A DNA stretch of 64,000 nt from Alphaproteobacteria bacterium 32-64-14. GTDB lineage: Bacteria > Pseudomonadota > Alphaproteobacteria > Caulobacterales > Hyphomonadaceae. Every line of letters begins with the position of its first letter. Within the stretch, counting starts at the first letter, position 1. Positions 1 to 64,000 of this stretch are shown here, in pieces. The translations under genes were made by a program, and so were the position numbers. Below the pieces are notes generated by a model. That model saw nothing but the letters and a program-made list of their open reading frames with translations, had not been told where the DNA came from and made no database searches. Where the stretch lies: the NCBI GenBank assembly GCA_002280725.1, contig NCEM01000001.1:62001-126000 (forward strand). Direction: 5' to 3'.

Positions 1-135
1 TGTGTCGACCTTCTCGAGGCCCTCATCGAGATTGGCGCCGGCCGCTTCCATTGAGCCATCGCGGAAGTAGTAGAAGCCCATCACGCCGAGAAACCCGACG
101 CAAAGCACAACAAGGATGGCGGTAAGGAGGCGCAT
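1..135 (-). CDS. small single-pass membrane protein, C-terminus beyond window
   Basis: Only the first 45 codons are inside the window. The protein starts MRLLTAILVVLCVGFLG and has one hydrophobic segment (about residues 3-22), then FRDGSMEAAGANLDEGLEK. The ATG at 133-135 is preceded by GGAGAG on the minus strand, a good ribosome-binding site. The layout (short N-terminus, one membrane helix, then RDGS with a polar tail) matches the next gene upstream on the same strand at 184-411, so the two look like tandem paralogues, probably co-transcribed. Function is unknown. Confidence 0.6.
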   Translation of the reverse strand, partial: MRLLTAILVVLCVGFLGVMGFYYFRDGSMEAAGANLDEGLEKVDT

Positions 136-183
136 TGGTCTCTCCGATGCCGGCACGGCGTGCCGAACGATTCAGCTTGATAC

Positions 184-411
184 TCAGGTGGCGTTGTCGC
201 CGTCGGTCGCCTTGTCGATGGCGGCGCCGGTATTCTGGACAATGTCGGTGGTCGTTTCGACGACGCTATCGCCAGCGCGGCCCAGCAGATTGTCCATGGA
301 TACGCCGGCGCCCTGCAGTGACCCGTCGCGGATCCAGAAAAACACGATCAGCGTCGCAAATGCGAAGACAGTGAAGACTGCGACAGCCCAAAGGGTGGAT
401 TTTGCGGTCAT
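184..411 (-). CDS. small single-pass membrane protein, paralogue of the neighbour
   Basis: The protein has 75 residues and starts MTAKSTLWAVAVFTVFAF. One membrane helix spans about residues 6-27, followed by IRDGSLQGAGVSMDN and a polar tail rich in T, D and A. The ATG at 409-411 is chosen because GAGGG lies seven bases upstream; an open frame continues further upstream but has no such site. It shares the motif F-x-x-R-D-G-S followed by AG and a conserved D with the gene at 1-135. A run of ten C residues on the coding strand lies 20 bases before the start. Function is unknown; the tail faces the periplasm or cytoplasm depending on orientation, which the sequence does not settle. Confidence 0.6.
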   Translation of the reverse strand: MTAKSTLWAVAVFTVFAFATLIVFFWIRDGSLQGAGVSMDNLLGRAGDSVVETTTDIVQNTGAAIDKATDGDNAT

Positions 412-430
412 GGCGATGTCCCTCTTGCTT

Positions 431-440
431 GGGGGGGGGG
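431..440. repeat. G10/C10 homopolymer tract in a 5' leader
   Basis: Ten consecutive G on the plus strand lie 20-29 bases upstream of the start codon of the 184-411 gene. I noticed no other mononucleotide run this long in the window. Such tracts can change length by slipped-strand mispairing and are also prone to sequencing error. Confidence 0.9.
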
Positions 441-506
441 AACGCCGGCATGGTGAATGAGTTCCGTTGCAGGAACCAAATCCCCGCAACGCTAACGCTG
501 AAACGC

Positions 507-2249
507 TTAAACCCTTGGGACAAACCGCCCGCGGAGTTCGTTTTTCATGATCTTGCCGTTGGCGTTGCGGGGCAGCGGATCACGCTGGATCTGGATTTCC
601 ACCGGCACTTTGAAACCAGCAATGCGCTGTGCGGCGAAGGCGCGGAGCTCGTCTTGCGTGGTGTTCATGTCAGGCTTCACTTGCACAACGGCGCCGACTT
701 CCTCACCCAGCACCTTGTGCGGGATGCCAACGACGGCAGCGTCCATGATGGCAGGGTGTGCGTAAAGCGCAGTCTCGACCTCGATACTGTAGACGTTCTC
801 GCCGCCGCGGATGAGCATGTCCTTTGCGCGGTCGGTGAGGAAGACGAAGTTCTCGTCATCCATGTAGCCGACATCGCCCGTGACGACCCAGCCATCGATG
901 TAGGTCTTGGCGGTGGCTTCGGGCTTGTTCCAGTAGAGCTTGCAGTTGTTGGGGCCCTTGACCCACAGCTCTCCCACCTGGTTTGGCCCGAGCGACTCTC
1001 CGTTTGCGCCGACGATCTTGAAATCCATCGCGACAGATGGCGCGCCGCATGAATCCGGCCGCAGCTCGTAGTCCCTGCCGAAGTTCACGCAGGAGGCGGC
1101 GCAGGTTTCGGTCATCCCCCAGCCATTCGAGGGGATCGCATCGGGAAAGCGCTTCTTGATGGTGGCGACCAGCGCCGGCGCGGAGGGCGCGCCGCCATAG
1201 CCGACGATGGTGATCGATGAGAGATCGTACTTGTCGCGATCAGGGTGTTCGAGCACCTGCCATGCGATGGCAGGAACGCCGCCGATGGTGGTGATCTTTT
1301 CGCGCTGGATTATGCCGAGCGCATCGCCGGGATCCCACTTGTACATCGTCACGATCCTGTCGGCGTTCATGATCGCCGGGACGAGGTTGGAGAACGCGCC
1401 GGTGGCGTGGAAAAACGGGATGGCGAGCAGCGCGACACGCTGGGGATCGACCTTGGGGTCGCGCACGGGCGGGGCTTCGCCCTGGCGCAGGAAGTGGCGC
1501 GCCTGGCAGGACATGCCGTTGAACACGTTCGAGATGATGGCGCGGTGCGTGGCGAGCGCGCCCTTGGGTTTGCCGGTGGTGCCGGAGGTGTACATGATGG
1601 TGGCGTCGTCGTCGGGCTGCACGTCTGCGTCGGGCGCAGAGACGGCCGGCAGGTTGGCCCAGCTCTTCGCCGGACCGATCATTCTTTCGAGCGAGACGAT
1701 GCTGGGGGCGGCTTCATCATCGCCGCCGCGCGCGACGATGATGGTCTTCAGCTGGGTCAGTTTCGGTAGGTGATCCCGGATACGCTCGAGCTTTTCGGGA
1801 TCGACGATGGCGACTTTTGCGCCTGAGTCAGCGAGGCCGTATTCAAGCTCCTCCCCTGTCCACCAGGAATTGAGCGGGGTGGAGACGGCGCCGATCAGCA
1901 GCGGGGCGAAGAACGACACCGGCCATTGCGGATAGTTGCGCATCACGACGGCGACACGGTCGCCCTTCTTCACGCCGAACTCGTTGCGCAGCTTGTTGGC
2001 GAGATGGACGGCGGCCTTGAAGTTGGCGCCGAAGGTGATCCGCTCGTCTTCGTAGACGATGTATTCGCGGCTCGCCCATTCCTGCGAGCCGATGACGATG
2101 TCCCGCAGGGTGAGCGGGGCGTTCTTGTAGGTTTTCAGCGTGACGCCGTTGATGGACTTTTCTTCGAGCTCGAACTTCGTGCCGGGCGCCGTCATCAGCG
2201 CATTGCACTGCGCGATGGACATGACGGGAAAGGGACGTTCGGCGGTCAT
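507..2249 (-). CDS. AMP-dependent acyl-CoA synthetase/ligase
   Basis: This 580-residue enzyme belongs to the ANL adenylate-forming superfamily. These proteins activate a carboxylic acid with ATP to an acyl-adenylate and transfer it to CoA. The phosphate-binding motif YTSGTTGKPKG is at residues 220-230. The hinge and C-terminal lid follow, with RGGENVYSIEVE and the catalytic lysine in NANGKIMK (about K566). Length is typical for fatty-acyl or aryl-CoA ligases. The ATG is preceded by GGGAG eight bases upstream. Substrate cannot be read from the sequence; a medium or long-chain fatty acid is plausible given the acyl-CoA dehydrogenase and crotonases elsewhere in the window. It is transcribed alone, towards the small membrane genes. 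Confidence 0.9.
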   Translation of the reverse strand: MTAERPFPVMSIAQCNALMTAPGTKFELEEKSINGVTLKTYKNAPLTLRDIVIGSQEWASREYIVYEDERITFGANFKAAVHLANKLRNEFGVKKGDRVAVVMRNYPQWPVSFFAPLLIGAVSTPLNSWWTGEELEYGLADSGAKVAIVDPEKLERIRDHLPKLTQLKTIIVARGGDDEAAPSIVSLERMIGPAKSWANLPAVSAPDADVQPDDDATIMYTSGTTGKPKGALATHRAIISNVFNGMSCQARHFLRQGEAPPVRDPKVDPQRVALLAIPFFHATGAFSNLVPAIMNADRIVTMYKWDPGDALGIIQREKITTIGGVPAIAWQVLEHPDRDKYDLSSITIVGYGGAPSAPALVATIKKRFPDAIPSNGWGMTETCAASCVNFGRDYELRPDSCGAPSVAMDFKIVGANGESLGPNQVGELWVKGPNNCKLYWNKPEATAKTYIDGWVVTGDVGYMDDENFVFLTDRAKDMLIRGGENVYSIEVETALYAHPAIMDAAVVGIPHKVLGEEVGAVVQVKPDMNTTQDELRAFAAQRIAGFKVPVEIQIQRDPLPRNANGKIMKNELRGRFVPRV

Positions 2250-2361
2250 ACGTTAGCTCCCAGGTCGTTTCTTTTGTGTCTTGTTGCCCGGCACACTAGC
2301 CGCGCGCCGCGTCTTGCGACAATAGAATAGGACTTGCGCCGCAGTGCGGCATGCGCAGGGA

Positions 2362-2871
2362 ATGAGCGTGGGCGACGTTTCGATCATCGATGCCGGAGAG
2401 GCCCACCTTGCGGGCATCACCACGATCTTCAATCACGCCGTGCGCGAAACCTTCTCGATCTGGTCGGAGGCGGAAACGACGGTGGAGCAGCGGCGCAACT
2501 GGATGGCGGGGCGCAGGCAGGCCGGGTTTCCTGTGCTGGCAGCTATCGATCCGGGGCGGACTGCGGTGCTGGGCTATGGCAGCTTTGGCGTGTTCCGCGA
2601 TTTTCCCGGTTACGCGAAGACGGTGGAGCATTCGGTTTATGTCGCGCCGGATGCGCAGCGGCGCGGCGTCGGTGCGGCCATACTCGCTGAGCTGATCAAG
2701 CGGGCGAAGGGCATGGGGATGGACACGATGGTGGGCGCGGTGGATTCCGCAAACACCGGCTCCATGGCACTGCATACCAAGGCGGGGTTCGAGCTTCAGG
2801 GGACGCTGAAAGGCGTGGGCCGCAAGTTCGGCAAGCGGCTGGACCTGGCGTTTCTCGTCAAGGCGCTCTGA
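2362..2871 (+). CDS. GNAT family N-acetyltransferase (phosphinothricin acetyltransferase-like)
   Basis: About 169 residues with a GNAT fold. The acetyl-CoA loop is visible as VAPDAQRRGVGAAI (the R/Q-x-x-G-x-G/A motif), followed by VGAVDSANTGSMALHTKAGF, the block typical of the phosphinothricin/methionine sulfoximine acetyltransferase branch (Pat/MnaT-like). These enzymes N-acetylate amino-acid analogues. The start is uncertain: GTG 2344, ATG 2362 and GTG 2368 are in frame, and AGGGA at 2357-2361 is best spaced for GTG 2368. It ends three bases before the stop of the convergent AEC permease gene. Confidence 0.82.
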   Translation: MSVGDVSIIDAGEAHLAGITTIFNHAVRETFSIWSEAETTVEQRRNWMAGRRQAGFPVLAAIDPGRTAVLGYGSFGVFRDFPGYAKTVEHSVYVAPDAQRRGVGAAILAELIKRAKGMGMDTMVGAVDSANTGSMALHTKAGFELQGTLKGVGRKFGKRLDLAFLVKAL

Positions 2872-2873
2872 CC

Positions 2874-3797
2874 TTACCGGACCAGCGACATCAGCCACAG
2901 TGTCAGCGGGATCGTGACCAGGCTCAGCAGGGTGGTGAGCGTGATGATGTTCGCCATCAGGCGGGAATCGCCGCCGAGCTGGCGCGCGAGGATATAGGCG
3001 GAGGTGGCGACCGGGGCGGCGACGCAGATCATCGCGACCTGCAGCGCCATGCCATCGAGGCCGATAGCGAAGGCCAGACCGAAGGTGACGGCGGGCATCA
3101 CGGCGAGGCGCAGCACGACGCCGGCGGCCAGTGGCCATTTCGCCTCCTGCATCGCGCGGAAATCGAGGGCGGCGCCAACGCAGATGAGGCCAAGCGAGAT
3201 GGTGGCGTCGCCCAGCAGGTTCAGGGTGTCGCCCACCGGCTCGCTGATGCGGACGCCGGACTGGATCAGGATGATGGCCAGCAGCGTGGACAGGATCAGC
3301 GGGTTGGTGGCGATGGAGCGGATGACCTGGCGGAACGGCGCGGGGCGCGAGCCGGCATAGCGGCTGAGCACCAGCACGCTGAGGATGTTGTTGATCGGCA
3401 CCAGAACGGCGAAGCCAACCGCGGAGAGCGCGACGCCTGCCTCGCCATGCAGCCCGGAGATGACGCCAAGCGCGACATAGCCATTCCAGCGCAGGCCGGC
3501 CTGAAAGACGCTGGAGAATTGGGGGCCGTCGCGGGTGAGCAGCGGGCGGGCCAGGATGATCAACGCGGCCATGGTGATCACCGTACCGGCCAGCACCTGC
3601 CCCAGCATCAGCGCATCCACGCCGGCGAACGAGCCCTCCATGATGCTCATGAACATCAGGGGCGGAAACAGGACGAAATAGGTGAGCCGTTCCAGCGCGG
3701 CCCAGCCATCGGGCTGGAGCAGGCTGTAGCGGCGCAGCACGGCGCCCAGCGCGATCAGCGTGAAGACGGGCACAAGCGAAAGGACAACGTCCAGCAT
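2874..3797 (-). CDS. AEC family transporter (auxin efflux carrier-like permease)
   Basis: About 307 residues, almost wholly hydrophobic, with ten likely membrane helices in two halves, as in the AEC/MdcF family of the bile acid-sodium symporter superfamily. The N-terminus MLDVVLSLVPVFTLIALG and the motif RWNGYVALGV in the middle are typical. Members export or import small organic acids such as malonate or malate; the substrate here is unknown. ATG at 3797 is preferred over an in-frame TTG at 3827. It is convergent with the acetyltransferase gene. Confidence 0.85.
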   Translation of the reverse strand: MLDVVLSLVPVFTLIALGAVLRRYSLLQPDGWAALERLTYFVLFPPLMFMSIMEGSFAGVDALMLGQVLAGTVITMAALIILARPLLTRDGPQFSSVFQAGLRWNGYVALGVISGLHGEAGVALSAVGFAVLVPINNILSVLVLSRYAGSRPAPFRQVIRSIATNPLILSTLLAIILIQSGVRISEPVGDTLNLLGDATISLGLICVGAALDFRAMQEAKWPLAAGVVLRLAVMPAVTFGLAFAIGLDGMALQVAMICVAAPVATSAYILARQLGGDSRLMANIITLTTLLSLVTIPLTLWLMSLVR

Positions 3798-3946
3798 CGC
3801 GCTGTTCTGGCAGAGTCCGGAGCGCAAATCGAGCGGACCAATCGCGGCAGGCTATCTGCTGCGCGGCAGTAGCGCATGCTGCGGGAGCTGATAGTGTCGC
3901 ATCGGGCGAGGGACGCCCTTTCGGGACAGGTATCGGGGACGGACAT

Positions 3947-4354
3947 ATGCGCAAGCTGGCTGTTTCCATCGCGTGCGCCGCCTTGACGGCGGCCCCGGCG
4001 ATGGCCGACGAGATGTGGAAGACCGACATCGGCACGATGATCTGGGAAGACGACTACGATGGCGGCGCGATCTTCATGGTAGAAGTCGGCGGGAAGCCGG
4101 TGCGCTTCTACATCGAGGGCCTGACCGGCAGCGATGAATCGCGTGGCAACTTCACCGGCTACTGGATCAACACGGATGATGAGCAGCTGTGCTCGTCGCA
4201 GATGGCGGGACCCGATGGCACGGCGAGCCGGACGTGGGGCCGGGTCAGCCTCACCTTCCTCGATCCCGCTTTCCCGAGCGACTGGGTGCTGCTGGCGAGT
4301 GACTGCCTCGCGGAACCCAGCATCCCGCTGACGGGCCGGACCGTCACAGGCTGA
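3947..4354 (+). CDS. small secreted protein of unknown function
   Basis: The 135-residue product starts with a clear Sec signal peptide, MRKLAVSIACAALTAAPAMA, with probable cleavage after AMA at residue 20. The mature part is acidic and contains two cysteines (in QLCSSQ and SDCLAE) that could form a disulfide in the periplasm, plus a GTASRTWGRVSLTFLD segment suggesting beta strands. I do not recognise the family. The leader has GGGGAC just upstream of the ATG. It stands alone 90 bases before the SLC13 transporter gene. Confidence 0.7.
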   Translation: MRKLAVSIACAALTAAPAMADEMWKTDIGTMIWEDDYDGGAIFMVEVGGKPVRFYIEGLTGSDESRGNFTGYWINTDDEQLCSSQMAGPDGTASRTWGRVSLTFLDPAFPSDWVLLASDCLAEPSIPLTGRTVTG

Positions 4355-4444
4355 TTGGGCCTGCCGCGCGCTTCCACGCGCGCGAGCACATGCTAGGGTC
4401 ATGATCCGAATCCCGCTCCGGGAGCTGTCGAGGATCGGCGCTGC

Positions 4445-6031
4445 ATGTCCGAAACACCCGCACCATCGGAGCTGTCCGCAGGTCAGGGACGCACCGCGCA
4501 GATCGGCTTGCTGCTCGGGCCTGTGCTTGCACTGGTGATCCTCGCGCTTCCAATTGCGGGGCTGGCGTGGGAGGGGCGGCTGGTGCTGGCCCTGCTCGTG
4601 CTGATGGGCACGTGGTGGGTGACGGAAGCGATACCGCTTGCGGCCACTGCCCTGCTTCCCATCATCGCCATTCCGCTGATCGGCGTCGAGGTGACTGTCG
4701 GCGGGCGCGGGCAGCTGGTGTGCGCCACGGACGGTGTATGCCTTCAGGGCTTCAGCGAGGCGCCGGCGTTTGTGCGTACGTTGGGGTTGGGCGATCTTGG
4801 CGCGTATTATTCCAATCCGGTCGTGCTGCTCTACATTGGCGGCTTCCTGCTTGGCATCGCAATTGAACGCTGGGGGCTTTCCACGCGCATTGCCTATGGG
4901 CTGGTGGCGCGCGGTGGGGCGCGGCCGGGGCTGATGCTGGCAGGATTCATCGCGGCGGCAGGTTTCATCTCGATGTGGATCTCCAACACATCGACGTCGC
5001 TGATCCTGACGCCGCTCGCGCTGTCGGTTGCGGCGGGGTCGGCCATCGGTGGCCGGGAAGATCCGAAGTTTGCAGCGGCGCTGGTTTTGGCGGTCGCCTA
5101 CGCGGCGACTGTTGGCGGGCTTGCAACGCCGATCGGCACCCCACCAAATGGCATCGCCCTCACCCAGCTTCGCCAGCAGGGCGTTGAGGTGTCCTTCGGT
5201 CAATGGATGGCGATCGGCGTGCCTGTTGTTCTGGTGCTGCTGCCAGTGGCGTGGGTCATCCTGTCGCGCGGGCTGAAGGTGGACGCCAAGGGCGCAGCGG
5301 GCGCTCAGGCGCGCGTGCGTGACGAGCTTGCGAAGCTGGGTCCGCTATCGGCGCCAGAGGCGCGCGTGGCGATGATCTTCTTCCTGATCGCCGGGCTCTG
5401 GATGATCTCGACGCTGGTGGCGGACTGGATTGGCGCCGTGCTGCTGGATGGCGGACGCATCGACGGGGGGCATGTCGATACGATCATCTCCACCATTGGC
5501 GCACTGCTGTTGTTCATCGTGCCAGCGGGCGGGCGCGAGAGGCGGCCGCTGCTGGTCTGGGCCGATGCGCAGAAGATTCCGTGGGGCATCCTGCTGCTGT
5601 TCGGCGGCGGACTTGCGCTGGCGGCGGCGGCCGACCTTTCGGGGTTGTCGCCGTGGCTGGCCGGTGGGCTGACGGGGCTTTCCGATCTGCATCCGGCCAT
5701 CGTGATCTTCTTGATTGGGCTGCTGGTGATCATCATCACGGAGTTTGCCTCCAACATCGCGACAATCTCGCTGATGGGGCCGGTGCTGTTCTCTGTCGCA
5801 TCCAGCAATCCCTCGCTGGGGGCGGCGTCCTTCATCGTGCCGGCGGCCATGGCGGCGTCGATGGGCTTTGCGATGCCAGTGGGATCGGCGTCCAACGCCA
5901 TCGCCTATGGCACGGGCAAGGTGCGGCAGGCGGACATGATCCGGCGCGGCCTGTTGATGAACCTGTGCGCGCTGATCGTGTTGACGATTGTAGGCATGAC
6001 GCTGGCGCCGATGGTTCTGGGAGCCGGTTAA
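4445..6031 (+). CDS. SLC13/DASS family sodium:carboxylate symporter
   Basis: This 528-residue inner-membrane transporter has 11-12 hydrophobic segments. Both DASS signature motifs are present: the first SNT motif in WISNTSTSLILTPLA (about residues 178-193) and the second in TEFASNIATISLMGP (about 433-447). In VcINDY-type transporters these loops bind sodium and the carboxylate. The SASNAIAYGTG block near the C-terminus also fits. The likely substrate is a dicarboxylate such as succinate, or sulfate; this cannot be decided by eye. A hydrophilic tail of about 20 residues precedes the first helix. Confidence 0.88.
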   Translation: MSETPAPSELSAGQGRTAQIGLLLGPVLALVILALPIAGLAWEGRLVLALLVLMGTWWVTEAIPLAATALLPIIAIPLIGVEVTVGGRGQLVCATDGVCLQGFSEAPAFVRTLGLGDLGAYYSNPVVLLYIGGFLLGIAIERWGLSTRIAYGLVARGGARPGLMLAGFIAAAGFISMWISNTSTSLILTPLALSVAAGSAIGGREDPKFAAALVLAVAYAATVGGLATPIGTPPNGIALTQLRQQGVEVSFGQWMAIGVPVVLVLLPVAWVILSRGLKVDAKGAAGAQARVRDELAKLGPLSAPEARVAMIFFLIAGLWMISTLVADWIGAVLLDGGRIDGGHVDTIISTIGALLLFIVPAGGRERRPLLVWADAQKIPWGILLLFGGGLALAAAADLSGLSPWLAGGLTGLSDLHPAIVIFLIGLLVIIITEFASNIATISLMGPVLFSVASSNPSLGAASFIVPAAMAASMGFAMPVGSASNAIAYGTGKVRQADMIRRGLLMNLCALIVLTIVGMTLAPMVLGAG

Positions 6032-6083
6032 GGGGCGTTAACCAAATCGGCGGCAGACTCCGTGATGGAGGACAGCGCACGCC

Positions 6084-7541
6084 ATGCAGGCTTTCGACCT
6101 TATCGTGATCGGTTCCGGCCCGGCCGGACGGCGCGCAGCCGTGCAGGCGGCGAAGCTGAAGAAATCCGTTCTGGTGATTGAAAAGGGCCGGCGCGTTGGC
6201 GGCGTGTGCGTACATACCGGCACGATCCCCTCCAAAACATTGCGCGAGACTGTGCTGAACCTGTCGGGCTGGCGCGAGCGCGGCTTCTACGGGCGGGCGC
6301 ATCGCAACAAGCAGACAATTACGGCGGACGATCTGCGCCGCAGGCTGGCAATGACGCTGGACCACGAAGTCGAAGTGCTGGAGCACCAATTCGCGCGCAA
6401 TGGCGTAAGCTGGGTACACGGCGCGGCGCGGTTCATCGACCCGCTGCATGTCGAGGTTGCGACGGACACAGGATTGCAGCGCTTCACGGCGCCGCGCTTC
6501 ATCATCGCTGTCGGCACCGAGCCGCATCGCCCGGCGCACATTCCGTTCGACGGCGAGGCGATCCTCGACCCGGACGAGATCCTGGAACTCAAGCGCCTGC
6601 CCCGTTCGCTGGCGATCATTGGCGGCGGCGTGATCGGGATGGAGTATGCGACGATCTTCTCGGCGCTGGACGTCAAGGTGACGGTGATCGACCCGGCAGA
6701 GCGCCTGCTGCCGTTCATCGATCGCGAACTGGTGGACGAGTTCATCCATGACCTGCGCGACAGGGGCATGAGCCTGCGCCTGGAATCCAAAGTGAAGCGC
6801 GTGACGCGGCAGGGCGACGCCTGCCTGATCGAGCTTGAGGACATGCGCGAGATCTGGAGCGAGATGGTTCTGTTCGCCGCGGGCCGCAGGGGCGCGACGG
6901 ACTCGCTGGAGCTGGAGAATGCCGGTCTTTCTGCGGATGAGCGCGGCAAGATCACGGTTGACGGCAACACGTTCCGCACCAAGCAGCCGCACATTCACGC
7001 AGTCGGCGATGTGATCGGCTTTCCGAGTCTGGCCTCGACCTCGATGGAGCAAGGGCGCATTGCGGCATGCCATGCGTTCGACGCGCCCGCGCAGGCGCCG
7101 CCGGAGTTCTTCCCGTACGGTATCTATTCCGTTCCCGAGATGTCGATCATCGGCATGACCGAGGAACAGGTGCGGCAGAAAGCGATCCCTTATGAGTGCG
7201 GCATCGCGCGCTTCCGCGAGACGGCGCGCGGGCAGATCATGGGGCTGAATTCGGGCTTCATGAAGATGATCTTCGCGCAGGAGACGCGGCGTCTGCTGGG
7301 CGTGCATATCGTGGGTGAAGGCGCGACGGAGCTGATCCACATCGGCCAGGCCGTGCTGAACCTTGGTGGCACGCTGGACTATTTCGTCGAGAACACGTTC
7401 AACTATCCAACGCTGGCCGAGGCCTACAAGATCGCAGCGCTGGACGCCTGGAACCGCATGCCACGCCGGCAGCCGAGCGTCGCCGTGCATGATGACGCGA
7501 TGGCGGCGCTGGAGCGCTTTGCGAAGGCTGCGCGGGGGTAG
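6084..7541 (+). CDS. sthA: soluble pyridine nucleotide transhydrogenase (Si-specific)
   Basis: This 485-residue flavoprotein of the disulfide reductase family probably interconverts NADPH and NADH in the cytoplasm. The FAD-binding motif GSGPAGRRAA is at residues 10-19 and the NAD(P) motif IGGGVIGMEYA at about 179-189. The redox-active pair of disulfide reductases is broken: only C42 of GGVCVHTGTIPSK is present and the second cysteine is T47. This is the hallmark of SthA rather than lipoamide dehydrogenase. The C-terminal NYPTLAEAYKIAALDA also matches SthA. It starts 53 bases after the SLC13 gene on the same strand and may be co-transcribed with it. Confidence 0.88.
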   Translation: MQAFDLIVIGSGPAGRRAAVQAAKLKKSVLVIEKGRRVGGVCVHTGTIPSKTLRETVLNLSGWRERGFYGRAHRNKQTITADDLRRRLAMTLDHEVEVLEHQFARNGVSWVHGAARFIDPLHVEVATDTGLQRFTAPRFIIAVGTEPHRPAHIPFDGEAILDPDEILELKRLPRSLAIIGGGVIGMEYATIFSALDVKVTVIDPAERLLPFIDRELVDEFIHDLRDRGMSLRLESKVKRVTRQGDACLIELEDMREIWSEMVLFAAGRRGATDSLELENAGLSADERGKITVDGNTFRTKQPHIHAVGDVIGFPSLASTSMEQGRIAACHAFDAPAQAPPEFFPYGIYSVPEMSIIGMTEEQVRQKAIPYECGIARFRETARGQIMGLNSGFMKMIFAQETRRLLGVHIVGEGATELIHIGQAVLNLGGTLDYFVENTFNYPTLAEAYKIAALDAWNRMPRRQPSVAVHDDAMAALERFAKAARG

Positions 7542-7611
7542 CCCAACTTCAGCAAGACTTGCAAAGTGGCTCTGGGCCAGCTTGCATCACCCTGGATTGC
7601 AGAGGTGAGCC

Positions 7612-8469
7612 ATGCCGGCCGAGGACACGCCACGCAGCTATGAAGCACGCCTGCTTCGGGTGCTGGCGTATATCTACGACAATCTCGACGGCGACCTGAG
7701 CCTTGATACGCTGGCGGAAGTCGCCTGCATGTCGCGCTTTCACTGGCATCGCGTTTTTCGCGCGATGACCGGCGAGACGCTGGCGGACGCCATCCGGCGC
7801 ATCCGCATGGCGAAGGCGGCCAATGCGCTGGTGCATGACAGCGAGGCGCCCGTGGCCGATGTCGCCGGACGGCATGGCTATCCCAACGCCGCCAGTTTCT
7901 CGCGCACGTTCAGCGCGGCGCATGGCCTCTCCCCTGCCGAATTTCGTGAGCTTGGCGTCCAGGTCGCCAGCGAGCTTCAACACAATGACGGAGCCAACGG
8001 CATGTATCCCGTAATCATCGAGACGTTTCAGCCCGCCCGCGCCTCCGGCGTGCTGCACACGGGAGCGCCGATGGAGATCGGTCGCGCCTTCCAGACGCTG
8101 GGCGGCATCATCGCGGCGCGCAACCTGTTCGCCCATGCGCGCGGGATGGTGGCTGTCTATCACGACGCGCCGGGGTCGAAGCCGGAAGCCGATCTGCGGG
8201 CGCACGCGGCGCTGATCGTGACGGATGGCTTTCCAGGAAACATTGACGGGCTGGAATACTTTGAGCTCGTGGGCGGCAGGTATGCCGTCATGCAGCACAG
8301 GGGGCCTTACGCGACGCTGGGCGCGGCGTGGCAGTGGCTGTACGGCAAATGGCTGCCGCAATCGGGCGAGGAGCCGCGCGATGCGCCGCCGTTTGAACTC
8401 TACGTCAACGATCCGCGCGACACGCCGCCGGACCAGCTGAGAACGGATATCCGGTTGCCGCTCAAATAG
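7612..8469 (+). CDS. AraC family transcriptional regulator with GyrI-like effector domain
   Basis: The 285-residue protein has an N-terminal AraC double helix-turn-helix (about residues 14-112; SLDTLAEVACMSRFHWHRVF and GYPNAASFSRTF are the two recognition regions). A C-terminal GyrI/SOB-like small-molecule-binding domain follows (about 127-285, ending in RTDIRLPL). The order resembles Rob and SoxS-GyrI fusions that sense hydrophobic compounds and control stress or efflux genes. The target is unknown; it lies between sthA and the convergent DoxX/fbp pair. Confidence 0.88.
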   Translation: MPAEDTPRSYEARLLRVLAYIYDNLDGDLSLDTLAEVACMSRFHWHRVFRAMTGETLADAIRRIRMAKAANALVHDSEAPVADVAGRHGYPNAASFSRTFSAAHGLSPAEFRELGVQVASELQHNDGANGMYPVIIETFQPARASGVLHTGAPMEIGRAFQTLGGIIAARNLFAHARGMVAVYHDAPGSKPEADLRAHAALIVTDGFPGNIDGLEYFELVGGRYAVMQHRGPYATLGAAWQWLYGKWLPQSGEEPRDAPPFELYVNDPRDTPPDQLRTDIRLPLK

Positions 8470-8862
8470 CTAAACGGCGTCGCGCCTGCGTGTCGAGGCC
8501 CAGATGATCCAGATGAGGATCGGCTGGAACAGCAGCCTGCCCCACAGGACGGCGGGACCGAGCGACTGGTATTTGTCGGCCTCGATCAGCATCTGGATGT
8601 GAACGGGCGTGACGCAGATGGTGAGTGCGATGAGGCACCAGCCCGCGATGTGCCGCCAGGGTTTGTAGAGAAGCGCGAGCGCGCCAGCGATCTCGCAGAC
8701 GCCGGTGAGGTAAACCATTTCGCGCGGGAACGGCACGTAAGGCGGCACAACAGACGTGAACATGTTCGTCAGAACGAAATGTCCGATGCCGCCCACGACG
8801 AACCAGACGACGACCAGAACGCGGCCCCACATGCGCCAGGCGCTGTGCGTGGCGGGGCTCAT
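8470..8862 (-). CDS. DoxX-like small membrane protein
   Basis: The 130-residue protein has four predicted membrane helices and the glycine-rich GIGHFVL and [17 protein letters not shown] segments usual in DoxX-like proteins. Its ATG overlaps the stop codon of the upstream fbp gene by four bases (ATGA), so it is translationally coupled to fbp. DoxX family members are poorly characterised integral membrane proteins linked to redox stress; why it is coupled to a gluconeogenic enzyme is not clear. Confidence 0.75.
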
Positions 8863-9848
8863 TGCGCCGCGTGCAGTTTCTCGAGCTTCTCGATTTCTTC
8901 GCGCGAGCCCAACATCACGGAGACGCGCTGGTGCAGGCCGGTGGGCTGGATGTCGAGAATTTGTTGCTTGCCATCGAATGACTTGCCGCCGGCCTGCTCG
9001 ACGAGGAGCGACATCGGGTTGGCTTCGTACATCAGGCGCAGCTTGCCGGGCTTGTTCGGTTCGCGCTTGTCCCACGGATACATGAAGACGCCGCCGCGTG
9101 TGAGGACGCGGTGCACGTCTGCAACCATCGAGGCGATCCAGCGCATGTTGTAGTTCTTGGCGCAGGGGCCGTGTTCGCCCGCGAGGCAATCGTCGATGTA
9201 CTTGCGCACGGGGTCTGCCCAGTGGCGGATGTTCGACATGTTGATCGCGAACTCTTTCGTCTTCGCCGGGATATTCATGCCGAGCGAGGTCTGCACCCAC
9301 TGGCCGCCGGCGGGGTCGAGCGTGAAGCCGACGACGCCGTGGCCGAGCGTAAGGATCAGGGTCGTCTGCGGACCATAGACGCAATAGCCGGCGGCAATCT
9401 GGTTGCGGCCGGGCTGGAGGAAGGCGTCGTTGCCGTTCGGGCCATCCTTCGCGGGCAGGATCGAGAAGATCGTACCGATCGAGACGTTGACGTCGATGTT
9501 GGACGAGCCATCGAGCGGATCGAAGGTGATGAGGTAGGGCGCGCCGGGCGTGAACTGGCGGGCGTCGTCTTCTTCTTCGGACGCGGCTGCTGCGACGACG
9601 CCGGAGGCTTTCGCCATGGCCATCATTTCGTCGTTGGCGAGGACGTCGAGCTGCTTCTGCTCCTCGCCCTGCACGTTGCCGGTTCCGGCCGACCCGAGAA
9701 TGCCGGCCAGCGCGCCGCGCGAGACGAGGAAAGAGATGGTGCGGCAGCTATCCGAGATGGCTTCGATCAGGACCGACAACTCGCGCGGGGCGTGATTTCC
9801 GTCGCCTTTTGGGTCGGCCAGAAATTCGCGAAGCGTACGGGCGGTCAT
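8859..9848 (-). CDS. fbp: class I fructose-1,6-bisphosphatase
   Basis: The 329-residue cytoplasmic enzyme hydrolyses fructose-1,6-bisphosphate to fructose-6-phosphate in gluconeogenesis. The metal-binding motif D-P-L-D-G-S-S-N is at residues 110-117, preceded by the acidic patch SEEEDD (90-95) that supplies further metal ligands. Length and C-terminus ([18 protein letters not shown]) fit class I enzymes. Its leader contains a short direct repeat (9861-9894). The stop overlaps the start of the DoxX-like gene. Confidence 0.95.
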
Positions 9849-9860
9849 CGGGCGGTCCTT

Positions 9861-9894
9861 GGGTCGATCTGGGGGTCGATCTGGGGGGTCGATT
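9861..9894. repeat. short tandem direct repeat in the fbp leader
   Basis: The unit GGTCGATCTGGG occurs twice and is followed by a partial third copy ending GGTCGATT. It lies 13-46 bases upstream of the fbp start codon, so it is transcribed in the leader or overlaps the promoter. Confidence 0.7.
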
Positions 9895-9957
9895 CTGCCG
9901 GCAGTTAGTAGCGGCTACACGCGCAAATGCACAGACTGGGCCCGGGTGGCGCGAGGC

Positions 9958-10101
9958 TCATGCGCGGGTGGCGTCCGTAGACCTTTCGACCGCGGCAGTA
10001 TCCGGGCCCAGTTCCCCGGGCTTGGTGGAGTCTGCGGGGTTGCCGCAGGAGGCCAGCATCAGCGCCGCTGCGCCGCCGAGCAGGAGCATCAGGCGCTTCA
10101 T
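9958..10101 (-). CDS. very small lipoprotein (47 residues)
   Basis: The minus-strand frame encodes MKRLMLLLGGAAALMLASC followed by a polar tail ending STDATRA. The lipobox L-A-S-C (cysteine at residue 19) is perfect for signal peptidase II, so the mature lipopeptide would be only about 29 residues. The ATG at 10099-10101 has GGAG seven bases upstream. Such short lipoproteins (entericidin-like in size, not clearly in sequence) are easily missed by gene callers. Function is unknown. Confidence 0.68.
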   Translation of the reverse strand: MKRLMLLLGGAAALMLASCGNPADSTKPGELGPDTAAVERSTDATRA

Positions 10102-10279
10102 TCGGATTCTCCGGATCTGGTTCGGATGCCACCCTAACGATGGGGAAGGCCCGCTGGCTAGTGTGCGGGTTTCGAGGAAATTAACCGGGCGCGCGATACG
10201 CTGCGGCGCGGAAAACCCTGCGGGTGAATGCGCTCGCAGCTCTGATTCAATGCGCTCATGCTGTCGAAGGCAGGCGAAA

Positions 10280-10564
10280 ATGGTCAGGTGTCCCTTCTGT
10301 TCGGCCAGTCTTCAGCGTGGCGCCGTCGTGTGTGGCGGCTGCAATGCGAGACGCGGCTTCGAGATGTTCGGCCCCATGCCGGATACCCCCGTGCGCGCCT
10401 GGCTCAAGGGCCTGATTCTGCCAGCCGTGGCGATTGTAGGAAGCCTGGGCGGCTTTATCCTGAGCCCATCGCCGGTGTGGCTGGCGACGGCGGGGTTTGC
10501 GCTGTTTGTCGCGATGCTGGCGGCCCCGCGGCTGATGGCGGGATCACGCTGGTTCCATTTCTAG
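10280..10564 (+). CDS. zinc-ribbon protein with two membrane helices
   Basis: The 94-residue protein opens with a rubredoxin-type zinc ribbon, C-P-F-C at residues 4-7 and C-G-G-C near residue 20. Two hydrophobic helices follow (GLILPAVAIVGSLGGFIL and ATAGFALFVAMLAAP). A cytoplasmic zinc ribbon tethered to the membrane is likely. The ATG at 10280 is chosen because the ribbon starts right after it. Function is unknown. Confidence 0.65.
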   Translation: MVRCPFCSASLQRGAVVCGGCNARRGFEMFGPMPDTPVRAWLKGLILPAVAIVGSLGGFILSPSPVWLATAGFALFVAMLAAPRLMAGSRWFHF

Positions 10565-10630
10565 GACGCACCGTCGCAGGCGCCGTTGCGACAGGCTCCC
10601 AGCCCTGCCCGGCTGTGCTAGGATACGCAC

Positions 10631-11578
10631 ATGCCAGCAGTCACACGTGTTGATCCGAAGACCATTTTCACGCCCGAGGAATGGGCGAAGGTATCGCGCC
10701 AGTCGGTGTGGATTGGCCCTGCTCTTGTTGTGTTCGCGTGGGCTGTGATCATAGGCGCGGGCGCGCTGTTCATCCTGTGGCCAAACCCGCTGACGTACAT
10801 TGTTGCCGTGATGCTGATCGGGACGCGACAGCTGGGGCTTGCCATCCTTGAGCACGAAGCGGCGCATGGCACGCTGCATCCCAACGCAAAGCTGAACGAC
10901 TGGATGGCGGAGTGGCTGTGCGGCGGGCCGGTCGGCGGCAGCCTGAAGCGCTATCGTCCGTATCACCTGACGCACCACAAATACACCGAGCAGGCTGAAG
11001 ACCCCGACCTCGTGTTGTCTCGCCCCTTCCCCGTCACGAAGGGATCGCTGTGGCGGAAGTTCGTGCGTGACCTCACGGGGCAGACCTTCTTCAAGCAGCG
11101 CATCCAGCCGGCGATCGAACAGCTGAAGGGCAAGAAGCGGAAGCCGCCGCGCGTGCCCGACAATCCGGCGCTGCGGTTCTGGATTGCGCAGGCGGTGATC
11201 TTCGGCGTGACGGCGGCGCTGGGCTACTGGTGGGCGTGGCTCGCACTGTGGATCGTGCCGATGGCGACGTGGTTTCCGCTGGTGACGCGCCTGCGGGCCA
11301 TGGGCGAGCATGCGATGGTCAACACGCAGGACGATCCGTTCACCCACGCGCGGACGACGCTGGCCAATCCGCTGGAGCGCCTCTTCATCGCGCCGTTCTG
11401 GGTGCACTATCACTGCGAGCATCACTGCTTCATGTATGTGCCCTGCTACAATCTCGAGACAACCCACAAGCTGCTGGTGCTGAAGGGCTATGGCGAGCGG
11501 ATGCGGATCACCAAGGGTTATGTCGAGGTTCTGAAGCGGTGCGGCTCGAAGGTTGAGACGGCGCAGGCGGCGGCCTGA
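10631..11578 (+). CDS. membrane fatty acid desaturase/hydroxylase
   Basis: The 315-residue integral membrane di-iron enzyme has the histidine boxes HEAAH (residues 75-79), HLTHH (112-116) and HYHCEHH (258-264), plus at least four membrane helices. These boxes bind the di-iron centre that desaturates or hydroxylates acyl chains or carotenoids using oxygen. Substrate class cannot be decided here. The gene stands alone with a convergent neighbour; expression is probably from its own promoter in the 66 bases upstream. Confidence 0.88.
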   Translation: MPAVTRVDPKTIFTPEEWAKVSRQSVWIGPALVVFAWAVIIGAGALFILWPNPLTYIVAVMLIGTRQLGLAILEHEAAHGTLHPNAKLNDWMAEWLCGGPVGGSLKRYRPYHLTHHKYTEQAEDPDLVLSRPFPVTKGSLWRKFVRDLTGQTFFKQRIQPAIEQLKGKKRKPPRVPDNPALRFWIAQAVIFGVTAALGYWWAWLALWIVPMATWFPLVTRLRAMGEHAMVNTQDDPFTHARTTLANPLERLFIAPFWVHYHCEHHCFMYVPCYNLETTHKLLVLKGYGERMRITKGYVEVLKRCGSKVETAQAAA

Positions 11579-11590
11579 CGGCGGGCCGGA

Positions 11591-12145
11591 CTAATCGGTC
11601 AGCACGAACTTCGCGCCGTAGGCAAAGTGATAGTAGTGCTCGCTGTCGTCCTTGATCGGGCGCTCGGGACGCTTGATGAATGTTCCGGTTTCGCCGGGGT
11701 TCAGGTCCGCGCGGATCGTCCAGAACTCCTCGTGCGTCTTGCGCGCGCCAGCCTCGCCGATGAATTTCACCGCGTCGGGATAGAAGATCACGCGGATGGT
11801 GAACTCGCGATAAAGCCGGTCGGTCTTCGATGTGTTGGTGGCCGTGACAGCCATCTTGCCATCACCACCGAGGCCGGGCGGCTTAATGCGGAGTTTCACG
11901 TCGAGCTCGGTGAATATCTGTTCGAAGCGCTCGAATTGCGTTTTGCAGGCTTCGGTCTGTGCGGGCGGCGTCGCTCCATCCGCGCCGGCGTATTTCTGGA
12001 GGCACGCGGCGTAGGACGGTCCCCATTTGGCCAGCAGTTCCTCCTTCGTCGGGGGCGGCGGCTGACAGCCGCCGATGGCGAGGATCAGGCCGGTCCAGAC
12101 AAAACGCTTCAACACCTGCCCCTTGGCCTGCTCCCAAGGATTCAT
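11591..12145 (-). CDS. lipoprotein of unknown function
   Basis: About 184 residues. A stretch RFVWTGLILAIGGC gives a hydrophobic signal and lipobox I-G-G-C, so the protein is probably lipidated. A mature domain with several cysteines (AACLQKYAG, TEACKTQ) and a likely beta-rich C-terminal half (TATNTSKTDRLYREFTI) follow. ATG 12145 has GGTGAG upstream, but an in-frame GTG at 12115 would give a shorter, more typical signal peptide and has AAGGGG nearby, so the start is open. I do not recognise the family. Confidence 0.65.
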   Translation of the reverse strand: MNPWEQAKGQVLKRFVWTGLILAIGGCQPPPPTKEELLAKWGPSYAACLQKYAGADGATPPAQTEACKTQFERFEQIFTELDVKLRIKPPGLGGDGKMAVTATNTSKTDRLYREFTIRVIFYPDAVKFIGEAGARKTHEEFWTIRADLNPGETGTFIKRPERPIKDDSEHYYHFAYGAKFVLTD

Positions 12146-12223
12146 GGGCTCACCGGAATACATGGATGGCGCCGGCGGCGTGTCAATGCCGCCGGACCGC
12201 GCGCTGGATCAGGCCGCGGGCCG

Positions 12224-13105
12224 TTATGGTGCGTCGAGCACCTTGATGGCGGCGTCGATCGTCGCGGCCGCAGCGGGTGACCTCTCTTTCAGCGCCACCA
12301 GACCGGCGCGGATTTTCGCGGAAGCGTCTGCATGGCCGAGCCTTTTCTCGACCCAGCCGAGGCGTCCCTTCGCATCGACAAGGCCGGGCTGAAGCTTCAG
12401 GGCTGCTTCGAGCGAAATCTTCGCGCCAGCATAGTCGCCGGAAGCGGACTGAGCCTGGCCTTTCATGAAGGCGGCTTCATAGTCGTCCGGCTTCACTGAC
12501 AGGACATCGTTGAACGCCGCGATGGCTTCTGACCAATTGCGCGCGTTGATGAAGTCGATGCCCTGGTTGAAGCGGGCGGCGGCGCTGACTTTCTGCACGC
12601 CGCCGGCGCTGTCGATGAGCGCGATGCCGTTGTCGATGGCCGTCGCTTCGGCGCAGGCGCCGTTGCACTTCGCCTTGAGGCTGGTCAGGATCGTGCGTTG
12701 CTTTGCGGCGTCGTCGGCATTGCCGAGCCGGGCTTCCACCCAGCCGAGGCGGCCGATGGCGTCGGCCAGGTCCGGCTTTTCGGAAACGGCGCGCGTGAGA
12801 TAGCGGTGCGCCTCGCGCAGGTCGTTGAGGCCGATCTGGGCGACGCCCATCATCAGGTTCGAGGCCGGATCCTGCTCGCGCATCGCCAACACGTCTCTCA
12901 GCATCGGGACAGCGCGCACATAGTCCTTGGCCTGGATGTAAGTGACGGCCTGCTTGTACAGAGCCGTGGGATCCATCGTGTCGGTGGTGGGCATCTGGAT
13001 ACTGCCGCCGCCGGTGTATTGCGCGTGCGCCGGCGCCGCGACGCCGAACAGTGCGATGGCCGCGCACATGCCCAGCGTTGATCGGGCGAATGTCGATTGC
13101 TTCAC
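12224..13105 (-). CDS. secreted tetratricopeptide repeat protein
   Basis: The 293-residue protein begins with a Sec signal, ending APAHA before QYTGGG at about residue 28. Several TPR units follow in two blocks (about residues 48-125 and 175-260). The segment GRLGWVEARLGNADDAAK recurs as GRLGWVEKRLGHADASAK, indicating internal duplication. The start is the GTG at 13105, chosen because GGGAGA sits five bases upstream; a GTG at 13120 lacks a site. It probably acts as a periplasmic protein-protein interaction scaffold. Confidence 0.8.
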   Translation of the reverse strand: MKQSTFARSTLGMCAAIALFGVAAPAHAQYTGGGSIQMPTTDTMDPTALYKQAVTYIQAKDYVRAVPMLRDVLAMREQDPASNLMMGVAQIGLNDLREAHRYLTRAVSEKPDLADAIGRLGWVEARLGNADDAAKQRTILTSLKAKCNGACAEATAIDNGIALIDSAGGVQKVSAAARFNQGIDFINARNWSEAIAAFNDVLSVKPDDYEAAFMKGQAQSASGDYAGAKISLEAALKLQPGLVDAKGRLGWVEKRLGHADASAKIRAGLVALKERSPAAAATIDAAIKVLDAP

Positions 13106-13221
13106 GGTTGTCTCCCACACCTCGTCCGGCTGGACGCCGGAACCTGTTTTGCGGGCTTATACAACAGGTTCAACGGCGGGGCGATCCTTCCGCGCAGCCC
13201 TCCCCTGCGTGGAAATGCGAA

Positions 13222-13240
13222 GGGCCGGACCTTTCGGCCC
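13222..13240 (-). terminator. hairpin, possible terminator of the beta-barrel gene
   Basis: GGGCCG and CGGCCC form a six-base stem with a seven-base loop, 27 bases after the stop of the minus-strand gene at 13267. The following T content is poor, so it may be only a weak intrinsic terminator. Confidence 0.4.
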
Positions 13241-13266
13241 GGTCCCTGCTCAAATTGCAGTGACAA

Positions 13267-13797
13267 TCAGAAGGAGATCAGACCCGAGACGCTGAGCGAA
13301 TCGAACTCGCCGTCTTCCGGCTCGTAGCGGGTGTATTCGAGGCGGAGCTTGGTGAAGGGGATGAAGTTCAGCATCACGCCGCCGCCATAGGCGATGCCGT
13401 TGCCGTCCTCCGCCGCGGAGCCGAAACCGGTGGCCGACGCGCTCACCGACATGCTGTGATAGCCGACGCGGCCGAAGATGTCGGCGACGGCGGGGATGGG
13501 CAGGATGCCGACGGCGAAGACGCCGTATTCATTGTCGAGACCGACATCGACCGTCTGGCCAAGCACGGTGAAGCTTTCATCCTCGACGCCGATGGAGAAC
13601 TCACCTTCCATGGCGAAGAACGGGCTGCCCTTGTAGCCGATGCGCCCCATGAGCGCCCCGAGATTGATGTCTCCGGCCGATCCGCCATCGGCCTGGAACA
13701 CGGTATAACCCGCGCCGCCATACAGCTGGGCCGATGCAGCGGGGGCAAGAATGGCTGCCGCGGCCATGCCGAGCGCAGCGATGAGTGTGCGTTTCAT
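13267..13797 (-). CDS. small outer-membrane beta-barrel protein (OmpA/Opa-like fold)
   Basis: The 176-residue product has a signal peptide (MKRTLIAALGMAAAAI to ASA at about residue 23). Alternating-polarity strands with turns follow, for example GRIGYKGSPFFAMEGEFSIG and GVFAVGILPIPAVADIFGRVGY. It ends in FDSLSVSGLISF, whose C-terminal phenylalanine is the usual signal for outer-membrane assembly. Eight strands would fit this length. It resembles outer-membrane beta-barrel domain proteins common in this group. The ATG at 13797 starts the signal peptide. Confidence 0.82.
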   Translation of the reverse strand: MKRTLIAALGMAAAAILAPAASAQLYGGAGYTVFQADGGSAGDINLGALMGRIGYKGSPFFAMEGEFSIGVEDESFTVLGQTVDVGLDNEYGVFAVGILPIPAVADIFGRVGYHSMSVSASATGFGSAAEDGNGIAYGGGVMLNFIPFTKLRLEYTRYEPEDGEFDSLSVSGLISF

Positions 13798-13883
13798 TTT
13801 GACTCCCCAACATCTTACCGCCCATCGCGGCACATCCGGGAGCCTCTGCGTAATCGCGGCGCGTGACAAGTTACGACTTTTTC

Positions 13884-15158
13884 CTACGGACTTTTGGAGC
13901 GCGCCGCAGCGACAACGTCTCTGACAGCGTCAATCACGGCCTGGGGCGCATCGGACTGGATGTAGTGACCGGCGCCCGCGATGAATCGCTGCTCTCCGCG
14001 CGAGGACAGCGCCGCCATCTCGGCGTGCATGGTCTCCCAAACGAGGCGCATGGCGGCACGGTCGTCTGTCGTCATGCTGGGCGGCATTCCCTTGTCGTAG
14101 TCGCCGCGTGTGAGGACAATGAGCGGCATGTCGTCATAGCTGCGCCGCGAGGCGACCAGCGAGGCGGTGGAAGCGCCAGGCATCTCCGCGATTTCCGATC
14201 GTGTCGCGTCAAGTGCATCGGGATCGTTGCCACCGCAGAGTTTCGCGAGCGGATCATTCGGCGGAACAGGATTGACGCGCAGCTTGGTGATGCATCCGAG
14301 GCCTGCCTGCGCATCCATCAGCTTGTTCTGTTCCTCCACGATCTTCGGGATGGTCGCGGCGAAGCGTTCCATCTGCCCATCGCCTGAGGGGTCCATGAGA
14401 ACGAGGCCAGCGGTCTTGTCTGCGTACGAGTTCGCGAACTGGCGGACGTGATAGCTGCCGAGCGAGTGGCCCACGAGCACGTAGGGCGGAGCGATCCTGG
14501 CGGCGGTCAGCATCTGGTCGAGATCGCTGGCGACTGCGGCGGCGTCACGCGGCGTGGCGGCGGGGTCGCTGAGGCCGCGGCCGGCGCGGTCATAGGCGCA
14601 GACGCGCGCCTTTGCTTCTGCGGCTATGGCAGCGGCGAGATCGCCCCAGTCCTTCTTCACGGTTCCACCGGCTCCATAGTCGAGGATGACGGTGGGCGCG
14701 CCTTCGCCCGAACAGACCATATGCATGCGGCGGCCATCGGGCAGGATCGCGAACTGGCCAACGGTTTCAGCTGGCGCGGACACGGTCGGCGAGAGCGTGG
14801 CGCTGGCCTCGCCGTACGCGCGGTCGATCAGCGTTCCGGTCCATGAATCGTGGCCATCTTTCTTCGCCGCGAAGGACATACCCAGCGCGGGAACAATAAA
14901 GGCGAGGTCGTCGCCCGGCATTGGCGGAACAGGACGCAGGGCCAACGCGCTGCCATCGGCCAGCACCAGCCGCCCCAAGCTCTGTCGCTCGGTTTCGTAC
15001 AGCGTCAAGCCGCGATAGCGTCCGGCGACGACAGGATCGGAAAAGGCATACCAATGGTCGGCATAGGGCGACGCAGCCTCGAGCGTGGACGAGGGCGGCG
15101 TTCCCTCGCAGGCGGAAAGACCAGCAAGCATAACGAATGCGGCGGCGGCCTGTCTCAT
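13884..15158 (-). CDS. lipoprotein alpha/beta hydrolase
   Basis: The 424-residue protein starts with a lipoprotein signal, MRQAAAAFVMLAGLSAC (lipobox L-S-A-C, C17). A beta-rich N-terminal region of about 120 residues precedes an alpha/beta-hydrolase domain with nucleophile motif GHSLGS (serine about 232), an acidic residue in the ILVL-like strand and the late histidine in AGAGHYIQSD. It is probably a lipid-anchored periplasmic esterase or peptidase; the substrate is unknown. ATG 15158 is chosen because GGAGG lies seven bases upstream. It is divergent from uvrC. Confidence 0.82.
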   Translation of the reverse strand: MRQAAAAFVMLAGLSACEGTPPSSTLEAASPYADHWYAFSDPVVAGRYRGLTLYETERQSLGRLVLADGSALALRPVPPMPGDDLAFIVPALGMSFAAKKDGHDSWTGTLIDRAYGEASATLSPTVSAPAETVGQFAILPDGRRMHMVCSGEGAPTVILDYGAGGTVKKDWGDLAAAIAAEAKARVCAYDRAGRGLSDPAATPRDAAAVASDLDQMLTAARIAPPYVLVGHSLGSYHVRQFANSYADKTAGLVLMDPSGDGQMERFAATIPKIVEEQNKLMDAQAGLGCITKLRVNPVPPNDPLAKLCGGNDPDALDATRSEIAEMPGASTASLVASRRSYDDMPLIVLTRGDYDKGMPPSMTTDDRAAMRLVWETMHAEMAALSSRGEQRFIAGAGHYIQSDAPQAVIDAVRDVVAAARSKSP

Positions 15159-15254
15159 TCCCATCCCTCCCGGATTCACTGCTGACAGACCATCATCAGC
15201 ATCCCCCGGCAATGGCGTTTGAACCCGGGGCCAGCCTGCCCTACCTATGCGGCC

Positions 15255-17603
15255 ATGGAATCGCCTGATCCCCCAGAGAACAGCGACCTGCCGGACGAGC
15301 CTGCCGAGGACCTGGAAATCGGGCCCGAGGACGAGCTGCCGCCAGAGGTCGAGATGGAGCCCGAGGAAATCTCCTCCGGGGTCGATCTCAGTGCGCCTGA
15401 TGCGGTGAAGAAACGCCGGGTGGCGGGGCCCGATGTGATCCGCGATCAGGTGACCCGCCTGCCGGGCAAGCCGGGCGTCTATCGCATGTATGGCGAGACG
15501 GGCGACCTTCTCTATGTCGGCAAGGCGCGCAACCTAAAGGCGCGGGTCGGCAGCTATGCCAAGATCGGCGGGCAGACGCAGCGCATTGCGCGGATGATCT
15601 CGCTGACGCGGTCGATGGAGTTCGTCGTCACGGCGAGCGAGACCGAAGCGTTGTTGCTTGAGGCGAACCTGATCAAGCGGCTGAAGCCGCGCTTCAACAT
15701 TATCCTGCGCGACGACAAGAGCTTCCCGCATATTCTGATCCGCGAAGACCACGAAGCGCCGCAGGCGCTGAAGCATCGTGGCGCCAAGCGGATCAAGGGA
15801 CGGTATTTCGGGCCGTTTGCTTCTGCGGGAGCGGTGGATCACACGCTGGATACTCTGCAGAAGGCGTTCCTGCTGCGCACGTGTACGGACAACGTCTATT
15901 CAACGCGCTCGCGACCCTGCATGCTGCATCAGATGGGGCGGTGCTCGGCGCCGTGTGTGGGACTGGTGCCGCTGGACGAGTATCGTGATCTTGTTCGGGA
16001 AGCGGAGCGCTTCCTTGATGGCGATGCGGAGATGCTGCAGGAACAGCTGTCTGCGCAGATGGAGCGTGCGGCGGCGAACATGGACTATGAGCGGGCGGCG
16101 GGCCTGCGGGATCGCATCCGCGCTCTCTCGTCCGTGCGCCAGAGCCAGAGCGTCAACCCGGATGGGCTGGTGGAGGCGGATGTGTTCGCCATCCATTCGG
16201 AGGCAGGCGCATCGGCCGTGCAGGCGTTCTTCTTCCGCGCCGGCCAGAACTGGGGCGCGACCGTGTGGTATCCCAAGCATGATCGCGACGACACGCCCGA
16301 GCAGGTGCTGACCGCGTTCCTCGCGCAATTCTATGACGACAAGCCCGTGCCAAAGCTGATCCTGCTGAATGCGGAGATCGAGGACGCGGAGCTGATGACC
16401 GAGGCGCTCGAGCTGAAGGCCGAGCACAAGGTGGAGATCCGCACGCCACAGCGCGGCGAGAAGCGCGAGATCGTTGCGCAAGCCCAGCTGAACGCGCGCG
16501 AGGCGCTGGGCCGCAAGCTGGCGGAGACGCAGAGCCAGCAGAAGATTTTCGCGGCGGTGCAGAAAGTGTTCGACTTGCCCGAAGCGCCGAAGCGCATCGA
16601 GGTTTACGACAACTCGCACATCATGGGCACGAACATGGTGGGCGGCATGGTGGTGGCAGGACCGGAGGGGTTCGAGAAGACCAGCTATCGCAAGTTCAAC
16701 ATCAAGGACCAGGAGATCGAACCCGGCGACGACTACGGCATGATGCGCGAAGTCATGCGCCGCAGGTTTGGAAGGCTGAAGAAGGAGTGGGAGGAGTTGA
16801 ATCCTTCGCTGCAGTTGCTTGCGAGCGAAGGCGACGGCTTCACCGTGGAAGTGACGCAGATCGGGGCGGAGCCAACCGAGATGGAAGCGAATGTCGCGCA
16901 GCCAATCGAGAATGCGTTGGCGCAAATCCACGGCATAGCCAAGATGACGTCGGCCGTCGTGGCGGGCCGATCCATCACAATCGTCGCAATGGTCGATACC
17001 GCAGATGCGGGTGACGCGCAGAGCCGGGCAACGCAAGCAGTCAATGCGATCCGCACGAATCTTCCGGACAACATCGAGAACCTGATCGTTGCGCCGATGA
17101 AGGCGGGAGCAATACCCCTTTGGGCTTCGCAAAAACGTCCTGACTCGTGGCCCGATCTCGTACTGATCGATGGCGGGCTGGGGCAGCTCTCCGCCGCGAA
17201 GGAAGCCGTCGAGGCGGTGGGCTTCAGGCCGGGCGAGCTGAACCTTGTCGCCATCGCAAAGGGGCCGGATCGCAATGCGGGGCGGGAGCAGTTCTTCCGC
17301 CCGGGCCGCGCGCCGTTCCGGCTGCCGCCGAACGATCCGGCGCTGTACTATCTGCAGCGCCTGCGTGACGAGGCGCACCGCTGGGCGATTGGCGCGCACA
17401 GGGCGAAACGCGCGGCGGCGATCAGCGGGCAGAATCCGCTGGATGAAATCACCGGAGTCGGCGTGCGCCGGAAGAAGGCCCTGCTGCATCGTTTCGGCTC
17501 CGCCAAGGGCGTGAGCAACGCAACGGTCGCGGATCTGCAGACCGTTGAAGGCGTCAACGAAGCGCTGGCGCAACGGATCTACGATCACTTCCGTGGGGGA
17601 TGA
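15255..17603 (+). CDS. uvrC: excinuclease ABC subunit C with an inserted RND-porter-like domain
   Basis: UvrC makes both incisions around DNA lesions with UvrAB. From ATG 15255 the 782-residue protein has an acidic N-terminal extension (1-58), a GIY-YIG nuclease (about 68-150, LPGKPGVYRMYG and LLYVGKARNLKARV) and a UVR domain near 268-300. The RNase H-like endonuclease follows, with D452 in VYDNSH and D639 in VLIDGGLGQ, then C-terminal helix-hairpin-helix units. Family members are usually 600-680 residues. The excess is mostly residues about 517-629, lying between RRRFGRLKKEWEEL and DSWPDLVLIDGG, inside the nuclease domain. That piece (GAEPTEMEANVAQPIENAL, GIAKMTS, AVNAIRTNLPDNIENLIV) reads like an AcrB-type porter subdomain. 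The frame is intact and both nuclease centres are present, so activity is likely retained. The stop overlaps the GrpB start (ATGA). Confidence 0.93.
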   Translation: MESPDPPENSDLPDEPAEDLEIGPEDELPPEVEMEPEEISSGVDLSAPDAVKKRRVAGPDVIRDQVTRLPGKPGVYRMYGETGDLLYVGKARNLKARVGSYAKIGGQTQRIARMISLTRSMEFVVTASETEALLLEANLIKRLKPRFNIILRDDKSFPHILIREDHEAPQALKHRGAKRIKGRYFGPFASAGAVDHTLDTLQKAFLLRTCTDNVYSTRSRPCMLHQMGRCSAPCVGLVPLDEYRDLVREAERFLDGDAEMLQEQLSAQMERAAANMDYERAAGLRDRIRALSSVRQSQSVNPDGLVEADVFAIHSEAGASAVQAFFFRAGQNWGATVWYPKHDRDDTPEQVLTAFLAQFYDDKPVPKLILLNAEIEDAELMTEALELKAEHKVEIRTPQRGEKREIVAQAQLNAREALGRKLAETQSQQKIFAAVQKVFDLPEAPKRIEVYDNSHIMGTNMVGGMVVAGPEGFEKTSYRKFNIKDQEIEPGDDYGMMREVMRRRFGRLKKEWEELNPSLQLLASEGDGFTVEVTQIGAEPTEMEANVAQPIENALAQIHGIAKMTSAVVAGRSITIVAMVDTADAGDAQSRATQAVNAIRTNLPDNIENLIVAPMKAGAIPLWASQKRPDSWPDLVLIDGGLGQLSAAKEAVEAVGFRPGELNLVAIAKGPDRNAGREQFFRPGRAPFRLPPNDPALYYLQRLRDEAHRWAIGAHRAKRAAAISGQNPLDEITGVGVRRKKALLHRFGSAKGVSNATVADLQTVEGVNEALAQRIYDHFRGG

Positions 17604-18160
17604 CTGGCGTGGCCGACGAGATCGAAGCCAGACGCGCTGACGCGACGCCCGTCACGCTCACACCCCACGATACCGCATGGGAGGAGACTGCGGCTGCCGA
17701 AATGCGGCGCATATCGACCGCGATCGGCGCGGCGTTGCTGCGCGTGGAGCACATCGGTTCGACCGCGATCCCCGGCATCGCCGCCAAGCCAACGATCGAC
17801 CTGATGCCGCTGGTGCGCGCCGAGGGCGATCTCGATTCATGTCGCGGCCCGATGGAATCGCTCGGCTATCTGTGGCGGGGCGAGTATGGCATCGCGGGCC
17901 GGCGCTACAGCGTTCTTGAGCAGGGCGGGAAACGCCTGTTCCATGTCCACATCTTTGCCGAGGGCAACGAGAACGTCGCGCGGCATCTAAGTTTCCGCGA
18001 CTATCTGCAGGCGCATCGCGATGAAGCGCTGGCCTACGAGGCCGCCAAATCTGCCGCCGCAGCGGCGCACCCGGACAACTCCATGGCCTACAACGACCAC
18101 AAGTCGGGGTGGATCAGGGCCTGCCAGGAGCGGGCGAAGACCTGGGCGGCCGGGCTCTAA
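17600..18160 (+). CDS. GrpB family protein (nucleotidyltransferase-like)
   Basis: The 186-residue protein shows the GrpB/UPF0157 signature VEHIGSTAIPGIAAKPTIDLMPLV (core GSTAIPG, then K-P-x-I-D), which is the active-site region of a minimal nucleotidyltransferase fold. FHVHIF and LSFRDYLQAH in the second half also fit. Some family members are fused to dephospho-CoA kinase; the biochemical role is unsettled. Its ATG overlaps the uvrC stop by four bases, so it is translationally coupled to uvrC. Confidence 0.88.
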   Translation: MTGVADEIEARRADATPVTLTPHDTAWEETAAAEMRRISTAIGAALLRVEHIGSTAIPGIAAKPTIDLMPLVRAEGDLDSCRGPMESLGYLWRGEYGIAGRRYSVLEQGGKRLFHVHIFAEGNENVARHLSFRDYLQAHRDEALAYEAAKSAAAAAHPDNSMAYNDHKSGWIRACQERAKTWAAGL

Positions 18161-18266
18161 CCACGGGTTCCTAGGGTTTCAGACGGCTTCACCGCCTGCC
18201 ACATTCACGTCCGATTCATCGGCGATCCAGTTTAGGATAGGGTTCGCTCCGAAGCCCGGGGGATAC

Positions 18267-18902
18267 ATGCGCCGCACCGCTCTTGCTTCTCTTGCCGCCG
18301 TCCTGCTCGCCGCCCCGGCGCTGGCGCAGACGGGATCGAACGCGGCCGGCGCCGGCGCCACGCGCATACTCTCGCCGCAGCAGGCCGCAGCCGAGCCTGA
18401 ACGCCGCCCCGGCCCCTATGCCATGTTCGCGGACTTCTCGAGCAGCTTCGTGACCGTGCAGACGCAGTACAGCGCCAACGTGATCTCCGAGACGTTTGCC
18501 GCCGCGCTGCAACGCTCACGCGACACGGCGCGCGCCGAGTCGAAACCGATCCCCGAGGCGGTGATCAAGGGCCTGCTGCCCTTCTATCCCGAGACGCTGT
18601 TACGCGATGTGCGCTATTCCATCGGCGACCCGAGCAAGACGGGGCTGGCCGGCTTTGCGATCCGCAATGGCAACGCCGCCGCCGTGACGCTGATCGACAC
18701 CATCGTCTTCAAGGACGAGAGCTATGTGAACAGCCTCGCCTTGTGGGCTCATGAGATGCACCACGTGCAGCAATATGCCGACTGGGGCCTTTCAGGATTT
18801 GCCGCGCGCTATGCGTTCGGCTGGAACGATGTCGAGGCTGCGGCCAGCGCACGCGCGCAGGAATTCGTGACGTGGTATCGCGCCAGGCTCGCGACGCAGT
18901 AG
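18267..18902 (+). CDS. secreted DUF4157-like putative metalloprotein
   Basis: The 211-residue protein has a signal peptide ending ALAQ (about residue 21). The domain with IPEAVIKGLLPFYPETLL, GLAGFAIRNGN and the metal-binding motif HEMHH (H162-H166), followed by VQQYADWG and GFAARYA, matches the DUF4157 (eCIS core) family. HExxH suggests a zinc centre, though enzymatic activity is unproven. Family members are often near extracellular contractile injection systems, but no such genes are visible here. GGGGG lies five bases before the ATG. A 106-base gap separates it from the GrpB gene. Confidence 0.75.
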   Translation: MRRTALASLAAVLLAAPALAQTGSNAAGAGATRILSPQQAAAEPERRPGPYAMFADFSSSFVTVQTQYSANVISETFAAALQRSRDTARAESKPIPEAVIKGLLPFYPETLLRDVRYSIGDPSKTGLAGFAIRNGNAAAVTLIDTIVFKDESYVNSLALWAHEMHHVQQYADWGLSGFAARYAFGWNDVEAAASARAQEFVTWYRARLATQ

Positions 18903-18960
18903 GCTTCCCCTCCGTCTGAATCTGGCCGATGGTTGCTCCATACGGGGGAGACCTGCATCC

Positions 18961-19995
18961 ATGCCTGAAGCGATCATCGAACCAGACCTGCCGATCATCG
19001 ACCCGCACCACCATCTGTGGGACAGGCGGCCGGTGATGCACCTCATCCCGCCGCCTGTGCATCCGTTCGAACACATCAGCTATCGCAAGGGACATTACCT
19101 TCTCGACCAGCTGCTGGAGGATACCGGCAGCGGCCACAACATCACAGCGACGGTCTATCTCGAATGCCGCTCGATGTATCGCGCCGACGGGCCGAACGAG
19201 CTGAAGCCGGTGGGCGAGACGGAGTTCGTCAACGGCGTCGCGGCCATGGCGGCGAGCGGGCTGTATGGCAGGACGCTGGCGTGCGCCGGCATTGTGAGCA
19301 CGGCGGAGCTGTTGCTGGGCGCGGAGGTTGGCCGCGTGCTGGATGCGCACGCACGGGCGGGCGGTTCGCGTTTCAAGGGCATCCGGCGGTCCACATCGTA
19401 TGACGCCGATCCGAATGTGCTGGGTCCGCTGAACCGCAATCCGGCTGGCGTGATGATGGAGCCCAAATTCCGCGAGGGCTTTGCGGAGTTGGGCAAGCGC
19501 GGGTTGTCGTTCGATGCCTGGTTCCTGGAGCCGCAGCTGCCTGAGCTGATCGATCTGGCGCGGCAGTTTCCGGACACGCCCATCGTGCTGGACCATGTCG
19601 GCACGCCGCTTGGGTATGCGAGTTATGGCGGCAAACTGACGGAGCGGTTTGGCGTGTGGCGCGAGAATATCCGCACACTGGCGAAATCAACGAACGTGCA
19701 TGTGAAGCTGGGCGGCCTCGCCATGCCGTTCTGCAATTTCCCGTCCATGCTGTCGGACAAGCGCGCGCCATCCGAACAGCTGGCGAAGGAATGGGGGCCG
19801 TATGTCGAGACATGCATCGAAGCGTTCGGCGCCAAACGCTGCATGTTCGAAAGCAACTTCCCGGTCGATGAGGTGAGCTGCGATTACCCGACGCTGTGGA
19901 ATGCGCTCAAGGTGATCGCGAAAGGCGCGAGCAAGGACGAGAAGCACGAGCTGTTCTTTGGTACGGCGAACAGGTTCTATCGTCTGGGGTTGTAG
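18961..19995 (+). CDS. amidohydrolase family 2 metal-dependent hydrolase
   Basis: The 344-residue TIM-barrel enzyme begins with IIDPHHHLWD (H16-H18), the metal-binding HxH of the amidohydrolase-2 family. LDHVGTP near residue 205 and FESNFPVDE near 300 are the other active-site strands. The family includes 2-pyrone-4,6-dicarboxylate lactonase, L-fuconolactonase and decarboxylases. The substrate is not identifiable. GGGGGAG upstream of the ATG is a good ribosome-binding site. Confidence 0.87.
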   Translation: MPEAIIEPDLPIIDPHHHLWDRRPVMHLIPPPVHPFEHISYRKGHYLLDQLLEDTGSGHNITATVYLECRSMYRADGPNELKPVGETEFVNGVAAMAASGLYGRTLACAGIVSTAELLLGAEVGRVLDAHARAGGSRFKGIRRSTSYDADPNVLGPLNRNPAGVMMEPKFREGFAELGKRGLSFDAWFLEPQLPELIDLARQFPDTPIVLDHVGTPLGYASYGGKLTERFGVWRENIRTLAKSTNVHVKLGGLAMPFCNFPSMLSDKRAPSEQLAKEWGPYVETCIEAFGAKRCMFESNFPVDEVSCDYPTLWNALKVIAKGASKDEKHELFFGTANRFYRLGL

Positions 19996-20001
19996 CGGGA
20001 G

Positions 20002-20847
20002 CTACGGCGCGACGCCATAGTCTGCGTACCGCTTGGCGATCTCCGGTTCCGCGGCGACCGCGCGATCGATCAGGCCTCGTCCCTCATCCGTGCGGCCGAG
20101 GCGAAGCAGCACGATTCCACGGCCATACATGAAGTGCGAGCTGCGCGGCGAGATGCTCATCGCGCGCTCATAGTCCGCCAGCGCCAGATCGTATTTGCCC
20201 ATCTTCAGGTACACCATGCCGCGGCTGTCGATGGCGAAACCATTGGTGTTGCCGGTGAGGCCGACGGAGACGTTGCAATAGGTCAGCGCCCGCTCCAGCT
20301 CCTTGCCTTCCAGGGCGAGCATCCAGCACATCGAATTGTGCAGGCCCGCGTTCATGGGCGCGAGCTTCAGGGCCGTCATGATGTCCGCGTGTGCAAGATC
20401 ATAGCGCTTGAGCTCGCTGTAGAGCGACGCCCTGCCCTGATAATTGTATATGTTGCGCGGCTCGAGATAGATGAGCGTGCCGTAGTCTTTCACCGCTTCT
20501 TCCTTGCGGCCGTTGTTCCAGCGCAGACCGGCGCGCGCTGAGAGCGCGACGCGGCGTTCATATCCCGTGTGAGTCTTGATGGCTTCGGTGCAGGCTGTTT
20601 CCAGCGCCGCCGTGTCTGTCTTTTCGTCGTCATCAAGCTCCCATTGATCATAGACCGTCATGCACGTTTCGAAGGCGCCAAGGTCAATCTCCACTGCCGG
20701 ATTGTATTCCGGCTCGGGCGCCTCGATCGGATCATCCACCGGAGCCTCGACGGCGCCCTTCGCCGCGGCCTTCTGCGCAAAGGCCGGCGTCATTGTGAGC
20801 GCGGCAGCCACCATCACGGCTGCACCTAATGCGTGGCGAATGGACAT
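20002..20847 (-). CDS. secreted tetratricopeptide repeat protein
   Basis: The 281-residue protein has a signal peptide (MSIRHALGAAVMVAAALT, cleavage after AFA about residue 24) and an Ala/Pro/Glu-rich linker. Four to five TPR units from about residue 95 follow, including DYERAMSISPRSSHFMYGRG. Two cysteines near the N-terminal linker could pair. It probably sits in the periplasm as a scaffold; the partner is unknown. It is convergent with the amidohydrolase gene. Confidence 0.78.
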   Translation of the reverse strand: MSIRHALGAAVMVAAALTMTPAFAQKAAAKGAVEAPVDDPIEAPEPEYNPAVEIDLGAFETCMTVYDQWELDDDEKTDTAALETACTEAIKTHTGYERRVALSARAGLRWNNGRKEEAVKDYGTLIYLEPRNIYNYQGRASLYSELKRYDLAHADIMTALKLAPMNAGLHNSMCWMLALEGKELERALTYCNVSVGLTGNTNGFAIDSRGMVYLKMGKYDLALADYERAMSISPRSSHFMYGRGIVLLRLGRTDEGRGLIDRAVAAEPEIAKRYADYGVAP

Positions 20848-20979
20848 CGCGTCTCCCCCGAACGACTTCCGCGCGCAAGCTTACGCACGGCGGCGCGGCT
20901 GTCTACCGGGCGCTTTCTTTCTTGTCGCTGCGGGTCCATCCTCGCCCCCAGCGGCGCAAGACCGGCGGGAGATGGGCGG

Positions 20980-22146
20980 ATGGATTTCGAGCTCGCGGAA
21001 GAACACCGGCTGCTGCAGGATCTTGTCGCGCGTTTCGTGCGCGAGAACCTGATCCCGCTCGAACAAAAAGTGCTGGAACGCGACGCCATGGGACAGGGCG
21101 CGTATCTGAGCCACGAAGAGCGCGACCGGATCGACGCTGTCTCTCGCGAGATGGGATTGTGGGGGCTCGATGCGCCCGAGGATGTCGGCGGGGCGGACCT
21201 GCCAGCCGTTGCGATGATCGGCGCCAATATCGAGATGGGGAAGACGTGTGTTCCCTATCACCTGCCGCCGGATAGCCCGAACCTTAGGATGCTGATGGCG
21301 ACGGTGAATGAGGATCAGCGCGAGCGCTATCTCGCGCCCTATGTGCAGAAGGGTACGATCTCGGCCATCGGCATTTCGGAGCCGGGGGCGGGCGCAGACC
21401 CCGCAGCCATGATCACGCGCGCCGTGCGCGAGGGCGACGAGTGGGTGATCAACGGCCGCAAGATCTGGATCAGCCGCGCACAGGAGGCGGATTTCACGAT
21501 CCTGATGGCGGTGACCGACAAGCAGAAGGGCGCGCGCGGCGGCATCAGCGCGTTCCTGGTGGATCGCGGGACGCCGGGCTTCAACGTGCTGCGGCGTATT
21601 CCCATGCTGGGCGGGCAGTTCACGTATGAGGTGGCGCTGGAGAATTGCCGCGTGCCGGCGGCCAATCTTCTCGGAACCGAGGGGCAAGGCTTTGCCCCGA
21701 TGCAGGTGCGGCTTTCCACGCGACGGCTGCAGATGGCGAGCTGGTCCATCGGCATGGCGCAGCGCGCGCTGGACATGATGCTCGACTATGCGCCGCAGCG
21801 CGTGGTGTTCGGTGAGCCGCTGGCGAACCGGCAGGCGATCCAGTGGTGGATCGCTGACGCCTATACACGCATCAAGGCGGCGACGCTGATGACGTATGAA
21901 ACGGCTTGGAAGCTCGACAGGAAAGCCGACGTGCGCACCGAGATCTCGGCGGTGAAGGCGTATGCGACCGAGATGGCTTACGAGGTCATCGACCACGCCA
22001 TGCAGCTCTACGGCGCGATGGGCGTGACGAAGGAACTGCCGCTGTCCCTCATGTCAGGCCACCTTCGCACCATGCGCATCTATGACGGCCCGACCGAAGT
22101 GCATAAGTGGGTCGTCGCGCGGAATCTGCTGGGGCTGAAGCGGTAG
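20980..22146 (+). CDS. acyl-CoA dehydrogenase
   Basis: The 388-residue flavoenzyme introduces the alpha-beta double bond in acyl-CoA. The start MDFELAEEHRLLQDLVARFV is typical, with GISEPGAGADPAAM in the middle domain (FAD and acyl-CoA contacts) and the C-terminal block MRIYDGPTEVHKWVVARNLLG. ATG 20980 is selected because the open frame further upstream lacks family similarity and GGGAG lies eight bases before it. Chain length cannot be predicted. Two genes downstream is a crotonase, supporting a fatty-acid or aromatic acid degradation role. Confidence 0.92.
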   Translation: MDFELAEEHRLLQDLVARFVRENLIPLEQKVLERDAMGQGAYLSHEERDRIDAVSREMGLWGLDAPEDVGGADLPAVAMIGANIEMGKTCVPYHLPPDSPNLRMLMATVNEDQRERYLAPYVQKGTISAIGISEPGAGADPAAMITRAVREGDEWVINGRKIWISRAQEADFTILMAVTDKQKGARGGISAFLVDRGTPGFNVLRRIPMLGGQFTYEVALENCRVPAANLLGTEGQGFAPMQVRLSTRRLQMASWSIGMAQRALDMMLDYAPQRVVFGEPLANRQAIQWWIADAYTRIKAATLMTYETAWKLDRKADVRTEISAVKAYATEMAYEVIDHAMQLYGAMGVTKELPLSLMSGHLRTMRIYDGPTEVHKWVVARNLLGLKR

Positions 22147-22231
22147 CTGCTGACCGCATTTGTTAGCTATTAGCACACCGTTAAGCAGCGCGCGGGATGC
22201 TCGCCGTGCTGAACGGGTCGGGAGATTACAC

Positions 22232-22750
22232 GTGCATCCAGTTGCCTCGGCTGCCGCGCGCAGCGCCATCATTGCGGTAGCCGTATGGGCGCTGTTCATC
22301 GCGGCAAACCTGGCCCTTCATCCGACGCCGTGGGAGTACAAGCCCCGCGATCTGCCGTACATCGCGATGCGCACAGTGCTCAGCCCAGCGCTGCTGGCGG
22401 CTACGCTCGCCGGATGGCTGATGCTGTGGCGCTGGCTTGTGACCACAGAGGGCACCACGGGAGAACGCGGCAACTGGCCTGCCCGCGCCATGCGCGAGGT
22501 GGTCGTCACTCTCTTGCTGGCCGCCGCTATCCTGCTGCTAGCGCTGGCGGCCATGGCCGTCCCTCATGGGTGGCCATTCAGGATTCCAACCTTTGACATG
22601 AGCGCAGACAACCCGATCCGCTTTATCTGGATATTCCCGGAGCGCTATCTCGCACGGCTCTTCATGTCTGCCGTATTTGCCGTCGCAGTCGTCCGGATCA
22701 TGCTTCCCCTGATCCCCCGCTTCGATAGGATGACGCCTCGCAACATGTGA
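22232..22750 (+). CDS. integral membrane protein of unknown function
   Basis: The 172-residue protein has four predicted membrane helices (AAARSAIIAVAVWALFIA; VLSPALLAATLAGWLMLW; VVVTLLLAAAILLLALAAM; LFMSAVFAVAVVRIMLP). The GTG start at 22232 is supported by GGGAG seven bases upstream. It lies eight bases before the crotonase gene and is likely in the same transcript. I do not recognise a family. Confidence 0.65.
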   Translation: MHPVASAAARSAIIAVAVWALFIAANLALHPTPWEYKPRDLPYIAMRTVLSPALLAATLAGWLMLWRWLVTTEGTTGERGNWPARAMREVVVTLLLAAAILLLALAAMAVPHGWPFRIPTFDMSADNPIRFIWIFPERYLARLFMSAVFAVAVVRIMLPLIPRFDRMTPRNM

Positions 22751-22757
22751 GGCCCGC

Positions 22758-23537
22758 ATGACCGACCGAATCGGCGATGTTCATACCCTGCGCGACGGCT
22801 TTGTGGCGCGGGTGACCATCGACAAGCCGCCGATCAACGCGGTGAGCGTCGATCTGATGCGCGATCTCGCCGATGCGCTGGAGGGGCTGGACAAGGATGG
22901 CGCAACGCGCGCCGTCGTGCTGGCGACGGCGGGGAAGGTGTTCTGTTCGGGGGCGGACCTGTCCAACCGCACCAGCGAGGGGCCCATCCCCGAGCGGTCG
23001 ATCAATCCGCTTTACGATCAGGCCGTGCGTCTGTTCTCGACGGAGCTGCCTATTGTCGCCGCCGTGCAGGGCGCAGCGATCGGCGCGGGGCTCGGGCTGT
23101 CGCTGATCGCGGATTTCCGTGTGGCGGCGCCTGAAGCGCGGTTTGCGGCCAACTTCACCAAGCTGGGCTTCCATCCGGGCTTCGGCCTCACCTACACCCT
23201 GCCCCGCCTGATCGGGCGGCAGAATGCTGCGCGCATGTTCCTGACAGGCGAGCGCTATGATGCGGACGACGCGATGGACATGGGGCTGGTGGACGAGATT
23301 GCGCCGCTGGACCAGCTGTTGCTGCGCGCGCATGCACTGGCCGCCTCGATTGCGGAGAACGCGCCGTTGGCCATCCGCTCCACACGCAAGACGCTGCGCG
23401 GCGATCTTGCCGCCGCCGTGCGTACGCAGACGGACCACGAGTTTACCGAGCAGCAATGGCTGATGAAGACTGACGACTTCAAGGAAGGCGTGAAGGCGGT
23501 GAGCGAGCGCCGGCCGGGGGAGTTCAAGGGGCGGTAG
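22758..23537 (+). CDS. crotonase-fold enoyl-CoA hydratase/isomerase family protein
   Basis: The 259-residue protein has the crotonase oxyanion-hole elements FCSGADL (62-68) and GAAIGAGLGL (105-114). The two catalytic glutamates of classical enoyl-CoA hydratase are missing: the position equal to rat Glu144 is G113 and that of Glu164 is F133. Hydratase activity by the standard mechanism is therefore doubtful, and isomerase, lyase or thioesterase chemistry is possible. It follows the acyl-CoA dehydrogenase and a membrane gene on the same strand. Confidence 0.86.
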   Translation: MTDRIGDVHTLRDGFVARVTIDKPPINAVSVDLMRDLADALEGLDKDGATRAVVLATAGKVFCSGADLSNRTSEGPIPERSINPLYDQAVRLFSTELPIVAAVQGAAIGAGLGLSLIADFRVAAPEARFAANFTKLGFHPGFGLTYTLPRLIGRQNAARMFLTGERYDADDAMDMGLVDEIAPLDQLLLRAHALAASIAENAPLAIRSTRKTLRGDLAAAVRTQTDHEFTEQQWLMKTDDFKEGVKAVSERRPGEFKGR

Positions 23538-23546
23538 CAGAGTGCG

Positions 23547-24200
23547 CTAGTTCAGCGCCTCGATGCCGCCGGTGAAGACTTTCACGGCGCGGTCCACCGC
23601 CTCGCGGATATCGGCCTCGCTGGCGACGTAAGACGGCACGCCGAGTGCGCGGAACTGGATGCGGGCGCGGACGAGATCGAGGAAGACCGAGGCCGCAATT
23701 TCGTAGTTGGCGATCCTGATCTCGCCTGCGTTGGCCCGGTCCTCGAGGTAGATGGCGAGCGCCTTGCGGACGCCCTCGGTCGCCCGCTTGTTCCAGGCTT
23801 CGGCCATGTCCGGGAACTTCTTGGACTGCGACACCATTAGGCGGAAGATGTCGATCGACTGCGGGCTCGCGTGCAGAGTGAGGAAATGCTCACCGATCCG
23901 TTGAAGGCCCTGCCGCACGGGAGCGTGGGCGGCGAGCTCGAGCTGCATCTGCTGGGTGACGAGTTCCACGCGCGCGTCGATCATGGCCTCGAACAGGCCT
24001 TTCTTGCCGCCAAACTGGGCGTAAAGCGTTGAAAGTGAACCACCTGCACGGCGCACGATCTCGGCCATGTTGGCCTGTTCGTAGCCGAATTCGAGGAACA
24101 CATCCCGGGCTGCCTTGAGGAAAGCGGCGCGGCGCAGTTCGGCGCGTCCGGCTTCGGGTTCCTGCTGCGAGGGGACGGCGGCGGATTTTGAATCTGACAT
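23547..24200 (-). CDS. TetR family repressor, probably of the adjacent efflux operon
   Basis: The 217-residue protein carries an N-terminal TetR helix-turn-helix (about residues 24-70: AARDVFLEFGYEQANMAEIV then GGSLSTLYAQFGGKKGL). An AefR-like ligand domain follows. It is divergent from the EmrAB-type pair with 138 bases between the start codons, and a perfect inverted repeat (24270-24283) lies in that gap. Repression of the pump and of itself is the simplest model. Confidence 0.88.
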   Translation of the reverse strand: MSDSKSAAVPSQQEPEAGRAELRRAAFLKAARDVFLEFGYEQANMAEIVRRAGGSLSTLYAQFGGKKGLFEAMIDARVELVTQQMQLELAAHAPVRQGLQRIGEHFLTLHASPQSIDIFRLMVSQSKKFPDMAEAWNKRATEGVRKALAIYLEDRANAGEIRIANYEIAASVFLDLVRARIQFRALGVPSYVASEADIREAVDRAVKVFTGGIEALN

Positions 24201-24269
24201 TTGTTTAGAGATACTCTGAGTTGAGGCATCTTGATACTCGGGACGGCGTGTCTACATTTCAACCCAAAC

Positions 24270-24283
24270 GTAACCGCTGTTAC
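24270..24283. promoter_or_regulatory. inverted repeat, candidate TetR operator
   Basis: GTAAC and GTTAC flank the four bases CGCT in the gap between the TetR gene and the membrane fusion protein gene, 56 bases before the latter's start. TetR repressors of divergent pumps usually bind such dyads. The same gap also has GATACTC twice (near 24211 and 24234). Confidence 0.55.
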
Positions 24284-24338
24284 ATATACGGACGCTTCCC
24301 CCGAGGGCGGAGCGCCCGATCCGGACAGGACACTTCAG

Positions 24339-25487
24339 ATGGCCCTCAAGACGGTCAAGGTCGAACCTGGCGCAGCGCCCGCGAGCGCGCCCGAGACGGC
24401 TCCCACGGGCGCAGCACCTCCTGCACCGGCGGCCGCCGGCGCCGGCAAGGGTGGCCTGCGCAAGAACATCCTCATCGGTGTCGCGGCGGTGGCTGCGGTC
24501 GCGGTGATCTGGATGGGCGGCGACTGGTTCTTCAACGGCCGCTTCAACATCTCGACCGACAACGCGCAGCTGCGCTCGGACATCGCGCGCGTGACGCCGA
24601 AGATCGAGGGCTACGTCAAGACGATTCACGTCGCTGAAAACCAGGTGGTGAAGCGCGGCGACCTGCTGATCGAACTGGAAGACGACGAATTCCAGACGCG
24701 GCTGGCGTTTGCGAAAGCAGAACTGGCGCAGGCCGAGGCCGACGCCGTGCAAGCCGGAGCGCGCATCGCGGCGCAACGCGACCAGATCGCAGAGGCGCGG
24801 GCCGCACGCGAAGCCGCCAACGCCAACGCCGATATCTCCACCTCGGAGGCCAAGCGCCTTGCCGCCCTCGCCGAGCAAGGCTGGTACCCGAAGGCAAAGC
24901 TCGAACAGCTTGAGGCCACGCGCCGCATGGCGGACGCACAGCTCACGGAAGCGGACGCCACGATCACCGCCCAGCGCAGCCAGCTTTCGAGCACGCAGGC
25001 CGCCGCCGCCTCGGCCGCCGCCAAGGTTGAGGCTGCCCGCGCAAAAGTCGCCGGCGCGCAGCTGGAGCTGGACCGAACGAAGATCCGCGCGCCGATGAAT
25101 GGCGTGGTGACCAAGAAGGACGTCGTCGAAGGCCAGATCCTCTCGCCCGGCCGTGTCGCGCTTTCCATCGTATCTTCTGATGATGTGTGGGTAGTCGCGA
25201 ACTTCAAGGAAACGCAGATCACCGACATGCGCGTCGGCCAGTGCGTGAACCTGCACGTCGATGCGCTGCCCAGCCTGCACGTCACGGGCAAGGTGCAGAG
25301 CCTATCGCCCTCGACCGGGGCCACGTTCAGCCTCGTGCCGCAGGACACCGCGACCGGCAACTTCACGAAGATCGTGCAGCGCGTGCCGGTGAAGATCGTG
25401 CTCGACAAGGAAGCGCTCTCCAGCGGCCTTCTGCGGTCCGGCCTTCAGGTCACCGCCACCGTCTCGACCAAGCCTGACTGCGAGTAA
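24339..25487 (+). CDS. HlyD/EmrA-type membrane fusion protein
   Basis: The 382-residue periplasmic adaptor has an Ala/Pro-rich cytoplasmic start and one membrane helix (about residues 43-62). A split lipoyl/barrel-sandwich follows (IEGYVKTIHVAENQVVKRGDLL, with the partner at RAPMNGVVTKKDVVEGQ), with a long alpha-helical coiled-coil hairpin rich in Ala, Glu and Arg (about 105-230) and a beta-barrel region. It bridges the inner-membrane MFS pump encoded next to an outer-membrane channel of TolC type, which is not in the window. ATG 24339 is preferred; the frame is open further upstream into the operator region. Confidence 0.9.
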   Translation: MALKTVKVEPGAAPASAPETAPTGAAPPAPAAAGAGKGGLRKNILIGVAAVAAVAVIWMGGDWFFNGRFNISTDNAQLRSDIARVTPKIEGYVKTIHVAENQVVKRGDLLIELEDDEFQTRLAFAKAELAQAEADAVQAGARIAAQRDQIAEARAAREAANANADISTSEAKRLAALAEQGWYPKAKLEQLEATRRMADAQLTEADATITAQRSQLSSTQAAAASAAAKVEAARAKVAGAQLELDRTKIRAPMNGVVTKKDVVEGQILSPGRVALSIVSSDDVWVVANFKETQITDMRVGQCVNLHVDALPSLHVTGKVQSLSPSTGATFSLVPQDTATGNFTKIVQRVPVKIVLDKEALSSGLLRSGLQVTATVSTKPDCE

Positions 25488-25493
25488 CGCTTC

Positions 25494-27086
25494 ATGAGCG
25501 CGACCGCCGCCATGTCGCCGGGAGCGTATTCACCGCCGGCAAGAGGAACCCGTGAGAGCCTGCTGCTCAACATCGGCTTCTTCGCCATGGTCGTCGGCAT
25601 GTTCATGGCGATCCTGGACATCCAGATCGTCGCCTCCTCCATTTCGCAAATCCAGGCGGGCATCTCGGCGTCTGCCGAGGAAGTCGCGTGGATCCAGACC
25701 AGCTACCTGATCGCCGAAGTCATCGGGATTCCACTGTCGGGCCTGCTCAACCGCGCGCTGTCGATGCGACGCTTGTGGGTGTTCTCAGCGGTGGGCTTCA
25801 CGGCGGCCAGCGTGCTGTGCGCCTTCGCGTGGGACCTCAACAGCCTGATCGTGTTCCGCTGCATCCAGGGCTTCCTTGGCGCCGCGATGATCCCGACCAC
25901 GATGGCGGCGGCGTTCACCCTGTTCGGACCCAATCGTTCGATGTTCCAGCAGGTGGCCATCGGCATGGTGGCGACGCTGGCGCCCTCCATCGGCCCGACG
26001 CTGGGCGGCTGGCTCACCGAGAACATGAGCTGGCACTGGCTGTTCCTCGTCAACGTCATCCCCGGCATCATCGCGGCGATACTCGTTTGGAATTTCACAC
26101 CGAGGCAACCGACGCAGCTGAGCCTCATCAAGAACATCGACATCATCGGCCTCGCGGCCATGGCGCTGTTCCTCGGCTCATTCGAATACGTGTTCGAGGA
26201 AGGCCCTGCGGCCGGCTGGTTCGAGGACGAACACCTCGTTATGTGGATGTTCCTCTGCTCATTCGCCGCGGTGGTCTTCTTCTGGCGCGCCTTCAGGCAG
26301 GCGCACCCGGTGGTCGATCTCTCTGTCTACAAGGATCGCAACTTTGCAGTGGGATCGCTTGTGGCGACCGTTGTGGGCTTCGGGCTGTTCGGGTCGGTAT
26401 ACCTCACGCCGCTCTTCCTTGGCTCGGTGCGCGGCTACAACGCGCTGCAGATCGGCCAGATCATGAGCATTGGCGGCATTGCGATGTTCATCGGCGGGCC
26501 GATTGCCGGCGCGCTGGTTCGCAAGGTCGACCCACGCTACATTCTCGCGCTCGGCCTCACGATGGCCGCGATCGGGCTTTACTGGAACAGCTTCCTCACG
26601 GCGGACTCGTCGTTTGAAGAACTCTTCTGGCCGCAGGCGCTGCGTGGCGCGGGCCTGATCATCTCCATGGTGCCATCGAACTTCATCGCGCTCGGCACGC
26701 TGCCGGCGCACAAGCTTCCGAACGCCACGGGCCTTTTCACCGTATGCCGCAACCTTGGCGGGGCGGTGGGTCTCGCGGCGCTCAACACGATGCGGCTGAA
26801 CTATACCAACCTGCACAACCAGGAGATCTCGACGGGCCTCGACCCGTCCCGGCCGGAGGTTCAGGACTTCCTGATGCAGGCGGAAGCCAGCCTTCGCGCG
26901 GCGGGCAATCCCGATCCGTCAGCCGTCGCGCTTGGCCAGCTTGTGCGGCGGATGCAGGCGGAGTCGTCCGTGATGACGTTCAACAACCTGTTCCTCGTTA
27001 TGGCGATCTGCTTTGCGCTGATGCTGTTGATGGCGCCGCTACTGCGCCGGCCCGTCGCCGCCGGACCGGCGCCGGACGCGCACTGA
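25494..27086 (+). CDS. DHA2 family MFS drug efflux transporter (EmrB-like)
   Basis: The 530-residue protein has about 14 membrane helices. Helix 1 has the DHA2 motif FMAILDIQIVASSISQIQ with the conserved Asp, and the motif-C-like GPTLGGWLTENMSWHWLF is in helix 5. It is six bases after the EmrA-like gene, so the two form an operon. Together they would pump amphipathic toxic compounds out across both membranes by proton antiport. Confidence 0.92.
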   Translation: MSATAAMSPGAYSPPARGTRESLLLNIGFFAMVVGMFMAILDIQIVASSISQIQAGISASAEEVAWIQTSYLIAEVIGIPLSGLLNRALSMRRLWVFSAVGFTAASVLCAFAWDLNSLIVFRCIQGFLGAAMIPTTMAAAFTLFGPNRSMFQQVAIGMVATLAPSIGPTLGGWLTENMSWHWLFLVNVIPGIIAAILVWNFTPRQPTQLSLIKNIDIIGLAAMALFLGSFEYVFEEGPAAGWFEDEHLVMWMFLCSFAAVVFFWRAFRQAHPVVDLSVYKDRNFAVGSLVATVVGFGLFGSVYLTPLFLGSVRGYNALQIGQIMSIGGIAMFIGGPIAGALVRKVDPRYILALGLTMAAIGLYWNSFLTADSSFEELFWPQALRGAGLIISMVPSNFIALGTLPAHKLPNATGLFTVCRNLGGAVGLAALNTMRLNYTNLHNQEISTGLDPSRPEVQDFLMQAEASLRAAGNPDPSAVALGQLVRRMQAESSVMTFNNLFLVMAICFALMLLMAPLLRRPVAAGPAPDAH

Positions 27087-27103
27087 GCGCGTCACGGCGG
27101 CCG

Positions 27104-27925
27104 TCAGTCGAGGCGCAGGTAGGCCGGATCGAACGAACCGATCTGTTTCAGGCGTTCATGGTCCCGGATTTCGATGGCGCCCTTGCGATAGCTCGCGATG
27201 CGTTCCTCGAACAGCTTCCGGAAAGTGCGGTTCACGTGGATCACGCTGATGCCCAGCATGTCTGCGAAATCTTCCTGGTTGAATGGCAGCTCGATGGTAT
27301 TGCCCTGCATCATGCCGATGGCGCCGAGACGCACGCGCATTTCGCACAGGGCATGCGCCAGCTTCTCGAGACTGTCGCGACGGCCGAGGGACACCACGCG
27401 CTCAGCGAGCATCGATTCATCCTGCCCCGCCGTCCACGCGACGGCGGCGGCAAGCGCGGGATAGCGCTCGAACAACTCCGCGCCCTGCGGCGCATCAATG
27501 CGGATGAGGGTCACCGGCGTACGCGCAGACAAGTCGAAGCTCGACGCCTTGAACAGCAAGCTATCCGTGCACAGAAGATCGCCCGGCAAGCAGTAGTTGA
27601 CGATCTGGCGCCGTCCCGATGCGAGGCCGCGCGAGCGCAGCACCCACCCCTGCTCCATCAGGTAGATCTGCGGGCAGCGGTCGTTTTCGGCAACGATGGA
27701 TTTTCCGGCCGATATCTCTACGCGGTCGCGTGAAAGCTCGCGCAGGTCACTGCGTAGCTGGCTGAATACCGGCTCCAGTCCCCGCATGCGGCGGCAGGCG
27801 AGATCAAGGGCGCGCTGAATGGCGTGTTCGGACTGCGGCATCACAACCTGGCCGGTCATCCGAGTCTCGGCTGCGTTGCGCAGCTGGGGTCGAGCCTGGT
27901 CTGGAGTCGCATCAGTCACCTTCAT
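27104..27925 (-). CDS. Crp/Fnr family transcriptional regulator
   Basis: About 273 residues: a cyclic-nucleotide-binding-like beta roll (about residues 62-165; IYLMEQGWVLRSR, IVNYCLPGDLLC) and a C-terminal winged helix (FNQEDFADMLGISVIHVNRTFRKL, the recognition region). No N-terminal cluster of four cysteines is present, so it is not a classical oxygen-sensing FNR. ATG 27925 is preceded by a near-perfect AAGGAGG, which decides the start over the in-frame codon 24 bases upstream. It is convergent with emrB. Confidence 0.87.
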   Translation of the reverse strand: MKVTDATPDQARPQLRNAAETRMTGQVVMPQSEHAIQRALDLACRRMRGLEPVFSQLRSDLRELSRDRVEISAGKSIVAENDRCPQIYLMEQGWVLRSRGLASGRRQIVNYCLPGDLLCTDSLLFKASSFDLSARTPVTLIRIDAPQGAELFERYPALAAAVAWTAGQDESMLAERVVSLGRRDSLEKLAHALCEMRVRLGAIGMMQGNTIELPFNQEDFADMLGISVIHVNRTFRKLFEERIASYRKGAIEIRDHERLKQIGSFDPAYLRLD

Positions 27926-28159
27926 TGGAACCTCCTTCGTCTGCCCCAATCCTCGCCAACGCGACTTTTCCCATGTTAGTTCCCTAAAAAATTCCTGATC
28001 TGTCCAAGCCTTACGGAATGGTATGGGTCATGGTGACGGGGTGGAGAAAAGGCGGCGGCGAAGGGGCGGAACAAGGCGTCGCGGCGCGTGGCGAATTCCG
28101 CTAGCGTCACCCGAAGCGGTCACTTCCTGTTTGGGGCCGCCCATTGGAAGGACTGACGA

Positions 28160-28843
28160 ATGCTGCGTGTTGCCCTGCTTGTGTGCTCAGGACTGCTGGT
28201 TCTCACGGGGTGCGAGCGCGTGGCCGAAACGCTGGCCGCCACGCCGGCGGAAAACGCAGGAGCTGCGCCTGCCGAGCCTGCGCTTGCCGCAGATAAGGGC
28301 CGCAAGTTCTTCGGGCACGAGGCCTTCACCGTCGTGATGCAGCAGACGGGAAGCGATGCGGGCACGGTGACGATGCACTATCGCGACTGGGGCCGCCGCA
28401 GCGCGGAGATAGTCAAACTCACCAACACCGCATCGGGAAAGGCGACGGACACGCGCGCCTTCGCCGATGGCGCCGTCAGTGTCACCATCGACAACACGAC
28501 CGGCAAGGTCGAAGTGTTCGAGAACCCGTACTACAAGACGGAGCCATCCGAGACGGAGCCCAAGGCGCCGGATCAGTTCGGCCCGTCCGCGATGCAGGAA
28601 ATGGGCGCCGAGAAGACCACCGAGACGGCGACCTTCGCTGGGCAGGCCTGCGACTACTGGCTGTTTCTGGGCACGCGCAAATGCGTGGCCCCGTGGGGGG
28701 CGACACTGCATTCCGTGATGGGCGCTGGCGACGTACTCGCAGAACGCAAGGCCATCGAAGTCAGGCTGGGCGATGGCGGACCGGATTCCGCGTTCGTCTA
28801 CGTGCCGCCGGCCGGAACGGCAGCGCCGGTGGCAGGTCAATAA
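28160..28843 (+). CDS. lipoprotein of unknown function
   Basis: The 227-residue protein starts MLRVALLVCSGLLVLTGC; lipobox L-T-G-C (C18) predicts lipidation. An Ala/Glu/Pro-rich linker follows, then a domain with paired cysteines (GQACDYWLF, TRKCVAPWG) of beta character. GGAAGG lies about eight bases upstream of the ATG. I do not recognise the family. It stands alone upstream of clpB. Confidence 0.72.
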   Translation: MLRVALLVCSGLLVLTGCERVAETLAATPAENAGAAPAEPALAADKGRKFFGHEAFTVVMQQTGSDAGTVTMHYRDWGRRSAEIVKLTNTASGKATDTRAFADGAVSVTIDNTTGKVEVFENPYYKTEPSETEPKAPDQFGPSAMQEMGAEKTTETATFAGQACDYWLFLGTRKCVAPWGATLHSVMGAGDVLAERKAIEVRLGDGGPDSAFVYVPPAGTAAPVAGQ

Positions 28844-28890
28844 GGGCCAGTCACAGACCCTTGCGTAGACGGTTGGCGGCCCTACTTCTT

Positions 28891-28905
28891 GCCTTGGATC
28901 AAGGC
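28891..28905. promoter_or_regulatory. palindrome upstream of clpB
   Basis: GCCTTG-GAT-CAAGGC is a perfect dyad 103 bases upstream of the clpB start and 48 bases after the lipoprotein stop. It could be an operator or part of a termination hairpin; no T-run follows. It does not match the CIRCE heat-shock element. Confidence 0.4.
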
Positions 28906-29007
28906 CGCTGCCTGATGGAGCGGCACTGATCCTCGCCTGAGTTTTTGGGGATGCCAGTATCGGATCCCTGGATTTGCCTGCCGACTGCTTTTCACAAGGG
29001 TCAATTG

Positions 29008-31626
29008 ATGAACTTCGAACGCTACACAGAGCGCGCACGCGCAGCCGTTCAGAGCGCCCAGACGAGCGCGCTCGCCAGCGGCCACCCCCAGCTTCTGCCT
29101 GAACATCTGATCAAGGCGATCTTCTCGGATCGCGACCGCCTCGCGCTTAACCTAATCCGCGCCGCCGGGGGCAATCCCGAGCTGGCGCATGCCAACATCG
29201 ACAAGCTGCTGGCCGGTCAGCCGAAGAGCACGGGCGGCTCGCAGCCGGGCCTGAGCCAGGACCTCGCGCGCCTGTTCCAGATGGCCGAAGAAGACGCGAC
29301 CAAGGCGGGCGATGATTTCGTCACTGTGGAGCGCCTGTTGCTTTCGGCGACCAAGCAGAAGAACAAGGCGGCTGACGCCCTGAATGCCGCCGGCGCCACG
29401 ACGAGTGCGCTGGTGAAGGCCATCGCCGACCTGCGCAAGGGCCGCACGGCGGACACGGCAACGTCGGAAGAAAAATACGAAGCGCTGAAGAAGTACGCCC
29501 GCGACCTCACAGAGGCTGCGCGCGCGGGCAAGCTCGATCCCGTGATCGGCCGAGATGAGGAAATCCGCCGTTGCATCCAGGTTCTCTCGCGCCGCACCAA
29601 GAACAACCCTGTGCTGATCGGCGAACCGGGCGTCGGCAAGACCGCCATCGCGGAGGGCCTTGCGCTGCGGATCGTCAATGGCGACGTGCCTGACAGCCTG
29701 AAAGAGAAGAGCCTGATGGCGCTAGATATGGGCGCACTCATCGCCGGCGCGAAATTTCGTGGTGAGTTTGAAGAGCGGCTAAAATCCGTGTTGCAGGAAG
29801 TCACGCAGGCGCAGGGCCAGATCGTGCTCTTCATCGACGAGATGCACACGCTGGTTGGCGCAGGTAAAGCCGATGGCGCGATGGATGCGTCCAACCTGTT
29901 GAAGCCCGCGCTGGCGCGTGGCGAGCTGCACTGCGTTGGCGCGACCACGCTGGACGAATACCGCAAGCACGTCGAGAAAGACGCCGCCCTCGCCCGCCGC
30001 TTTCAGCCGGTCTTTGTCGGCGAGCCCAGCGTGGAGGATACGATCTCCATCCTGCGCGGCCTGAAAGAGAAGTACGAAGTCCACCACGGCATCCGCATTT
30101 CGGACGCCGCGATCGTCGCCGCCGCGACGCTGTCAAACCGCTACATCACTGATCGCTTCCTGCCGGATAAAGCCATCGACCTGATGGACGAAGCCGCCGC
30201 GCGCCTGCGCATGGCTGTCGAATCCAAGCCGGAAGAGCTGGACGAGATCGACCGCCGTCTGATGCAGATCCGCATCGAGGCTGAAGCGCTCAAAAACGAG
30301 AAAGACGACGCCTCGAAGGATCGGCTGAAGCGCCGCGAAGTCGAGATCAAGGAGCTGCAGGCGAAGTCGGATGAAATCTCCGCCGCGTGGAAGGCCGAGA
30401 AGGGCCGTCTCGCGGGCGCCACCAGCGCCAAAGAACGCCTAGACAAAGCCCGCGCCGAAATGGCGGACGCCGAACGCCGCTCTGACTGGGCGCGTGCGGG
30501 CGAGATCAAGTATGGCGAAATCCCCGCGCTTGAGAAGCTGATCACGGAGTCCGAGGGCAAGACGTCGGGCGGCACGGATTCGAAAGCGCCGCTGGTGAAG
30601 GAAGAGGTTGACGCCGAAGCCATCGCTGCTGTGGTCTCGCGCTGGACCGGCATTCCGGTCGACAAGATGCTGGAAGGCGAGCGGGAGAAGCTGCTGTCGA
30701 TGGAAGACGGGCTGCGCAAGCGGGTGGTCGGCCAGGATGAGGCGTTGGAGATCGTCGCCAACGCGGTGCGCCGCGCACGCGCTGGCCTGCAAGATCCCAA
30801 CCGTCCGATAGGCAGCTTCATCTTCGTGGGCCCCACGGGCGTCGGCAAGACAGAGCTGACCAAGGCGCTGGCCGAATTCCTGTTCGACGACGAGAGCGCC
30901 GTGCTGCGCCTCGATATGTCAGAATACATGGAGAAACACGCTGTTTCCCGCATGATCGGCGCGCCTCCCGGCTATGTCGGCTATGAGGAAGGCGGCGCGT
31001 TGACTGAGGCGGTGCGGCGGCGTCCGTATCAGGTGATCCTGTTCGACGAGATCGAGAAGGCGCACCCGGATGTGTTCAACACGCTGCTGCAGGTTCTTGA
31101 CGATGGCCGCCTCACGGACGGCCAAGGGCGCACGGTGAACTTCAACAACACCGTCATCATCATGACGTCGAACCTCGGCGCGCATGCGCTGGCGGAAGAC
31201 AAGTCGGAAGGTGAAATCTCCGGCAGTGCGCGCGACGCCGTGATGGAGGCGATCCGCTCGCACTTCCGTCCGGAATTCCTCAACCGCATCGACGAGATCG
31301 TGTTCTTCAAACGGCTGGGCCGCAGCGAGATCGACCGCATCGTCGGCGTGCAGCTGAAGCGCCTGGAGAAGATCCTGGCCGACCGCCGCATCACGATCAG
31401 TCTCGACGATGCGGCCATGAGATGGCTCGCGGATCGCGGCTATGATCCGGTCTATGGCGCGCGGCCGCTCAAGCGCGCGATCCAGAAAGAGCTGCAGGAT
31501 CCGCTTGCCCGACGCATCCTCGAAGGCCGCATCAAGGACGGCGATCACGTCACCGTCTCGGTCGATGGATCGGCGCTGGCGCTCAACGGCGTGCCGGCTG
31601 AAATGAAGATGGCGGGGCTCAACTAG
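29008..31626 (+). CDS. clpB: ATP-dependent chaperone ClpB
   Basis: The 872-residue Hsp100 disaggregase has a Clp N-terminal domain (1-145), NBD1 with GEPGVGKTA and LFIDEMHTL, and the long coiled-coil middle domain (about 405-530, EEIDRR-like and rich in K/E/R). NBD2 follows with [14 protein letters not shown] and [12 protein letters not shown]. With DnaK it rescues aggregated proteins in the cytoplasm. ATG 29008 gives the canonical start [11 protein letters not shown] and has AAGGG seven bases upstream; an upstream in-frame codon is less likely. Expression by heat-shock sigma factor is expected from the family but no clear promoter could be read. Confidence 0.96.
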
Positions 31627-31646
31627 TCCCATCGGGAAAGTCGCCC

Positions 31647-32576
31647 ATGCGAAAAGCGTTATTCTACGGCAATTGCCAGCTTCTCGTGCTGCACGATCTG
31701 CTGAAGGACACGCTTCTCACGGCCGGCGTCGAACCTGTCCACGTCCAGGAAGTGCATCTACTGAAAGGGGCCGATCAGGTTGCCGTCAGAGCGCACGCGC
31801 AGGACGTGGACGTGCTGATCGCGCAGCATATCCTGGTATCGCCTGCGCGCCCCGGTTCGGATGAACTCTCCGAGACGGCGCGTACGCGCATCGTCGTGCC
31901 GAACACATACTTCTCCGGCTATCACCAGCATCTGCAGGTCGTGAACGCCCCGCATGGCCGCGACACCGGATGCCTCGCAACGTGGGCGCTGGTGCGTCAG
32001 GGACATTCACCGCAAACAGTCCAGGACATCCTGCTGCGCGAGGACGCCTTCACCGAGGCAGATGTTTTTGCACTCGCCAGCGCCGGGCTCGGTGAACTCG
32101 AGCGACGCGAGGCGGAACACGCGATCGACATTCCCGTGAGTGGCTACATTCGCGAACGCTGGCGCTCGCAGGTGCTGTTCCACACCGTGAACCATCCCGC
32201 TCGCTCGCTGCTGCTGCACGTCGCCAACCGGATCATCGATCTGCTGAAGGCGCGCGGCCTGCTGCCCTCATCAACACCCGGCCTCGACGACAGCCCATCG
32301 TTCGATCGCGCCTTCGCCTCGATTGATTTCCTGCAGCACCTGATCCTGCCCGGCGTCGCGAAGGCGCTGGGACTCACCGAAGGCATCGCCACGCCCGCCG
32401 CGCGCATGACCCATCGAGAGCGTTTCAAGCTGCCGCACGAATCCTCTCTCGGCGCCATTACGCTGGCCGATCTGGCGAAGGAGCATCAGCGCTGGTGTAC
32501 GATTGGCGGGTGGGATGCGGGCATGCTCGCCAACGACCGGGCGGCGGCGGCGCTGCCGGCCGTGCGCACGACTTGA
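31647..32576 (+). CDS. WcbI-like polysaccharide biosynthesis acetyltransferase candidate
   Basis: The 309-residue protein begins RKALFYGNCQLLVLHDLL; the Y-G-N-C-Q motif (7-11) is the hallmark of WcbI, a CoA-binding protein needed for capsule formation in Burkholderia. The rest is less conserved and I see no signal peptide. It follows clpB by 20 bases on the same strand, so it may be transcribed with it, but no capsule genes are nearby. Acetyltransferase activity is inferred from the family. Confidence 0.7.
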   Translation: MRKALFYGNCQLLVLHDLLKDTLLTAGVEPVHVQEVHLLKGADQVAVRAHAQDVDVLIAQHILVSPARPGSDELSETARTRIVVPNTYFSGYHQHLQVVNAPHGRDTGCLATWALVRQGHSPQTVQDILLREDAFTEADVFALASAGLGELERREAEHAIDIPVSGYIRERWRSQVLFHTVNHPARSLLLHVANRIIDLLKARGLLPSSTPGLDDSPSFDRAFASIDFLQHLILPGVAKALGLTEGIATPAARMTHRERFKLPHESSLGAITLADLAKEHQRWCTIGGWDAGMLANDRAAAALPAVRTT

Positions 32577-32807
32577 ACAAAAGGGGCGCTTCCGATGACT
32601 AGCCTTGCGGCCGGGCGAAAATCACTCGCGCATCAGGAGAACAACACGGAATCCGCTACGGCGCCTCGTGTCACTTCATCGCAACAGAACTTTTAAACGG
32701 CGCGCGCAGGTCGATTCGCTATATCTCAGATGTTGCCGCGCACGCGCACGTGCATCAGCGTCTAGTCCTGCACGAGTCCGTAAAGGACCGCCAAGGAGTA
32801 GAGGGTG

Positions 32808-35291
32808 ATGAAGCTTAACGTATTCAGATCGGCAATTCTCGCGGGCGTCGCAGCGACGCCTCTTCTACTCGGCATGGCTTACGCCCAGACGGCGCCCGGC
32901 AAGGAAGATGTCATCATCGTTACGGGCACGCGCGTCGCTGACCGCACGGCGCTCGACACGGCTGTCGCCGTCGACGTGCTGGGCTCGGCGGAACTCGAAA
33001 GAGGCGGCGTCACCGAAATCAACCAGGCGCTCGCTGTCGCGCTTCCCTCCTTCAACTTCCCCCGCCCTGCCCTGAACGACGGCACGGATACGGTCCGCCC
33101 CGCCGCGCTGCGCGGCCTTGCGCCGGACCAAACGCTGGTGCTGCTCAACGGCAAGCGCCGCCACTCCGCGTCGCTGGTGAACGTTAACGGCTCGATCGGC
33201 CGCGGCTCGTCCGCTGTCGACATGAACACGATCCCGACTGCCGCGATCTCCGCCGTCGAAGTGCTACGTGACGGCGCATCGGCGCAGTATGGCTCCGACG
33301 CCATCGCGGGCGTCATCAACGTGCGCCTGCGTGAAGCGCGCGATGGCGGCGGCATCTCCGCCTCCTATGGCCTGCGCGTTTCCGAATACACCGTGCCGGT
33401 CACCCCGCCGGTCGCTGGCCTGCCCATCAGCCCGGGCACCCAGAAAACCCGCGACGTACGCGATGGACAGGTCTTCACGTTGAGCGCGTGGAAAGGCCTC
33501 GAACTCGGCGCTGAAGGCTTCCTCACCCTCGCGGGCGAGATCAAGATGCAGGAGCGCTCCGAGCGCGACGGCTATGACACCCGCCAGAACTATCCGCTGG
33601 TGGCCGGCGCGTTCGACCCGCGCGAAGCCTCCTTTGACCGCTGGAATGCCTGGACGGGCGAGCCGGAGATCGGCCAGTACACCGTATTCGCAAACGCGGG
33701 TTATGACCTTGCCGAGGGCGTCGAAGCCTATGGCTGGGCCAGCTACCAGTTCCGCGACTCGACCTCGGCCGGCTTCTATCGCCGCGCGCTCGACGCACGG
33801 AACGTCATCCAGATCTATCCGAATGGCTTCCTGCCCAAGATCAATCCGGTTGTCGAAGACGCATCCGCCGCTGCCGGCGTTCGCTTCGGCCTGGGTGACT
33901 GGGACATGGATGCCTCGCTGGTCTACGGCTCCAACCAGATGGACTTCACGATCCGCGACACGCTGAACCGCTCGCTTGGAACGGCCTCGAAGACGACGTT
34001 TGATGCCGGTGGCTTCAAGTATCAGCAGGTGGTCGCGAACCTGTCGGGCGTGAACCAGTACGACATCGGCCTCGCCTCTCCGCTGAACGTCGCGGCCGGC
34101 ATCGAGGCGCGCCAGGAATACTACGAGATCTTCGCGGGCGAACCGGACAGCTACCGCAATGGCGGCGTGCTGCTCGCGGGCGCGCCGACGGCCTCGGGCT
34201 CGCAGGTGTTCCCGGGCTTCCGCCCCGCCAACGAGGTTGATGCGGACCGCACCGCGGTCGGCGTGTTCGTCGACTTCGAAGCCAACATCACCGACGCCCT
34301 GCTCGTCTCGGCCGCCCTGCGCGGCGAGTCGTATTCGGACTTCGGCGAAACGGCGACCGGCAAGCTGGCGGCGCGCTATGACTTCAGCGACGCCTTCGGC
34401 ATCCGTGGCTCCATCCAGAATGGCTTCCGCGCGCCCTCGCTGCAACAGCAGTACTTCGCAACGACGTCGACCAACTTCATCGGCGGCATTCCGTTCGACG
34501 TGACGACCTTCCCGGTCAGCGACCCAATCGCGATCGCGCTGGGCGCCAAACCGCTCGAAGCCGAAGAGTCGACCAACTACTCGCTCGGAGCCGTCGTGCA
34601 GATGGGCGAGTTCAACGTGACGATCGACGCCTACCGCATCGATGTGAACAACCGCATCGTGCTGTCGGAAAACCTGATCGCGCAGAACGTCCGTGACTAC
34701 CTCACCGCCCAGGGCTTCATCGGCGCTGGCGGCGGACGCTTCTTCATCAACGGCGTCGACACCGAAACGCAGGGGGTGGACCTGGTGGCGAACTACGCGA
34801 TGCCGGAAACCTCTATCGGCAAGTTCGACTTCACCTTCGGCCTCAACCTGTCGGAAACGGACGTGACGGCTGTGCCGGCAATTCCGGTGCTTGCAGCCCT
34901 GCCGGCCCCGGCTCCAGTGCTGTTCGGCCGCGCCAACACGCTGACCTTCGAGCAGGGCACGCCCGCCGACAAGGAAACGCTGTCGGTTGACTGGTCGCTC
35001 GGCGCATTCGGCGCGACAGCGCGGATCATCAGCTTTGGTGAAGTGATCCAGCCGGACAACAATCCGATCTTCGACCACGCCTTGGGCCGCGCCACGCTGC
35101 TCGACCTGGAAGGCCGCTGGTACATCAACGACGCGGTCACCCTGTCGGCCGGCGCGGACAACGTGTTCGACGAGTATCCCGAGGCGTTCCCGTTCACACT
35201 CAACACCACAGGCAACACGCCGTTCTCGAACTACTCGCCCTACGGCTACTCGGGCCGCTTCGTCTACGTGAAAGCCGCGATGACCTTCTAG
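32808..35291 (+). CDS. TonB-dependent outer-membrane receptor
   Basis: The 827-residue receptor has a signal peptide (cleavage near MAYAQ, about residue 26), a TonB-box-like EDVIIVTGTR and a plug domain (PAALRGLAPDQTLVLLNGKRRH; RDGASAQYGSDAIAGVINV). A large barrel ends in FVYVKAAMTF. It would take up a bulky ligand using the proton motive force via ExbB/ExbD/TonB, for example the set at 61.9-63.8 kb. The ligand cannot be predicted. ATG 32808 sits after CAAGGAG; a GTG immediately before is an alternative. The 228-base leader holds no further gene I can support. A strong terminator follows. Confidence 0.93.
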   Translation: MKLNVFRSAILAGVAATPLLLGMAYAQTAPGKEDVIIVTGTRVADRTALDTAVAVDVLGSAELERGGVTEINQALAVALPSFNFPRPALNDGTDTVRPAALRGLAPDQTLVLLNGKRRHSASLVNVNGSIGRGSSAVDMNTIPTAAISAVEVLRDGASAQYGSDAIAGVINVRLREARDGGGISASYGLRVSEYTVPVTPPVAGLPISPGTQKTRDVRDGQVFTLSAWKGLELGAEGFLTLAGEIKMQERSERDGYDTRQNYPLVAGAFDPREASFDRWNAWTGEPEIGQYTVFANAGYDLAEGVEAYGWASYQFRDSTSAGFYRRALDARNVIQIYPNGFLPKINPVVEDASAAAGVRFGLGDWDMDASLVYGSNQMDFTIRDTLNRSLGTASKTTFDAGGFKYQQVVANLSGVNQYDIGLASPLNVAAGIEARQEYYEIFAGEPDSYRNGGVLLAGAPTASGSQVFPGFRPANEVDADRTAVGVFVDFEANITDALLVSAALRGESYSDFGETATGKLAARYDFSDAFGIRGSIQNGFRAPSLQQQYFATTSTNFIGGIPFDVTTFPVSDPIAIALGAKPLEAEESTNYSLGAVVQMGEFNVTIDAYRIDVNNRIVLSENLIAQNVRDYLTAQGFIGAGGGRFFINGVDTETQGVDLVANYAMPETSIGKFDFTFGLNLSETDVTAVPAIPVLAALPAPAPVLFGRANTLTFEQGTPADKETLSVDWSLGAFGATARIISFGEVIQPDNNPIFDHALGRATLLDLEGRWYINDAVTLSAGADNVFDEYPEAFPFTLNTTGNTPFSNYSPYGYSGRFVYVKAAMTF

Positions 35292-35317
35292 GTCACTGCA
35301 GCCTGATCCAAAGCGAC

Positions 35318-35349
35318 AACGCGCCGTGGAAAACCACGGCGCGTTTTTG
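35318..35349 (+). terminator. intrinsic terminator of the TonB-dependent receptor gene
   Basis: AACGCGCCGTGG and CCACGGCGCGTT form a perfect 12-base stem with loop AAAA, followed by TTT and G, 26 bases after the receptor stop. Confidence 0.9.
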
Positions 35350-35355
35350 TTTGGG

Positions 35356-36285
35356 CTAACCTTTGAAGACGTTGTCGCGATGATACTTCAGGTACGTCCG
35401 ATGCGGGCGAATGTCCTCGCGCTGTGGCAACAAGAGCTTGCGGTTCGGACGGAACAATTGCTTGGCAGCGTCCGGCAGCTTCTCGTCCGCTACAAGGACT
35501 GAGTAGTCGTCATCGATAGAGATCAGCCCTCGATCAAACATCCAGTGCACGGTGCCCGACAGCGCGACTCCATTGCGTACTGAGTCCGACCCACCATGTT
35601 CGACGGCTCGAATATGCGCGGCCTGTACTTCTGCCCTGCCTCCGCCATTTATGATCTGAAGGCCCGTGATCGCACAGGTTTTGCCGTAGGCAGAAACAAC
35701 GCTGGTCGCGAACGCTCGATCCCGGAATGGCCGAGCGATCAATCGTTCGACCATTGGCCGCTCGAATTCTTCGCCCTCCTCGGCGAGATCAGGGATTAGT
35801 CGCTTAGCGATAGTACCCGGCGCCGTCGCCAACGTGGGCCCGCGCTCCCTGATAATGGCGGCGAAGCCCGCTTTGAGTATCAGCTCATACTCCAAATCCG
35901 TCAGCACACGGACGGCGCGCCCAAACGCACCCTTGTTCGTTGAGCCGTCTTCCTTTTGCAAGGCTTCTTCATAGTAGTGATCGCCATCCTTGAATGGCAC
36001 CGCTCGATCAAAATCGAGATAAGTCGCGGGATCAACATACCCATAGAAATGGTCAGGCATGCCCGGGTCGGGTTCGATTTTGATTAGCCTCGCCGTAGCA
36101 AAATACGACTGGCGTCCGCCTGAACTAGAAAGCTCGGCAGAAGACCGACGAGGCTCGTAGTAGATGACCCAATCACCAAGAGCAGCTTCCGCCTGACGAA
36201 TATAGGTCCGCGGAAAGTGGTAGTAGAACTCTGGCAGGTCGTCGTACTTCGGCTCGACTTTGGTGGTGAAAATCGCTTTGGCCAT
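35356..36285 (-). CDS. HNH endonuclease, putative modification-dependent restriction enzyme
   Basis: The 309-residue protein has a C-terminal HNH nuclease: C204-A-I-T, AAHI (H224), RNGVALS (N239) and VHWMFDRG (H247). The N-terminal 110 residues (ALGDWVIYYEPRR, GRQSYFATARLIKIE, HFYGYVD) look like a PUA/EVE-like reader fold that in related proteins binds modified bases; that part is by analogy. The architecture fits COG3440-type restriction nucleases. No methyltransferase lies beside it, consistent with type IV-like action. Codon use looks more AT-rich than its neighbours, suggesting horizontal gain. Confidence 0.8.
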   Translation of the reverse strand: MAKAIFTTKVEPKYDDLPEFYYHFPRTYIRQAEAALGDWVIYYEPRRSSAELSSSGGRQSYFATARLIKIEPDPGMPDHFYGYVDPATYLDFDRAVPFKDGDHYYEEALQKEDGSTNKGAFGRAVRVLTDLEYELILKAGFAAIIRERGPTLATAPGTIAKRLIPDLAEEGEEFERPMVERLIARPFRDRAFATSVVSAYGKTCAITGLQIINGGGRAEVQAAHIRAVEHGGSDSVRNGVALSGTVHWMFDRGLISIDDDYSVLVADEKLPDAAKQLFRPNRKLLLPQREDIRPHRTYLKYHRDNVFKG

Positions 36286-36337
36286 GCGACACCCCTTGCC
36301 AAAATTGATCGATCATTACGCCTAAGTCTGCAAGCCC

Positions 36338-36374
36338 AAACAAAAAACCCGCCCCGGACAAGCCGGAGCGGGTT
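36338..36374 (-). terminator. intrinsic terminator of the TonB-C-like gene
   Basis: Read on the minus strand, AACCCGCTCCGG and CCGGGGCGGGTT pair (one wobble) around CTTGT and run into TTTTTT. It sits 29 bases after the stop at 36403. Confidence 0.88.
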
Positions 36375-36402
36375 CTGTATTCCGATCTCGAACGTCCGAG
36401 GC

Positions 36403-37050
36403 TTACGTGCCTTTCGGCTTCGTCAGTTTCAGCGGCATCGCCATGCCGGGCCAGTCTGTCGGTTGACCGCCTTTTTCGCCGGGGGCGAATTCCATCTTGC
36501 CGACAGCCTCTATGATCTTGTCGTTGTAGGCGGCTGGGGTGCAGTTGGGTTGCACATCCTTCGGCTTGCCATCGGCGCCGACGGTGTACTTCACCTCGCA
36601 GGAACCCTCTTGATCCACATCGGCGATCGCCTTGGTGATGTCGCGCGGCTGCAGCCCGGTTTCCATCACGGGCGGTTTCTCGCCACGGGCGTCAGCAGCG
36701 GCAGCGCCGGCGCCGTAGTTGAAGCGCTCGCGCATCGGATACGAATCGAAGAACTCGCCGCCGGTGATCTCGGACTGCCATTCGGCCGTCTGCATCGTCG
36801 TGGCGATATAGGCCGCCATTTCCGGGTGCGTGCAGTCGATCGCCATGTCCGACAGTTCGCCCGCCGCCGTGATGATGAACTGCGCGGTGCAGGTGCCGTT
36901 GAGCTTCAACAACGTGTTGGCTTCGCGCATGGCGGCCACGTCATAGTCGGATAGCCGCTTGGCGGGCCGGTCAGGCAGATCGGTCTTCTGTGCAAACGCG
37001 GGCGCGGCGACCCCCAGCGAGATAACGACCGCGCAAATCCAAGCCTTCAT
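36403..37050 (-). CDS. secreted protein with two TonB C-terminal-like repeats
   Basis: The 215-residue product has a Sec signal (ends AFAQ, residue 21) and no other membrane helix. Two copies of a TonB-CTD-like unit follow: residues about 50-110 (GTCTAQFIITAAGELSDMAI) and 148-208 (GSCEVKYTVGADGKPKDVQP). Each carries two cysteines exactly 19 residues apart (C54/C73, C151/C170), probably forming one disulfide per unit. TonB CTDs contact receptor plugs, but lacking the membrane anchor this protein cannot transduce energy by itself. Role is unknown. Confidence 0.75.
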   Translation of the reverse strand: MKAWICAVVISLGVAAPAFAQKTDLPDRPAKRLSDYDVAAMREANTLLKLNGTCTAQFIITAAGELSDMAIDCTHPEMAAYIATTMQTAEWQSEITGGEFFDSYPMRERFNYGAGAAAADARGEKPPVMETGLQPRDITKAIADVDQEGSCEVKYTVGADGKPKDVQPNCTPAAYNDKIIEAVGKMEFAPGEKGGQPTDWPGMAMPLKLTKPKGT

Positions 37051-37181
37051 TGCATTCCTCCCAGGAGGGCCGGTTCTGGCTCAGGACCGGCCGCCGGCAT
37101 CGACGTGGCGGACTATACAGCCTCCATTGCGGGTCCATAGGGGAAAAAGGCGCCCCGGACTGCGGCCAGGAATGCCGCTAT

Positions 37182-37201
37182 TGCTCACGCAGGCGTGAGC
37201 A
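37182..37201. promoter_or_regulatory. perfect inverted repeat, candidate operator
   Basis: TGCTCACGC and GCGTGAGCA flank two bases in the 285-base gap between the divergent TonB-C-like gene and the hydroxyacyl-CoA dehydrogenase gene, 135 bases from the latter. No T-run follows. The rest of the gap shows nothing else I can support. Confidence 0.5.
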
Positions 37202-37335
37202 GGGGGGCGTCTGGTGCGCAAACATCACACCGGATGGCTTCTTCACGCCGCGTTGTGCATGTGCGAATAGCGGGGACTCGCGGCGCGTGCTTCGCGTGCT
37301 AGCGTTCATTTAGTCTCAGAACAGGCGTCAGGCGG

Positions 37336-38214
37336 ATGACCGGCATTCGAACCATCGGGGTGATCGGCGCAGGCCAGATGGGCAACGGCATTGCGCATGT
37401 CTGCGCGCTGGCCGGCTTTGACGTGCTGCTGACCGACGTTTCGGCCGAACGCCTGGAAGCGGGCATCAAGACAATCAAGCGCAACCTGGACCGCCAAGTC
37501 CATCGCCAGATGATTTCGTCCGACGCACGCGATGCCGCCATGCGCCGCCTGAAGGCGGTCCCTACCCTGGCCGATTTTGCTGATGTTGATTTCGCGATCG
37601 AGGCGGCGACGGAGAAGGAAGCCGTCAAGCGCGCCATCTTCGACGAGCTGTGCAAGAGCGTGCGCAAGGACGCGATCCTCGCCACCAACACCTCATCGAT
37701 CTCGATCACACGCCTCGGCGCCGCGACGGATCGCCCCGAGCGCTTCATCGGCCTGCACTTCATGAACCCCGTGCCGCTGATGAAGCTGGTCGAGGTCATC
37801 CGCGGCCTCGCCACCGACCAGCAGACCTATGACGCTGCAGTCCACATCGTCGAGCGCGTCGGCAAGCATGTGACCAACGCCGAAGACTTTCCGGCTTTCA
37901 TCGTCAACCGCGTGCTGATGCCGATGATCAACGAAGCCGTCTACACGCTGTATGAAGGCGTCGGCACGGTGGAGTCGATCGACACGGCGATGAAGCTTGG
38001 CGCCAACCATCCGATGGGGCCGCTCGAACTCGCGGATTTCATCGGTCTCGATACCTGCCTCTCCATCATGCAGGTGCTGCACGATGGCCTTGCCGACACC
38101 AAGTATCGCCCCTGCCCGCTGCTCGTGAAGTATGTGGAGGCCGGCTGGGTCGGCAAGAAAGCGGGCCGCGGCTTCTACGACTATCGCGGCGACGTGCCAG
38201 TTCCGACACGCTAA
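37336..38214 (+). CDS. 3-hydroxybutyryl-CoA dehydrogenase
   Basis: The 292-residue NAD(H)-dependent enzyme has the Rossmann motif GAGQMGNGIAH (11-21). The catalytic His141 sits in GLHFMNPVPLMKLVE, and the C-terminal HPMGPLELADFIGLD is the dimer helix motif of short-chain Hbd proteins. It oxidises (S)-3-hydroxyacyl-CoA to 3-ketoacyl-CoA or works in reverse for butyrate/PHB metabolism. Length fits stand-alone Hbd, not the FadB fusion. Confidence 0.92.
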   Translation: MTGIRTIGVIGAGQMGNGIAHVCALAGFDVLLTDVSAERLEAGIKTIKRNLDRQVHRQMISSDARDAAMRRLKAVPTLADFADVDFAIEAATEKEAVKRAIFDELCKSVRKDAILATNTSSISITRLGAATDRPERFIGLHFMNPVPLMKLVEVIRGLATDQQTYDAAVHIVERVGKHVTNAEDFPAFIVNRVLMPMINEAVYTLYEGVGTVESIDTAMKLGANHPMGPLELADFIGLDTCLSIMQVLHDGLADTKYRPCPLLVKYVEAGWVGKKAGRGFYDYRGDVPVPTR

Positions 38215-38259
38215 CGAATCCGACCAGGGGGCCGGGCACGTTCCGGTTTGAAGCAGAGC

Positions 38260-38946
38260 ATGGCCGTCGTTCTGATCACCGGTGCAAATCGCGGCATCGG
38301 GCTTTCGCTCGTGAAGGCGTATGCCGGCCGGCGCGACAAGGTCATCGCCTGCGTCCGCGCAACGTCCGAGCGTGACGAGCTGGATGCGGCGGCGGCGGCC
38401 GCGCCCAAATGGATCGAAATCATCGAGATGGATGTGTCGGACCCAGCCGAGATCGGCCGAGCGCGCCGCCATCTCGAAGCCGAACCCATCGACATCCTGA
38501 TCAACAATGCCGGCATTGGCGGGCCTGATCAGCAATCGGCGACGAACATGGATTTCGACGGGCTGCAGGAAGCCTTCGCGATCAACACGATTGCGCCGCT
38601 GCGGGTGGCCAACGCCTTCCTGCCCAACGTGAAAGCCGCGAAGGGCAAGATCGTGACGCTGTCGAGCCAGATGGGCTCGAACGGCGCGTCCGCCGACAAC
38701 CTCGCCTATCGCGCCTCCAAGCAGGCGTTGAACCGGCTGATGCGCGGCCTCGCCACAGAACTGAAGCCGCAGGGCATTCCGGTTCTGATCGTCCACCCCG
38801 GCTGGGTGAAGACGGACATGGGCGGCGAAGGCGCACTGCTGTCGCCCGAAGAGAGCGCCGCGCAACTCATCAAGCTGATCGACAAGATCGATGCGGCCTC
38901 GACGGGCAAATTCCTGGCCTGGAACGGCAAGGAACTGGCTTGGTAA
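38260..38946 (+). CDS. short-chain dehydrogenase/reductase
   Basis: The 228-residue SDR has the cofactor motif TGANRGIG (7-14), NNAG-type strand (LINNAGIGG), the serine in TLSSQMGS and the catalytic Y150-R-A-S-K154. It resembles the C-factor/CsgA-like subgroup. Substrate is unknown. ATG 38260 is preferred over a TTG 12 bases upstream. It lies 45 bases after the hydroxyacyl-CoA dehydrogenase gene and may share its transcript. Confidence 0.9.
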   Translation: MAVVLITGANRGIGLSLVKAYAGRRDKVIACVRATSERDELDAAAAAAPKWIEIIEMDVSDPAEIGRARRHLEAEPIDILINNAGIGGPDQQSATNMDFDGLQEAFAINTIAPLRVANAFLPNVKAAKGKIVTLSSQMGSNGASADNLAYRASKQALNRLMRGLATELKPQGIPVLIVHPGWVKTDMGGEGALLSPEESAAQLIKLIDKIDAASTGKFLAWNGKELAW

Positions 38947-39045
38947 GCGCAAGAGCGCGCACCTTCCCCGTGAACCGCAAACGCTGCTAGCAATGGCGCA
39001 GGGATACAGCGGGCGGATCAGCGCGACGATGGGGACGGCATCAGC

Positions 39046-39738
39046 ATGGTAAGGCCAGCGCCGCCTCCAGCACGCGAGCGATGGCGGCTCGGCGTCTACT
39101 GGCTGTATTTTGGTGTGCTGTCGGTCGGCTCGGTGTTCTGGCTTGCGGTGGTCTCGCCGATCATCCGGCCCACCCTGCCGACAAATCCGGCGCACCTGCT
39201 GTTCTGCATCTTCGCGGGCATCGCAATCGCGGACGCGGCGGCCCACGCTATCGACGACATTGCCGGCATATGGAAACCGCATGACCTTGGCGGAGCGCAG
39301 ACGCGCCGCCAGCGCTTCAATGCGGGCAAGCTGCTCGCCTCTGACGTCAGAGGATTGCTGTCACACCTCACGGCGGCGCCGATCATCGCGCTGATGGCGT
39401 GGTCCTACACGCTTCTGCCCGCGCGCCTTGAGGACAAGCTGTTTGGCGCCTCGGCCGGGCAAGGACTGGTTGTATGGAATTTCCTGTCGCAGAGCGTCTG
39501 GGGCGGCCTCGACGTCTTCGCCTTCTTCCTGAGCCAGGATGCGAAGATCGCGCTGCAACAGAAGCTGTCGCTGATCGAGCTGCAGCCGAAATCCTTCGAG
39601 GCAGGCGCCATCCTCGCCGGCCTCAAGCTCTACGGTGTTCTGATCTTCGTGTCGGCGCTGCGCGTCCTCGGCGCGCCGGTCGTGCTGTTCCGCACATGGA
39701 TGCAGAGCACCAGGCACAAGCGGAAACCGCAGAAATAG
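39046..39738 (+). CDS. integral membrane protein of unknown function
   Basis: The 230-residue protein has five likely membrane helices (YWLYFGVLSVGSVFWLAVV; HLLFCIFAGIAIADAAAHA; LTAAPIIALMAWSYTLL; GLVVWNFLSQSVWGGLDVFAF; AILAGLKLYGVLIFVSALRVL) and a basic C-terminal tail ending RHKRKPQK. No family is recognised. It lies back to back with the cobB-like gene, whose stop begins at the next base. Confidence 0.65.
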   Translation: MVRPAPPPARERWRLGVYWLYFGVLSVGSVFWLAVVSPIIRPTLPTNPAHLLFCIFAGIAIADAAAHAIDDIAGIWKPHDLGGAQTRRQRFNAGKLLASDVRGLLSHLTAAPIIALMAWSYTLLPARLEDKLFGASAGQGLVVWNFLSQSVWGGLDVFAFFLSQDAKIALQQKLSLIELQPKSFEAGAILAGLKLYGVLIFVSALRVLGAPVVLFRTWMQSTRHKRKPQK

Positions 39739-40494
39739 CTAGTTCAGATCCCGTATCGCGGCTGCCATTGTCGGGCCGATCTCGTCGTGGATCACGAGGT
39801 CCGCGATTTCATCCAGCGGGGTGGCTTCGCGGTTCACGATCACCAGACGCGCGCCGTTCTGCTTTGCCTTGACCGGAAAGTGCGCCGCAGGCGTCACGAC
39901 GAGTGAGGAGCCGAGGACGAGGAACATGTCGCACAGATGCGTCTCTTCTTCCGCGCGGATCATCGGCCCTTCGGGCATCTGCTGCCCGAACGAGATCGTG
40001 GCGGTCTTCACCAGCCCGCCACACGCCTTGCACACGGGTATCTCGCCGCGATCGACAAACACCGGGCGCAGCTCGTCCAGCTCATGACGCAGGTCGCAGA
40101 CCAGACACTTCGCATAGCTCGCATTGCCATGCAGCTCGATCACCTGCCCTTCGGAGACGCCGGAGGCCTGGTGCAGGTTGTCGACATTCTGCGTGATGAC
40201 GCTCGATGACCTGCCGCTGGCGATCAGGCGCGCGACGGAGAAATGCCCCGCGTTCGGCAGCTTGCCGACCCATCCCGCGGCGCCGCTGAACACGCGGGTC
40301 CACGCTTCGCGCCGGCGGGCTTCGCTGCTCACGAACTCCTGAAAATAGATTGGCTTCATCCGCGACCAGACACCCCCGAGCGAACGGAAGTCTGCAATGC
40401 CGGATTCCGTCGAGATGCCCGCGCCCGTGAACACGACGATGCGGGTTGCCTGGCGCAGCTGGTCAGCAAGAATATCTGCGGCGCGATTGACCAT
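39739..40494 (-). CDS. cobB: SIR2 family NAD-dependent protein deacylase
   Basis: The 251-residue sirtuin has the NAD motif GAGIS (24-28) with GIADFR, then TQNVDNLH (101-108). Catalytic H122 is in ELHGNASYAKC, and the zinc cysteines are C130, C133, C155 and C158. It removes acetyl or other acyl groups from lysines using NAD; acyl-CoA synthetases are common bacterial targets, one of which lies at 507-2249. ATG 40494 is preferred; an ATG at 40539 would add 15 residues. Confidence 0.9.
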   Translation of the reverse strand: MVNRAADILADQLRQATRIVVFTGAGISTESGIADFRSLGGVWSRMKPIYFQEFVSSEARRREAWTRVFSGAAGWVGKLPNAGHFSVARLIASGRSSSVITQNVDNLHQASGVSEGQVIELHGNASYAKCLVCDLRHELDELRPVFVDRGEIPVCKACGGLVKTATISFGQQMPEGPMIRAEEETHLCDMFLVLGSSLVVTPAAHFPVKAKQNGARLVIVNREATPLDEIADLVIHDEIGPTMAAAIRDLN

Positions 40495-40665
40495 GCCGGG
40501 ACCATGCTGAAAAGCCGCGCCAAGGCAAGCGTTTGGCATACTCGAAGCCTTTCGGCCTGCACCTGCTATATGGACAACGATCTAACCCGCGCCTAGCTTG
40601 CCCAGCGTTCGCCATCGGCCAATTGATAGTGGCCAACTGATAGCGGACAGGGGACAAGGGACGCG

Positions 40666-41310
40666 ATGCCCAGGACATTGAGGACGATTGTGGCTGCCGC
40701 CTTCATGATGGCGAGCACCGGCTTGTCGCCTGTGGCACAAGGCCAGCAGTCCACGCCGGATTTCGGCGACGACAATGGCGCGTGGGCGAATGACGACGAG
40801 TGCGACGACAAGCGCTTTGCTGGCCCGGGCATGACCAACACGCCGCTGCTGGATGACGACGTTGGCCACGACGCAACCGATTGCCGTGTCGCGTGGCAGG
40901 CGGGCCGCCTGCATCTCGCCTCCGCTTCCAGCCGTGGCCGCGATGGCGACCTGCCCGATTTCGGTGACGACGATAGCGAATGGGCATTGGACGACGAATG
41001 CGATGATCCGCGCTTTGCTGGTCCGGGCATGACGAACACGCCGCTGCTGGATGAAGACATCGGGCATGACGCAACCGACTGCCGCGAAGCCTTTCTCGCG
41101 GGCGATCTCCGCCTCATCGGCGGCGAACAGGATCGCGATACACCCGACTTTGGCGACGACGACAGCGAATGGGCTTTCGACGACGAGTGCGATGATCCGC
41201 GTTTCATCGGGCCGGGCATGACGGAAACAACACTGCTGCGCGAGGACATGTACCACGACGCCACCGACTGCCGCGCGGCATGGGAAAACGGCGACCTCGA
41301 CCTCCGATAG
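40666..41310 (+). CDS. secreted protein of three acidic Cys-containing repeats
   Basis: After a signal peptide (1-27, ending AQGQ) the 214-residue product consists of three near-identical units at about 31-84, 97-150 and 160-214. The consensus is PDFGDDxxxWAxDDECDDxRFxGPGM followed by LLxxDxxHDATDCRxAWxxGxLxL. Each has two cysteines 27 residues apart and many Asp, suggesting a disulfide-bonded, perhaps calcium-binding, module. Similar single repeats occur in secreted proteases and caspase-like proteins of marine alphaproteobacteria; here no enzyme domain is attached. Function is unknown. Confidence 0.78.
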   Translation: MPRTLRTIVAAAFMMASTGLSPVAQGQQSTPDFGDDNGAWANDDECDDKRFAGPGMTNTPLLDDDVGHDATDCRVAWQAGRLHLASASSRGRDGDLPDFGDDDSEWALDDECDDPRFAGPGMTNTPLLDEDIGHDATDCREAFLAGDLRLIGGEQDRDTPDFGDDDSEWAFDDECDDPRFIGPGMTETTLLREDMYHDATDCRAAWENGDLDLR

Positions 41311-41470
41311 ACCCTGCGGGAATCCACAAGAGATTCAGGGACGATTTGCTGCCAGCAAATCTGATTCGCTTTTCGTTGCGCGCTGTTGCAGTGTTTATCC
41401 ACAGAGCCGCTGAACAGCGCACAACAGTTGCGCCTCATCGACCTCGAGTGTGTCTGGGCGTGGGTGGTGG

Positions 41471-41704
41471 ATGACGTTCGGCGATCTTCTCAACACTGAT
41501 CAGCTCATCCTGATCGTCTGCGACGAGTGCAACGCACGCACGCCGATCGATCCTGCGCCGCATGCCCTGCAGGCAGGCCTCGCAGCTGACATCTCGCAAC
41601 TGGCCCCGGCAGCCAGATGCCCCGTCTGCGGCTCGGCCGAGATTGCGCTGCGGGCGCATTCGCCGGTGGAAAACCGCATCGAGTCTCCCGCGTTCGCCAA
41701 ATAG
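41471..41704 (+). CDS. small zinc-ribbon protein
   Basis: The 77-residue protein has two C-x2-C knuckles: C-D-E-C near residue 18 and C-P-V-C near residue 51, spaced as in rubredoxin-like zinc ribbons. The start MTFGDLLNTDQLILIVC follows GGTGG. A strong hairpin (GGCCACGC, loop GCTT, GCGTGGCC at 41704-41723) begins at its stop codon but lacks a T-run. Possibly a nucleic-acid or protein adaptor; not characterised. Confidence 0.6.
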   Translation: MTFGDLLNTDQLILIVCDECNARTPIDPAPHALQAGLAADISQLAPAARCPVCGSAEIALRAHSPVENRIESPAFAK

Positions 41705-41780
41705 GCCACGCGCTTGCGTGGCCTGCCACGTGGTCCTATCCCTCGCTTGCAACATAACAAGACGATGCAGGGAGATGCGC

Positions 41781-42578
41781 ATGGCCGACCTTCTGGAAAC
41801 CAAACAGGATGGCGTTGCCGTACTGACGCTGAACCGGCCCGAGGCGCGCAACGCCCTCTCGAACGGAATGCTGGATGGCCTGCTCGAAGCGCTACCGCGC
41901 CTCGCAGCAGACAGCTCCATCGGCGCGGTTGTCGTCACGGGCGCAGGCGGCGCCTTCTGTGCGGGCGGCGACGTCAAGGGCTTTGCAGCAGCCGAAGGGG
42001 GCGCGAACCATGGCCGCTCGCCGGAGGAATCCGCCTATGGCCTGCGCCAGCGCATGGAAGTCTCGCGCTGGCTGCACGACATGCCGAAGATCACCATCGC
42101 CGCCATCCCTGGCGCCGCGGCCGGCGCCGGCCTCTCCATTGCCCTCGCCTGCGACTTCCGCATCGCCGCGAAGGGCGCAAAGATCACCACAGCCTTCGCC
42201 AAGGTCGGCCTCTCCGGCGATTTCGGCGGCACTTACTTCCTCTCGCAACTCGTGGGCGTTGCGAAGGCCAAGGAGCTCTACCTCCTCTCGGACGTGATCC
42301 TCGCCGAGGAAGCCGAGCGGCTTGGCATCGTCAATCGCGCGGTCGATCCGGCAGAGCTGCAGACCGAGGCGATGACGCTGGCGAAGCGCTTCGCCTCCGG
42401 CCCTCGCATCACGCTTGGCCTGATGAAGAAGAACCTCAACACGGCTGAGCGCGGCGATCTCGCGCTATCCTTTGACACCGAGGCGCTGAACCACTCCCGC
42501 ACCGCGCAAACCGCCGATCACGCCGAAGCCGCAAAGGCCTTCGTCGAGAAACGCGCGCCGGTGTTCAAGGGACGGTGA
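41781..42578 (+). CDS. enoyl-CoA hydratase/isomerase family protein
   Basis: The 265-residue crotonase-fold protein has FCAGGDVKGF (59-68) and GAAAGAGLSIALACDF as oxyanion-hole elements. As in the 22758 gene, the two hydratase glutamates are replaced (S119 and F139), but LSGDFGG carries D147, close to the aspartate used by PaaG/Eci-type isomerases. An enoyl-CoA isomerase role is thus more likely than hydratase. ATG 41781 is six bases after GGGAG; the ATG at 41775 is too close. Confidence 0.87.
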   Translation: MADLLETKQDGVAVLTLNRPEARNALSNGMLDGLLEALPRLAADSSIGAVVVTGAGGAFCAGGDVKGFAAAEGGANHGRSPEESAYGLRQRMEVSRWLHDMPKITIAAIPGAAAGAGLSIALACDFRIAAKGAKITTAFAKVGLSGDFGGTYFLSQLVGVAKAKELYLLSDVILAEEAERLGIVNRAVDPAELQTEAMTLAKRFASGPRITLGLMKKNLNTAERGDLALSFDTEALNHSRTAQTADHAEAAKAFVEKRAPVFKGR

Positions 42579-42589
42579 AAGAAGGAGGC

Positions 42590-42605
42590 GGCCGCTTGCG
42601 CGGCC
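42590..42605 (-). terminator. hairpin between convergent genes
   Basis: GGCCGC-TTGC-GCGGCC lies between the crotonase stop and the stop of the minus-strand gene at 42616. On the minus strand it is followed by the T-rich CTCCTTCTTTC, so it may end that transcript. Confidence 0.45.
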
Positions 42606-42615
42606 CCTCGTCCGC

Positions 42616-43647
42616 TCATCCCTTCGGCCAGATGTATTTGTCGATCACCGTCTTGGCGCTCACGGGCAACTCCGCGATTTCTGCCTTAAGCGTGGCCGCG
42701 GTCTGGCCGCCGGCTCCGAGCAGCAACACCCGCTTGATGACCACAGTGTCCTTCGCCTGATCGAAATAGACTGTCGAGAGATTGAGATCGGCGTTGGCGG
42801 CGTTGATGGCCTCCCACGTCACTGGCTCGTCTGGGTAGCGCAATACGGTTTTCATCGTCTTCACGCTTATCTCGACACGCAGGTTCAAGCCGACGCATCC
42901 GCTCACAACGCCTGGATCCTCGCAGACCAGGCCGGAGGCGAGAAAACGTAGGCCGTTTGGATGAACCGCTTGCAGGAAGCTTTGGTTCTGACTGCTGGGT
43001 CCGGGTGTGAAGCCGGCGTCGATCAGAAGCCTTTCGATATCCGCGAGCGATATGCTCGTGAGCACGGTGTCGTGCCCGAACGGCTTGAAGGCTCCACCGC
43101 CGACCGGCGAGGCTGAGGATTGCACGGGCGTCCCACCGCCGCTTCCTGCCGCCGGCGTCCGGGCCGGCTCTGCGGGAGCAGCCCCGGCATACGTGTCCAC
43201 ATCGCCCCAGACGGCGCTGTCGTTGTCGATGACGCCATTGTTGATCGTGAAGAAGATCGTGAGGCACCAACTCTCTCTGCAATCGTCGGGAATTACAGTC
43301 CATGGGCCGCCATTGGTCGATGTCGCGTTCTCAAACTTGAAGCGGCCATGCATCTTCCCGTTGACCCACGGCCCGGTGCGCACCCGGCCATCCTGAACAT
43401 TGGCGCCACGTTCGTCGACATAGTTGTCGGTCAATGTGATCATCGAGCCCGTACCGGAAATGTGCTCGCCACGCCGGCAATTTCCAGACCAGATATGCCC
43501 CTTCACAAAGTCCTGCGGCGGCAGGTCGTCCAGGAACACGCAACCCGCGTCGGTAACGTATCGATAGAAGCCGTCCGCATCCGGCGACTGCGCCGATGCA
43601 ACCGGTGCTGCCAGCAAAGCCGCCAGTGCGGCCAACAGTATCCGCAT
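42616..43647 (-). CDS. secreted protein with C-terminal YbjN-like domain
   Basis: The 343-residue protein starts with a signal peptide (MRILLAALAALLAAPVASAQ). An N-terminal Cys-containing region follows (DAGCVFLDDLPPQDFV, GNCRRGEHISG) with glycine-rich repeats reminiscent of MORN-type strands (GPWVNGKMHGRFKFEN). After a Pro/Ala/Gly linker, a YbjN-like domain spans about 205-343 (LADIERLLIDAGF, VLRYPDEPVTWEAINAANAD). YbjN proteins are linked to stress and surface structures but lack a known enzymatic role. GAGGG lies seven bases before ATG 43647. Confidence 0.7.
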   Translation of the reverse strand: MRILLAALAALLAAPVASAQSPDADGFYRYVTDAGCVFLDDLPPQDFVKGHIWSGNCRRGEHISGTGSMITLTDNYVDERGANVQDGRVRTGPWVNGKMHGRFKFENATSTNGGPWTVIPDDCRESWCLTIFFTINNGVIDNDSAVWGDVDTYAGAAPAEPARTPAAGSGGGTPVQSSASPVGGGAFKPFGHDTVLTSISLADIERLLIDAGFTPGPSSQNQSFLQAVHPNGLRFLASGLVCEDPGVVSGCVGLNLRVEISVKTMKTVLRYPDEPVTWEAINAANADLNLSTVYFDQAKDTVVIKRVLLLGAGGQTAATLKAEIAELPVSAKTVIDKYIWPKG

Positions 43648-43779
43648 GCCAATTCCCTCGAAATTCCGTCCGTGGACATAGTTTGCACGACGAACAGTCA
43701 TTGGACAACCAGATGCCCGCAGATGCCGTAACGCAAAGGCCATTCACGTCGCGATATCCCTCCGCTATCACCGCTGACA

Positions 43780-44679
43780 ATGACGGCAGCACTCGAAACC
43801 TCTGGCCTTGGCAAATCGTATGGACGCGGGGCTAGCGCTGTCTCGGCGCTCGGCGCGCTCGACCTGTCGATCCCGAAGGGCATCGTCTATGGCGTGCTCG
43901 GCCCAAATGGTGCGGGCAAGTCGACTCTGCTGCGCCTCGCGCTTGGTCTCGTGAAGCCCAGCCGGGGCAGCGTGCGGCTGCTGGGTGAGCAGACCATCGA
44001 TGCGCGCGTCCTGCGCCGCGTTGGCGCGATGATCGAGGCGCCGGCGCTCTACCCTTTCTTGACGGCGCGCGAGACGATGCACGCTTTCGCTCGCTATTCC
44101 GGCCTCAACGATCCGGCGCGCGAGGACGCCGTGCTGGCGCGTGTCGGCCTCACCGGCGCGGCGGATCGCAAGGCGCGCACCTATTCGATGGGCATGCGCC
44201 AGCGGCTTGCGCTGGGCGCAGCCCTGCTGGCGCGGCCTGAGCTTCTGATCCTGGATGAGCCCACCAATGGCCTCGATCCGGCAGGCATCCAGGAGATGCG
44301 CACGCTGATCCGCGAGCTGGTCGACCAGGAAGGCGTCACCATCATCCTGTCGAGCCACCTGCTCGACGAGGTGCAGAAGGTGTGCGACCGGGTCGCCTTC
44401 ATCAATCGCGGGCAGCTGGTGTCCGAAGGCAAGGTGTCGGAGCTGGTCGCCGGACAGGGCAGCCTGTTCATCCGCGCAACACCGCTCGCAAAGGCGATGG
44501 CCGTTCTCGGCGCACGCGGCCGCGTTGATGGCGATGGCATCATCGCCGCTGTTGCGGAAGAGGCTTTACCTGCCCTGATCCGCGATCTTGTCAGCGCCGG
44601 CATTGACGTCTTCGAGGCGCGCTGGATGACACAAAGCCTCGAGCGCGTGTTTCTGTCGACCATGGGTGGCGCCCAATGA
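43780..44679 (+). CDS. ABC transporter ATP-binding protein
   Basis: The 299-residue ATPase has Walker A GPNGAGKST (41-49), the signature region YSMGMRQRLALG (about 135-146) and Walker B LLILDEPTNGLDP (about 150-162). It has a C-terminal tail typical of ABC-2/DrrA/NatA-type exporters. Its stop overlaps the permease start (ATGA, 44676-44679). The pair could export a lipid, antibiotic or ion; no specific partner is visible. Confidence 0.93.
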   Translation: MTAALETSGLGKSYGRGASAVSALGALDLSIPKGIVYGVLGPNGAGKSTLLRLALGLVKPSRGSVRLLGEQTIDARVLRRVGAMIEAPALYPFLTARETMHAFARYSGLNDPAREDAVLARVGLTGAADRKARTYSMGMRQRLALGAALLARPELLILDEPTNGLDPAGIQEMRTLIRELVDQEGVTIILSSHLLDEVQKVCDRVAFINRGQLVSEGKVSELVAGQGSLFIRATPLAKAMAVLGARGRVDGDGIIAAVAEEALPALIRDLVSAGIDVFEARWMTQSLERVFLSTMGGAQ

Positions 44680-45494
44680 TCATCGACGCGCTGCGGGCCG
44701 AACTCTACAAACTCGCGCGCAATCGCGGCTCCGCCTTCTGGGCGTTCGGCTTCATGCCGCTGTTCGCGCTCAGCGCCGGATTGATCGAACAGGGCTTCGT
44801 CCACCTCTACATCGGCGACATCATCCCCTACGCTTCGCCGCTGCAGGACAGCCTCAGCGGGCTTGCCAGCTTCTCCGTCTCGATCTTCCAGATCTGCGGC
44901 ATTGCCGGCGCTGCGATCATCTTTGCGGGCGAGTATCGCTGGGAGACATGGCGCGCATCGCTGACGCGGGTGGATCGCATTCCAGCGATGGCTGCCAAGA
45001 TGATCGCCTTCGCCCTCGCCATCTCCGCCTCCCTGATCTTGTGCAGCCTCGCGCGGATGATCGTGGGTTTCATAGATGCAGGACTGACAGGTTCCGCCAC
45101 ATGGCCGCCGGCTGGCGCGGGCGAGATACTGATCGCGCACCTTGTGGCGTTCGCGGCGTCCTTCCTGCAGATCATGGTCACCGCAGCCTTCGTCATGCTG
45201 GTCGCTGTCGTCTCGCGCGCGATGACGGCCGCCATTGTCGCGACGGTGCTGACGCTGGTGGCGTGCGAGATCGCCTCGATCCGCGGCAATGCGGGCGGCG
45301 ATCCGATCTACCTGATGTTCCCCAACATCGCCGGCGATGCCATTCGCCAGGCGGGCCAGATGATCATGCTGCAGCGCGAGGGGCTGCTCGCGGGCTTTGC
45401 GCCGATGGCCGTGCCGGTGCTGGTAATCGAGTTCTTGCTGCTGTCTGGCGCCGCCACGGCCCTGTTTGTACGGCAGGATCTCTCCAAGGAATGA
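44676..45494 (+). CDS. ABC-2 type transporter permease
   Basis: The 272-residue protein has six hydrophobic segments and begins MIIDALRAELYKLARNRGSAFW, the amphipathic start usual for ABC-2 permeases that homodimerise with a separate ATPase. It is translationally coupled to the ATPase gene at 43780. The substrate is unknown. Confidence 0.86.
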   Translation: MIIDALRAELYKLARNRGSAFWAFGFMPLFALSAGLIEQGFVHLYIGDIIPYASPLQDSLSGLASFSVSIFQICGIAGAAIIFAGEYRWETWRASLTRVDRIPAMAAKMIAFALAISASLILCSLARMIVGFIDAGLTGSATWPPAGAGEILIAHLVAFAASFLQIMVTAAFVMLVAVVSRAMTAAIVATVLTLVACEIASIRGNAGGDPIYLMFPNIAGDAIRQAGQMIMLQREGLLAGFAPMAVPVLVIEFLLLSGAATALFVRQDLSKE

Positions 45495-45575
45495 CAGGCG
45501 CCATTGGCGGTAGCGAAGACCCCTGCATCGCGCTATGCGGGGCGCATTCAGTACAGACTTGGTAAGGAAGCCGTA

Positions 45576-46994
45576 ATGTCGAAGCGTCTGGCGGGTTTTT
45601 GCGGGATCATTCTTGCCGCAGTGCTTGCCTCGCCTGCCTCGGCGCAGATCATTCTGGGCGGCGAACCAGTGACCACCGCCCCTGCCCAGCCCGCTCAGGT
45701 CCAGCTCACCTTCCCGCTCGATCCCGACAGCGCAGGATACCAGCACGTCAGCATCGCCGCGCCGGCGTTCTCGGGGAGCAGCGCGGCGGAAAGCGACGTC
45801 GCCGTCAAGGTTGCCGAAGTCATCCGCGCCGACCTCGCCTCCGTCGGCATCTTCAGCGCGCCGGACAGCGCCAGCATCTCGACATTCTCCGCGGACATCG
45901 GCGCGCTGCCTGCCTGGGCAGACTGGGGCAACGCAGGCGCAGGCGCGCTCCTGCTGGGTAAGGTTGTGATCGGGGATGACGGCGCGTTCACCGTCCAGTT
46001 TCGTCTCTATGACGTCGCTGCCCGCAAGCAGATCGTCGGTTCGCAGTATCGTCTTACCTCGGCCGACCAGTGGCGGCGCGCGGCGCACAAGGTGGCCGAC
46101 GATGTGCTGGTGGCCATCGCGGGAGGCAAGGGTGGCTTCGACAGCCGCATCGCTTTCGTTTCCGAGGCCGGTTCCAAGACGCGGCTCGGTGTCGTGGACT
46201 CCGATGGAGCAGCCTCCGATATCGTGCTGGAGAATGTGCTGTCGCTGACCTCGCCGCGCTTCTCCCCCACGCGGCAGATGATCGTCTATTCCGCTGATGC
46301 CCCTGTGCCGGGGAAACCGACACAGGCCCAACGCACCACGATTGCCTACGACCTCGAGAGTGGCGCACGCGCGCCGCTCACCAACGGCGCGCAGCCAAAT
46401 GCAGACGCGCGCTATTCGTCCGATGGCCGCTCGCTGATCTACAGCCGCAAGGCAGGTGCGAACACGGACATCTATCTGTTCACCCTGTCGAGCGGCAAGG
46501 AAACGCGCCTGACTGACGACAAAGGCGCCGATATTGAGCCGGCCCTGTCGCCGGACGGGACGCAGTTCGCCTTCGTGTCCGACCGCGCAGGCGGACAGCA
46601 GGTCTATGTCTCTCGCGTCGATGGCGCACCGCTGCCGTGTGCTGATGGCAAGGAAGCCAAGGCTTGCGCCCTGACATCCGCGTCGGGTGAGTATGACGGC
46701 GTCGCCTGGTCGCCGCGCGGCGACCTGATCGCCTATTCGCGCCGGGTTGGCGCGGAAGCCGCCATCCATGTTGTGCGCCCGGATAGCTCAGGCGCCCGCG
46801 CCCTCACCCAGCCAGCCAAGGCCACGCTGGACCTTCATCCCACCTGGTCGCCCGAGGGGCGCCGGATCGCGTTCTCCCGCCTCGTCGGCCAGCAGTCATC
46901 CCTGCACACGCTAGCGATCGCAGGCGGTGAACTGCGCAAGCTGGACGCGCCGGGCGATGCTTTCGAGCCGGACTGGGGCCCCAAGCTTCCCTGA
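45576..46994 (+). CDS. TolB-like periplasmic beta-propeller protein
   Basis: The 472-residue protein has a signal peptide (cleavage about residue 24, ASAQ) and a TolB N-terminal-like domain (PIEV-type, residues about 35-180). WD40-like/PD40 blades follow, such as PRFSPTRQMIVYSADA, PALSPDGTQFAFVSDRAGG, VAWSPRGDLIAYSRR and PTWSPEGRRIAFSRL. It resembles TolB of the Tol-Pal envelope system. Neither tolQ, tolR, tolA nor pal is adjacent, so it may be a second copy or a displaced tolB. ATG 45576 follows AAGGAA; an upstream in-frame ATG at 45504 would precede the signal peptide. Confidence 0.82.
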   Translation: MSKRLAGFCGIILAAVLASPASAQIILGGEPVTTAPAQPAQVQLTFPLDPDSAGYQHVSIAAPAFSGSSAAESDVAVKVAEVIRADLASVGIFSAPDSASISTFSADIGALPAWADWGNAGAGALLLGKVVIGDDGAFTVQFRLYDVAARKQIVGSQYRLTSADQWRRAAHKVADDVLVAIAGGKGGFDSRIAFVSEAGSKTRLGVVDSDGAASDIVLENVLSLTSPRFSPTRQMIVYSADAPVPGKPTQAQRTTIAYDLESGARAPLTNGAQPNADARYSSDGRSLIYSRKAGANTDIYLFTLSSGKETRLTDDKGADIEPALSPDGTQFAFVSDRAGGQQVYVSRVDGAPLPCADGKEAKACALTSASGEYDGVAWSPRGDLIAYSRRVGAEAAIHVVRPDSSGARALTQPAKATLDLHPTWSPEGRRIAFSRLVGQQSSLHTLAIAGGELRKLDAPGDAFEPDWGPKLP

Positions 46995-47090
46995 TCGACG
47001 CAAGTCTGGACCCGCATTGTCGCGGGCCCAAGCAGGGTTGGCCCCGGGTAAGCAGTCATGCCTTCGTCAAGGAGGCCCATCTGGCGCCTT

Positions 47091-47112
47091 GCAGCCGCAA
47101 TGCAGCCGCAAT
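47091..47112. repeat. 11-base perfect tandem repeat
   Basis: GCAGCCGCAAT occurs twice without spacer in the 221-base gap after the TolB-like gene. Nothing else in this gap is supported. Confidence 0.8.
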
Positions 47113-47215
47113 CCATTCCCCTACCCGAGCTACTCATTAGCGAGCTACGTAAGGCCGCGCCCTTGCAACTGAACCGCAGGATCGAGCGATTCGCTTGGGG
47201 GGCGAAGGCAAACGC

Positions 47216-47625
47216 ATGTCAGATTGGAACGCTTTGGCGATCCGCCGGCCATCTCCGGCGTTCACCATAACACGGGCGCAGGCCCTGAGCATCACGGCGT
47301 CGGTGCTGTTCGCAGTCGCGACGCTCACACTGCTCGATCTCGGCAACGAACTTCTCTACACGGCCTACTGGCAACCTGACGACTTCAAGATGTACGTGCC
47401 GATCGCCCTCGCGGGCATCGCCGCACTGGTCTTCGTCAACACGCGCTACGCCGAGTTCGAGGGCATCTCAAAGCCTGCCTCCGCGCGTCCGCCGTTGGAC
47501 TTGTCGTTCTCCTGATCGTCGAGATTCCGGATTATTCCCTCGGCCATCTCGAGGGCGCACGCGCGCTGGCCTACGTCAACGACTTCTACCCCTTCGCGCT
47601 GGTGTGCGCGGTCGTCGGCGTGTTC
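47216..47625 (+). pseudogene. 5' part of a frame-disrupted HTTM-like membrane gene
   Basis: Coding features continue through this stretch in two frames. From ATG 47216 (AAGG eight bases upstream) one frame gives MSDWNALAIRRPSPAFTITR and two hydrophobic segments, ending at a TGA at 47513-47515. From about 47461 the next frame (shifted by one base) gives RASAVGLVVLLIVEIPDYS and NDFYPFALVCAVVGVF without a stop. At about 47620 coding passes to the third frame, PPSFVIPAVMYL, which continues as the gene at 47604-48839. Two single-base losses, real or from sequencing, explain this best. Confidence 0.6.
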
Positions 47626-48839
47626 CGCCCTCGTTCGTCATTCCGGCAGTCATGTACCTGTCCTCGGCGCGGCACATGGTTACCGCCATCTCGGGCCTGC
47701 CGATGTCCACGCTCGATATCCGCTACATGCTCGACATGGCGATGTATCTTGCCGTCTTCGGCATCTTCGTCCTGAAAGTCGCTCCGCGCCTCCACCCCTG
47801 GCTCGCATCGACCGATCGCCAGGGCGAGATCGTCGGCGTCGGCATGGGTCTCCACCTCGCCAACTACTTCTGGTCAGGCATCGCCAAGGTCCTGATCGGC
47901 CCGGCGCCGTGGTACTGGGCGTTCGAGAACGAGACCTACAACCAGATCCCCTACACCATCGAAAGCGGCATCCTGCCGCTCGGCCATATCCCGTGGCTGT
48001 CGCAGTTTGCGTACGACGCCCTCCACATCTTCAACACGCCCCTGAACATCGTCATCGTTCTGGTGCAGCTCCTCGCCATCCTCTGCGTGCTGAAGGTCAC
48101 CTCGATCCTGTTCGACCTGCTGCACATCGGCATCTACGTGTTCGGCGGTCTCTTCTTCTGGCCGTGGATCTGGAACAACCTCACCATCTGGTGGGCAGCC
48201 CGCTCGCAGAAACAGGGTCTGCTGCTCAACACCAAGGTGGCTTGCATCTCAGCGATCCTGCTGGGCGCGCCCGTCCTTGGCGTCAACTCCGCCGCCTGGC
48301 TTGCCTGGTTCGACGTGTCGGACGCGCGCCAGATCTATTTCGAGGCCGTCACCAAGGATAGCCACACGGTGAAGACGCCCTCCGCCTTCTTCACCAGCCA
48401 CGCCTATTCGGTCTCGCACGGCTACATGGGTCACCACGATGTTGCCGGCCAGTACGCGGCCACGCAACTTGCCTCCAGCCATACGCTCGAGCGTAACGAG
48501 AAGTCTGGCCAGTGCGTCGCACCTTCGGCCTTCACGGAAAGCAACTACACGGAGACCCGCGAACAGAAACTCGACCGTCAGGAGAACCTCTACAACTTTC
48601 TCCACTACCACCATCGCAAGATGGAAGAGCGCGAGGCGGCGGTTGGCCGCGGCTCGTGGTATCTCCACGCCCATCACCATCCGAGCAACCCGTTCCTATA
48701 TGAAGAATTCAACGCGCTGAACCTGAACGATGTGGTCGGCTACAACCTTGTGATGGAATCTATCTGCCACTCGCTCAAGGATGGCGTGGTCGGGAAGAAG
48801 GTTCTGGCCCGTGCGACGGAGTACTACGATGTCCGCTGA
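47604..48839 (+). CDS. HTTM-like multi-pass membrane protein, main frame
   Basis: The open frame of 411 residues has at least six membrane helices, for example DIRYMLDMAMYLAVFGIFVL, IVIVLVQLLAILCVLKVTS and LLHIGIYVFGGLFFWPWI. YFWSGIAKVLIGPAPWYW resembles the HTTM (horizontally transferred transmembrane, gamma-carboxylase-like) domain. A His-rich, probably soluble tail follows (FLHYHHRKMEE, YLHAHHHPSN). The nominal GTG at 47604 is probably not the true start; the natural N-terminus lies in the disrupted part upstream. The stop overlaps by 11 bases the start of a DCC1-like gene, a common partner of HTTM proteins. Confidence 0.65.
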   Translation: MRGRRRVPPSFVIPAVMYLSSARHMVTAISGLPMSTLDIRYMLDMAMYLAVFGIFVLKVAPRLHPWLASTDRQGEIVGVGMGLHLANYFWSGIAKVLIGPAPWYWAFENETYNQIPYTIESGILPLGHIPWLSQFAYDALHIFNTPLNIVIVLVQLLAILCVLKVTSILFDLLHIGIYVFGGLFFWPWIWNNLTIWWAARSQKQGLLLNTKVACISAILLGAPVLGVNSAAWLAWFDVSDARQIYFEAVTKDSHTVKTPSAFFTSHAYSVSHGYMGHHDVAGQYAATQLASSHTLERNEKSGQCVAPSAFTESNYTETREQKLDRQENLYNFLHYHHRKMEEREAAVGRGSWYLHAHHHPSNPFLYEEFNALNLNDVVGYNLVMESICHSLKDGVVGKKVLARATEYYDVR

Positions 48840-49269
48840 TGCTAGCGGCGCCCCCGCAAAGCCCGATCCGGGCTTCGACACGAACATCACCTGGATCGTC
48901 TATGACGGCGAATGCCCGTTCTGCACGCAGTACGTGAAGCTCGTCCGCCTGCGCGAGACGGTCGGCATGGTGAAGCCCATCAACGCGCGCGAGGATCACC
49001 CCGTCGTCCGCTACGTCCGCGCCGAGGGCATCGACCTCAACCAGGAAATGGCGCTCGTCACCAAGGGCGAAGTCATGGCCGGCCCTGACGTCGTCCACAG
49101 GCTCGCCCTGCTCCCCACCGGCTCGGGTTTCTTCAGCGGGCTGATGTCGAAGATGTTCGCCTCGAAGGGCCTGACGCGCTTCATGTATCCGTTCATGCGC
49201 ACGGGCCGTAACGCGACCCTGTTCCTGATGGGCCGCAAGAAGATCCCGGCGCCGCCGCAGGACGTCTGA
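48829..49269 (+). CDS. DCC1-like thiol-disulfide oxidoreductase family protein (DUF393)
   Basis: The 146-residue protein has the DUF393 motif VYDGECPFC with the C29-x-x-C32 pair near the start, followed by FMYPFMRTGRNATLF at the C-terminus. The family has a thioredoxin-like fold and is often coupled to HTTM membrane proteins, as here (start overlaps the upstream stop by 11 bases). It may reduce or oxidise a membrane partner; direct evidence in the family is thin. Confidence 0.84.
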   Translation: MSADASGAPAKPDPGFDTNITWIVYDGECPFCTQYVKLVRLRETVGMVKPINAREDHPVVRYVRAEGIDLNQEMALVTKGEVMAGPDVVHRLALLPTGSGFFSGLMSKMFASKGLTRFMYPFMRTGRNATLFLMGRKKIPAPPQDV

Positions 49270-49344
49270 GCCCTTCAGCTTGCCGAGACGCTCAAACCGC
49301 TATGCGCCAACAAATACAGCGCTTCTGCACGGTATCGCGTTTCG

Positions 49345-49359
49345 TGCGAACGGTTCGCA
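49345..49359. promoter_or_regulatory. 15-base palindrome upstream of the molybdenum hydroxylase genes
   Basis: TGCGAAC-G-GTTCGCA is a perfect dyad 207 bases before the small-subunit start, in a 296-base gap otherwise lacking features I can support. A regulator binding site is possible. Confidence 0.45.
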
Positions 49360-49565
49360 ACAACTCGCCCAAACTCGCGCAAGCGTGTTTCGGACGGGAT
49401 GATTTAGGCCTGAGCGCACGCTCACCTGCGATTGGCGTTCACCAACTCCCGCGTTATTGAATCTGCCAAGGCGCGCCCGGCTTCGGATGGGCGCGTGCGT
49501 CGCGGGTTATAAAAATGGGCGGAGGAGCCGGGACACCCTCCCGGAACACGCCCGCGGAGCTCCAA

Positions 49566-50048
49566 ATGGCAAGCTATACAATCAACGTGAACGGGAAGAC
49601 CCAGACGGTGGAAGCCGATCCGGCCATGCCGCTGCTGTGGGTGTTGCGCGACAAGCTTGGGCTTGTTGGCACCAAGTTCGGCTGCGGCGTCGCGGCCTGC
49701 GGCGCCTGCACGGTGCACCTTGATGGCAAGGTGACACGCGCGTGCGTCACGCAGATCTCCACCGTCGGCGCCCAGCGCGTCATGACGATCGAGGCGATCG
49801 GCGAGACCAAGACCGGTCAGGCTGTCCAGAAAGCCTGGCTCGATGTGGACGTGATGCAGTGCGGCTACTGCCAGGCCGGCCAGGTGATGGCCGCCACCGC
49901 GCTGATCAACGCCAATCCTGCCCCGACCGACAAGGACATCGACACCGCAATGCAGGGCAATGCCTGCCGTTGTGGCACCTACGTACGCATCCGCGAGGCG
50001 ATCAAGACCGCCGCGGGCGTCGACACCAAAGACAAGCGGGAGGTCTGA
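49566..50048 (+). CDS. molybdenum hydroxylase small subunit, [2Fe-2S] protein (IorA-like)
   Basis: The 160-residue protein has a plant-type [2Fe-2S] site (C40, C45, C48, C60) and a second [2Fe-2S] site (C99, C102, C134, C136). This layout is typical of the small subunit of isoquinoline 1-oxidoreductase or aldehyde oxidase of the xanthine oxidase family. It carries electrons from the Mo-containing large subunit. ATG 49566 gives the usual [11 protein letters not shown] start. It lies three bases before the large-subunit gene. Confidence 0.93.
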
Positions 50049-50051
50049 ACC

Positions 50052-52328
50052 ATGGCTGACGGCAACATCGTAACCTCACGCCGCTTCTTCCTGTTTGCAT
50101 CCGCCGCCGGTGGCGGCCTGATGCTCGCGGGATGCATGACACCCTCCGACACCACGGATGGCGCGCCCACCATCGCCGCCGAACCGCCGCCGCCTCCGGC
50201 CCCGCCCGTCGACATGAACGTCTTCGTCGCGGTCTCGACCGACGGCACCGTCCGCATCATGGCGAAGAACCCGGAAGTCGGTCAGGGCATCAAGACGATG
50301 CTCCCCATGCTGATCGCGGAAGAGCTGGACGCCGACTGGTCCAAGGTCGCCATCGAGCAGGCCAATGCAGACGCCAAATACACGGGCCCGACGCTGGGCG
50401 GCGGCCAGATCGCTGGCGGTTCGTTCGCCACGCCGCAACACTGGAATCCGATGCGTCAGGTCGGCGCTGCAACGCGCCTGATGCTGATCCAGGCTGCCGC
50501 CGCGCGCCTCGGCAAGCCGGTGGAGGAGTTCACCACCGAACCGTCGATCGTCGTCCACGCCGCCTCGAATACGAAGATCCCGTATGGCGATCTCGTCGTC
50601 GACGCGGCCAAGCTTCCGGCCCCGGATCTCGCGACCGTCAAGCTGAAGGACGCCAAAGGCTACCGCCTCATCGGCAAGTCGATGCGCAACTGGGATTCGC
50701 CCAAGATCGTGCGCGGCGAGCCCATCTTCGGCATCGACGTCAAAGTCGACGGCATGAAGTACGCCTACTACGAAAAGGCCCCAGTGTTCGGCGGCACGGT
50801 TGTTTCGGCCAACACGGCCGAGATCAAGGCCCTGCCGGGCATCGTCGATTGCTTCGTGGTGAAGCAGGTTGGCAACCTTCCCACAAAGATGGGCCTGCTC
50901 GATGGCGTCGCCATCGTGGCCGACGACTGGTGGACTGCGAAAAACGCCGCGTCTAAGCTGAAAATCACCTGGGATGAAGGCGTCTCGAAGGACGACTCGA
51001 CCGCAGGGTTCGACGCCAAGGCTGCCGAACTCGCCAAGGGCGCGCCGGGCTCCAACCTGTCCAAGGTTGGCGACGCCGCTGCTGCTCTCAAGACTGCCGC
51101 CAAGACCATCGAGGGAAGCTACGTCTATCCGTTCCTCGTCCACGCCCCGCTTGAGCCGATGAACTGCACGGCGCACGCGAAGGCCGACGGCACGGTGGAA
51201 GTCTGGGCCCCGACGCAGCGTCCCGATATGGGCGCGAACGGCGCGTTTGGCCTGATCCAGACAGCTCTCGGCGTCGAGAAGGACAAGATCACCATCCACA
51301 TGATCCGCGCGGGCGGAGGCTTTGGCCGCCGTCTCGACAACGACTACGCTGTCGAAGCCGCCGCGATCTCGAAGCAGGCCGGCAACATCCCGATCAAGCT
51401 GATCTGGACGCGCGAACAGGATATGGGCCACGACCCGTATCGTCCGGGCGGCTACCACAACTTCAAGGCTGGCCTCGACAAGAACAACAACCTTGTCGCG
51501 TTCACCAACCACTTCGTCACGTTCGGCCGCCCCAATGCGTCCGGCGTGCTCGCCCCGCTGGCCAGCGCTAACTCGCCGCCGCAGGAGTTCCCGGCCAACT
51601 ATGTGCCGAACCACTCCTACGACCAGAGCATCATGACGGGCGGCATGCCCACCGGACCGCTCCGGGCGCCGACGTCGAACGCGGTGTGCTTCGCCCACCA
51701 GTCCTTCATCGACGAAGTGGCGCACGCCGCCGGCAAAGACCCGCTGGCTTTCCGCCTTGAACTTCTGAACCTGCCCGTCCCGACCGGCGCAAACCGCACC
51801 GGCATGAACGCGGCGCGCATGGCCGATGTCGTGCGCGTTGTGGGCGAGCGTTCGGGCTGGGCCAATCGCGCCTCCCTGCCGAAGGGCGCCGGCATGGGCG
51901 TCGCCTTCTACTTCTCGCACCAGGGCTATTTCGCCCAGGTCGCCAAGGTGAAGGTCGAACAGAACGGCCAGTGGCGCGTGCTGAAAGTGTGGTGTGTGGG
52001 TGATGTCGGCTCGACGATCATCAACCCCACGAACGCACACAACCAGGTCCAGGGCTCGATCGTCGACGGCATCTCGGAGATGCACCAGAAGATCACCTTC
52101 GACAAAGGCCGCACGGTGCAGCAGAACTTCTACGACATGCCGCTGCTGCGCATGGACTATGCCCCACAGATCGACAGCCACTTCCACATTTCGGCCAACT
52201 CGCCGACGGGCCTGGGCGAACCTGCCCTGCCTCCGGTCCTGCCGGCCGTGGCGAACGCGATGTTTGCCGCTACGGGCAAGCGCATCCGCGTGCTGCCGGT
52301 CGCCCAGAGCGAGCTGCGCTGGAGCTGA
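50052..52328 (+). CDS. molybdenum hydroxylase large subunit (IorB-like), Tat-exported lipoprotein
   Basis: The 758-residue protein opens with a twin-arginine motif SRRFFLF (9-15), a hydrophobic stretch and lipobox L-A-G-C (C28), then a Pro/Ala linker. So it is probably folded in the cytoplasm, exported by Tat and lipid-anchored. The Mo-cofactor segments MAKNPEVGQGIKTMLPMLI, GGGFGRRLDNDY and GLGEPALPPV match isoquinoline 1-oxidoreductase beta/aldehyde oxidoreductase. It hydroxylates a heterocycle or aldehyde with water; the substrate is unknown. No third cytochrome subunit is adjacent, but a CxxCH protein follows. Confidence 0.92.
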   Translation: MADGNIVTSRRFFLFASAAGGGLMLAGCMTPSDTTDGAPTIAAEPPPPPAPPVDMNVFVAVSTDGTVRIMAKNPEVGQGIKTMLPMLIAEELDADWSKVAIEQANADAKYTGPTLGGGQIAGGSFATPQHWNPMRQVGAATRLMLIQAAAARLGKPVEEFTTEPSIVVHAASNTKIPYGDLVVDAAKLPAPDLATVKLKDAKGYRLIGKSMRNWDSPKIVRGEPIFGIDVKVDGMKYAYYEKAPVFGGTVVSANTAEIKALPGIVDCFVVKQVGNLPTKMGLLDGVAIVADDWWTAKNAASKLKITWDEGVSKDDSTAGFDAKAAELAKGAPGSNLSKVGDAAAALKTAAKTIEGSYVYPFLVHAPLEPMNCTAHAKADGTVEVWAPTQRPDMGANGAFGLIQTALGVEKDKITIHMIRAGGGFGRRLDNDYAVEAAAISKQAGNIPIKLIWTREQDMGHDPYRPGGYHNFKAGLDKNNNLVAFTNHFVTFGRPNASGVLAPLASANSPPQEFPANYVPNHSYDQSIMTGGMPTGPLRAPTSNAVCFAHQSFIDEVAHAAGKDPLAFRLELLNLPVPTGANRTGMNAARMADVVRVVGERSGWANRASLPKGAGMGVAFYFSHQGYFAQVAKVKVEQNGQWRVLKVWCVGDVGSTIINPTNAHNQVQGSIVDGISEMHQKITFDKGRTVQQNFYDMPLLRMDYAPQIDSHFHISANSPTGLGEPALPPVLPAVANAMFAATGKRIRVLPVAQSELRWS

Positions 52329-52355
52329 TCCGGCACTGCCGGTTCGGAAGAATCA

Positions 52356-52391
52356 CGGCCCGGGGCGCAGGCCTCGGGCCGCTTTCTTTTT
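52356..52391 (+). terminator. intrinsic terminator after the molybdenum hydroxylase genes
   Basis: CGGCCCG and CGGGCCG pair around a 12-base loop and are followed by CTTTCTTTTT, 27 bases after the large-subunit stop. A 10-base palindrome CCGTTAACGG follows at 52404-52413. Confidence 0.82.
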
Positions 52392-52608
52392 GGGGTGCAA
52401 CTGCCGTTAACGGAAGCCTGTCCTTATCGACAGTCGCCAAACCAGACCGGGAAGGCGTCCGACTAGCAGAGTTGTGACCAGTAACGGCCGATATTTCAGG
52501 CGCTGAAGGCGCAGGCCGCATTGACGGTTTTTCAGCCAGAATAAATACTGAAATCAACATTACGCGCATAAAATACGCCCGGAGCGCGGGCCCCAAGGGA
52601 GAGCTGGA

Positions 52609-54576
52609 ATGAAGCGCATTCTGATCACGACGGCGATGGCCGTTGCTGTAGCCGCTGCTGGCGTCAGCGCGGTGATCGCCGCGCCCGCCCCGACGACCGG
52701 GGGCGCGCCTGAGCGTGTCGGCAACTTCCAGCTGACCGACACCACCCGCCTCGCCCACGAGCTGTACTATTTCAAGTACGCCCCGGCGATCGTGCTGATG
52801 TCGCAAACCAACGGCGGCAAGGTCTCGCGCGAAGGCGCGGCGCAGATGGCCAAGCTGCAGGCGACCTACAAGGACCAGGGCGTCCTCTTCTACATGATCA
52901 ACTCGACGCCCGGCCAATCGCGTGAAGCGGCTGCCGCGGAAGCCAAGTCGCAGAAGTTCGCGGTTCCCGTGCTGATCGACGAACTGCAACTCGTCGGCGA
53001 GGAACTGGGCGTGAAGCGCGAAGGCGAAGTCTTCGTGATCGAGCCGAAGTCGGGCTTCAAGGTTGCCTATCACGGCCCGGTCACTCAGACCGCCAAGGCC
53101 ATCGACGCCGTGCTCGCGGGCAAGCCGGTCGCGACGCCGCGCGTCGAAGTCAAAGGCGGCAAGGAAATCGCGTTCCCGGAGCGCGGCCGCGCGGCTGAAC
53201 ACGCCGCCATCTCCTACACCAACGACGTCGCGCCGATCTTCCAGGCCAAGTGCGTCGCCTGCCACCAGGAAGGCGGCATCGCTCCCTTCAAGTTCGACAG
53301 CTACGAGATCGTGAAATCCTTCGCGCCGATGATCATGGAATCGGTGATGTCGGAGCGCATGCCGCCCTACTTCGCGGACCCGCATATCGGCACGTTCCAG
53401 AACGACCACGGCCTCACCGCTGACCAGAACAAGACGCTGATCCACTGGCTGCGCGCAGGCGCACCGCGTGGAACGGGCGCTGACGTCCTTAAGGAAACCG
53501 CCAGCGCCGCGCCGGAGTGGCCAACCAACCTCGGCAAGCCCGATGTGGTCGTGACGCTCCCGGCGTTCGACGTGCCCGCCTCCGGCACGGTCGAATACCA
53601 GAACATGCGTATCGACAACCCGTTCAAGGAAAACACGTGGCTGAAGGCAATCGCCATCCGTCCGGGCGATCGTTCGGTGCTGCACCACGTGACGTCGAAC
53701 CACTCGCCGGATCGCGGCACTGCGCCGGCGAAAATCCCGGGCGGTTCGGTCGGCTCCTACACGCCGGGCGCAGAACCGCAGGTCATCGCCACGGGCGCCG
53801 GCGCACCGGTTCCTGCCGGTGGCAAGCTGTCGTTCTCGATGCACTACACGACGACGGGCAAGGCTGCGACCGACCAGACGCAGATCGGCTACTACACGCT
53901 GAAGGCCCCGCCGGAGTTCATCAAGCGCTCGACCGTCATCTCCGACTTCGCGCTGCGCATCCCGAAGGGCGAAGCCCGCCACAAGGAGATCGCGTATCTC
54001 GAATTCCCGGCCGACGCCTATCTCTACACGCTGTACCCGCACGCCCACTATCGCGGCTGGTCGGTCGAACTGAAACAGATCGACGCCGACGGCAAGGAAA
54101 CGATGCTGCTCGCACTGCCGAAGTACGACTTCAACTGGCAGCGCGATTACGATCCGGTGGAGCCGATCCTCATCCACGCCGGCACCAAGCTGGTCGCGTC
54201 CTGGATCTACGACAACTCCGAACACAACAAGGCCAACCCTGACTCGACGATCAACGTCACCTGGGGCGAGCAGTCGTTCGAAGAGATGATGTACTTCCGC
54301 GTCAACTATCGCTGGGCTGACGAGACCGTCACCAACGTGCGCAACGACCTGCAGGGCCGCCTGATGGAGTCTCGCACGATTGGCGCGCTCGACAACAATG
54401 CTGACGGCAAGGTCCAGATCGACGAGCTGACGGGCACGATGGTGTCGGTCCGCAGCCGCTTCAAGGACCTCGACGTCAACGGCGACGGCGGCCTCGACAA
54501 GGCCGAACTGGCCGCCGGCAACGTCTCACGCGCGAACGCCACGCGCGACCTGCGCGACGCCGACATCGACCTCTAG
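52609..54576 (+). CDS. secreted redoxin-like/CxxCH/copper monooxygenase-like/EF-hand protein
   Basis: The 655-residue protein has a signal peptide (1-24) and a thioredoxin-like domain without the redox cysteines (about 35-165). A cytochrome c-like haem motif C215-V-A-C218-H219 is followed by RMPPYFADPHIG. A region like peptidylglycine monooxygenase/type II copper enzymes has HH at 359-360, MHY with H412, and PHAH (H478, H480) as likely copper ligands. Two EF-hands sit at 595-606 (DNNADGKVQIDE) and 622-633 (DVNGDGGLDKAE). This fits large periplasmic c-type copper/haem proteins known in Planctomycetes and proteobacteria. Function is unknown; it could take electrons from, or act after, the molybdenum enzyme. 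Confidence 0.8.
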   Translation: MKRILITTAMAVAVAAAGVSAVIAAPAPTTGGAPERVGNFQLTDTTRLAHELYYFKYAPAIVLMSQTNGGKVSREGAAQMAKLQATYKDQGVLFYMINSTPGQSREAAAAEAKSQKFAVPVLIDELQLVGEELGVKREGEVFVIEPKSGFKVAYHGPVTQTAKAIDAVLAGKPVATPRVEVKGGKEIAFPERGRAAEHAAISYTNDVAPIFQAKCVACHQEGGIAPFKFDSYEIVKSFAPMIMESVMSERMPPYFADPHIGTFQNDHGLTADQNKTLIHWLRAGAPRGTGADVLKETASAAPEWPTNLGKPDVVVTLPAFDVPASGTVEYQNMRIDNPFKENTWLKAIAIRPGDRSVLHHVTSNHSPDRGTAPAKIPGGSVGSYTPGAEPQVIATGAGAPVPAGGKLSFSMHYTTTGKAATDQTQIGYYTLKAPPEFIKRSTVISDFALRIPKGEARHKEIAYLEFPADAYLYTLYPHAHYRGWSVELKQIDADGKETMLLALPKYDFNWQRDYDPVEPILIHAGTKLVASWIYDNSEHNKANPDSTINVTWGEQSFEEMMYFRVNYRWADETVTNVRNDLQGRLMESRTIGALDNNADGKVQIDELTGTMVSVRSRFKDLDVNGDGGLDKAELAAGNVSRANATRDLRDADIDL

Positions 54577-54597
54577 TCTGGTCGATATCCAAACCGG

Positions 54598-54631
54598 AAA
54601 GGCCCGCTGGAAACAGCGGGCCTTTTCTTTT
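54598..54631 (+). terminator. intrinsic terminator
   Basis: AAAGGCCCGCTG-GAAA-CAGCGGGCCTTT followed by TCTTTT, 22 bases after the upstream gene's stop; a textbook hairpin with a GNRA-type loop. Confidence 0.95.
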
Positions 54632-54782
54632 GCCGGGCCGCCGGGAGCCTGTCCGGCACTCGCTACGCAGCAGCGAACCAGGGCGCGCCTCTTATGCGCG
54701 CGTTGCCGGGCAGGCGCACAGCGGTCCAGGGAATGGAACCCGAACCCATGGCCGTGCATTATCGATCTCTGGAGGCCGCAAC

Positions 54783-54953
54783 ATGAAGCTGATCGTATTT
54801 GTTATTCTCGGCGTGATGCTGGCAGGTATGCTCATCAGCCTGTTCTTCAAGCTGGTCGGCTTCGCGATCGTCGTGGCTCTGGTCGGCGTCGCCGCCCTCT
54901 GGATCGCGCGCAAGCTCAAGGGCTCGAAAGACGGGGAACGCCTGCCGCGTTGA
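54783..54953 (+). CDS. small hydrophobic membrane protein
   Basis: The 56-residue protein is mostly two adjacent hydrophobic segments (VFVILGVMLAGMLISLFFKL and VGFAIVVALVGVAALWIA) and a basic tail ending KDGERLPR. GGAGG lies seven bases before the ATG. It probably forms a transcript with the next small gene. Function is unknown. Confidence 0.62.
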   Translation: MKLIVFVILGVMLAGMLISLFFKLVGFAIVVALVGVAALWIARKLKGSKDGERLPR

Positions 54954-54985
54954 AACATTGCTCTCCTGTCCTCAGGAGTAGCGTT

Positions 54986-55183
54986 ATGCCGTCATTCGCA
55001 ATCTATCTGGCGGGCTTTCTAGTCCTGTCCGCCGGCGTGCTGTTTGGCGCCTACCTGCTCGGCGTCCCCACGCAGTGGGTCGGCGTCATCGGCCTGGTGC
55101 TTGTCGGCTTCGGCGTGATGGTCGGCGTCGTCAAAACTCGCCGCCCCGATGCGCCGGCCGCCAGCGATCCACCCAGCGAATAA
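54986..55183 (+). CDS. small membrane protein of unknown function
   Basis: The 65-residue protein has two membrane helices (FAIYLAGFLVLSAGVLFGAYLL and VGVIGLVLVGFGVMVGVV) and a Pro/Ala-rich tail. CAGGAG seven bases upstream supports ATG 54986. It is convergent with fliJ. Confidence 0.65.
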   Translation: MPSFAIYLAGFLVLSAGVLFGAYLLGVPTQWVGVIGLVLVGFGVMVGVVKTRRPDAPAASDPPSE

Positions 55184-55186
55184 CCG

Positions 55187-55603
55187 CTACTTGCCCATCC
55201 CGCCCGCGCGGTTGGTGGCAACTTCGTCCAGCATCGCCTGTTCCCGCGCCAGACGCTCTGCGTCTTCGCGCACGTGCGTTTGCTCGATGAGCTGCTCGAA
55301 TTTCGATTTCTCGATATACGCCGCAGACAGTCGCTCACGGATCTCCGCAAGCTGCGCCTCCTTGGCGCGCATCTGTACGTTGATCTCGTCGACCTGCCAG
55401 CGGATGCGCAGGCGATATGCCGGCAGCATGGACGCAAACGCGGGATTGGCCGCAGCGGTCGCGATCTCCGCCTGCTCGCGCGCCCGAATGCCGGCGACCT
55501 TGCTCTGCATGTCGGCCACTTCCTTGCCCGCACGCGCCGCCTCGATCCCCAGCTCGTCAAGCTTGCGCTGCGCGATCTTCAGAAGCGTACGGAACGATTT
55601 CAT
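55187..55603 (-). CDS. fliJ: flagellar export protein FliJ-like
   Basis: The 138-residue protein is almost wholly alpha-helical coiled coil, rich in Ala, Glu, Arg and Gln (LLKIAQRKLDELGIEAARAG, AKEAQLAEIRERLSAAYIEK). That and its position directly after fliI, with a four-base ATGA overlap, identify it as FliJ. FliJ is the general chaperone and stalk of the flagellar export ATPase. Sequence identity in this family is low, so context carries the call. Confidence 0.85.
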   Translation of the reverse strand: MKSFRTLLKIAQRKLDELGIEAARAGKEVADMQSKVAGIRAREQAEIATAAANPAFASMLPAYRLRIRWQVDEINVQMRAKEAQLAEIRERLSAAYIEKSKFEQLIEQTHVREDAERLAREQAMLDEVATNRAGGMGK

Positions 55604-56967
55604 CTACCAACCTTCCGGGGGCCAACGGCCTGCGCGGGCGCGGGCGGCGCAAGAACCACGAGAAGCTTCGCGAACGCATCGTCCGTCGTCGTCACGTCGT
55701 GCACGTCCTGCTGCAGGAACGCCTCGATCTGCGGCCACAGGCGCACGGCTTCGTCGACCTCGGGATCCGCGCCCTTGGCATACGCGCCGATCCGCACCAG
55801 CTCTTCCATGTTTGAATAGAGCGCGATCAGCTTGCGCGCCTTGCGGGCAATCTCCCGCTCCTGCGGCGCCTGCAGCTGCTGCTGAAGGCGCGAGATCGAT
55901 TTGAGCACATCGACCGCCGGGAAGCGCCCGCGCTCAGCGATCTGCCGCGACAGTGTGATGTGCCCGTCGAGAATACCGCGCACGGCGTCCGAGATCGGCT
56001 CGTTGTGATCATCGCCATCCACCAGAACGGTGAACAGCCCCGTGATGTGGCCCTGCGGCTGCCCTTCTTCCACCGTGATGCCCGGCCCCGCCCGCTCGAG
56101 CAGCTTGGGCAATTCGGCAAACACCGAGGGCGTATAGCCGCGCGTCGTCGGCGGCTCGCCGGCGGCAAGACCGATCTCGCGCTGGGCCATCGCAAAGCGC
56201 GTCACGCTGTCGAGGAAGCAGACCACCTGCTTGCCCTCGTCGCGAAAATGTTCAGCGACCGCCAGGGTCAACCATGCGGCGCGACGGCGCTTGGGCGCGG
56301 CTTCGTCAGACGTCGCCGTGACGATCACGGATTTGGCGAGGCCATCGGCGCCCAGCGTATCCTCGATGAACTCACGCACCTCGCGGCCGCGTTCGCCGAT
56401 CAGGCCGATGACGATCACGTCTGCCTCGGCGCCGCGTGCGAGCATCGACATGATAGTGGACTTGCCAACACCCGATCCCGCGAACACGCCGAGACGCTGC
56501 CCGCGCGCGCACGGCGCAAACACGTCGATCGATTTGACGCCGAGACCCATCTTCTCATAGACGCGCGCGCGGATCTGCGCGTTGGGCGCGATCGCCCTCA
56601 CCGGCCGCGGCCGCATGCCGGGGCGCAGCGGCCCCTTGCCGTCCAGCGGTTCGGCGAACGCATCGATCACGCGGCCAAGCCACGAGTCCGACGGGCGCAC
56701 CGTGTCGAGGCCGGATGCGAACAGCACGGGCGCGCCCGGCGCGAGGCCATCAAGCGGATCGCTGGCGAGAAGGATGGCGCGGTCGCCCTCGAAACCGACC
56801 AGTTCGCCACGGGGTCCATTCTCGTCGCCGAAGCGCACGAAAGCGCCAAGGCGCAGGGCGGCCGCCGGGCCGGCCACCTCGATCCTGAGGCCTTCCAGAG
56901 CGGTTACCCGGCCCTCATGGCAGAGGGGGTCCAGCGCTTTGATTTCGCGGATGGCCGAGGCCAGCAT
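55600..56967 (-). CDS. fliI: flagellum-specific ATPase FliI
   Basis: The 455-residue enzyme powers unfolding of flagellar export substrates at the cytoplasmic face of the secretion gate. It has a beta-barrel N-terminus, Walker A AGSGVGKST (163-171), the F1-beta-like ERGREVREF and Walker B CFLDSVTRFAMAQREI. EEGQPQGHITGLF and a C-terminal domain follow. It is divergent from ctrA, whose product controls flagellar genes in Caulobacter. The gene lies away from other flagellar genes in this window, apart from fliJ. Confidence 0.95.
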   Translation of the reverse strand: MLASAIREIKALDPLCHEGRVTALEGLRIEVAGPAAALRLGAFVRFGDENGPRGELVGFEGDRAILLASDPLDGLAPGAPVLFASGLDTVRPSDSWLGRVIDAFAEPLDGKGPLRPGMRPRPVRAIAPNAQIRARVYEKMGLGVKSIDVFAPCARGQRLGVFAGSGVGKSTIMSMLARGAEADVIVIGLIGERGREVREFIEDTLGADGLAKSVIVTATSDEAAPKRRRAAWLTLAVAEHFRDEGKQVVCFLDSVTRFAMAQREIGLAAGEPPTTRGYTPSVFAELPKLLERAGPGITVEEGQPQGHITGLFTVLVDGDDHNEPISDAVRGILDGHITLSRQIAERGRFPAVDVLKSISRLQQQLQAPQEREIARKARKLIALYSNMEELVRIGAYAKGADPEVDEAVRLWPQIEAFLQQDVHDVTTTDDAFAKLLVVLAPPAPAQAVGPRKVGR

Positions 56968-57023
56968 TTGGAACGCCTGTCGTTAAGATCAGCCCGGAAC
57001 CATCGGGAACGTGATCAGGCGCT

Positions 57024-57202
57024 GAATCCCCTTTCAGAGGCGTTAACCATCAGAATCCCCGTAAAACGGCGATTTTTTGCTCTTGGCGACTCATGGAATC
57101 ACGGTAACGGTTATGAATCTGCCCAGTGGTGTGGCAACTATCCGTTAACTATTTGGACGCCTTAATGCGAGGGTTAATACCGCCGCAAGGCAACCGCGAT
57201 TC
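57024..57202. promoter_or_regulatory. ctrA upstream region with six GANTC sites and TTAA half-sites
   Basis: GANTC occurs at 57024, 57053, 57088, 57096, 57115 and 57198. CtrA-like TTAA elements lie at 57043 (as TTAACCAT), 57145, 57162 and 57174. In Caulobacter, CcrM methylation of GANTC and binding of CtrA to TTAA-N7-TTAA control ctrA promoters P1 and P2. Here the closest TTAA pair has spacing eight, so the boxes are not canonical. The region also serves the divergent fliI gene. Confidence 0.7.
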
Positions 57203-57214
57203 GGGAGATTACGC

Positions 57215-57946
57215 ATGCGGGTGCTGCTAATCGAGGATGACGAGCAGGTCGCTCGAAGCATCGAATTGATGCTGAAGGCCGCTGGCTTCAACATCTTCAC
57301 GACCGACCTCGGGGAAGACGGTGTCGACCTCGGCAAGGTCTATGAGTACGACCTCATCATCCTGGATCTCGGCCTGCCCGATATCTCCGGCTATGAAGTG
57401 CTGAAGCAGCTTCGCATGTCGCGTGTGAACACGCCCGTGCTGATCCTGTCGGCCAACCCTGATATCGAAGCGAAGGTGAAAACGCTCGGCTACGGCGCCG
57501 ACGATTATCTCACCAAGCCGTTCAACAAGGACGAGCTTATCGCCCGTATCACCGCGATCGTTCGCCGCTCCAAAGGCCACGCCGAGAGCGTGATCCGCAC
57601 CGGCGACATCATCGTGAACCTCGATGCCAAGACTGTCGAAGTGAACAACAACCGCGTTCACCTCACCGGCAAAGAGTACCAGATGTTCGAGCTGCTCTCC
57701 CTTCGTAAGGGCACGACGCTCACCAAGGAAATGTTCCTCAACCACCTCTACGGTGGCATGGACGAACCCGAACTGAAGATCATCGACGTGTTCATCTGCA
57801 AGCTTCGCAAGAAGCTGGCGCAGGCCACGGCGACGCCGCAGAATTCGCGCGGTGATCACTTCATCGAGACTGTGTGGGGCCGCGGCTACGTGCTGCGTGA
57901 TCCCGACCCCCGCGTTGCTGCTGCGATCACCGAGAAAGCCGCCTGA
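57215..57946 (+). CDS. ctrA: cell-cycle response regulator CtrA
   Basis: The 243-residue OmpR-type regulator begins [20 protein letters not shown], with acidic pocket D8-D9 and the phosphorylated D51 in [10 protein letters not shown]. Its winged helix has the very conserved [20 protein letters not shown] and [20 protein letters not shown] blocks, nearly identical to Caulobacter CtrA. It blocks replication initiation and activates flagellar, pilus and division genes after phosphorylation by the CckA-ChpT relay. GGGAG before the ATG supports the start. The C-terminus ends [10 protein letters not shown]; an AA-ending tail fits ClpXP turnover as in Caulobacter. Confidence 0.97.
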
Positions 57947-57977
57947 TCGCTGCGGACGTGGACTGACCAACACAAGA

Positions 57978-58010
57978 AGGGGCGGGCCGAAAGGTCCGCC
58001 CTTTCGCTTT
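57978..58010 (+). terminator. intrinsic terminator of ctrA
   Basis: GGGCGGGCC-GAAA-GGTCCGCCC (one wobble) followed by TTTCGCTTT, 33 bases after the ctrA stop and just before the stop of the convergent DUF4112 gene. Confidence 0.85.
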
Positions 58011-58016
58011 GTAGGC

Positions 58017-58433
58017 TTAGCTGGTCCCGAACTGCGGCTCGCGCGACATCCGCTTCGCGATCTTCGCCTCGCGCTTTTCAAGATCGCGGATCAGCAGGCG
58101 CAGGTTCTTGGTGTTCGATTTGAACGCCAGGTCGAACAGGTCGCCCACCACCGGGATGGCGCCGACCGTCACGTCGATGCCCCAGTTGGAATACATGCGC
58201 GCCGTGGTCCAGCGAGATGCGCCCAGGCGCTTCGCCTCCTGGATCAGGTAGAACCCCATCGCGCCGGTAATCAGGTCGCCCACGACCGGCACGAGGCCGA
58301 TGATGCTGTCGATTCCAAACTGGAAGCCGGCCACCTCGAACTGCCGGTCCAGCAGCCGCTCGAACCGCTTCAGGCGCTCCAGCGCCTCGAACGCGCCGGG
58401 CGCGGCTTCAACAGTGGCGTACGGGCGCGTCAT
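58017..58433 (-). CDS. DUF4112 domain protein
   Basis: The 138-residue protein has the DUF4112 pattern: FGIDSIIGLVPVVGDLITG and GIDVTVGAIPVVGDLFDLAF, two related hydrophobic segments each with the PVVGDL motif, followed by a charged C-terminal helix (LLIRDLEKREAKIAKRM). It is probably membrane-associated. Function of the family is unknown. Confidence 0.82.
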   Translation of the reverse strand: MTRPYATVEAAPGAFEALERLKRFERLLDRQFEVAGFQFGIDSIIGLVPVVGDLITGAMGFYLIQEAKRLGASRWTTARMYSNWGIDVTVGAIPVVGDLFDLAFKSNTKNLRLLIRDLEKREAKIAKRMSREPQFGTS

Positions 58434-58564
58434 CGGAACCTCTACGCGGCGAGCGGCGAAAAGTTCAAAGCAGGCTGCCGCGCCGCCGACATGGCCACGA
58501 TGACTGCTTTTCCAAGAGCCCCGACTGCGCCAACCTGCGTTAACCCGCGAAACTGGAGACCGGC

Positions 58565-59110
58565 ATGGATGTGCGCGAGCAACTGGCGATGGATCTGCTG
58601 GGCCATCCCTATGGTGAACTGACCAGCCAGAAGAAAAGCGTCATCGACCTGATCGCCGACCAGAAGCCAAGCGGGTTGGGGCCGCTGGCCAAGGTGGATG
58701 AGCGTGATCGCTGGGCAAAGCTGGCGGACAAGGTGGCTCAGGTCGGCGGATCGTGGCGTTTCATCATCACCTTCGTGGTCGCGCTGGCGGCCTGGGTCAC
58801 GCTCAACGCCCTGCTCGCAACACGCGCGTTCGACCCCTACCCCTTCATCTTCCTCAACCTCATGCTCTCGATGGTGGCGGCGCTGCAGGCGCCAATCATC
58901 ATGATGAGCCAGAACCGGCAGGGCATCATCGATCGCGCCGCCGCCGAACACGACTACATCGTCAACCTGCGGGCCGAGCTCGAGATCATGTTGCTCCATG
59001 ACAAGCTGGACGCCCTGCGCGAGCGCGACATCCTTGCCCGCACCGACGCCATCGGGGCGCAGCTCAAACAGCTTTGCGACGATATGATGGAGCTGAAGGC
59101 ACGGCGATAA
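58565..59110 (+). CDS. DUF1003 domain membrane protein
   Basis: The 181-residue protein fits DUF1003: two central membrane helices (GSWRFIITFVVALAAWVTLN and YPFIFLNLMLSMVAALQAPII), the conserved FDPYPFIFLNL, MSQNRQ and the following RAAAEHDYIVNLRAELEI. The N-terminus is cytoplasmic and the C-terminal helix charged. The family lacks an established role; a Mg or ion transport link has been proposed only by similarity. Confidence 0.87.
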   Translation: MDVREQLAMDLLGHPYGELTSQKKSVIDLIADQKPSGLGPLAKVDERDRWAKLADKVAQVGGSWRFIITFVVALAAWVTLNALLATRAFDPYPFIFLNLMLSMVAALQAPIIMMSQNRQGIIDRAAAEHDYIVNLRAELEIMLLHDKLDALRERDILARTDAIGAQLKQLCDDMMELKARR

Positions 59111-59128
59111 CCGCGCCTTCAACAGGTC

Positions 59129-60325
59129 CTACTTCCACGCCGCCGCCTGTTTGCGTGCGATGCGGATGAGGTCGCCCATCGAGTGGTCGACGTCGATCAG
59201 GTGCAGGCCCCAGTTCAGGTCCGGCCCCGTAGCGCGCATGATCTCGCCGGCGAGTTCGTCCGTGCGGGCGTCTGCCGGATCGGGCGTCACCGTCATCTCG
59301 AGATAGGTGTAGTCGCCCTTGTTCACGCAAGCGGTCGCGACGAGCCCCGGCACTTTCACGAACGGCGTCGTGATCGTCGGCGCGGGGTTGGACCATGCCG
59401 GCTGGTTCGGCCCGGCCGAGCCATTGAGGAAGCCTTTCGCGAGGAAGTACGAGTCCGGCACGCCCTTCCCGCTGGCGAGGTTTGCGGGGTTGTTGCACGC
59501 CGCCGCATTGCCATTCGCGCCCTTGCCGAACCGCGCCGTATCCGGCGGCGGCAGCGTGTTGCGGAACGAGGCATAAGTGATCACGCAGCCCGTCTGATCT
59601 TCAGCGCGGCAAAGCGGGATCGCCTTGTAAGTGCCGCCCGTATCCTTGCCCGGCGGCGCCAGCACGGTCGTGCCGAGCAGGATCGCGGAGACGAACTGCG
59701 CCTGCGCGGGCTTGCCTTCGATCTCGGTCGCGATCAGCCGAGCGAGCACGCCCGCGCCCTGGCTGTGGCCGATCAGGATCACACCGCGGCCGTTGTTCTC
59801 GTTGGCCATGTACCAGTTCCAGGCGTCCACCACGTCGGCATAACCGCCCACGCCCTGCGGCAGGCGCTCGCCTTCAGGCTGTGGTCCACCGCTCGCGATG
59901 CGCAGCGCCGTCAGCGTTGTCTGCCGATAGATCGGCGCGAACTGCCGGCATACGGAGCCAAAGCGCGCAAACTGCAGCTTGATATCGTCGATCTCCATCG
60001 CATCGACCGTCCAGTCCGACGCCCACGTCTTGTCGTTGGACACGGTGGGATAGACGAAGAAGCAGTCGACCTTCGGATCGGTCGCGGCCTTGTAGGTTTC
60101 GATGGTTGTCTTGCCATCCTTGCCTATGATGGTGGCGTCGAGGTTGATCTTGCACTTGTCGCCGGCAAGGCCGGGCCGGCACAGCCAGAGCGAGGGATTG
60201 CTGAAGTCGGCATGCGCGACATTCGCCGCGGGCAAGGGCTGGAGTTCGAGCGGCGGCGGCGCCGTGGCGCAGCTGGCGGCAAGGGCCGCGGCCAATGTGA
60301 TGACGCCGGCAAACGCTGCACGCAT
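59129..60325 (-). CDS. DUF3089 alpha/beta-hydrolase-like lipoprotein
   Basis: The 398-residue protein starts MRAAFAGVITLAAALAASC, giving lipobox A-A-S-C (C19). The DUF3089 features follow: FFVYPTVSNDK, the nucleophile-elbow-like LIGHSQGAGVLARLI (serine in GHSQG) and late HLIDVDHSMGDLI with a histidine. Several cysteine pairs (GDKCK, VDCFFV, VCRQF) suit a periplasmic location. It is probably a lipid-anchored hydrolase of unknown substrate. Confidence 0.8.
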   Translation of the reverse strand: MRAAFAGVITLAAALAASCATAPPPLELQPLPAANVAHADFSNPSLWLCRPGLAGDKCKINLDATIIGKDGKTTIETYKAATDPKVDCFFVYPTVSNDKTWASDWTVDAMEIDDIKLQFARFGSVCRQFAPIYRQTTLTALRIASGGPQPEGERLPQGVGGYADVVDAWNWYMANENNGRGVILIGHSQGAGVLARLIATEIEGKPAQAQFVSAILLGTTVLAPPGKDTGGTYKAIPLCRAEDQTGCVITYASFRNTLPPPDTARFGKGANGNAAACNNPANLASGKGVPDSYFLAKGFLNGSAGPNQPAWSNPAPTITTPFVKVPGLVATACVNKGDYTYLEMTVTPDPADARTDELAGEIMRATGPDLNWGLHLIDVDHSMGDLIRIARKQAAAWK

Positions 60326-60479
60326 GGTGTCTCTCCCTCGGTGACGGTCATCGCCGTCTTGAGCGGGAGCTAAGTCCTAAGCGGGCCTTCGCGCAAGCGC
60401 GGCGGTCGGAGGCGGGGAACACCTTCCAGTCATTCGCTGGCCAGTCATCCCTTGGCCCCGCGCGCCCTGCTCCATGCCA

Positions 60480-60516
60480 CCAAAGCAAAAGGCCCGGCTG
60501 TTTCCAGCCGGGCCTC
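60480..60516 (-). terminator. intrinsic terminator of the exbBD-TPR cluster
   Basis: On the minus strand, GGCCCGGCTG-GAAA-CAGCCGGGCC is followed by TTTTGCTTT, 33 bases beyond the stop of the TPR gene at 60547. Confidence 0.93.
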
Positions 60517-60546
60517 TCGATCTGTCCGCAGCTTGCGCCGCAAATC

Positions 60547-61797
60547 CTACTTCGCGATGGCGATCCACGACCGGGCGAGCCAGGCCGAACCGTTGGTCGA
60601 CTTGATCGACTGCCAGGTCTTTACAGCATCCGCCTTCTTGTTGGCGCGGAACTGGGCGATGCCCAGGCGCAGGCGGACGAGGTCCATCGCGCCGGCATCC
60701 ATGGCGCCCTTGGACAGCGCTTTCTGGAACATCTCGATCGCCTTGGCATAGTCGCCCGCGCCGACATAGGACTGGCCAAGGTCAGCGTACTGAACGCCGG
60801 AAGGCGAGGCAGCAGCCACGGTCTCGTCGGCCTTCAGGGCGCCGCCACGGTCAGCCTTCGCTTCGGCTTGCGCCCCCGCATAGCTGCGCAGGTTCGTATC
60901 CTTGGATTTGTCGGAAGCGCCGCCGTACTTGCCCGCCTTGAACAGCGGAGCCCACACGGCTTCAGCTTCGATCGCGAGACCGCGGTTGAGCGCCTGTTTG
61001 CCCCACTCGAACTTGTCGGCGTCCGACAGCTTCACACCGGCCGCATCAAGTGCGCGGAACACGTCGAGCGCGGCGTCGTTCGAGCGATATTGAGGCTCGG
61101 AGCGAGCGCGTTCGATGAACGGGCGCCAGTAGGTTTCGGTCTTGAAGATCTTCGCCGCGCTTTCCAGCGTGTTGTAGAACTCGGCCTTGTTGCCCGTCGC
61201 GTCGTAGGCGTTGAGCAGGATGTTGAACGGAACCGGCTTCGCGCTCGACTTGGCGATGGCCTGCTTGGCGAACTTGATCGCTTCGGCATGGCGGCCAGCG
61301 GCCAGTTCGGCTTTCGCGATGTAGGACAGTTCGTCAGCCGTGCCGCCGTACTTGGTGACGTTGGCCTTCAGCTGGGTCAGCGCCTTGCCTGCCTGACCAG
61401 TCTTCTCATAGGCCGTGACCAGCTGCTTGTCGTAGTTCTGGTTCACGTTGGCCGGAACGCCGCCGACCGCGCGGGCCTTTTCGATGGCGGCGATGCACTG
61501 GGCGTAATTGTTGAGCGCGCAGTAAGCGCCAGCACGGGTCTGCTCGACGGCGGCTTTTTGCTGGGTTCCCGAAGCGTGCGGCGCTGCTGCGTCAGCTTTC
61601 TGGATCGCCTGCGCATACTGGCGGGCGGAGAACGCGGCGCTGGCCGCGTTCATATTCTCGGCGAATTCTTTGGACGCCTTCTGCGCCATCGCCGGCGGCG
61701 CCTGCACGACGGCAACGCTGACGGCGCCGAACGTGGCGATGAGGCCCAGTCCGATTGCGGGCAGGGAGTTTCTCATGGCTTGGCCGAACGACTTCAT
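60547..61797 (-). CDS. secreted tetratricopeptide repeat protein of the ExbBD cluster
   Basis: The 416-residue protein has a long signal peptide (MKSFGQAMRNSLPAIGLG to PAMAQ, about 39 residues). Helical TPR-like repeats follow from there to the C-terminus (FSARQYAQAIQKADAAAP, LAAGRHAEAIKFAKQAI, VGAGDYAKAIEMFQKALSK). ATG 61797 follows GGAGG by seven bases. It is last in the exbB-exbD-exbD order. In such clusters a TPR protein often stands beside TonB; here TonB is absent. It may be a periplasmic partner of the energised complex. Confidence 0.82.
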   Translation of the reverse strand: MKSFGQAMRNSLPAIGLGLIATFGAVSVAVVQAPPAMAQKASKEFAENMNAASAAFSARQYAQAIQKADAAAPHASGTQQKAAVEQTRAGAYCALNNYAQCIAAIEKARAVGGVPANVNQNYDKQLVTAYEKTGQAGKALTQLKANVTKYGGTADELSYIAKAELAAGRHAEAIKFAKQAIAKSSAKPVPFNILLNAYDATGNKAEFYNTLESAAKIFKTETYWRPFIERARSEPQYRSNDAALDVFRALDAAGVKLSDADKFEWGKQALNRGLAIEAEAVWAPLFKAGKYGGASDKSKDTNLRSYAGAQAEAKADRGGALKADETVAAASPSGVQYADLGQSYVGAGDYAKAIEMFQKALSKGAMDAGAMDLVRLRLGIAQFRANKKADAVKTWQSIKSTNGSAWLARSWIAIAK

Positions 61798-61948
61798 ATG
61801 TATACCTCCACCTATCCAACCCGATATAAGTTCATCAGTTTCAGCCCTCAACTCAGTCTGAGCAGCTGTGGCTGTAAACATACCGTGCTGCATCCATGTC
61901 TGGAGGCCTCACGGCATGCATATTTCGGGCTGAAGAATAACGCTAAAC

Positions 61949-62368
61949 TCAGGTTCCGCCGATCACGCCCATCTTCTTGAGGCCATTCCGTTGGACGGAG
62001 GCCATAACGTGCGCAATCACGCCATACTTTGCCCGACGGTTGGGCTCGATATGGATCTCGGCTTGCTCACCACGCATGCCTTCGACCTTGAGTCGGCGAT
62101 CCAGTTCGGAACGGGCGACTTCCTCGCCCATCCACATGATCACGCCCGACTGTTCGATCTGGATACGGATCGGTTCGATCTCGCTCGGCGGCGGCGGCGG
62201 TGCGTCTGGCGGCGGCGGGATCGGCGTATCGAGGTTCACGGCGTGACGTTCCGGCGGCAGGGTGATCAGCAGCATCACCAGCAGCACGAGCATGACGTCG
62301 ATCAGCGGCGTTGTGTTGATCTCTGAGACGGGATCGCCTTCATTCCCGCCTCCAACTGCCATTGCCAT
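61949..62368 (-). CDS. exbD: ExbD/TolR family biopolymer transport protein
   Basis: The 139-residue protein has one N-terminal membrane helix with the proton-path Asp (SEINTTPLIDVMLVLLVMLL, D24). A Pro-rich segment follows (TPIPPPPDAPPPPP) and a periplasmic ExbD fold. With ExbB it converts proton flow into movement of TonB. It differs from the neighbouring exbD in its linker, suggesting non-identical subunits of one complex or two complexes. It is separated from the upstream exbD by a strong stem-loop (62395-62430). Confidence 0.88.
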   Translation of the reverse strand: MAMAVGGGNEGDPVSEINTTPLIDVMLVLLVMLLITLPPERHAVNLDTPIPPPPDAPPPPPSEIEPIRIQIEQSGVIMWMGEEVARSELDRRLKVEGMRGEQAEIHIEPNRRAKYGVIAHVMASVQRNGLKKMGVIGGT

Positions 62369-62394
62369 AGAAAGCTACTCCTGTTGGGAGCGCT

Positions 62395-62430
62395 GCAGCG
62401 CCCCTCCCCGTCACACGGAGGGGGCGCTGC
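62395..62430 (-). other. long stem-loop between the two exbD genes
   Basis: GCAGCGCCCCTCC (62395-62407) pairs with GGAGGGGGCGCTGC (62417-62430), 13 pairs with one bulged G and a nine-base loop. No T-run follows on the minus strand, so it is more likely an mRNA-stabilising or processing element than a terminator. Confidence 0.65.
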
Positions 62431-62440
62431 GTCGCTTAAC

Positions 62441-62896
62441 TTAAGACCTAGGCGGCGGCGCCTTGGTGATGAAGCCGATCTTCAGAACGCCTGACCGTTG
62501 CGCGAGTTCGACGATCCTGCCGACGTGATAGTACTCGGTCAGCAGGTCCCCGCGGATGTGCACCTCCGGCTGGATATCCGGCCGGATGCGCGCGATGCGC
62601 CCGAACTCTGCCGTCAGGTCTGCATCCGTTGCAGCCGCCGTGTTGAGGAACACGAGGCCGTCGGAGTCGACGATGATGTTCAGGTTCTCGGGCTTGGTCT
62701 CGACGACCTTGTTCGCCTCTTCAGGCAGTTCGACTTCCTTGGCGCTCACCACGACCGGCACTGTGATCAAGAAGATGATCAGCAGCACCAGCATGATGTC
62801 GACGAGCGGTGTCGTGTTGATGGTGGAGTTGAGGGCGGCATCGTCCTCTTCCACCAGCTGGATACCGCTGGCGCTCTCGCCTGGATTATCAGCCAT
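62441..62896 (-). CDS. exbD: ExbD/TolR family biopolymer transport protein
   Basis: The 151-residue protein has the helix STINTTPLVDIMLVLLIIFL with proton-path D33, and a periplasmic domain (NLNIIVDSDGLVFLN; RPDIQPEVHIRGDLLTEYYH). It is 27 bases downstream of exbB on the same strand, with GGAGGAGG-like sequence in between. The pair of exbD genes in tandem is usual for alphaproteobacterial TonB systems. Confidence 0.9.
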   Translation of the reverse strand: MADNPGESASGIQLVEEDDAALNSTINTTPLVDIMLVLLIIFLITVPVVVSAKEVELPEEANKVVETKPENLNIIVDSDGLVFLNTAAATDADLTAEFGRIARIRPDIQPEVHIRGDLLTEYYHVGRIVELAQRSGVLKIGFITKAPPPRS

Positions 62897-62923
62897 GTTG
62901 GCCTCCTCCTTTGAGAGCTGGCC

Positions 62924-63820
62924 TTAGGCCTTGGCCGACGAAGCCATCAGCTTGTCGACGTCGAACGCGAAGTGGCGTGCGGTGTCGTAGATGACTTTGT
63001 TGCGGCGGCCGAGCAGGTTGTAGAAGATAACGGCGGGAACGGCGACCGCGAGACCGATGGCGGTCATGTTGAGCGCCTCGCCGACCGGGCCGGCCACGAC
63101 GGTGATCGCGGCGTTACCCGTGCGCGAGATCTCGGTCAGAGCGTACACGATACCAACGACGGTTCCGAACAGACCGACGAACGGGCAGATGGCGCCGACC
63201 GTCGCGAGGAAGGCCATGCCGCCCTGGAGACGCGAGTTGACGCGCTCGAGTTCGATGCCGACCTGGTGAGCCATACGGTCCGAGCGCGTGATGCGGGCGC
63301 CGAGACCAGCCTGGGCCGAGTTCGCCTGGGCGATGGCGCCTTCAGCGATGTTGCGGAAAGCGGAGTTGCGGCCGAGGATTTCGAGGCCTTCGTCCAGCGT
63401 GTTCGCATCCCAGAAAGCCGCGATCTTCTTGGCGTGACCTTCGAGCATGATCTGGTCGATCGCTTTCGTGGAGGCGATGTAGATCGTGCCGACGAGCATG
63501 ATGACCATGGTGCCGAAGGTGATCAGCGTGACCCAGTTCTGCGTTTCCCAGGCGTGCTTGAGCATGCCCATGATCGAGTAGTCAGCGGCTTCGGCAGCTT
63601 CACCCTCGGGGGCGGCAGCGTCAGCGGCAGGAGCAGCCGGCGCTTCCGGGGCAGCCGTCGGTTCTTCCATCGAGAAGCCAGGAGCCGCTGCAGGCGGCGG
63701 TGCTTCCGGCTGTTGCGCGCTCGCCATCATCGGCGAGAAGATCACGGCCAGTACGGCCAGCAACATACTCAGTGCCGACATCCTGCGCATGGATCCCCGG
63801 CCGCGATACGCCATTGTCAT
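62924..63820 (-). CDS. exbB: MotA/TolQ/ExbB proton channel family protein with signal peptide and linker
   Basis: The 298-residue protein starts with a signal-like helix (about 14-35, ending ASAQ) and an Ala/Pro/Glu-rich linker (37-80). The ExbB core has three membrane helices follow (WVTLITFGTMVIMLVGTIY; MAFLATVGAICPFVGLFGTV; LNMTAIGLAVAVPAVIFYNLL), with GLFGTVVGI as signature. The extra N-terminal segment is common in alphaproteobacterial ExbB. ATG 63820 follows GAGGAG by about eight bases. It is first in the operon; the 180 bases beyond it in the window hold only a small dyad, CTCGCG-CGAG-CGCGAG at 63956-63971. Confidence 0.92.
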   Translation of the reverse strand: MTMAYRGRGSMRRMSALSMLLAVLAVIFSPMMASAQQPEAPPPAAAPGFSMEEPTAAPEAPAAPAADAAAPEGEAAEAADYSIMGMLKHAWETQNWVTLITFGTMVIMLVGTIYIASTKAIDQIMLEGHAKKIAAFWDANTLDEGLEILGRNSAFRNIAEGAIAQANSAQAGLGARITRSDRMAHQVGIELERVNSRLQGGMAFLATVGAICPFVGLFGTVVGIVYALTEISRTGNAAITVVAGPVGEALNMTAIGLAVAVPAVIFYNLLGRRNKVIYDTARHFAFDVDKLMASSAKA

Positions 63821-64000
63821 CGTCGTTCTCTCCTCATTCGGGTTTCCCCGAGACCACGATCCGGCAGGCCGAGCTATCCCTTCGCCCGCCGGAACTAACT
63901 GCTCTTCTTAAGTTTGACCGAGTCCCACACCCCTGCCCGACCGGTCCTCAGGCTGTCTCGCGCGAGCGCGAGCAGATTACCGTCGCTTCTCTTCCTCCAG

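Follow-up and report, generated by a model that had tools for sequence, protein, structure and literature searches.

We analysed a window of 64,000 nucleotides, the term being used here for the whole stretch, from Alphaproteobacteria bacterium 32-64-14. It carries an intact uvrC coding sequence of 782 codons on the plus strand (15255..17600), as do all features described below. The reading frame is free of stops, giving 782 amino acids from the ATG at 15255 or 794 from an upstream TTG, and the protein scores 507.1 bits with the curated UvrC model TIGR00194, for which the cut-off is 285.45. In Pfam searches all of the UvrC domains are present in the usual order, namely the GIY-YIG nuclease domain (residues 73-146, 15471..15692; PF01541, 30.3 bits, cut-off 22.6), the UVR motif (residues 262-292, 16038..16130; PF02151, 39.4 bits), the RNase H-like endonuclease domain (PF08459, residues 436-712) and the helix-hairpin-helix domain (residues 729-780, 17439..17594; PF14520, 37.5 bits). 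The RNase H-like domain is in two parts, delimited by PF08459 and, for the first, also by the structure model (16560..16802, and 17133..17390 up to residue 712). Asp 452 in the first part (codon 16608-16610) and Asp 639 in the second (17169-17171), which we take to be the catalytic acidic residues of this domain, are invariant among 31 aligned UvrC sequences.

No second UvrC was found in the window's own genome (assembly 95.5% complete), where the sole further match falls in an RND pump. Because UvrA and UvrB are both encoded there, with scores over their cut-offs, and there is no second UvrC, the window UvrC presumably performs nucleotide excision repair. The N-terminal 58 residues (15255-15428) are acidic and of low complexity, and are 81-86% identical among four carriers of the insert described below, compared to 95.8-99.6% for the core that follows. 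The next open reading frame (186 amino acids, 17600-18160) starts at 17600, overlapping the uvrC codons by a single base; we take its product to resemble a GrpB/UPF0157-type protein.

Alignments place an insert at residues 517-626 (16803..17132), between ...KKEWEELN and KRPDSWPDLV. Within it, residues ~525-624 (16827..17126) correspond to the first porter subdomain (PN1) of RND pumps, with the order strand-helix-strand-strand-helix-strand. A preliminary description of this DNA had proposed an in-frame insert of about 110 residues, derived from an RND porter subdomain and lying between Asp 452 and Asp 639. The frame is indeed open through all three motifs quoted there, the position is as proposed, and profiles, predicted fold and phylogeny agree on the first porter subdomain. 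Pfam ACR_tran matches residues 531-618 with 40.9 bits in the whole protein (curated cut-off 28) and the segment alone, as the preliminary description had suggested searching, with 46.1 bits (E 2.1e-12, profile positions 45-133 of 1021). NCBIfam RND_permease_2 matches the segment alone at 7.4e-14. The RND matches extend over ~95 residues of the insert, and the rest of a pump is unmatched in the window UvrC: with only positions 45-133 represented, the transmembrane bundle and the other porter and funnel subdomains of a full RND permease are missing.

In the full-length model, made from an alignment with only four rows over the insert, residues 493-515 of the RNase H-like domain form a helix that stops where the insert enters. 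The insert is predicted to have the PN1 fold. It is predicted to fold as an independent strand-helix-strand-strand-helix-strand domain beside an intact nuclease fold, as a separate unit of the kind that the preliminary description had asked a model to reveal. Foldseek with the full-length model also returned Hsp70 matches, which we rejected as weak (E no better than about 3e-4, rmsd above 25, ranking below the UvrC matches). At the insert borders the only palindrome is one imperfect 14-nt pair, 79% complementary, and Rfam gave no matches at the gathering threshold in five UvrC loci. A lower GC content, which the preliminary description had also reported, is weak and not specific to the insert: windows over the insert have values of 0.59-0.63, and the lowest values (0.553-0.587) are mostly upstream in ordinary UvrC.

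From RRRFGRLKKEWEEL to WPDLVLIDGG there are 116 residues in the window UvrC. This extra spacing is real, although its length is unremarkable: 27 loci were readable, and in the 26 besides the window's the gap measures 4-137 residues. The insert is thus unique by content and not by length alone. The loci came from a scan of 61 genomes, of which 30 yielded a UvrC locus and the other 31 gave none. An RND segment was present in one of the 27 automatically read linkers, the window's own, and was found in none of the three remaining loci, one of which ends at a contig end. Its absence from the 26 other readable linkers indicates that it is not an ordinary UvrC region. Neither of the two outcomes by which the preliminary description would have been refuted, a segment without an RND profile match or one shared by all UvrC proteins, was obtained.

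With residues 520-632 as query, a database of 5.8 billion proteins yielded three matches at E <= 0.001, all of them UvrCs of 782 residues that align to the window protein without any gap. The insert of P0003 as query recovered carriers P0001-P0003 again, together with one RND fragment of 533 amino acids (P0004). A whole-UvrC search listed the best 120 of 7998 scored relatives. Linkers were readable in 120 of 121 proteins, and among these an HMM built from pumps identified five carriers (P0003, 89.7 bits; P0001, 82.4; P0002, 77.7; P0009, 75.0; P0021, 55.4). With the Pfam cut-off P0009 passes (49.5 bits) and P0021 falls below (20.6). The five entries, drawn from lgn, ncbi, jgi and ena, share one architecture. 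Within the genus the insert occurs in one of 15 genomes, the window's own. Insert searches of 105 genomes of the family and 398 of the order produced no further UvrC carrier among the matches listed for the family or among the strongest matches listed for the order, where weak carriers could be hidden; among the listed frames below 1000 amino acids in the order, the window's own and that of G281 (L141, a pump) were read and those of G253, G319, G201 and G310 were left unread. The window insert as sole query found no relatives among 233 stretches, and a query made from the insert alignment found 36 loci, all of them long pump-like frames and none with the UvrC LIDGG motif. Two UvrCs lack the domain despite very similar cores, P0007 (98.8% identical to the window) and P0023 (99.2% identical to P0009). 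The survey of related genomes that the preliminary description had recommended thus shows a patchily distributed insert, found in scattered relatives whose copies have strongly diverged.

Comparison of the inserts with their nearest pumps gave identities of 31-48%, the best pair being P0003 and L138 (48% over 95 residues); no donor copy closer than this was found among the pumps compared. The nearest pumps carry a GFTV-type motif. Such pumps are found in Hyphomonadaceae/Caulobacterales records (L084-L089) and in G099, a genome from the same family as the window (L055; 9% contamination), and pumps near by score also occur, among the matches listed, in another family of the same order, where the L141 frame shows GGFTV. 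None was found in the genus, in whose 15 genomes no pump exceeds 43% identity to L084. Nor was a donor found in the window's own genome, where eight full RND pumps are at best 36% identical with no DNA similarity; a ninth (on contig C80), cut at its N-terminal side by the contig end, was left out of this comparison. The three window-like inserts form one clade (100/99) that joins the GFTV-type pumps (100/97), and all five different inserts form one clade as well (93/97, with long branches flagged). Phylogeny of the sequences shows the insert to be akin to the GFTV pumps of the same order.

Insert and host gene have diverged at different rates. Among carriers the core is 90.8-99.5% identical (in a set thinned from 137 to 69 rows), and insert identity runs from 100% down to 32%; with P0001 set apart, identity to the window insert is 33-83%, against 91-96% for the core. 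On a core tree of 30 rows, hand-chosen to contain the carriers, their neighbours and some others, carriers need four state changes, and a single carrier clade is rejected (p-AU 1.7e-82). One clade of the four window-like carriers is not rejected by the core (p-AU 0.074 and, in a second tree that left out five rows, 0.249). In the insert tree the window groups with P0002, and a pairing of P0002 with P0003 is rejected (p 0.011). That pairing is the one recovered by the core tree, which rejects the window with P0001 and P0002 (3.9e-5). P0009 and P0021 are joined by the insert, and this grouping is rejected by the core (2.0e-5). The conflict is seen from both sides, the insert tree yielding p values of 0.011 and 0.0068 and the core the two just given, for groups that were named only after the trees had been seen. 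These trees show an insert history that differs from that of the surrounding uvrC, with one insert clade on several separate uvrC backbones. Exchange by recombination in the conserved flanks would be the simplest reading.

The same loop takes other cargo. The stretch from RRRF to DGG measures 28 to 161 residues in the 27 readable loci, the window included, and linker length is 29 to 128 (median 55) in the 120 proteins from the best of 7998 relatives. We labelled linkers 'repeatlike', 'short' or 'other' by pattern rules of our own, and compared two of them, from G010 and from G025 in another genus, at the DNA level. The G010 linker DNA has matches in 11 of the 15 genus genomes, uvrC linkers among them. 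Counting both strands, G003 has 94 such matches and the window's own genome 16. The G025 linker has dispersed partial matches, fewer than that of G010. Both linkers look like in-frame genomic repeats, and the loop is, as judged by these comparisons, a hotspot for insertions whose other cargo derives in part from repeats. Dispersed copies, as expected of intragenic palindromic repeats, exist for the G010 loop and not for the window insert in its own genome, where no second copy of its DNA was found and the next matches are short (E 0.1 and worse).

Several comparisons bear on whether the fold of the insert is under selection. The five inserts, which are not five independent tests because of their shared ancestry, have no indels in 87 domain columns. 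Out of 23 hydrophobic columns they keep 22, 20, 23, 22 and 22. When native pumps are decayed neutrally to 58% identity (the square root of 34%, the identity of the window and P0009 inserts), 18.3 (sd 1.9) of these columns are kept, with at least 22 kept in 2.6% and 23 in 0.2% of the simulations (n=960). Among neutral descendants of the window insert, none of 1000 at 60% identity reach the score of P0003 and nine of 1000 at 83% identity reach that of P0002, both results depending on the window's own insert as the start. Native pumps decayed neutrally to 58% average 69.6 bits, and the inserts, with 55-90 bits, score no higher, so that score retention alone is no proof of selection. The hydrophobic columns of P0002 are ordinary (766 of 1000 simulations are as high), and the changes between the window and P0003 show no significant shift to variable RND columns (p 0.195). 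Selection for folding likely acts on the insert, as judged by these column patterns.

We consider it probable that the window UvrC contains a complete PN1 in a variable loop, predicted to fold by itself and likely tolerated as a passive spacer, which was captured and then exchanged. A fragment of a GFTV-type pump gene would have entered the loop once, by illegitimate recombination, and PN1 would have been acceptable there in having a continuous ferredoxin-like fold whose ends spare the preceding helix and the Asp 639 strand. Homologous recombination in the conserved flanks could then have exchanged the segment between uvrC genes, and some lineages may have lost it, with repeat-derived linkers replacing it or alternating with it. 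Selection probably maintains the fold of the insert so that the one UvrC of the genome stays able to cut, and the insert surface would diverge far faster than UvrC itself. The preliminary description had left open whether the domain is tolerated or useful; near-identical backbones without it favor the former. The patchy presence on such backbones argues that PN1 is dispensable, and a passive folded spacer is its most likely role in UvrC.

The explanations weighed here are not all mutually exclusive, and the likelihoods we assign to them need not add to one. A single ancestral insertion followed by many independent losses, without exchange between uvrC genes, is doubtful. It would fit the single clade of inserts and the common short and repeat linkers, which could follow deletions; the nearest relative of P0021 (L017/P0119) has the short linker VPAAVEGAELVAAPSPAPADGARRPDAWP, which may be what a deletion left of a PN1 insert. 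Losses alone do not, however, produce trees that conflict in both directions, even for groups named after the trees were seen. A selected function of the insert in UvrC, in which the PN1 helices might for instance mediate self-association or bind a partner, could account for fold-determining positions kept over deep divergence, the absence of indels in the 87 columns, and carriers from several sources on several uvrC backbones. We regard it as unlikely given the very close backbones of P0007 and P0023 without the insert, the divergence of the inserts relative to the core, and carriers in only five of 120 proteins. Such a function could also belong to an allele-switching loop, in which uvrC genes of about 99% identity alternate between repeat linkers and a mobile PN1 cassette that is functional in self-association or partner binding; this too seems rather improbable. 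An assembly chimera or contamination joining a pump fragment to uvrC might be suspected from the single carrier in 15 genus genomes, but it is contradicted by five independent UvrC entries of the same architecture, by both ends being in frame and by the insert DNA occurring just once in the genome, and we give it almost no weight. Equally negligible is the reading that the segment belongs to normal UvrC and has only a likeness to RND proteins: variable-length UvrC loops are normal here, but this segment is absent from the 26 other readable linkers and from 115 of the 120 proteins, and profile, tree and predicted fold all indicate PN1.

In pumps of the AcrB/AcrD/MexB type (PF00873) PN1 is part of the RND protein, whereas the window domain lies inside a repair nuclease. 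Compared to the UvrCs of Thermotoga maritima (2NRT) and Deinococcus (8B0Q), the window UvrC adds a predicted domain between helix 493-515 and the Asp 639 strand. Rickettsia palindromic elements are described as inserted in frame in pre-existing genes, with the frame unbroken (PMC3767692). The linkers compared at the DNA level from relatives of this UvrC are like these elements in being in frame and matching dispersed repeats; the window insert is unlike them in being single-copy and a domain of a known protein family. Deinococcus UvrC is reported to have a conserved insert of 16 amino acids in a surface-exposed loop, common to the genus (PMC5867870). The window insert is likewise in a surface-exposed UvrC loop, but in contrast to that short, genus-wide insert it has about 110 residues, is patchy and has a recognizable source. 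We found no published description of an RND domain in UvrC in the open-licence literature, outside of which most subscription papers lie. The window clearly shows a subdomain of a membrane transporter put to new use as an insert in a DNA-repair nuclease to which it is unrelated, in a host loop that also takes repeat-like DNA. The natural series of short loop, repeat linker and pump domain, partly on near-identical backbones, could be used to ask what a loop will accommodate, whether selection acts on "foldedness" alone and whether segments move between genes by recombination.

Some other uvr genes in these genomes are broken in the assemblies. The uvrC of G006 is split inside a repeat-type linker, with L011 on contig C558 and L042 on contig C437, as a multi-copy repeat in this linker would lead one to expect. 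G034, with an estimated contamination of 5%, has a second, truncated copy of the UvrC N-terminus near a contig end (L028, G034:C16), with its break in the PDLV strand. In the window's own genome the UvrB frame (L130, contig C54) reaches the contig end at profile position 600, and the UVR motif (622-658) is on contig C6 (16336-16446). As with UvrC, the UvrB linker may hold a repeat that broke the assembly.
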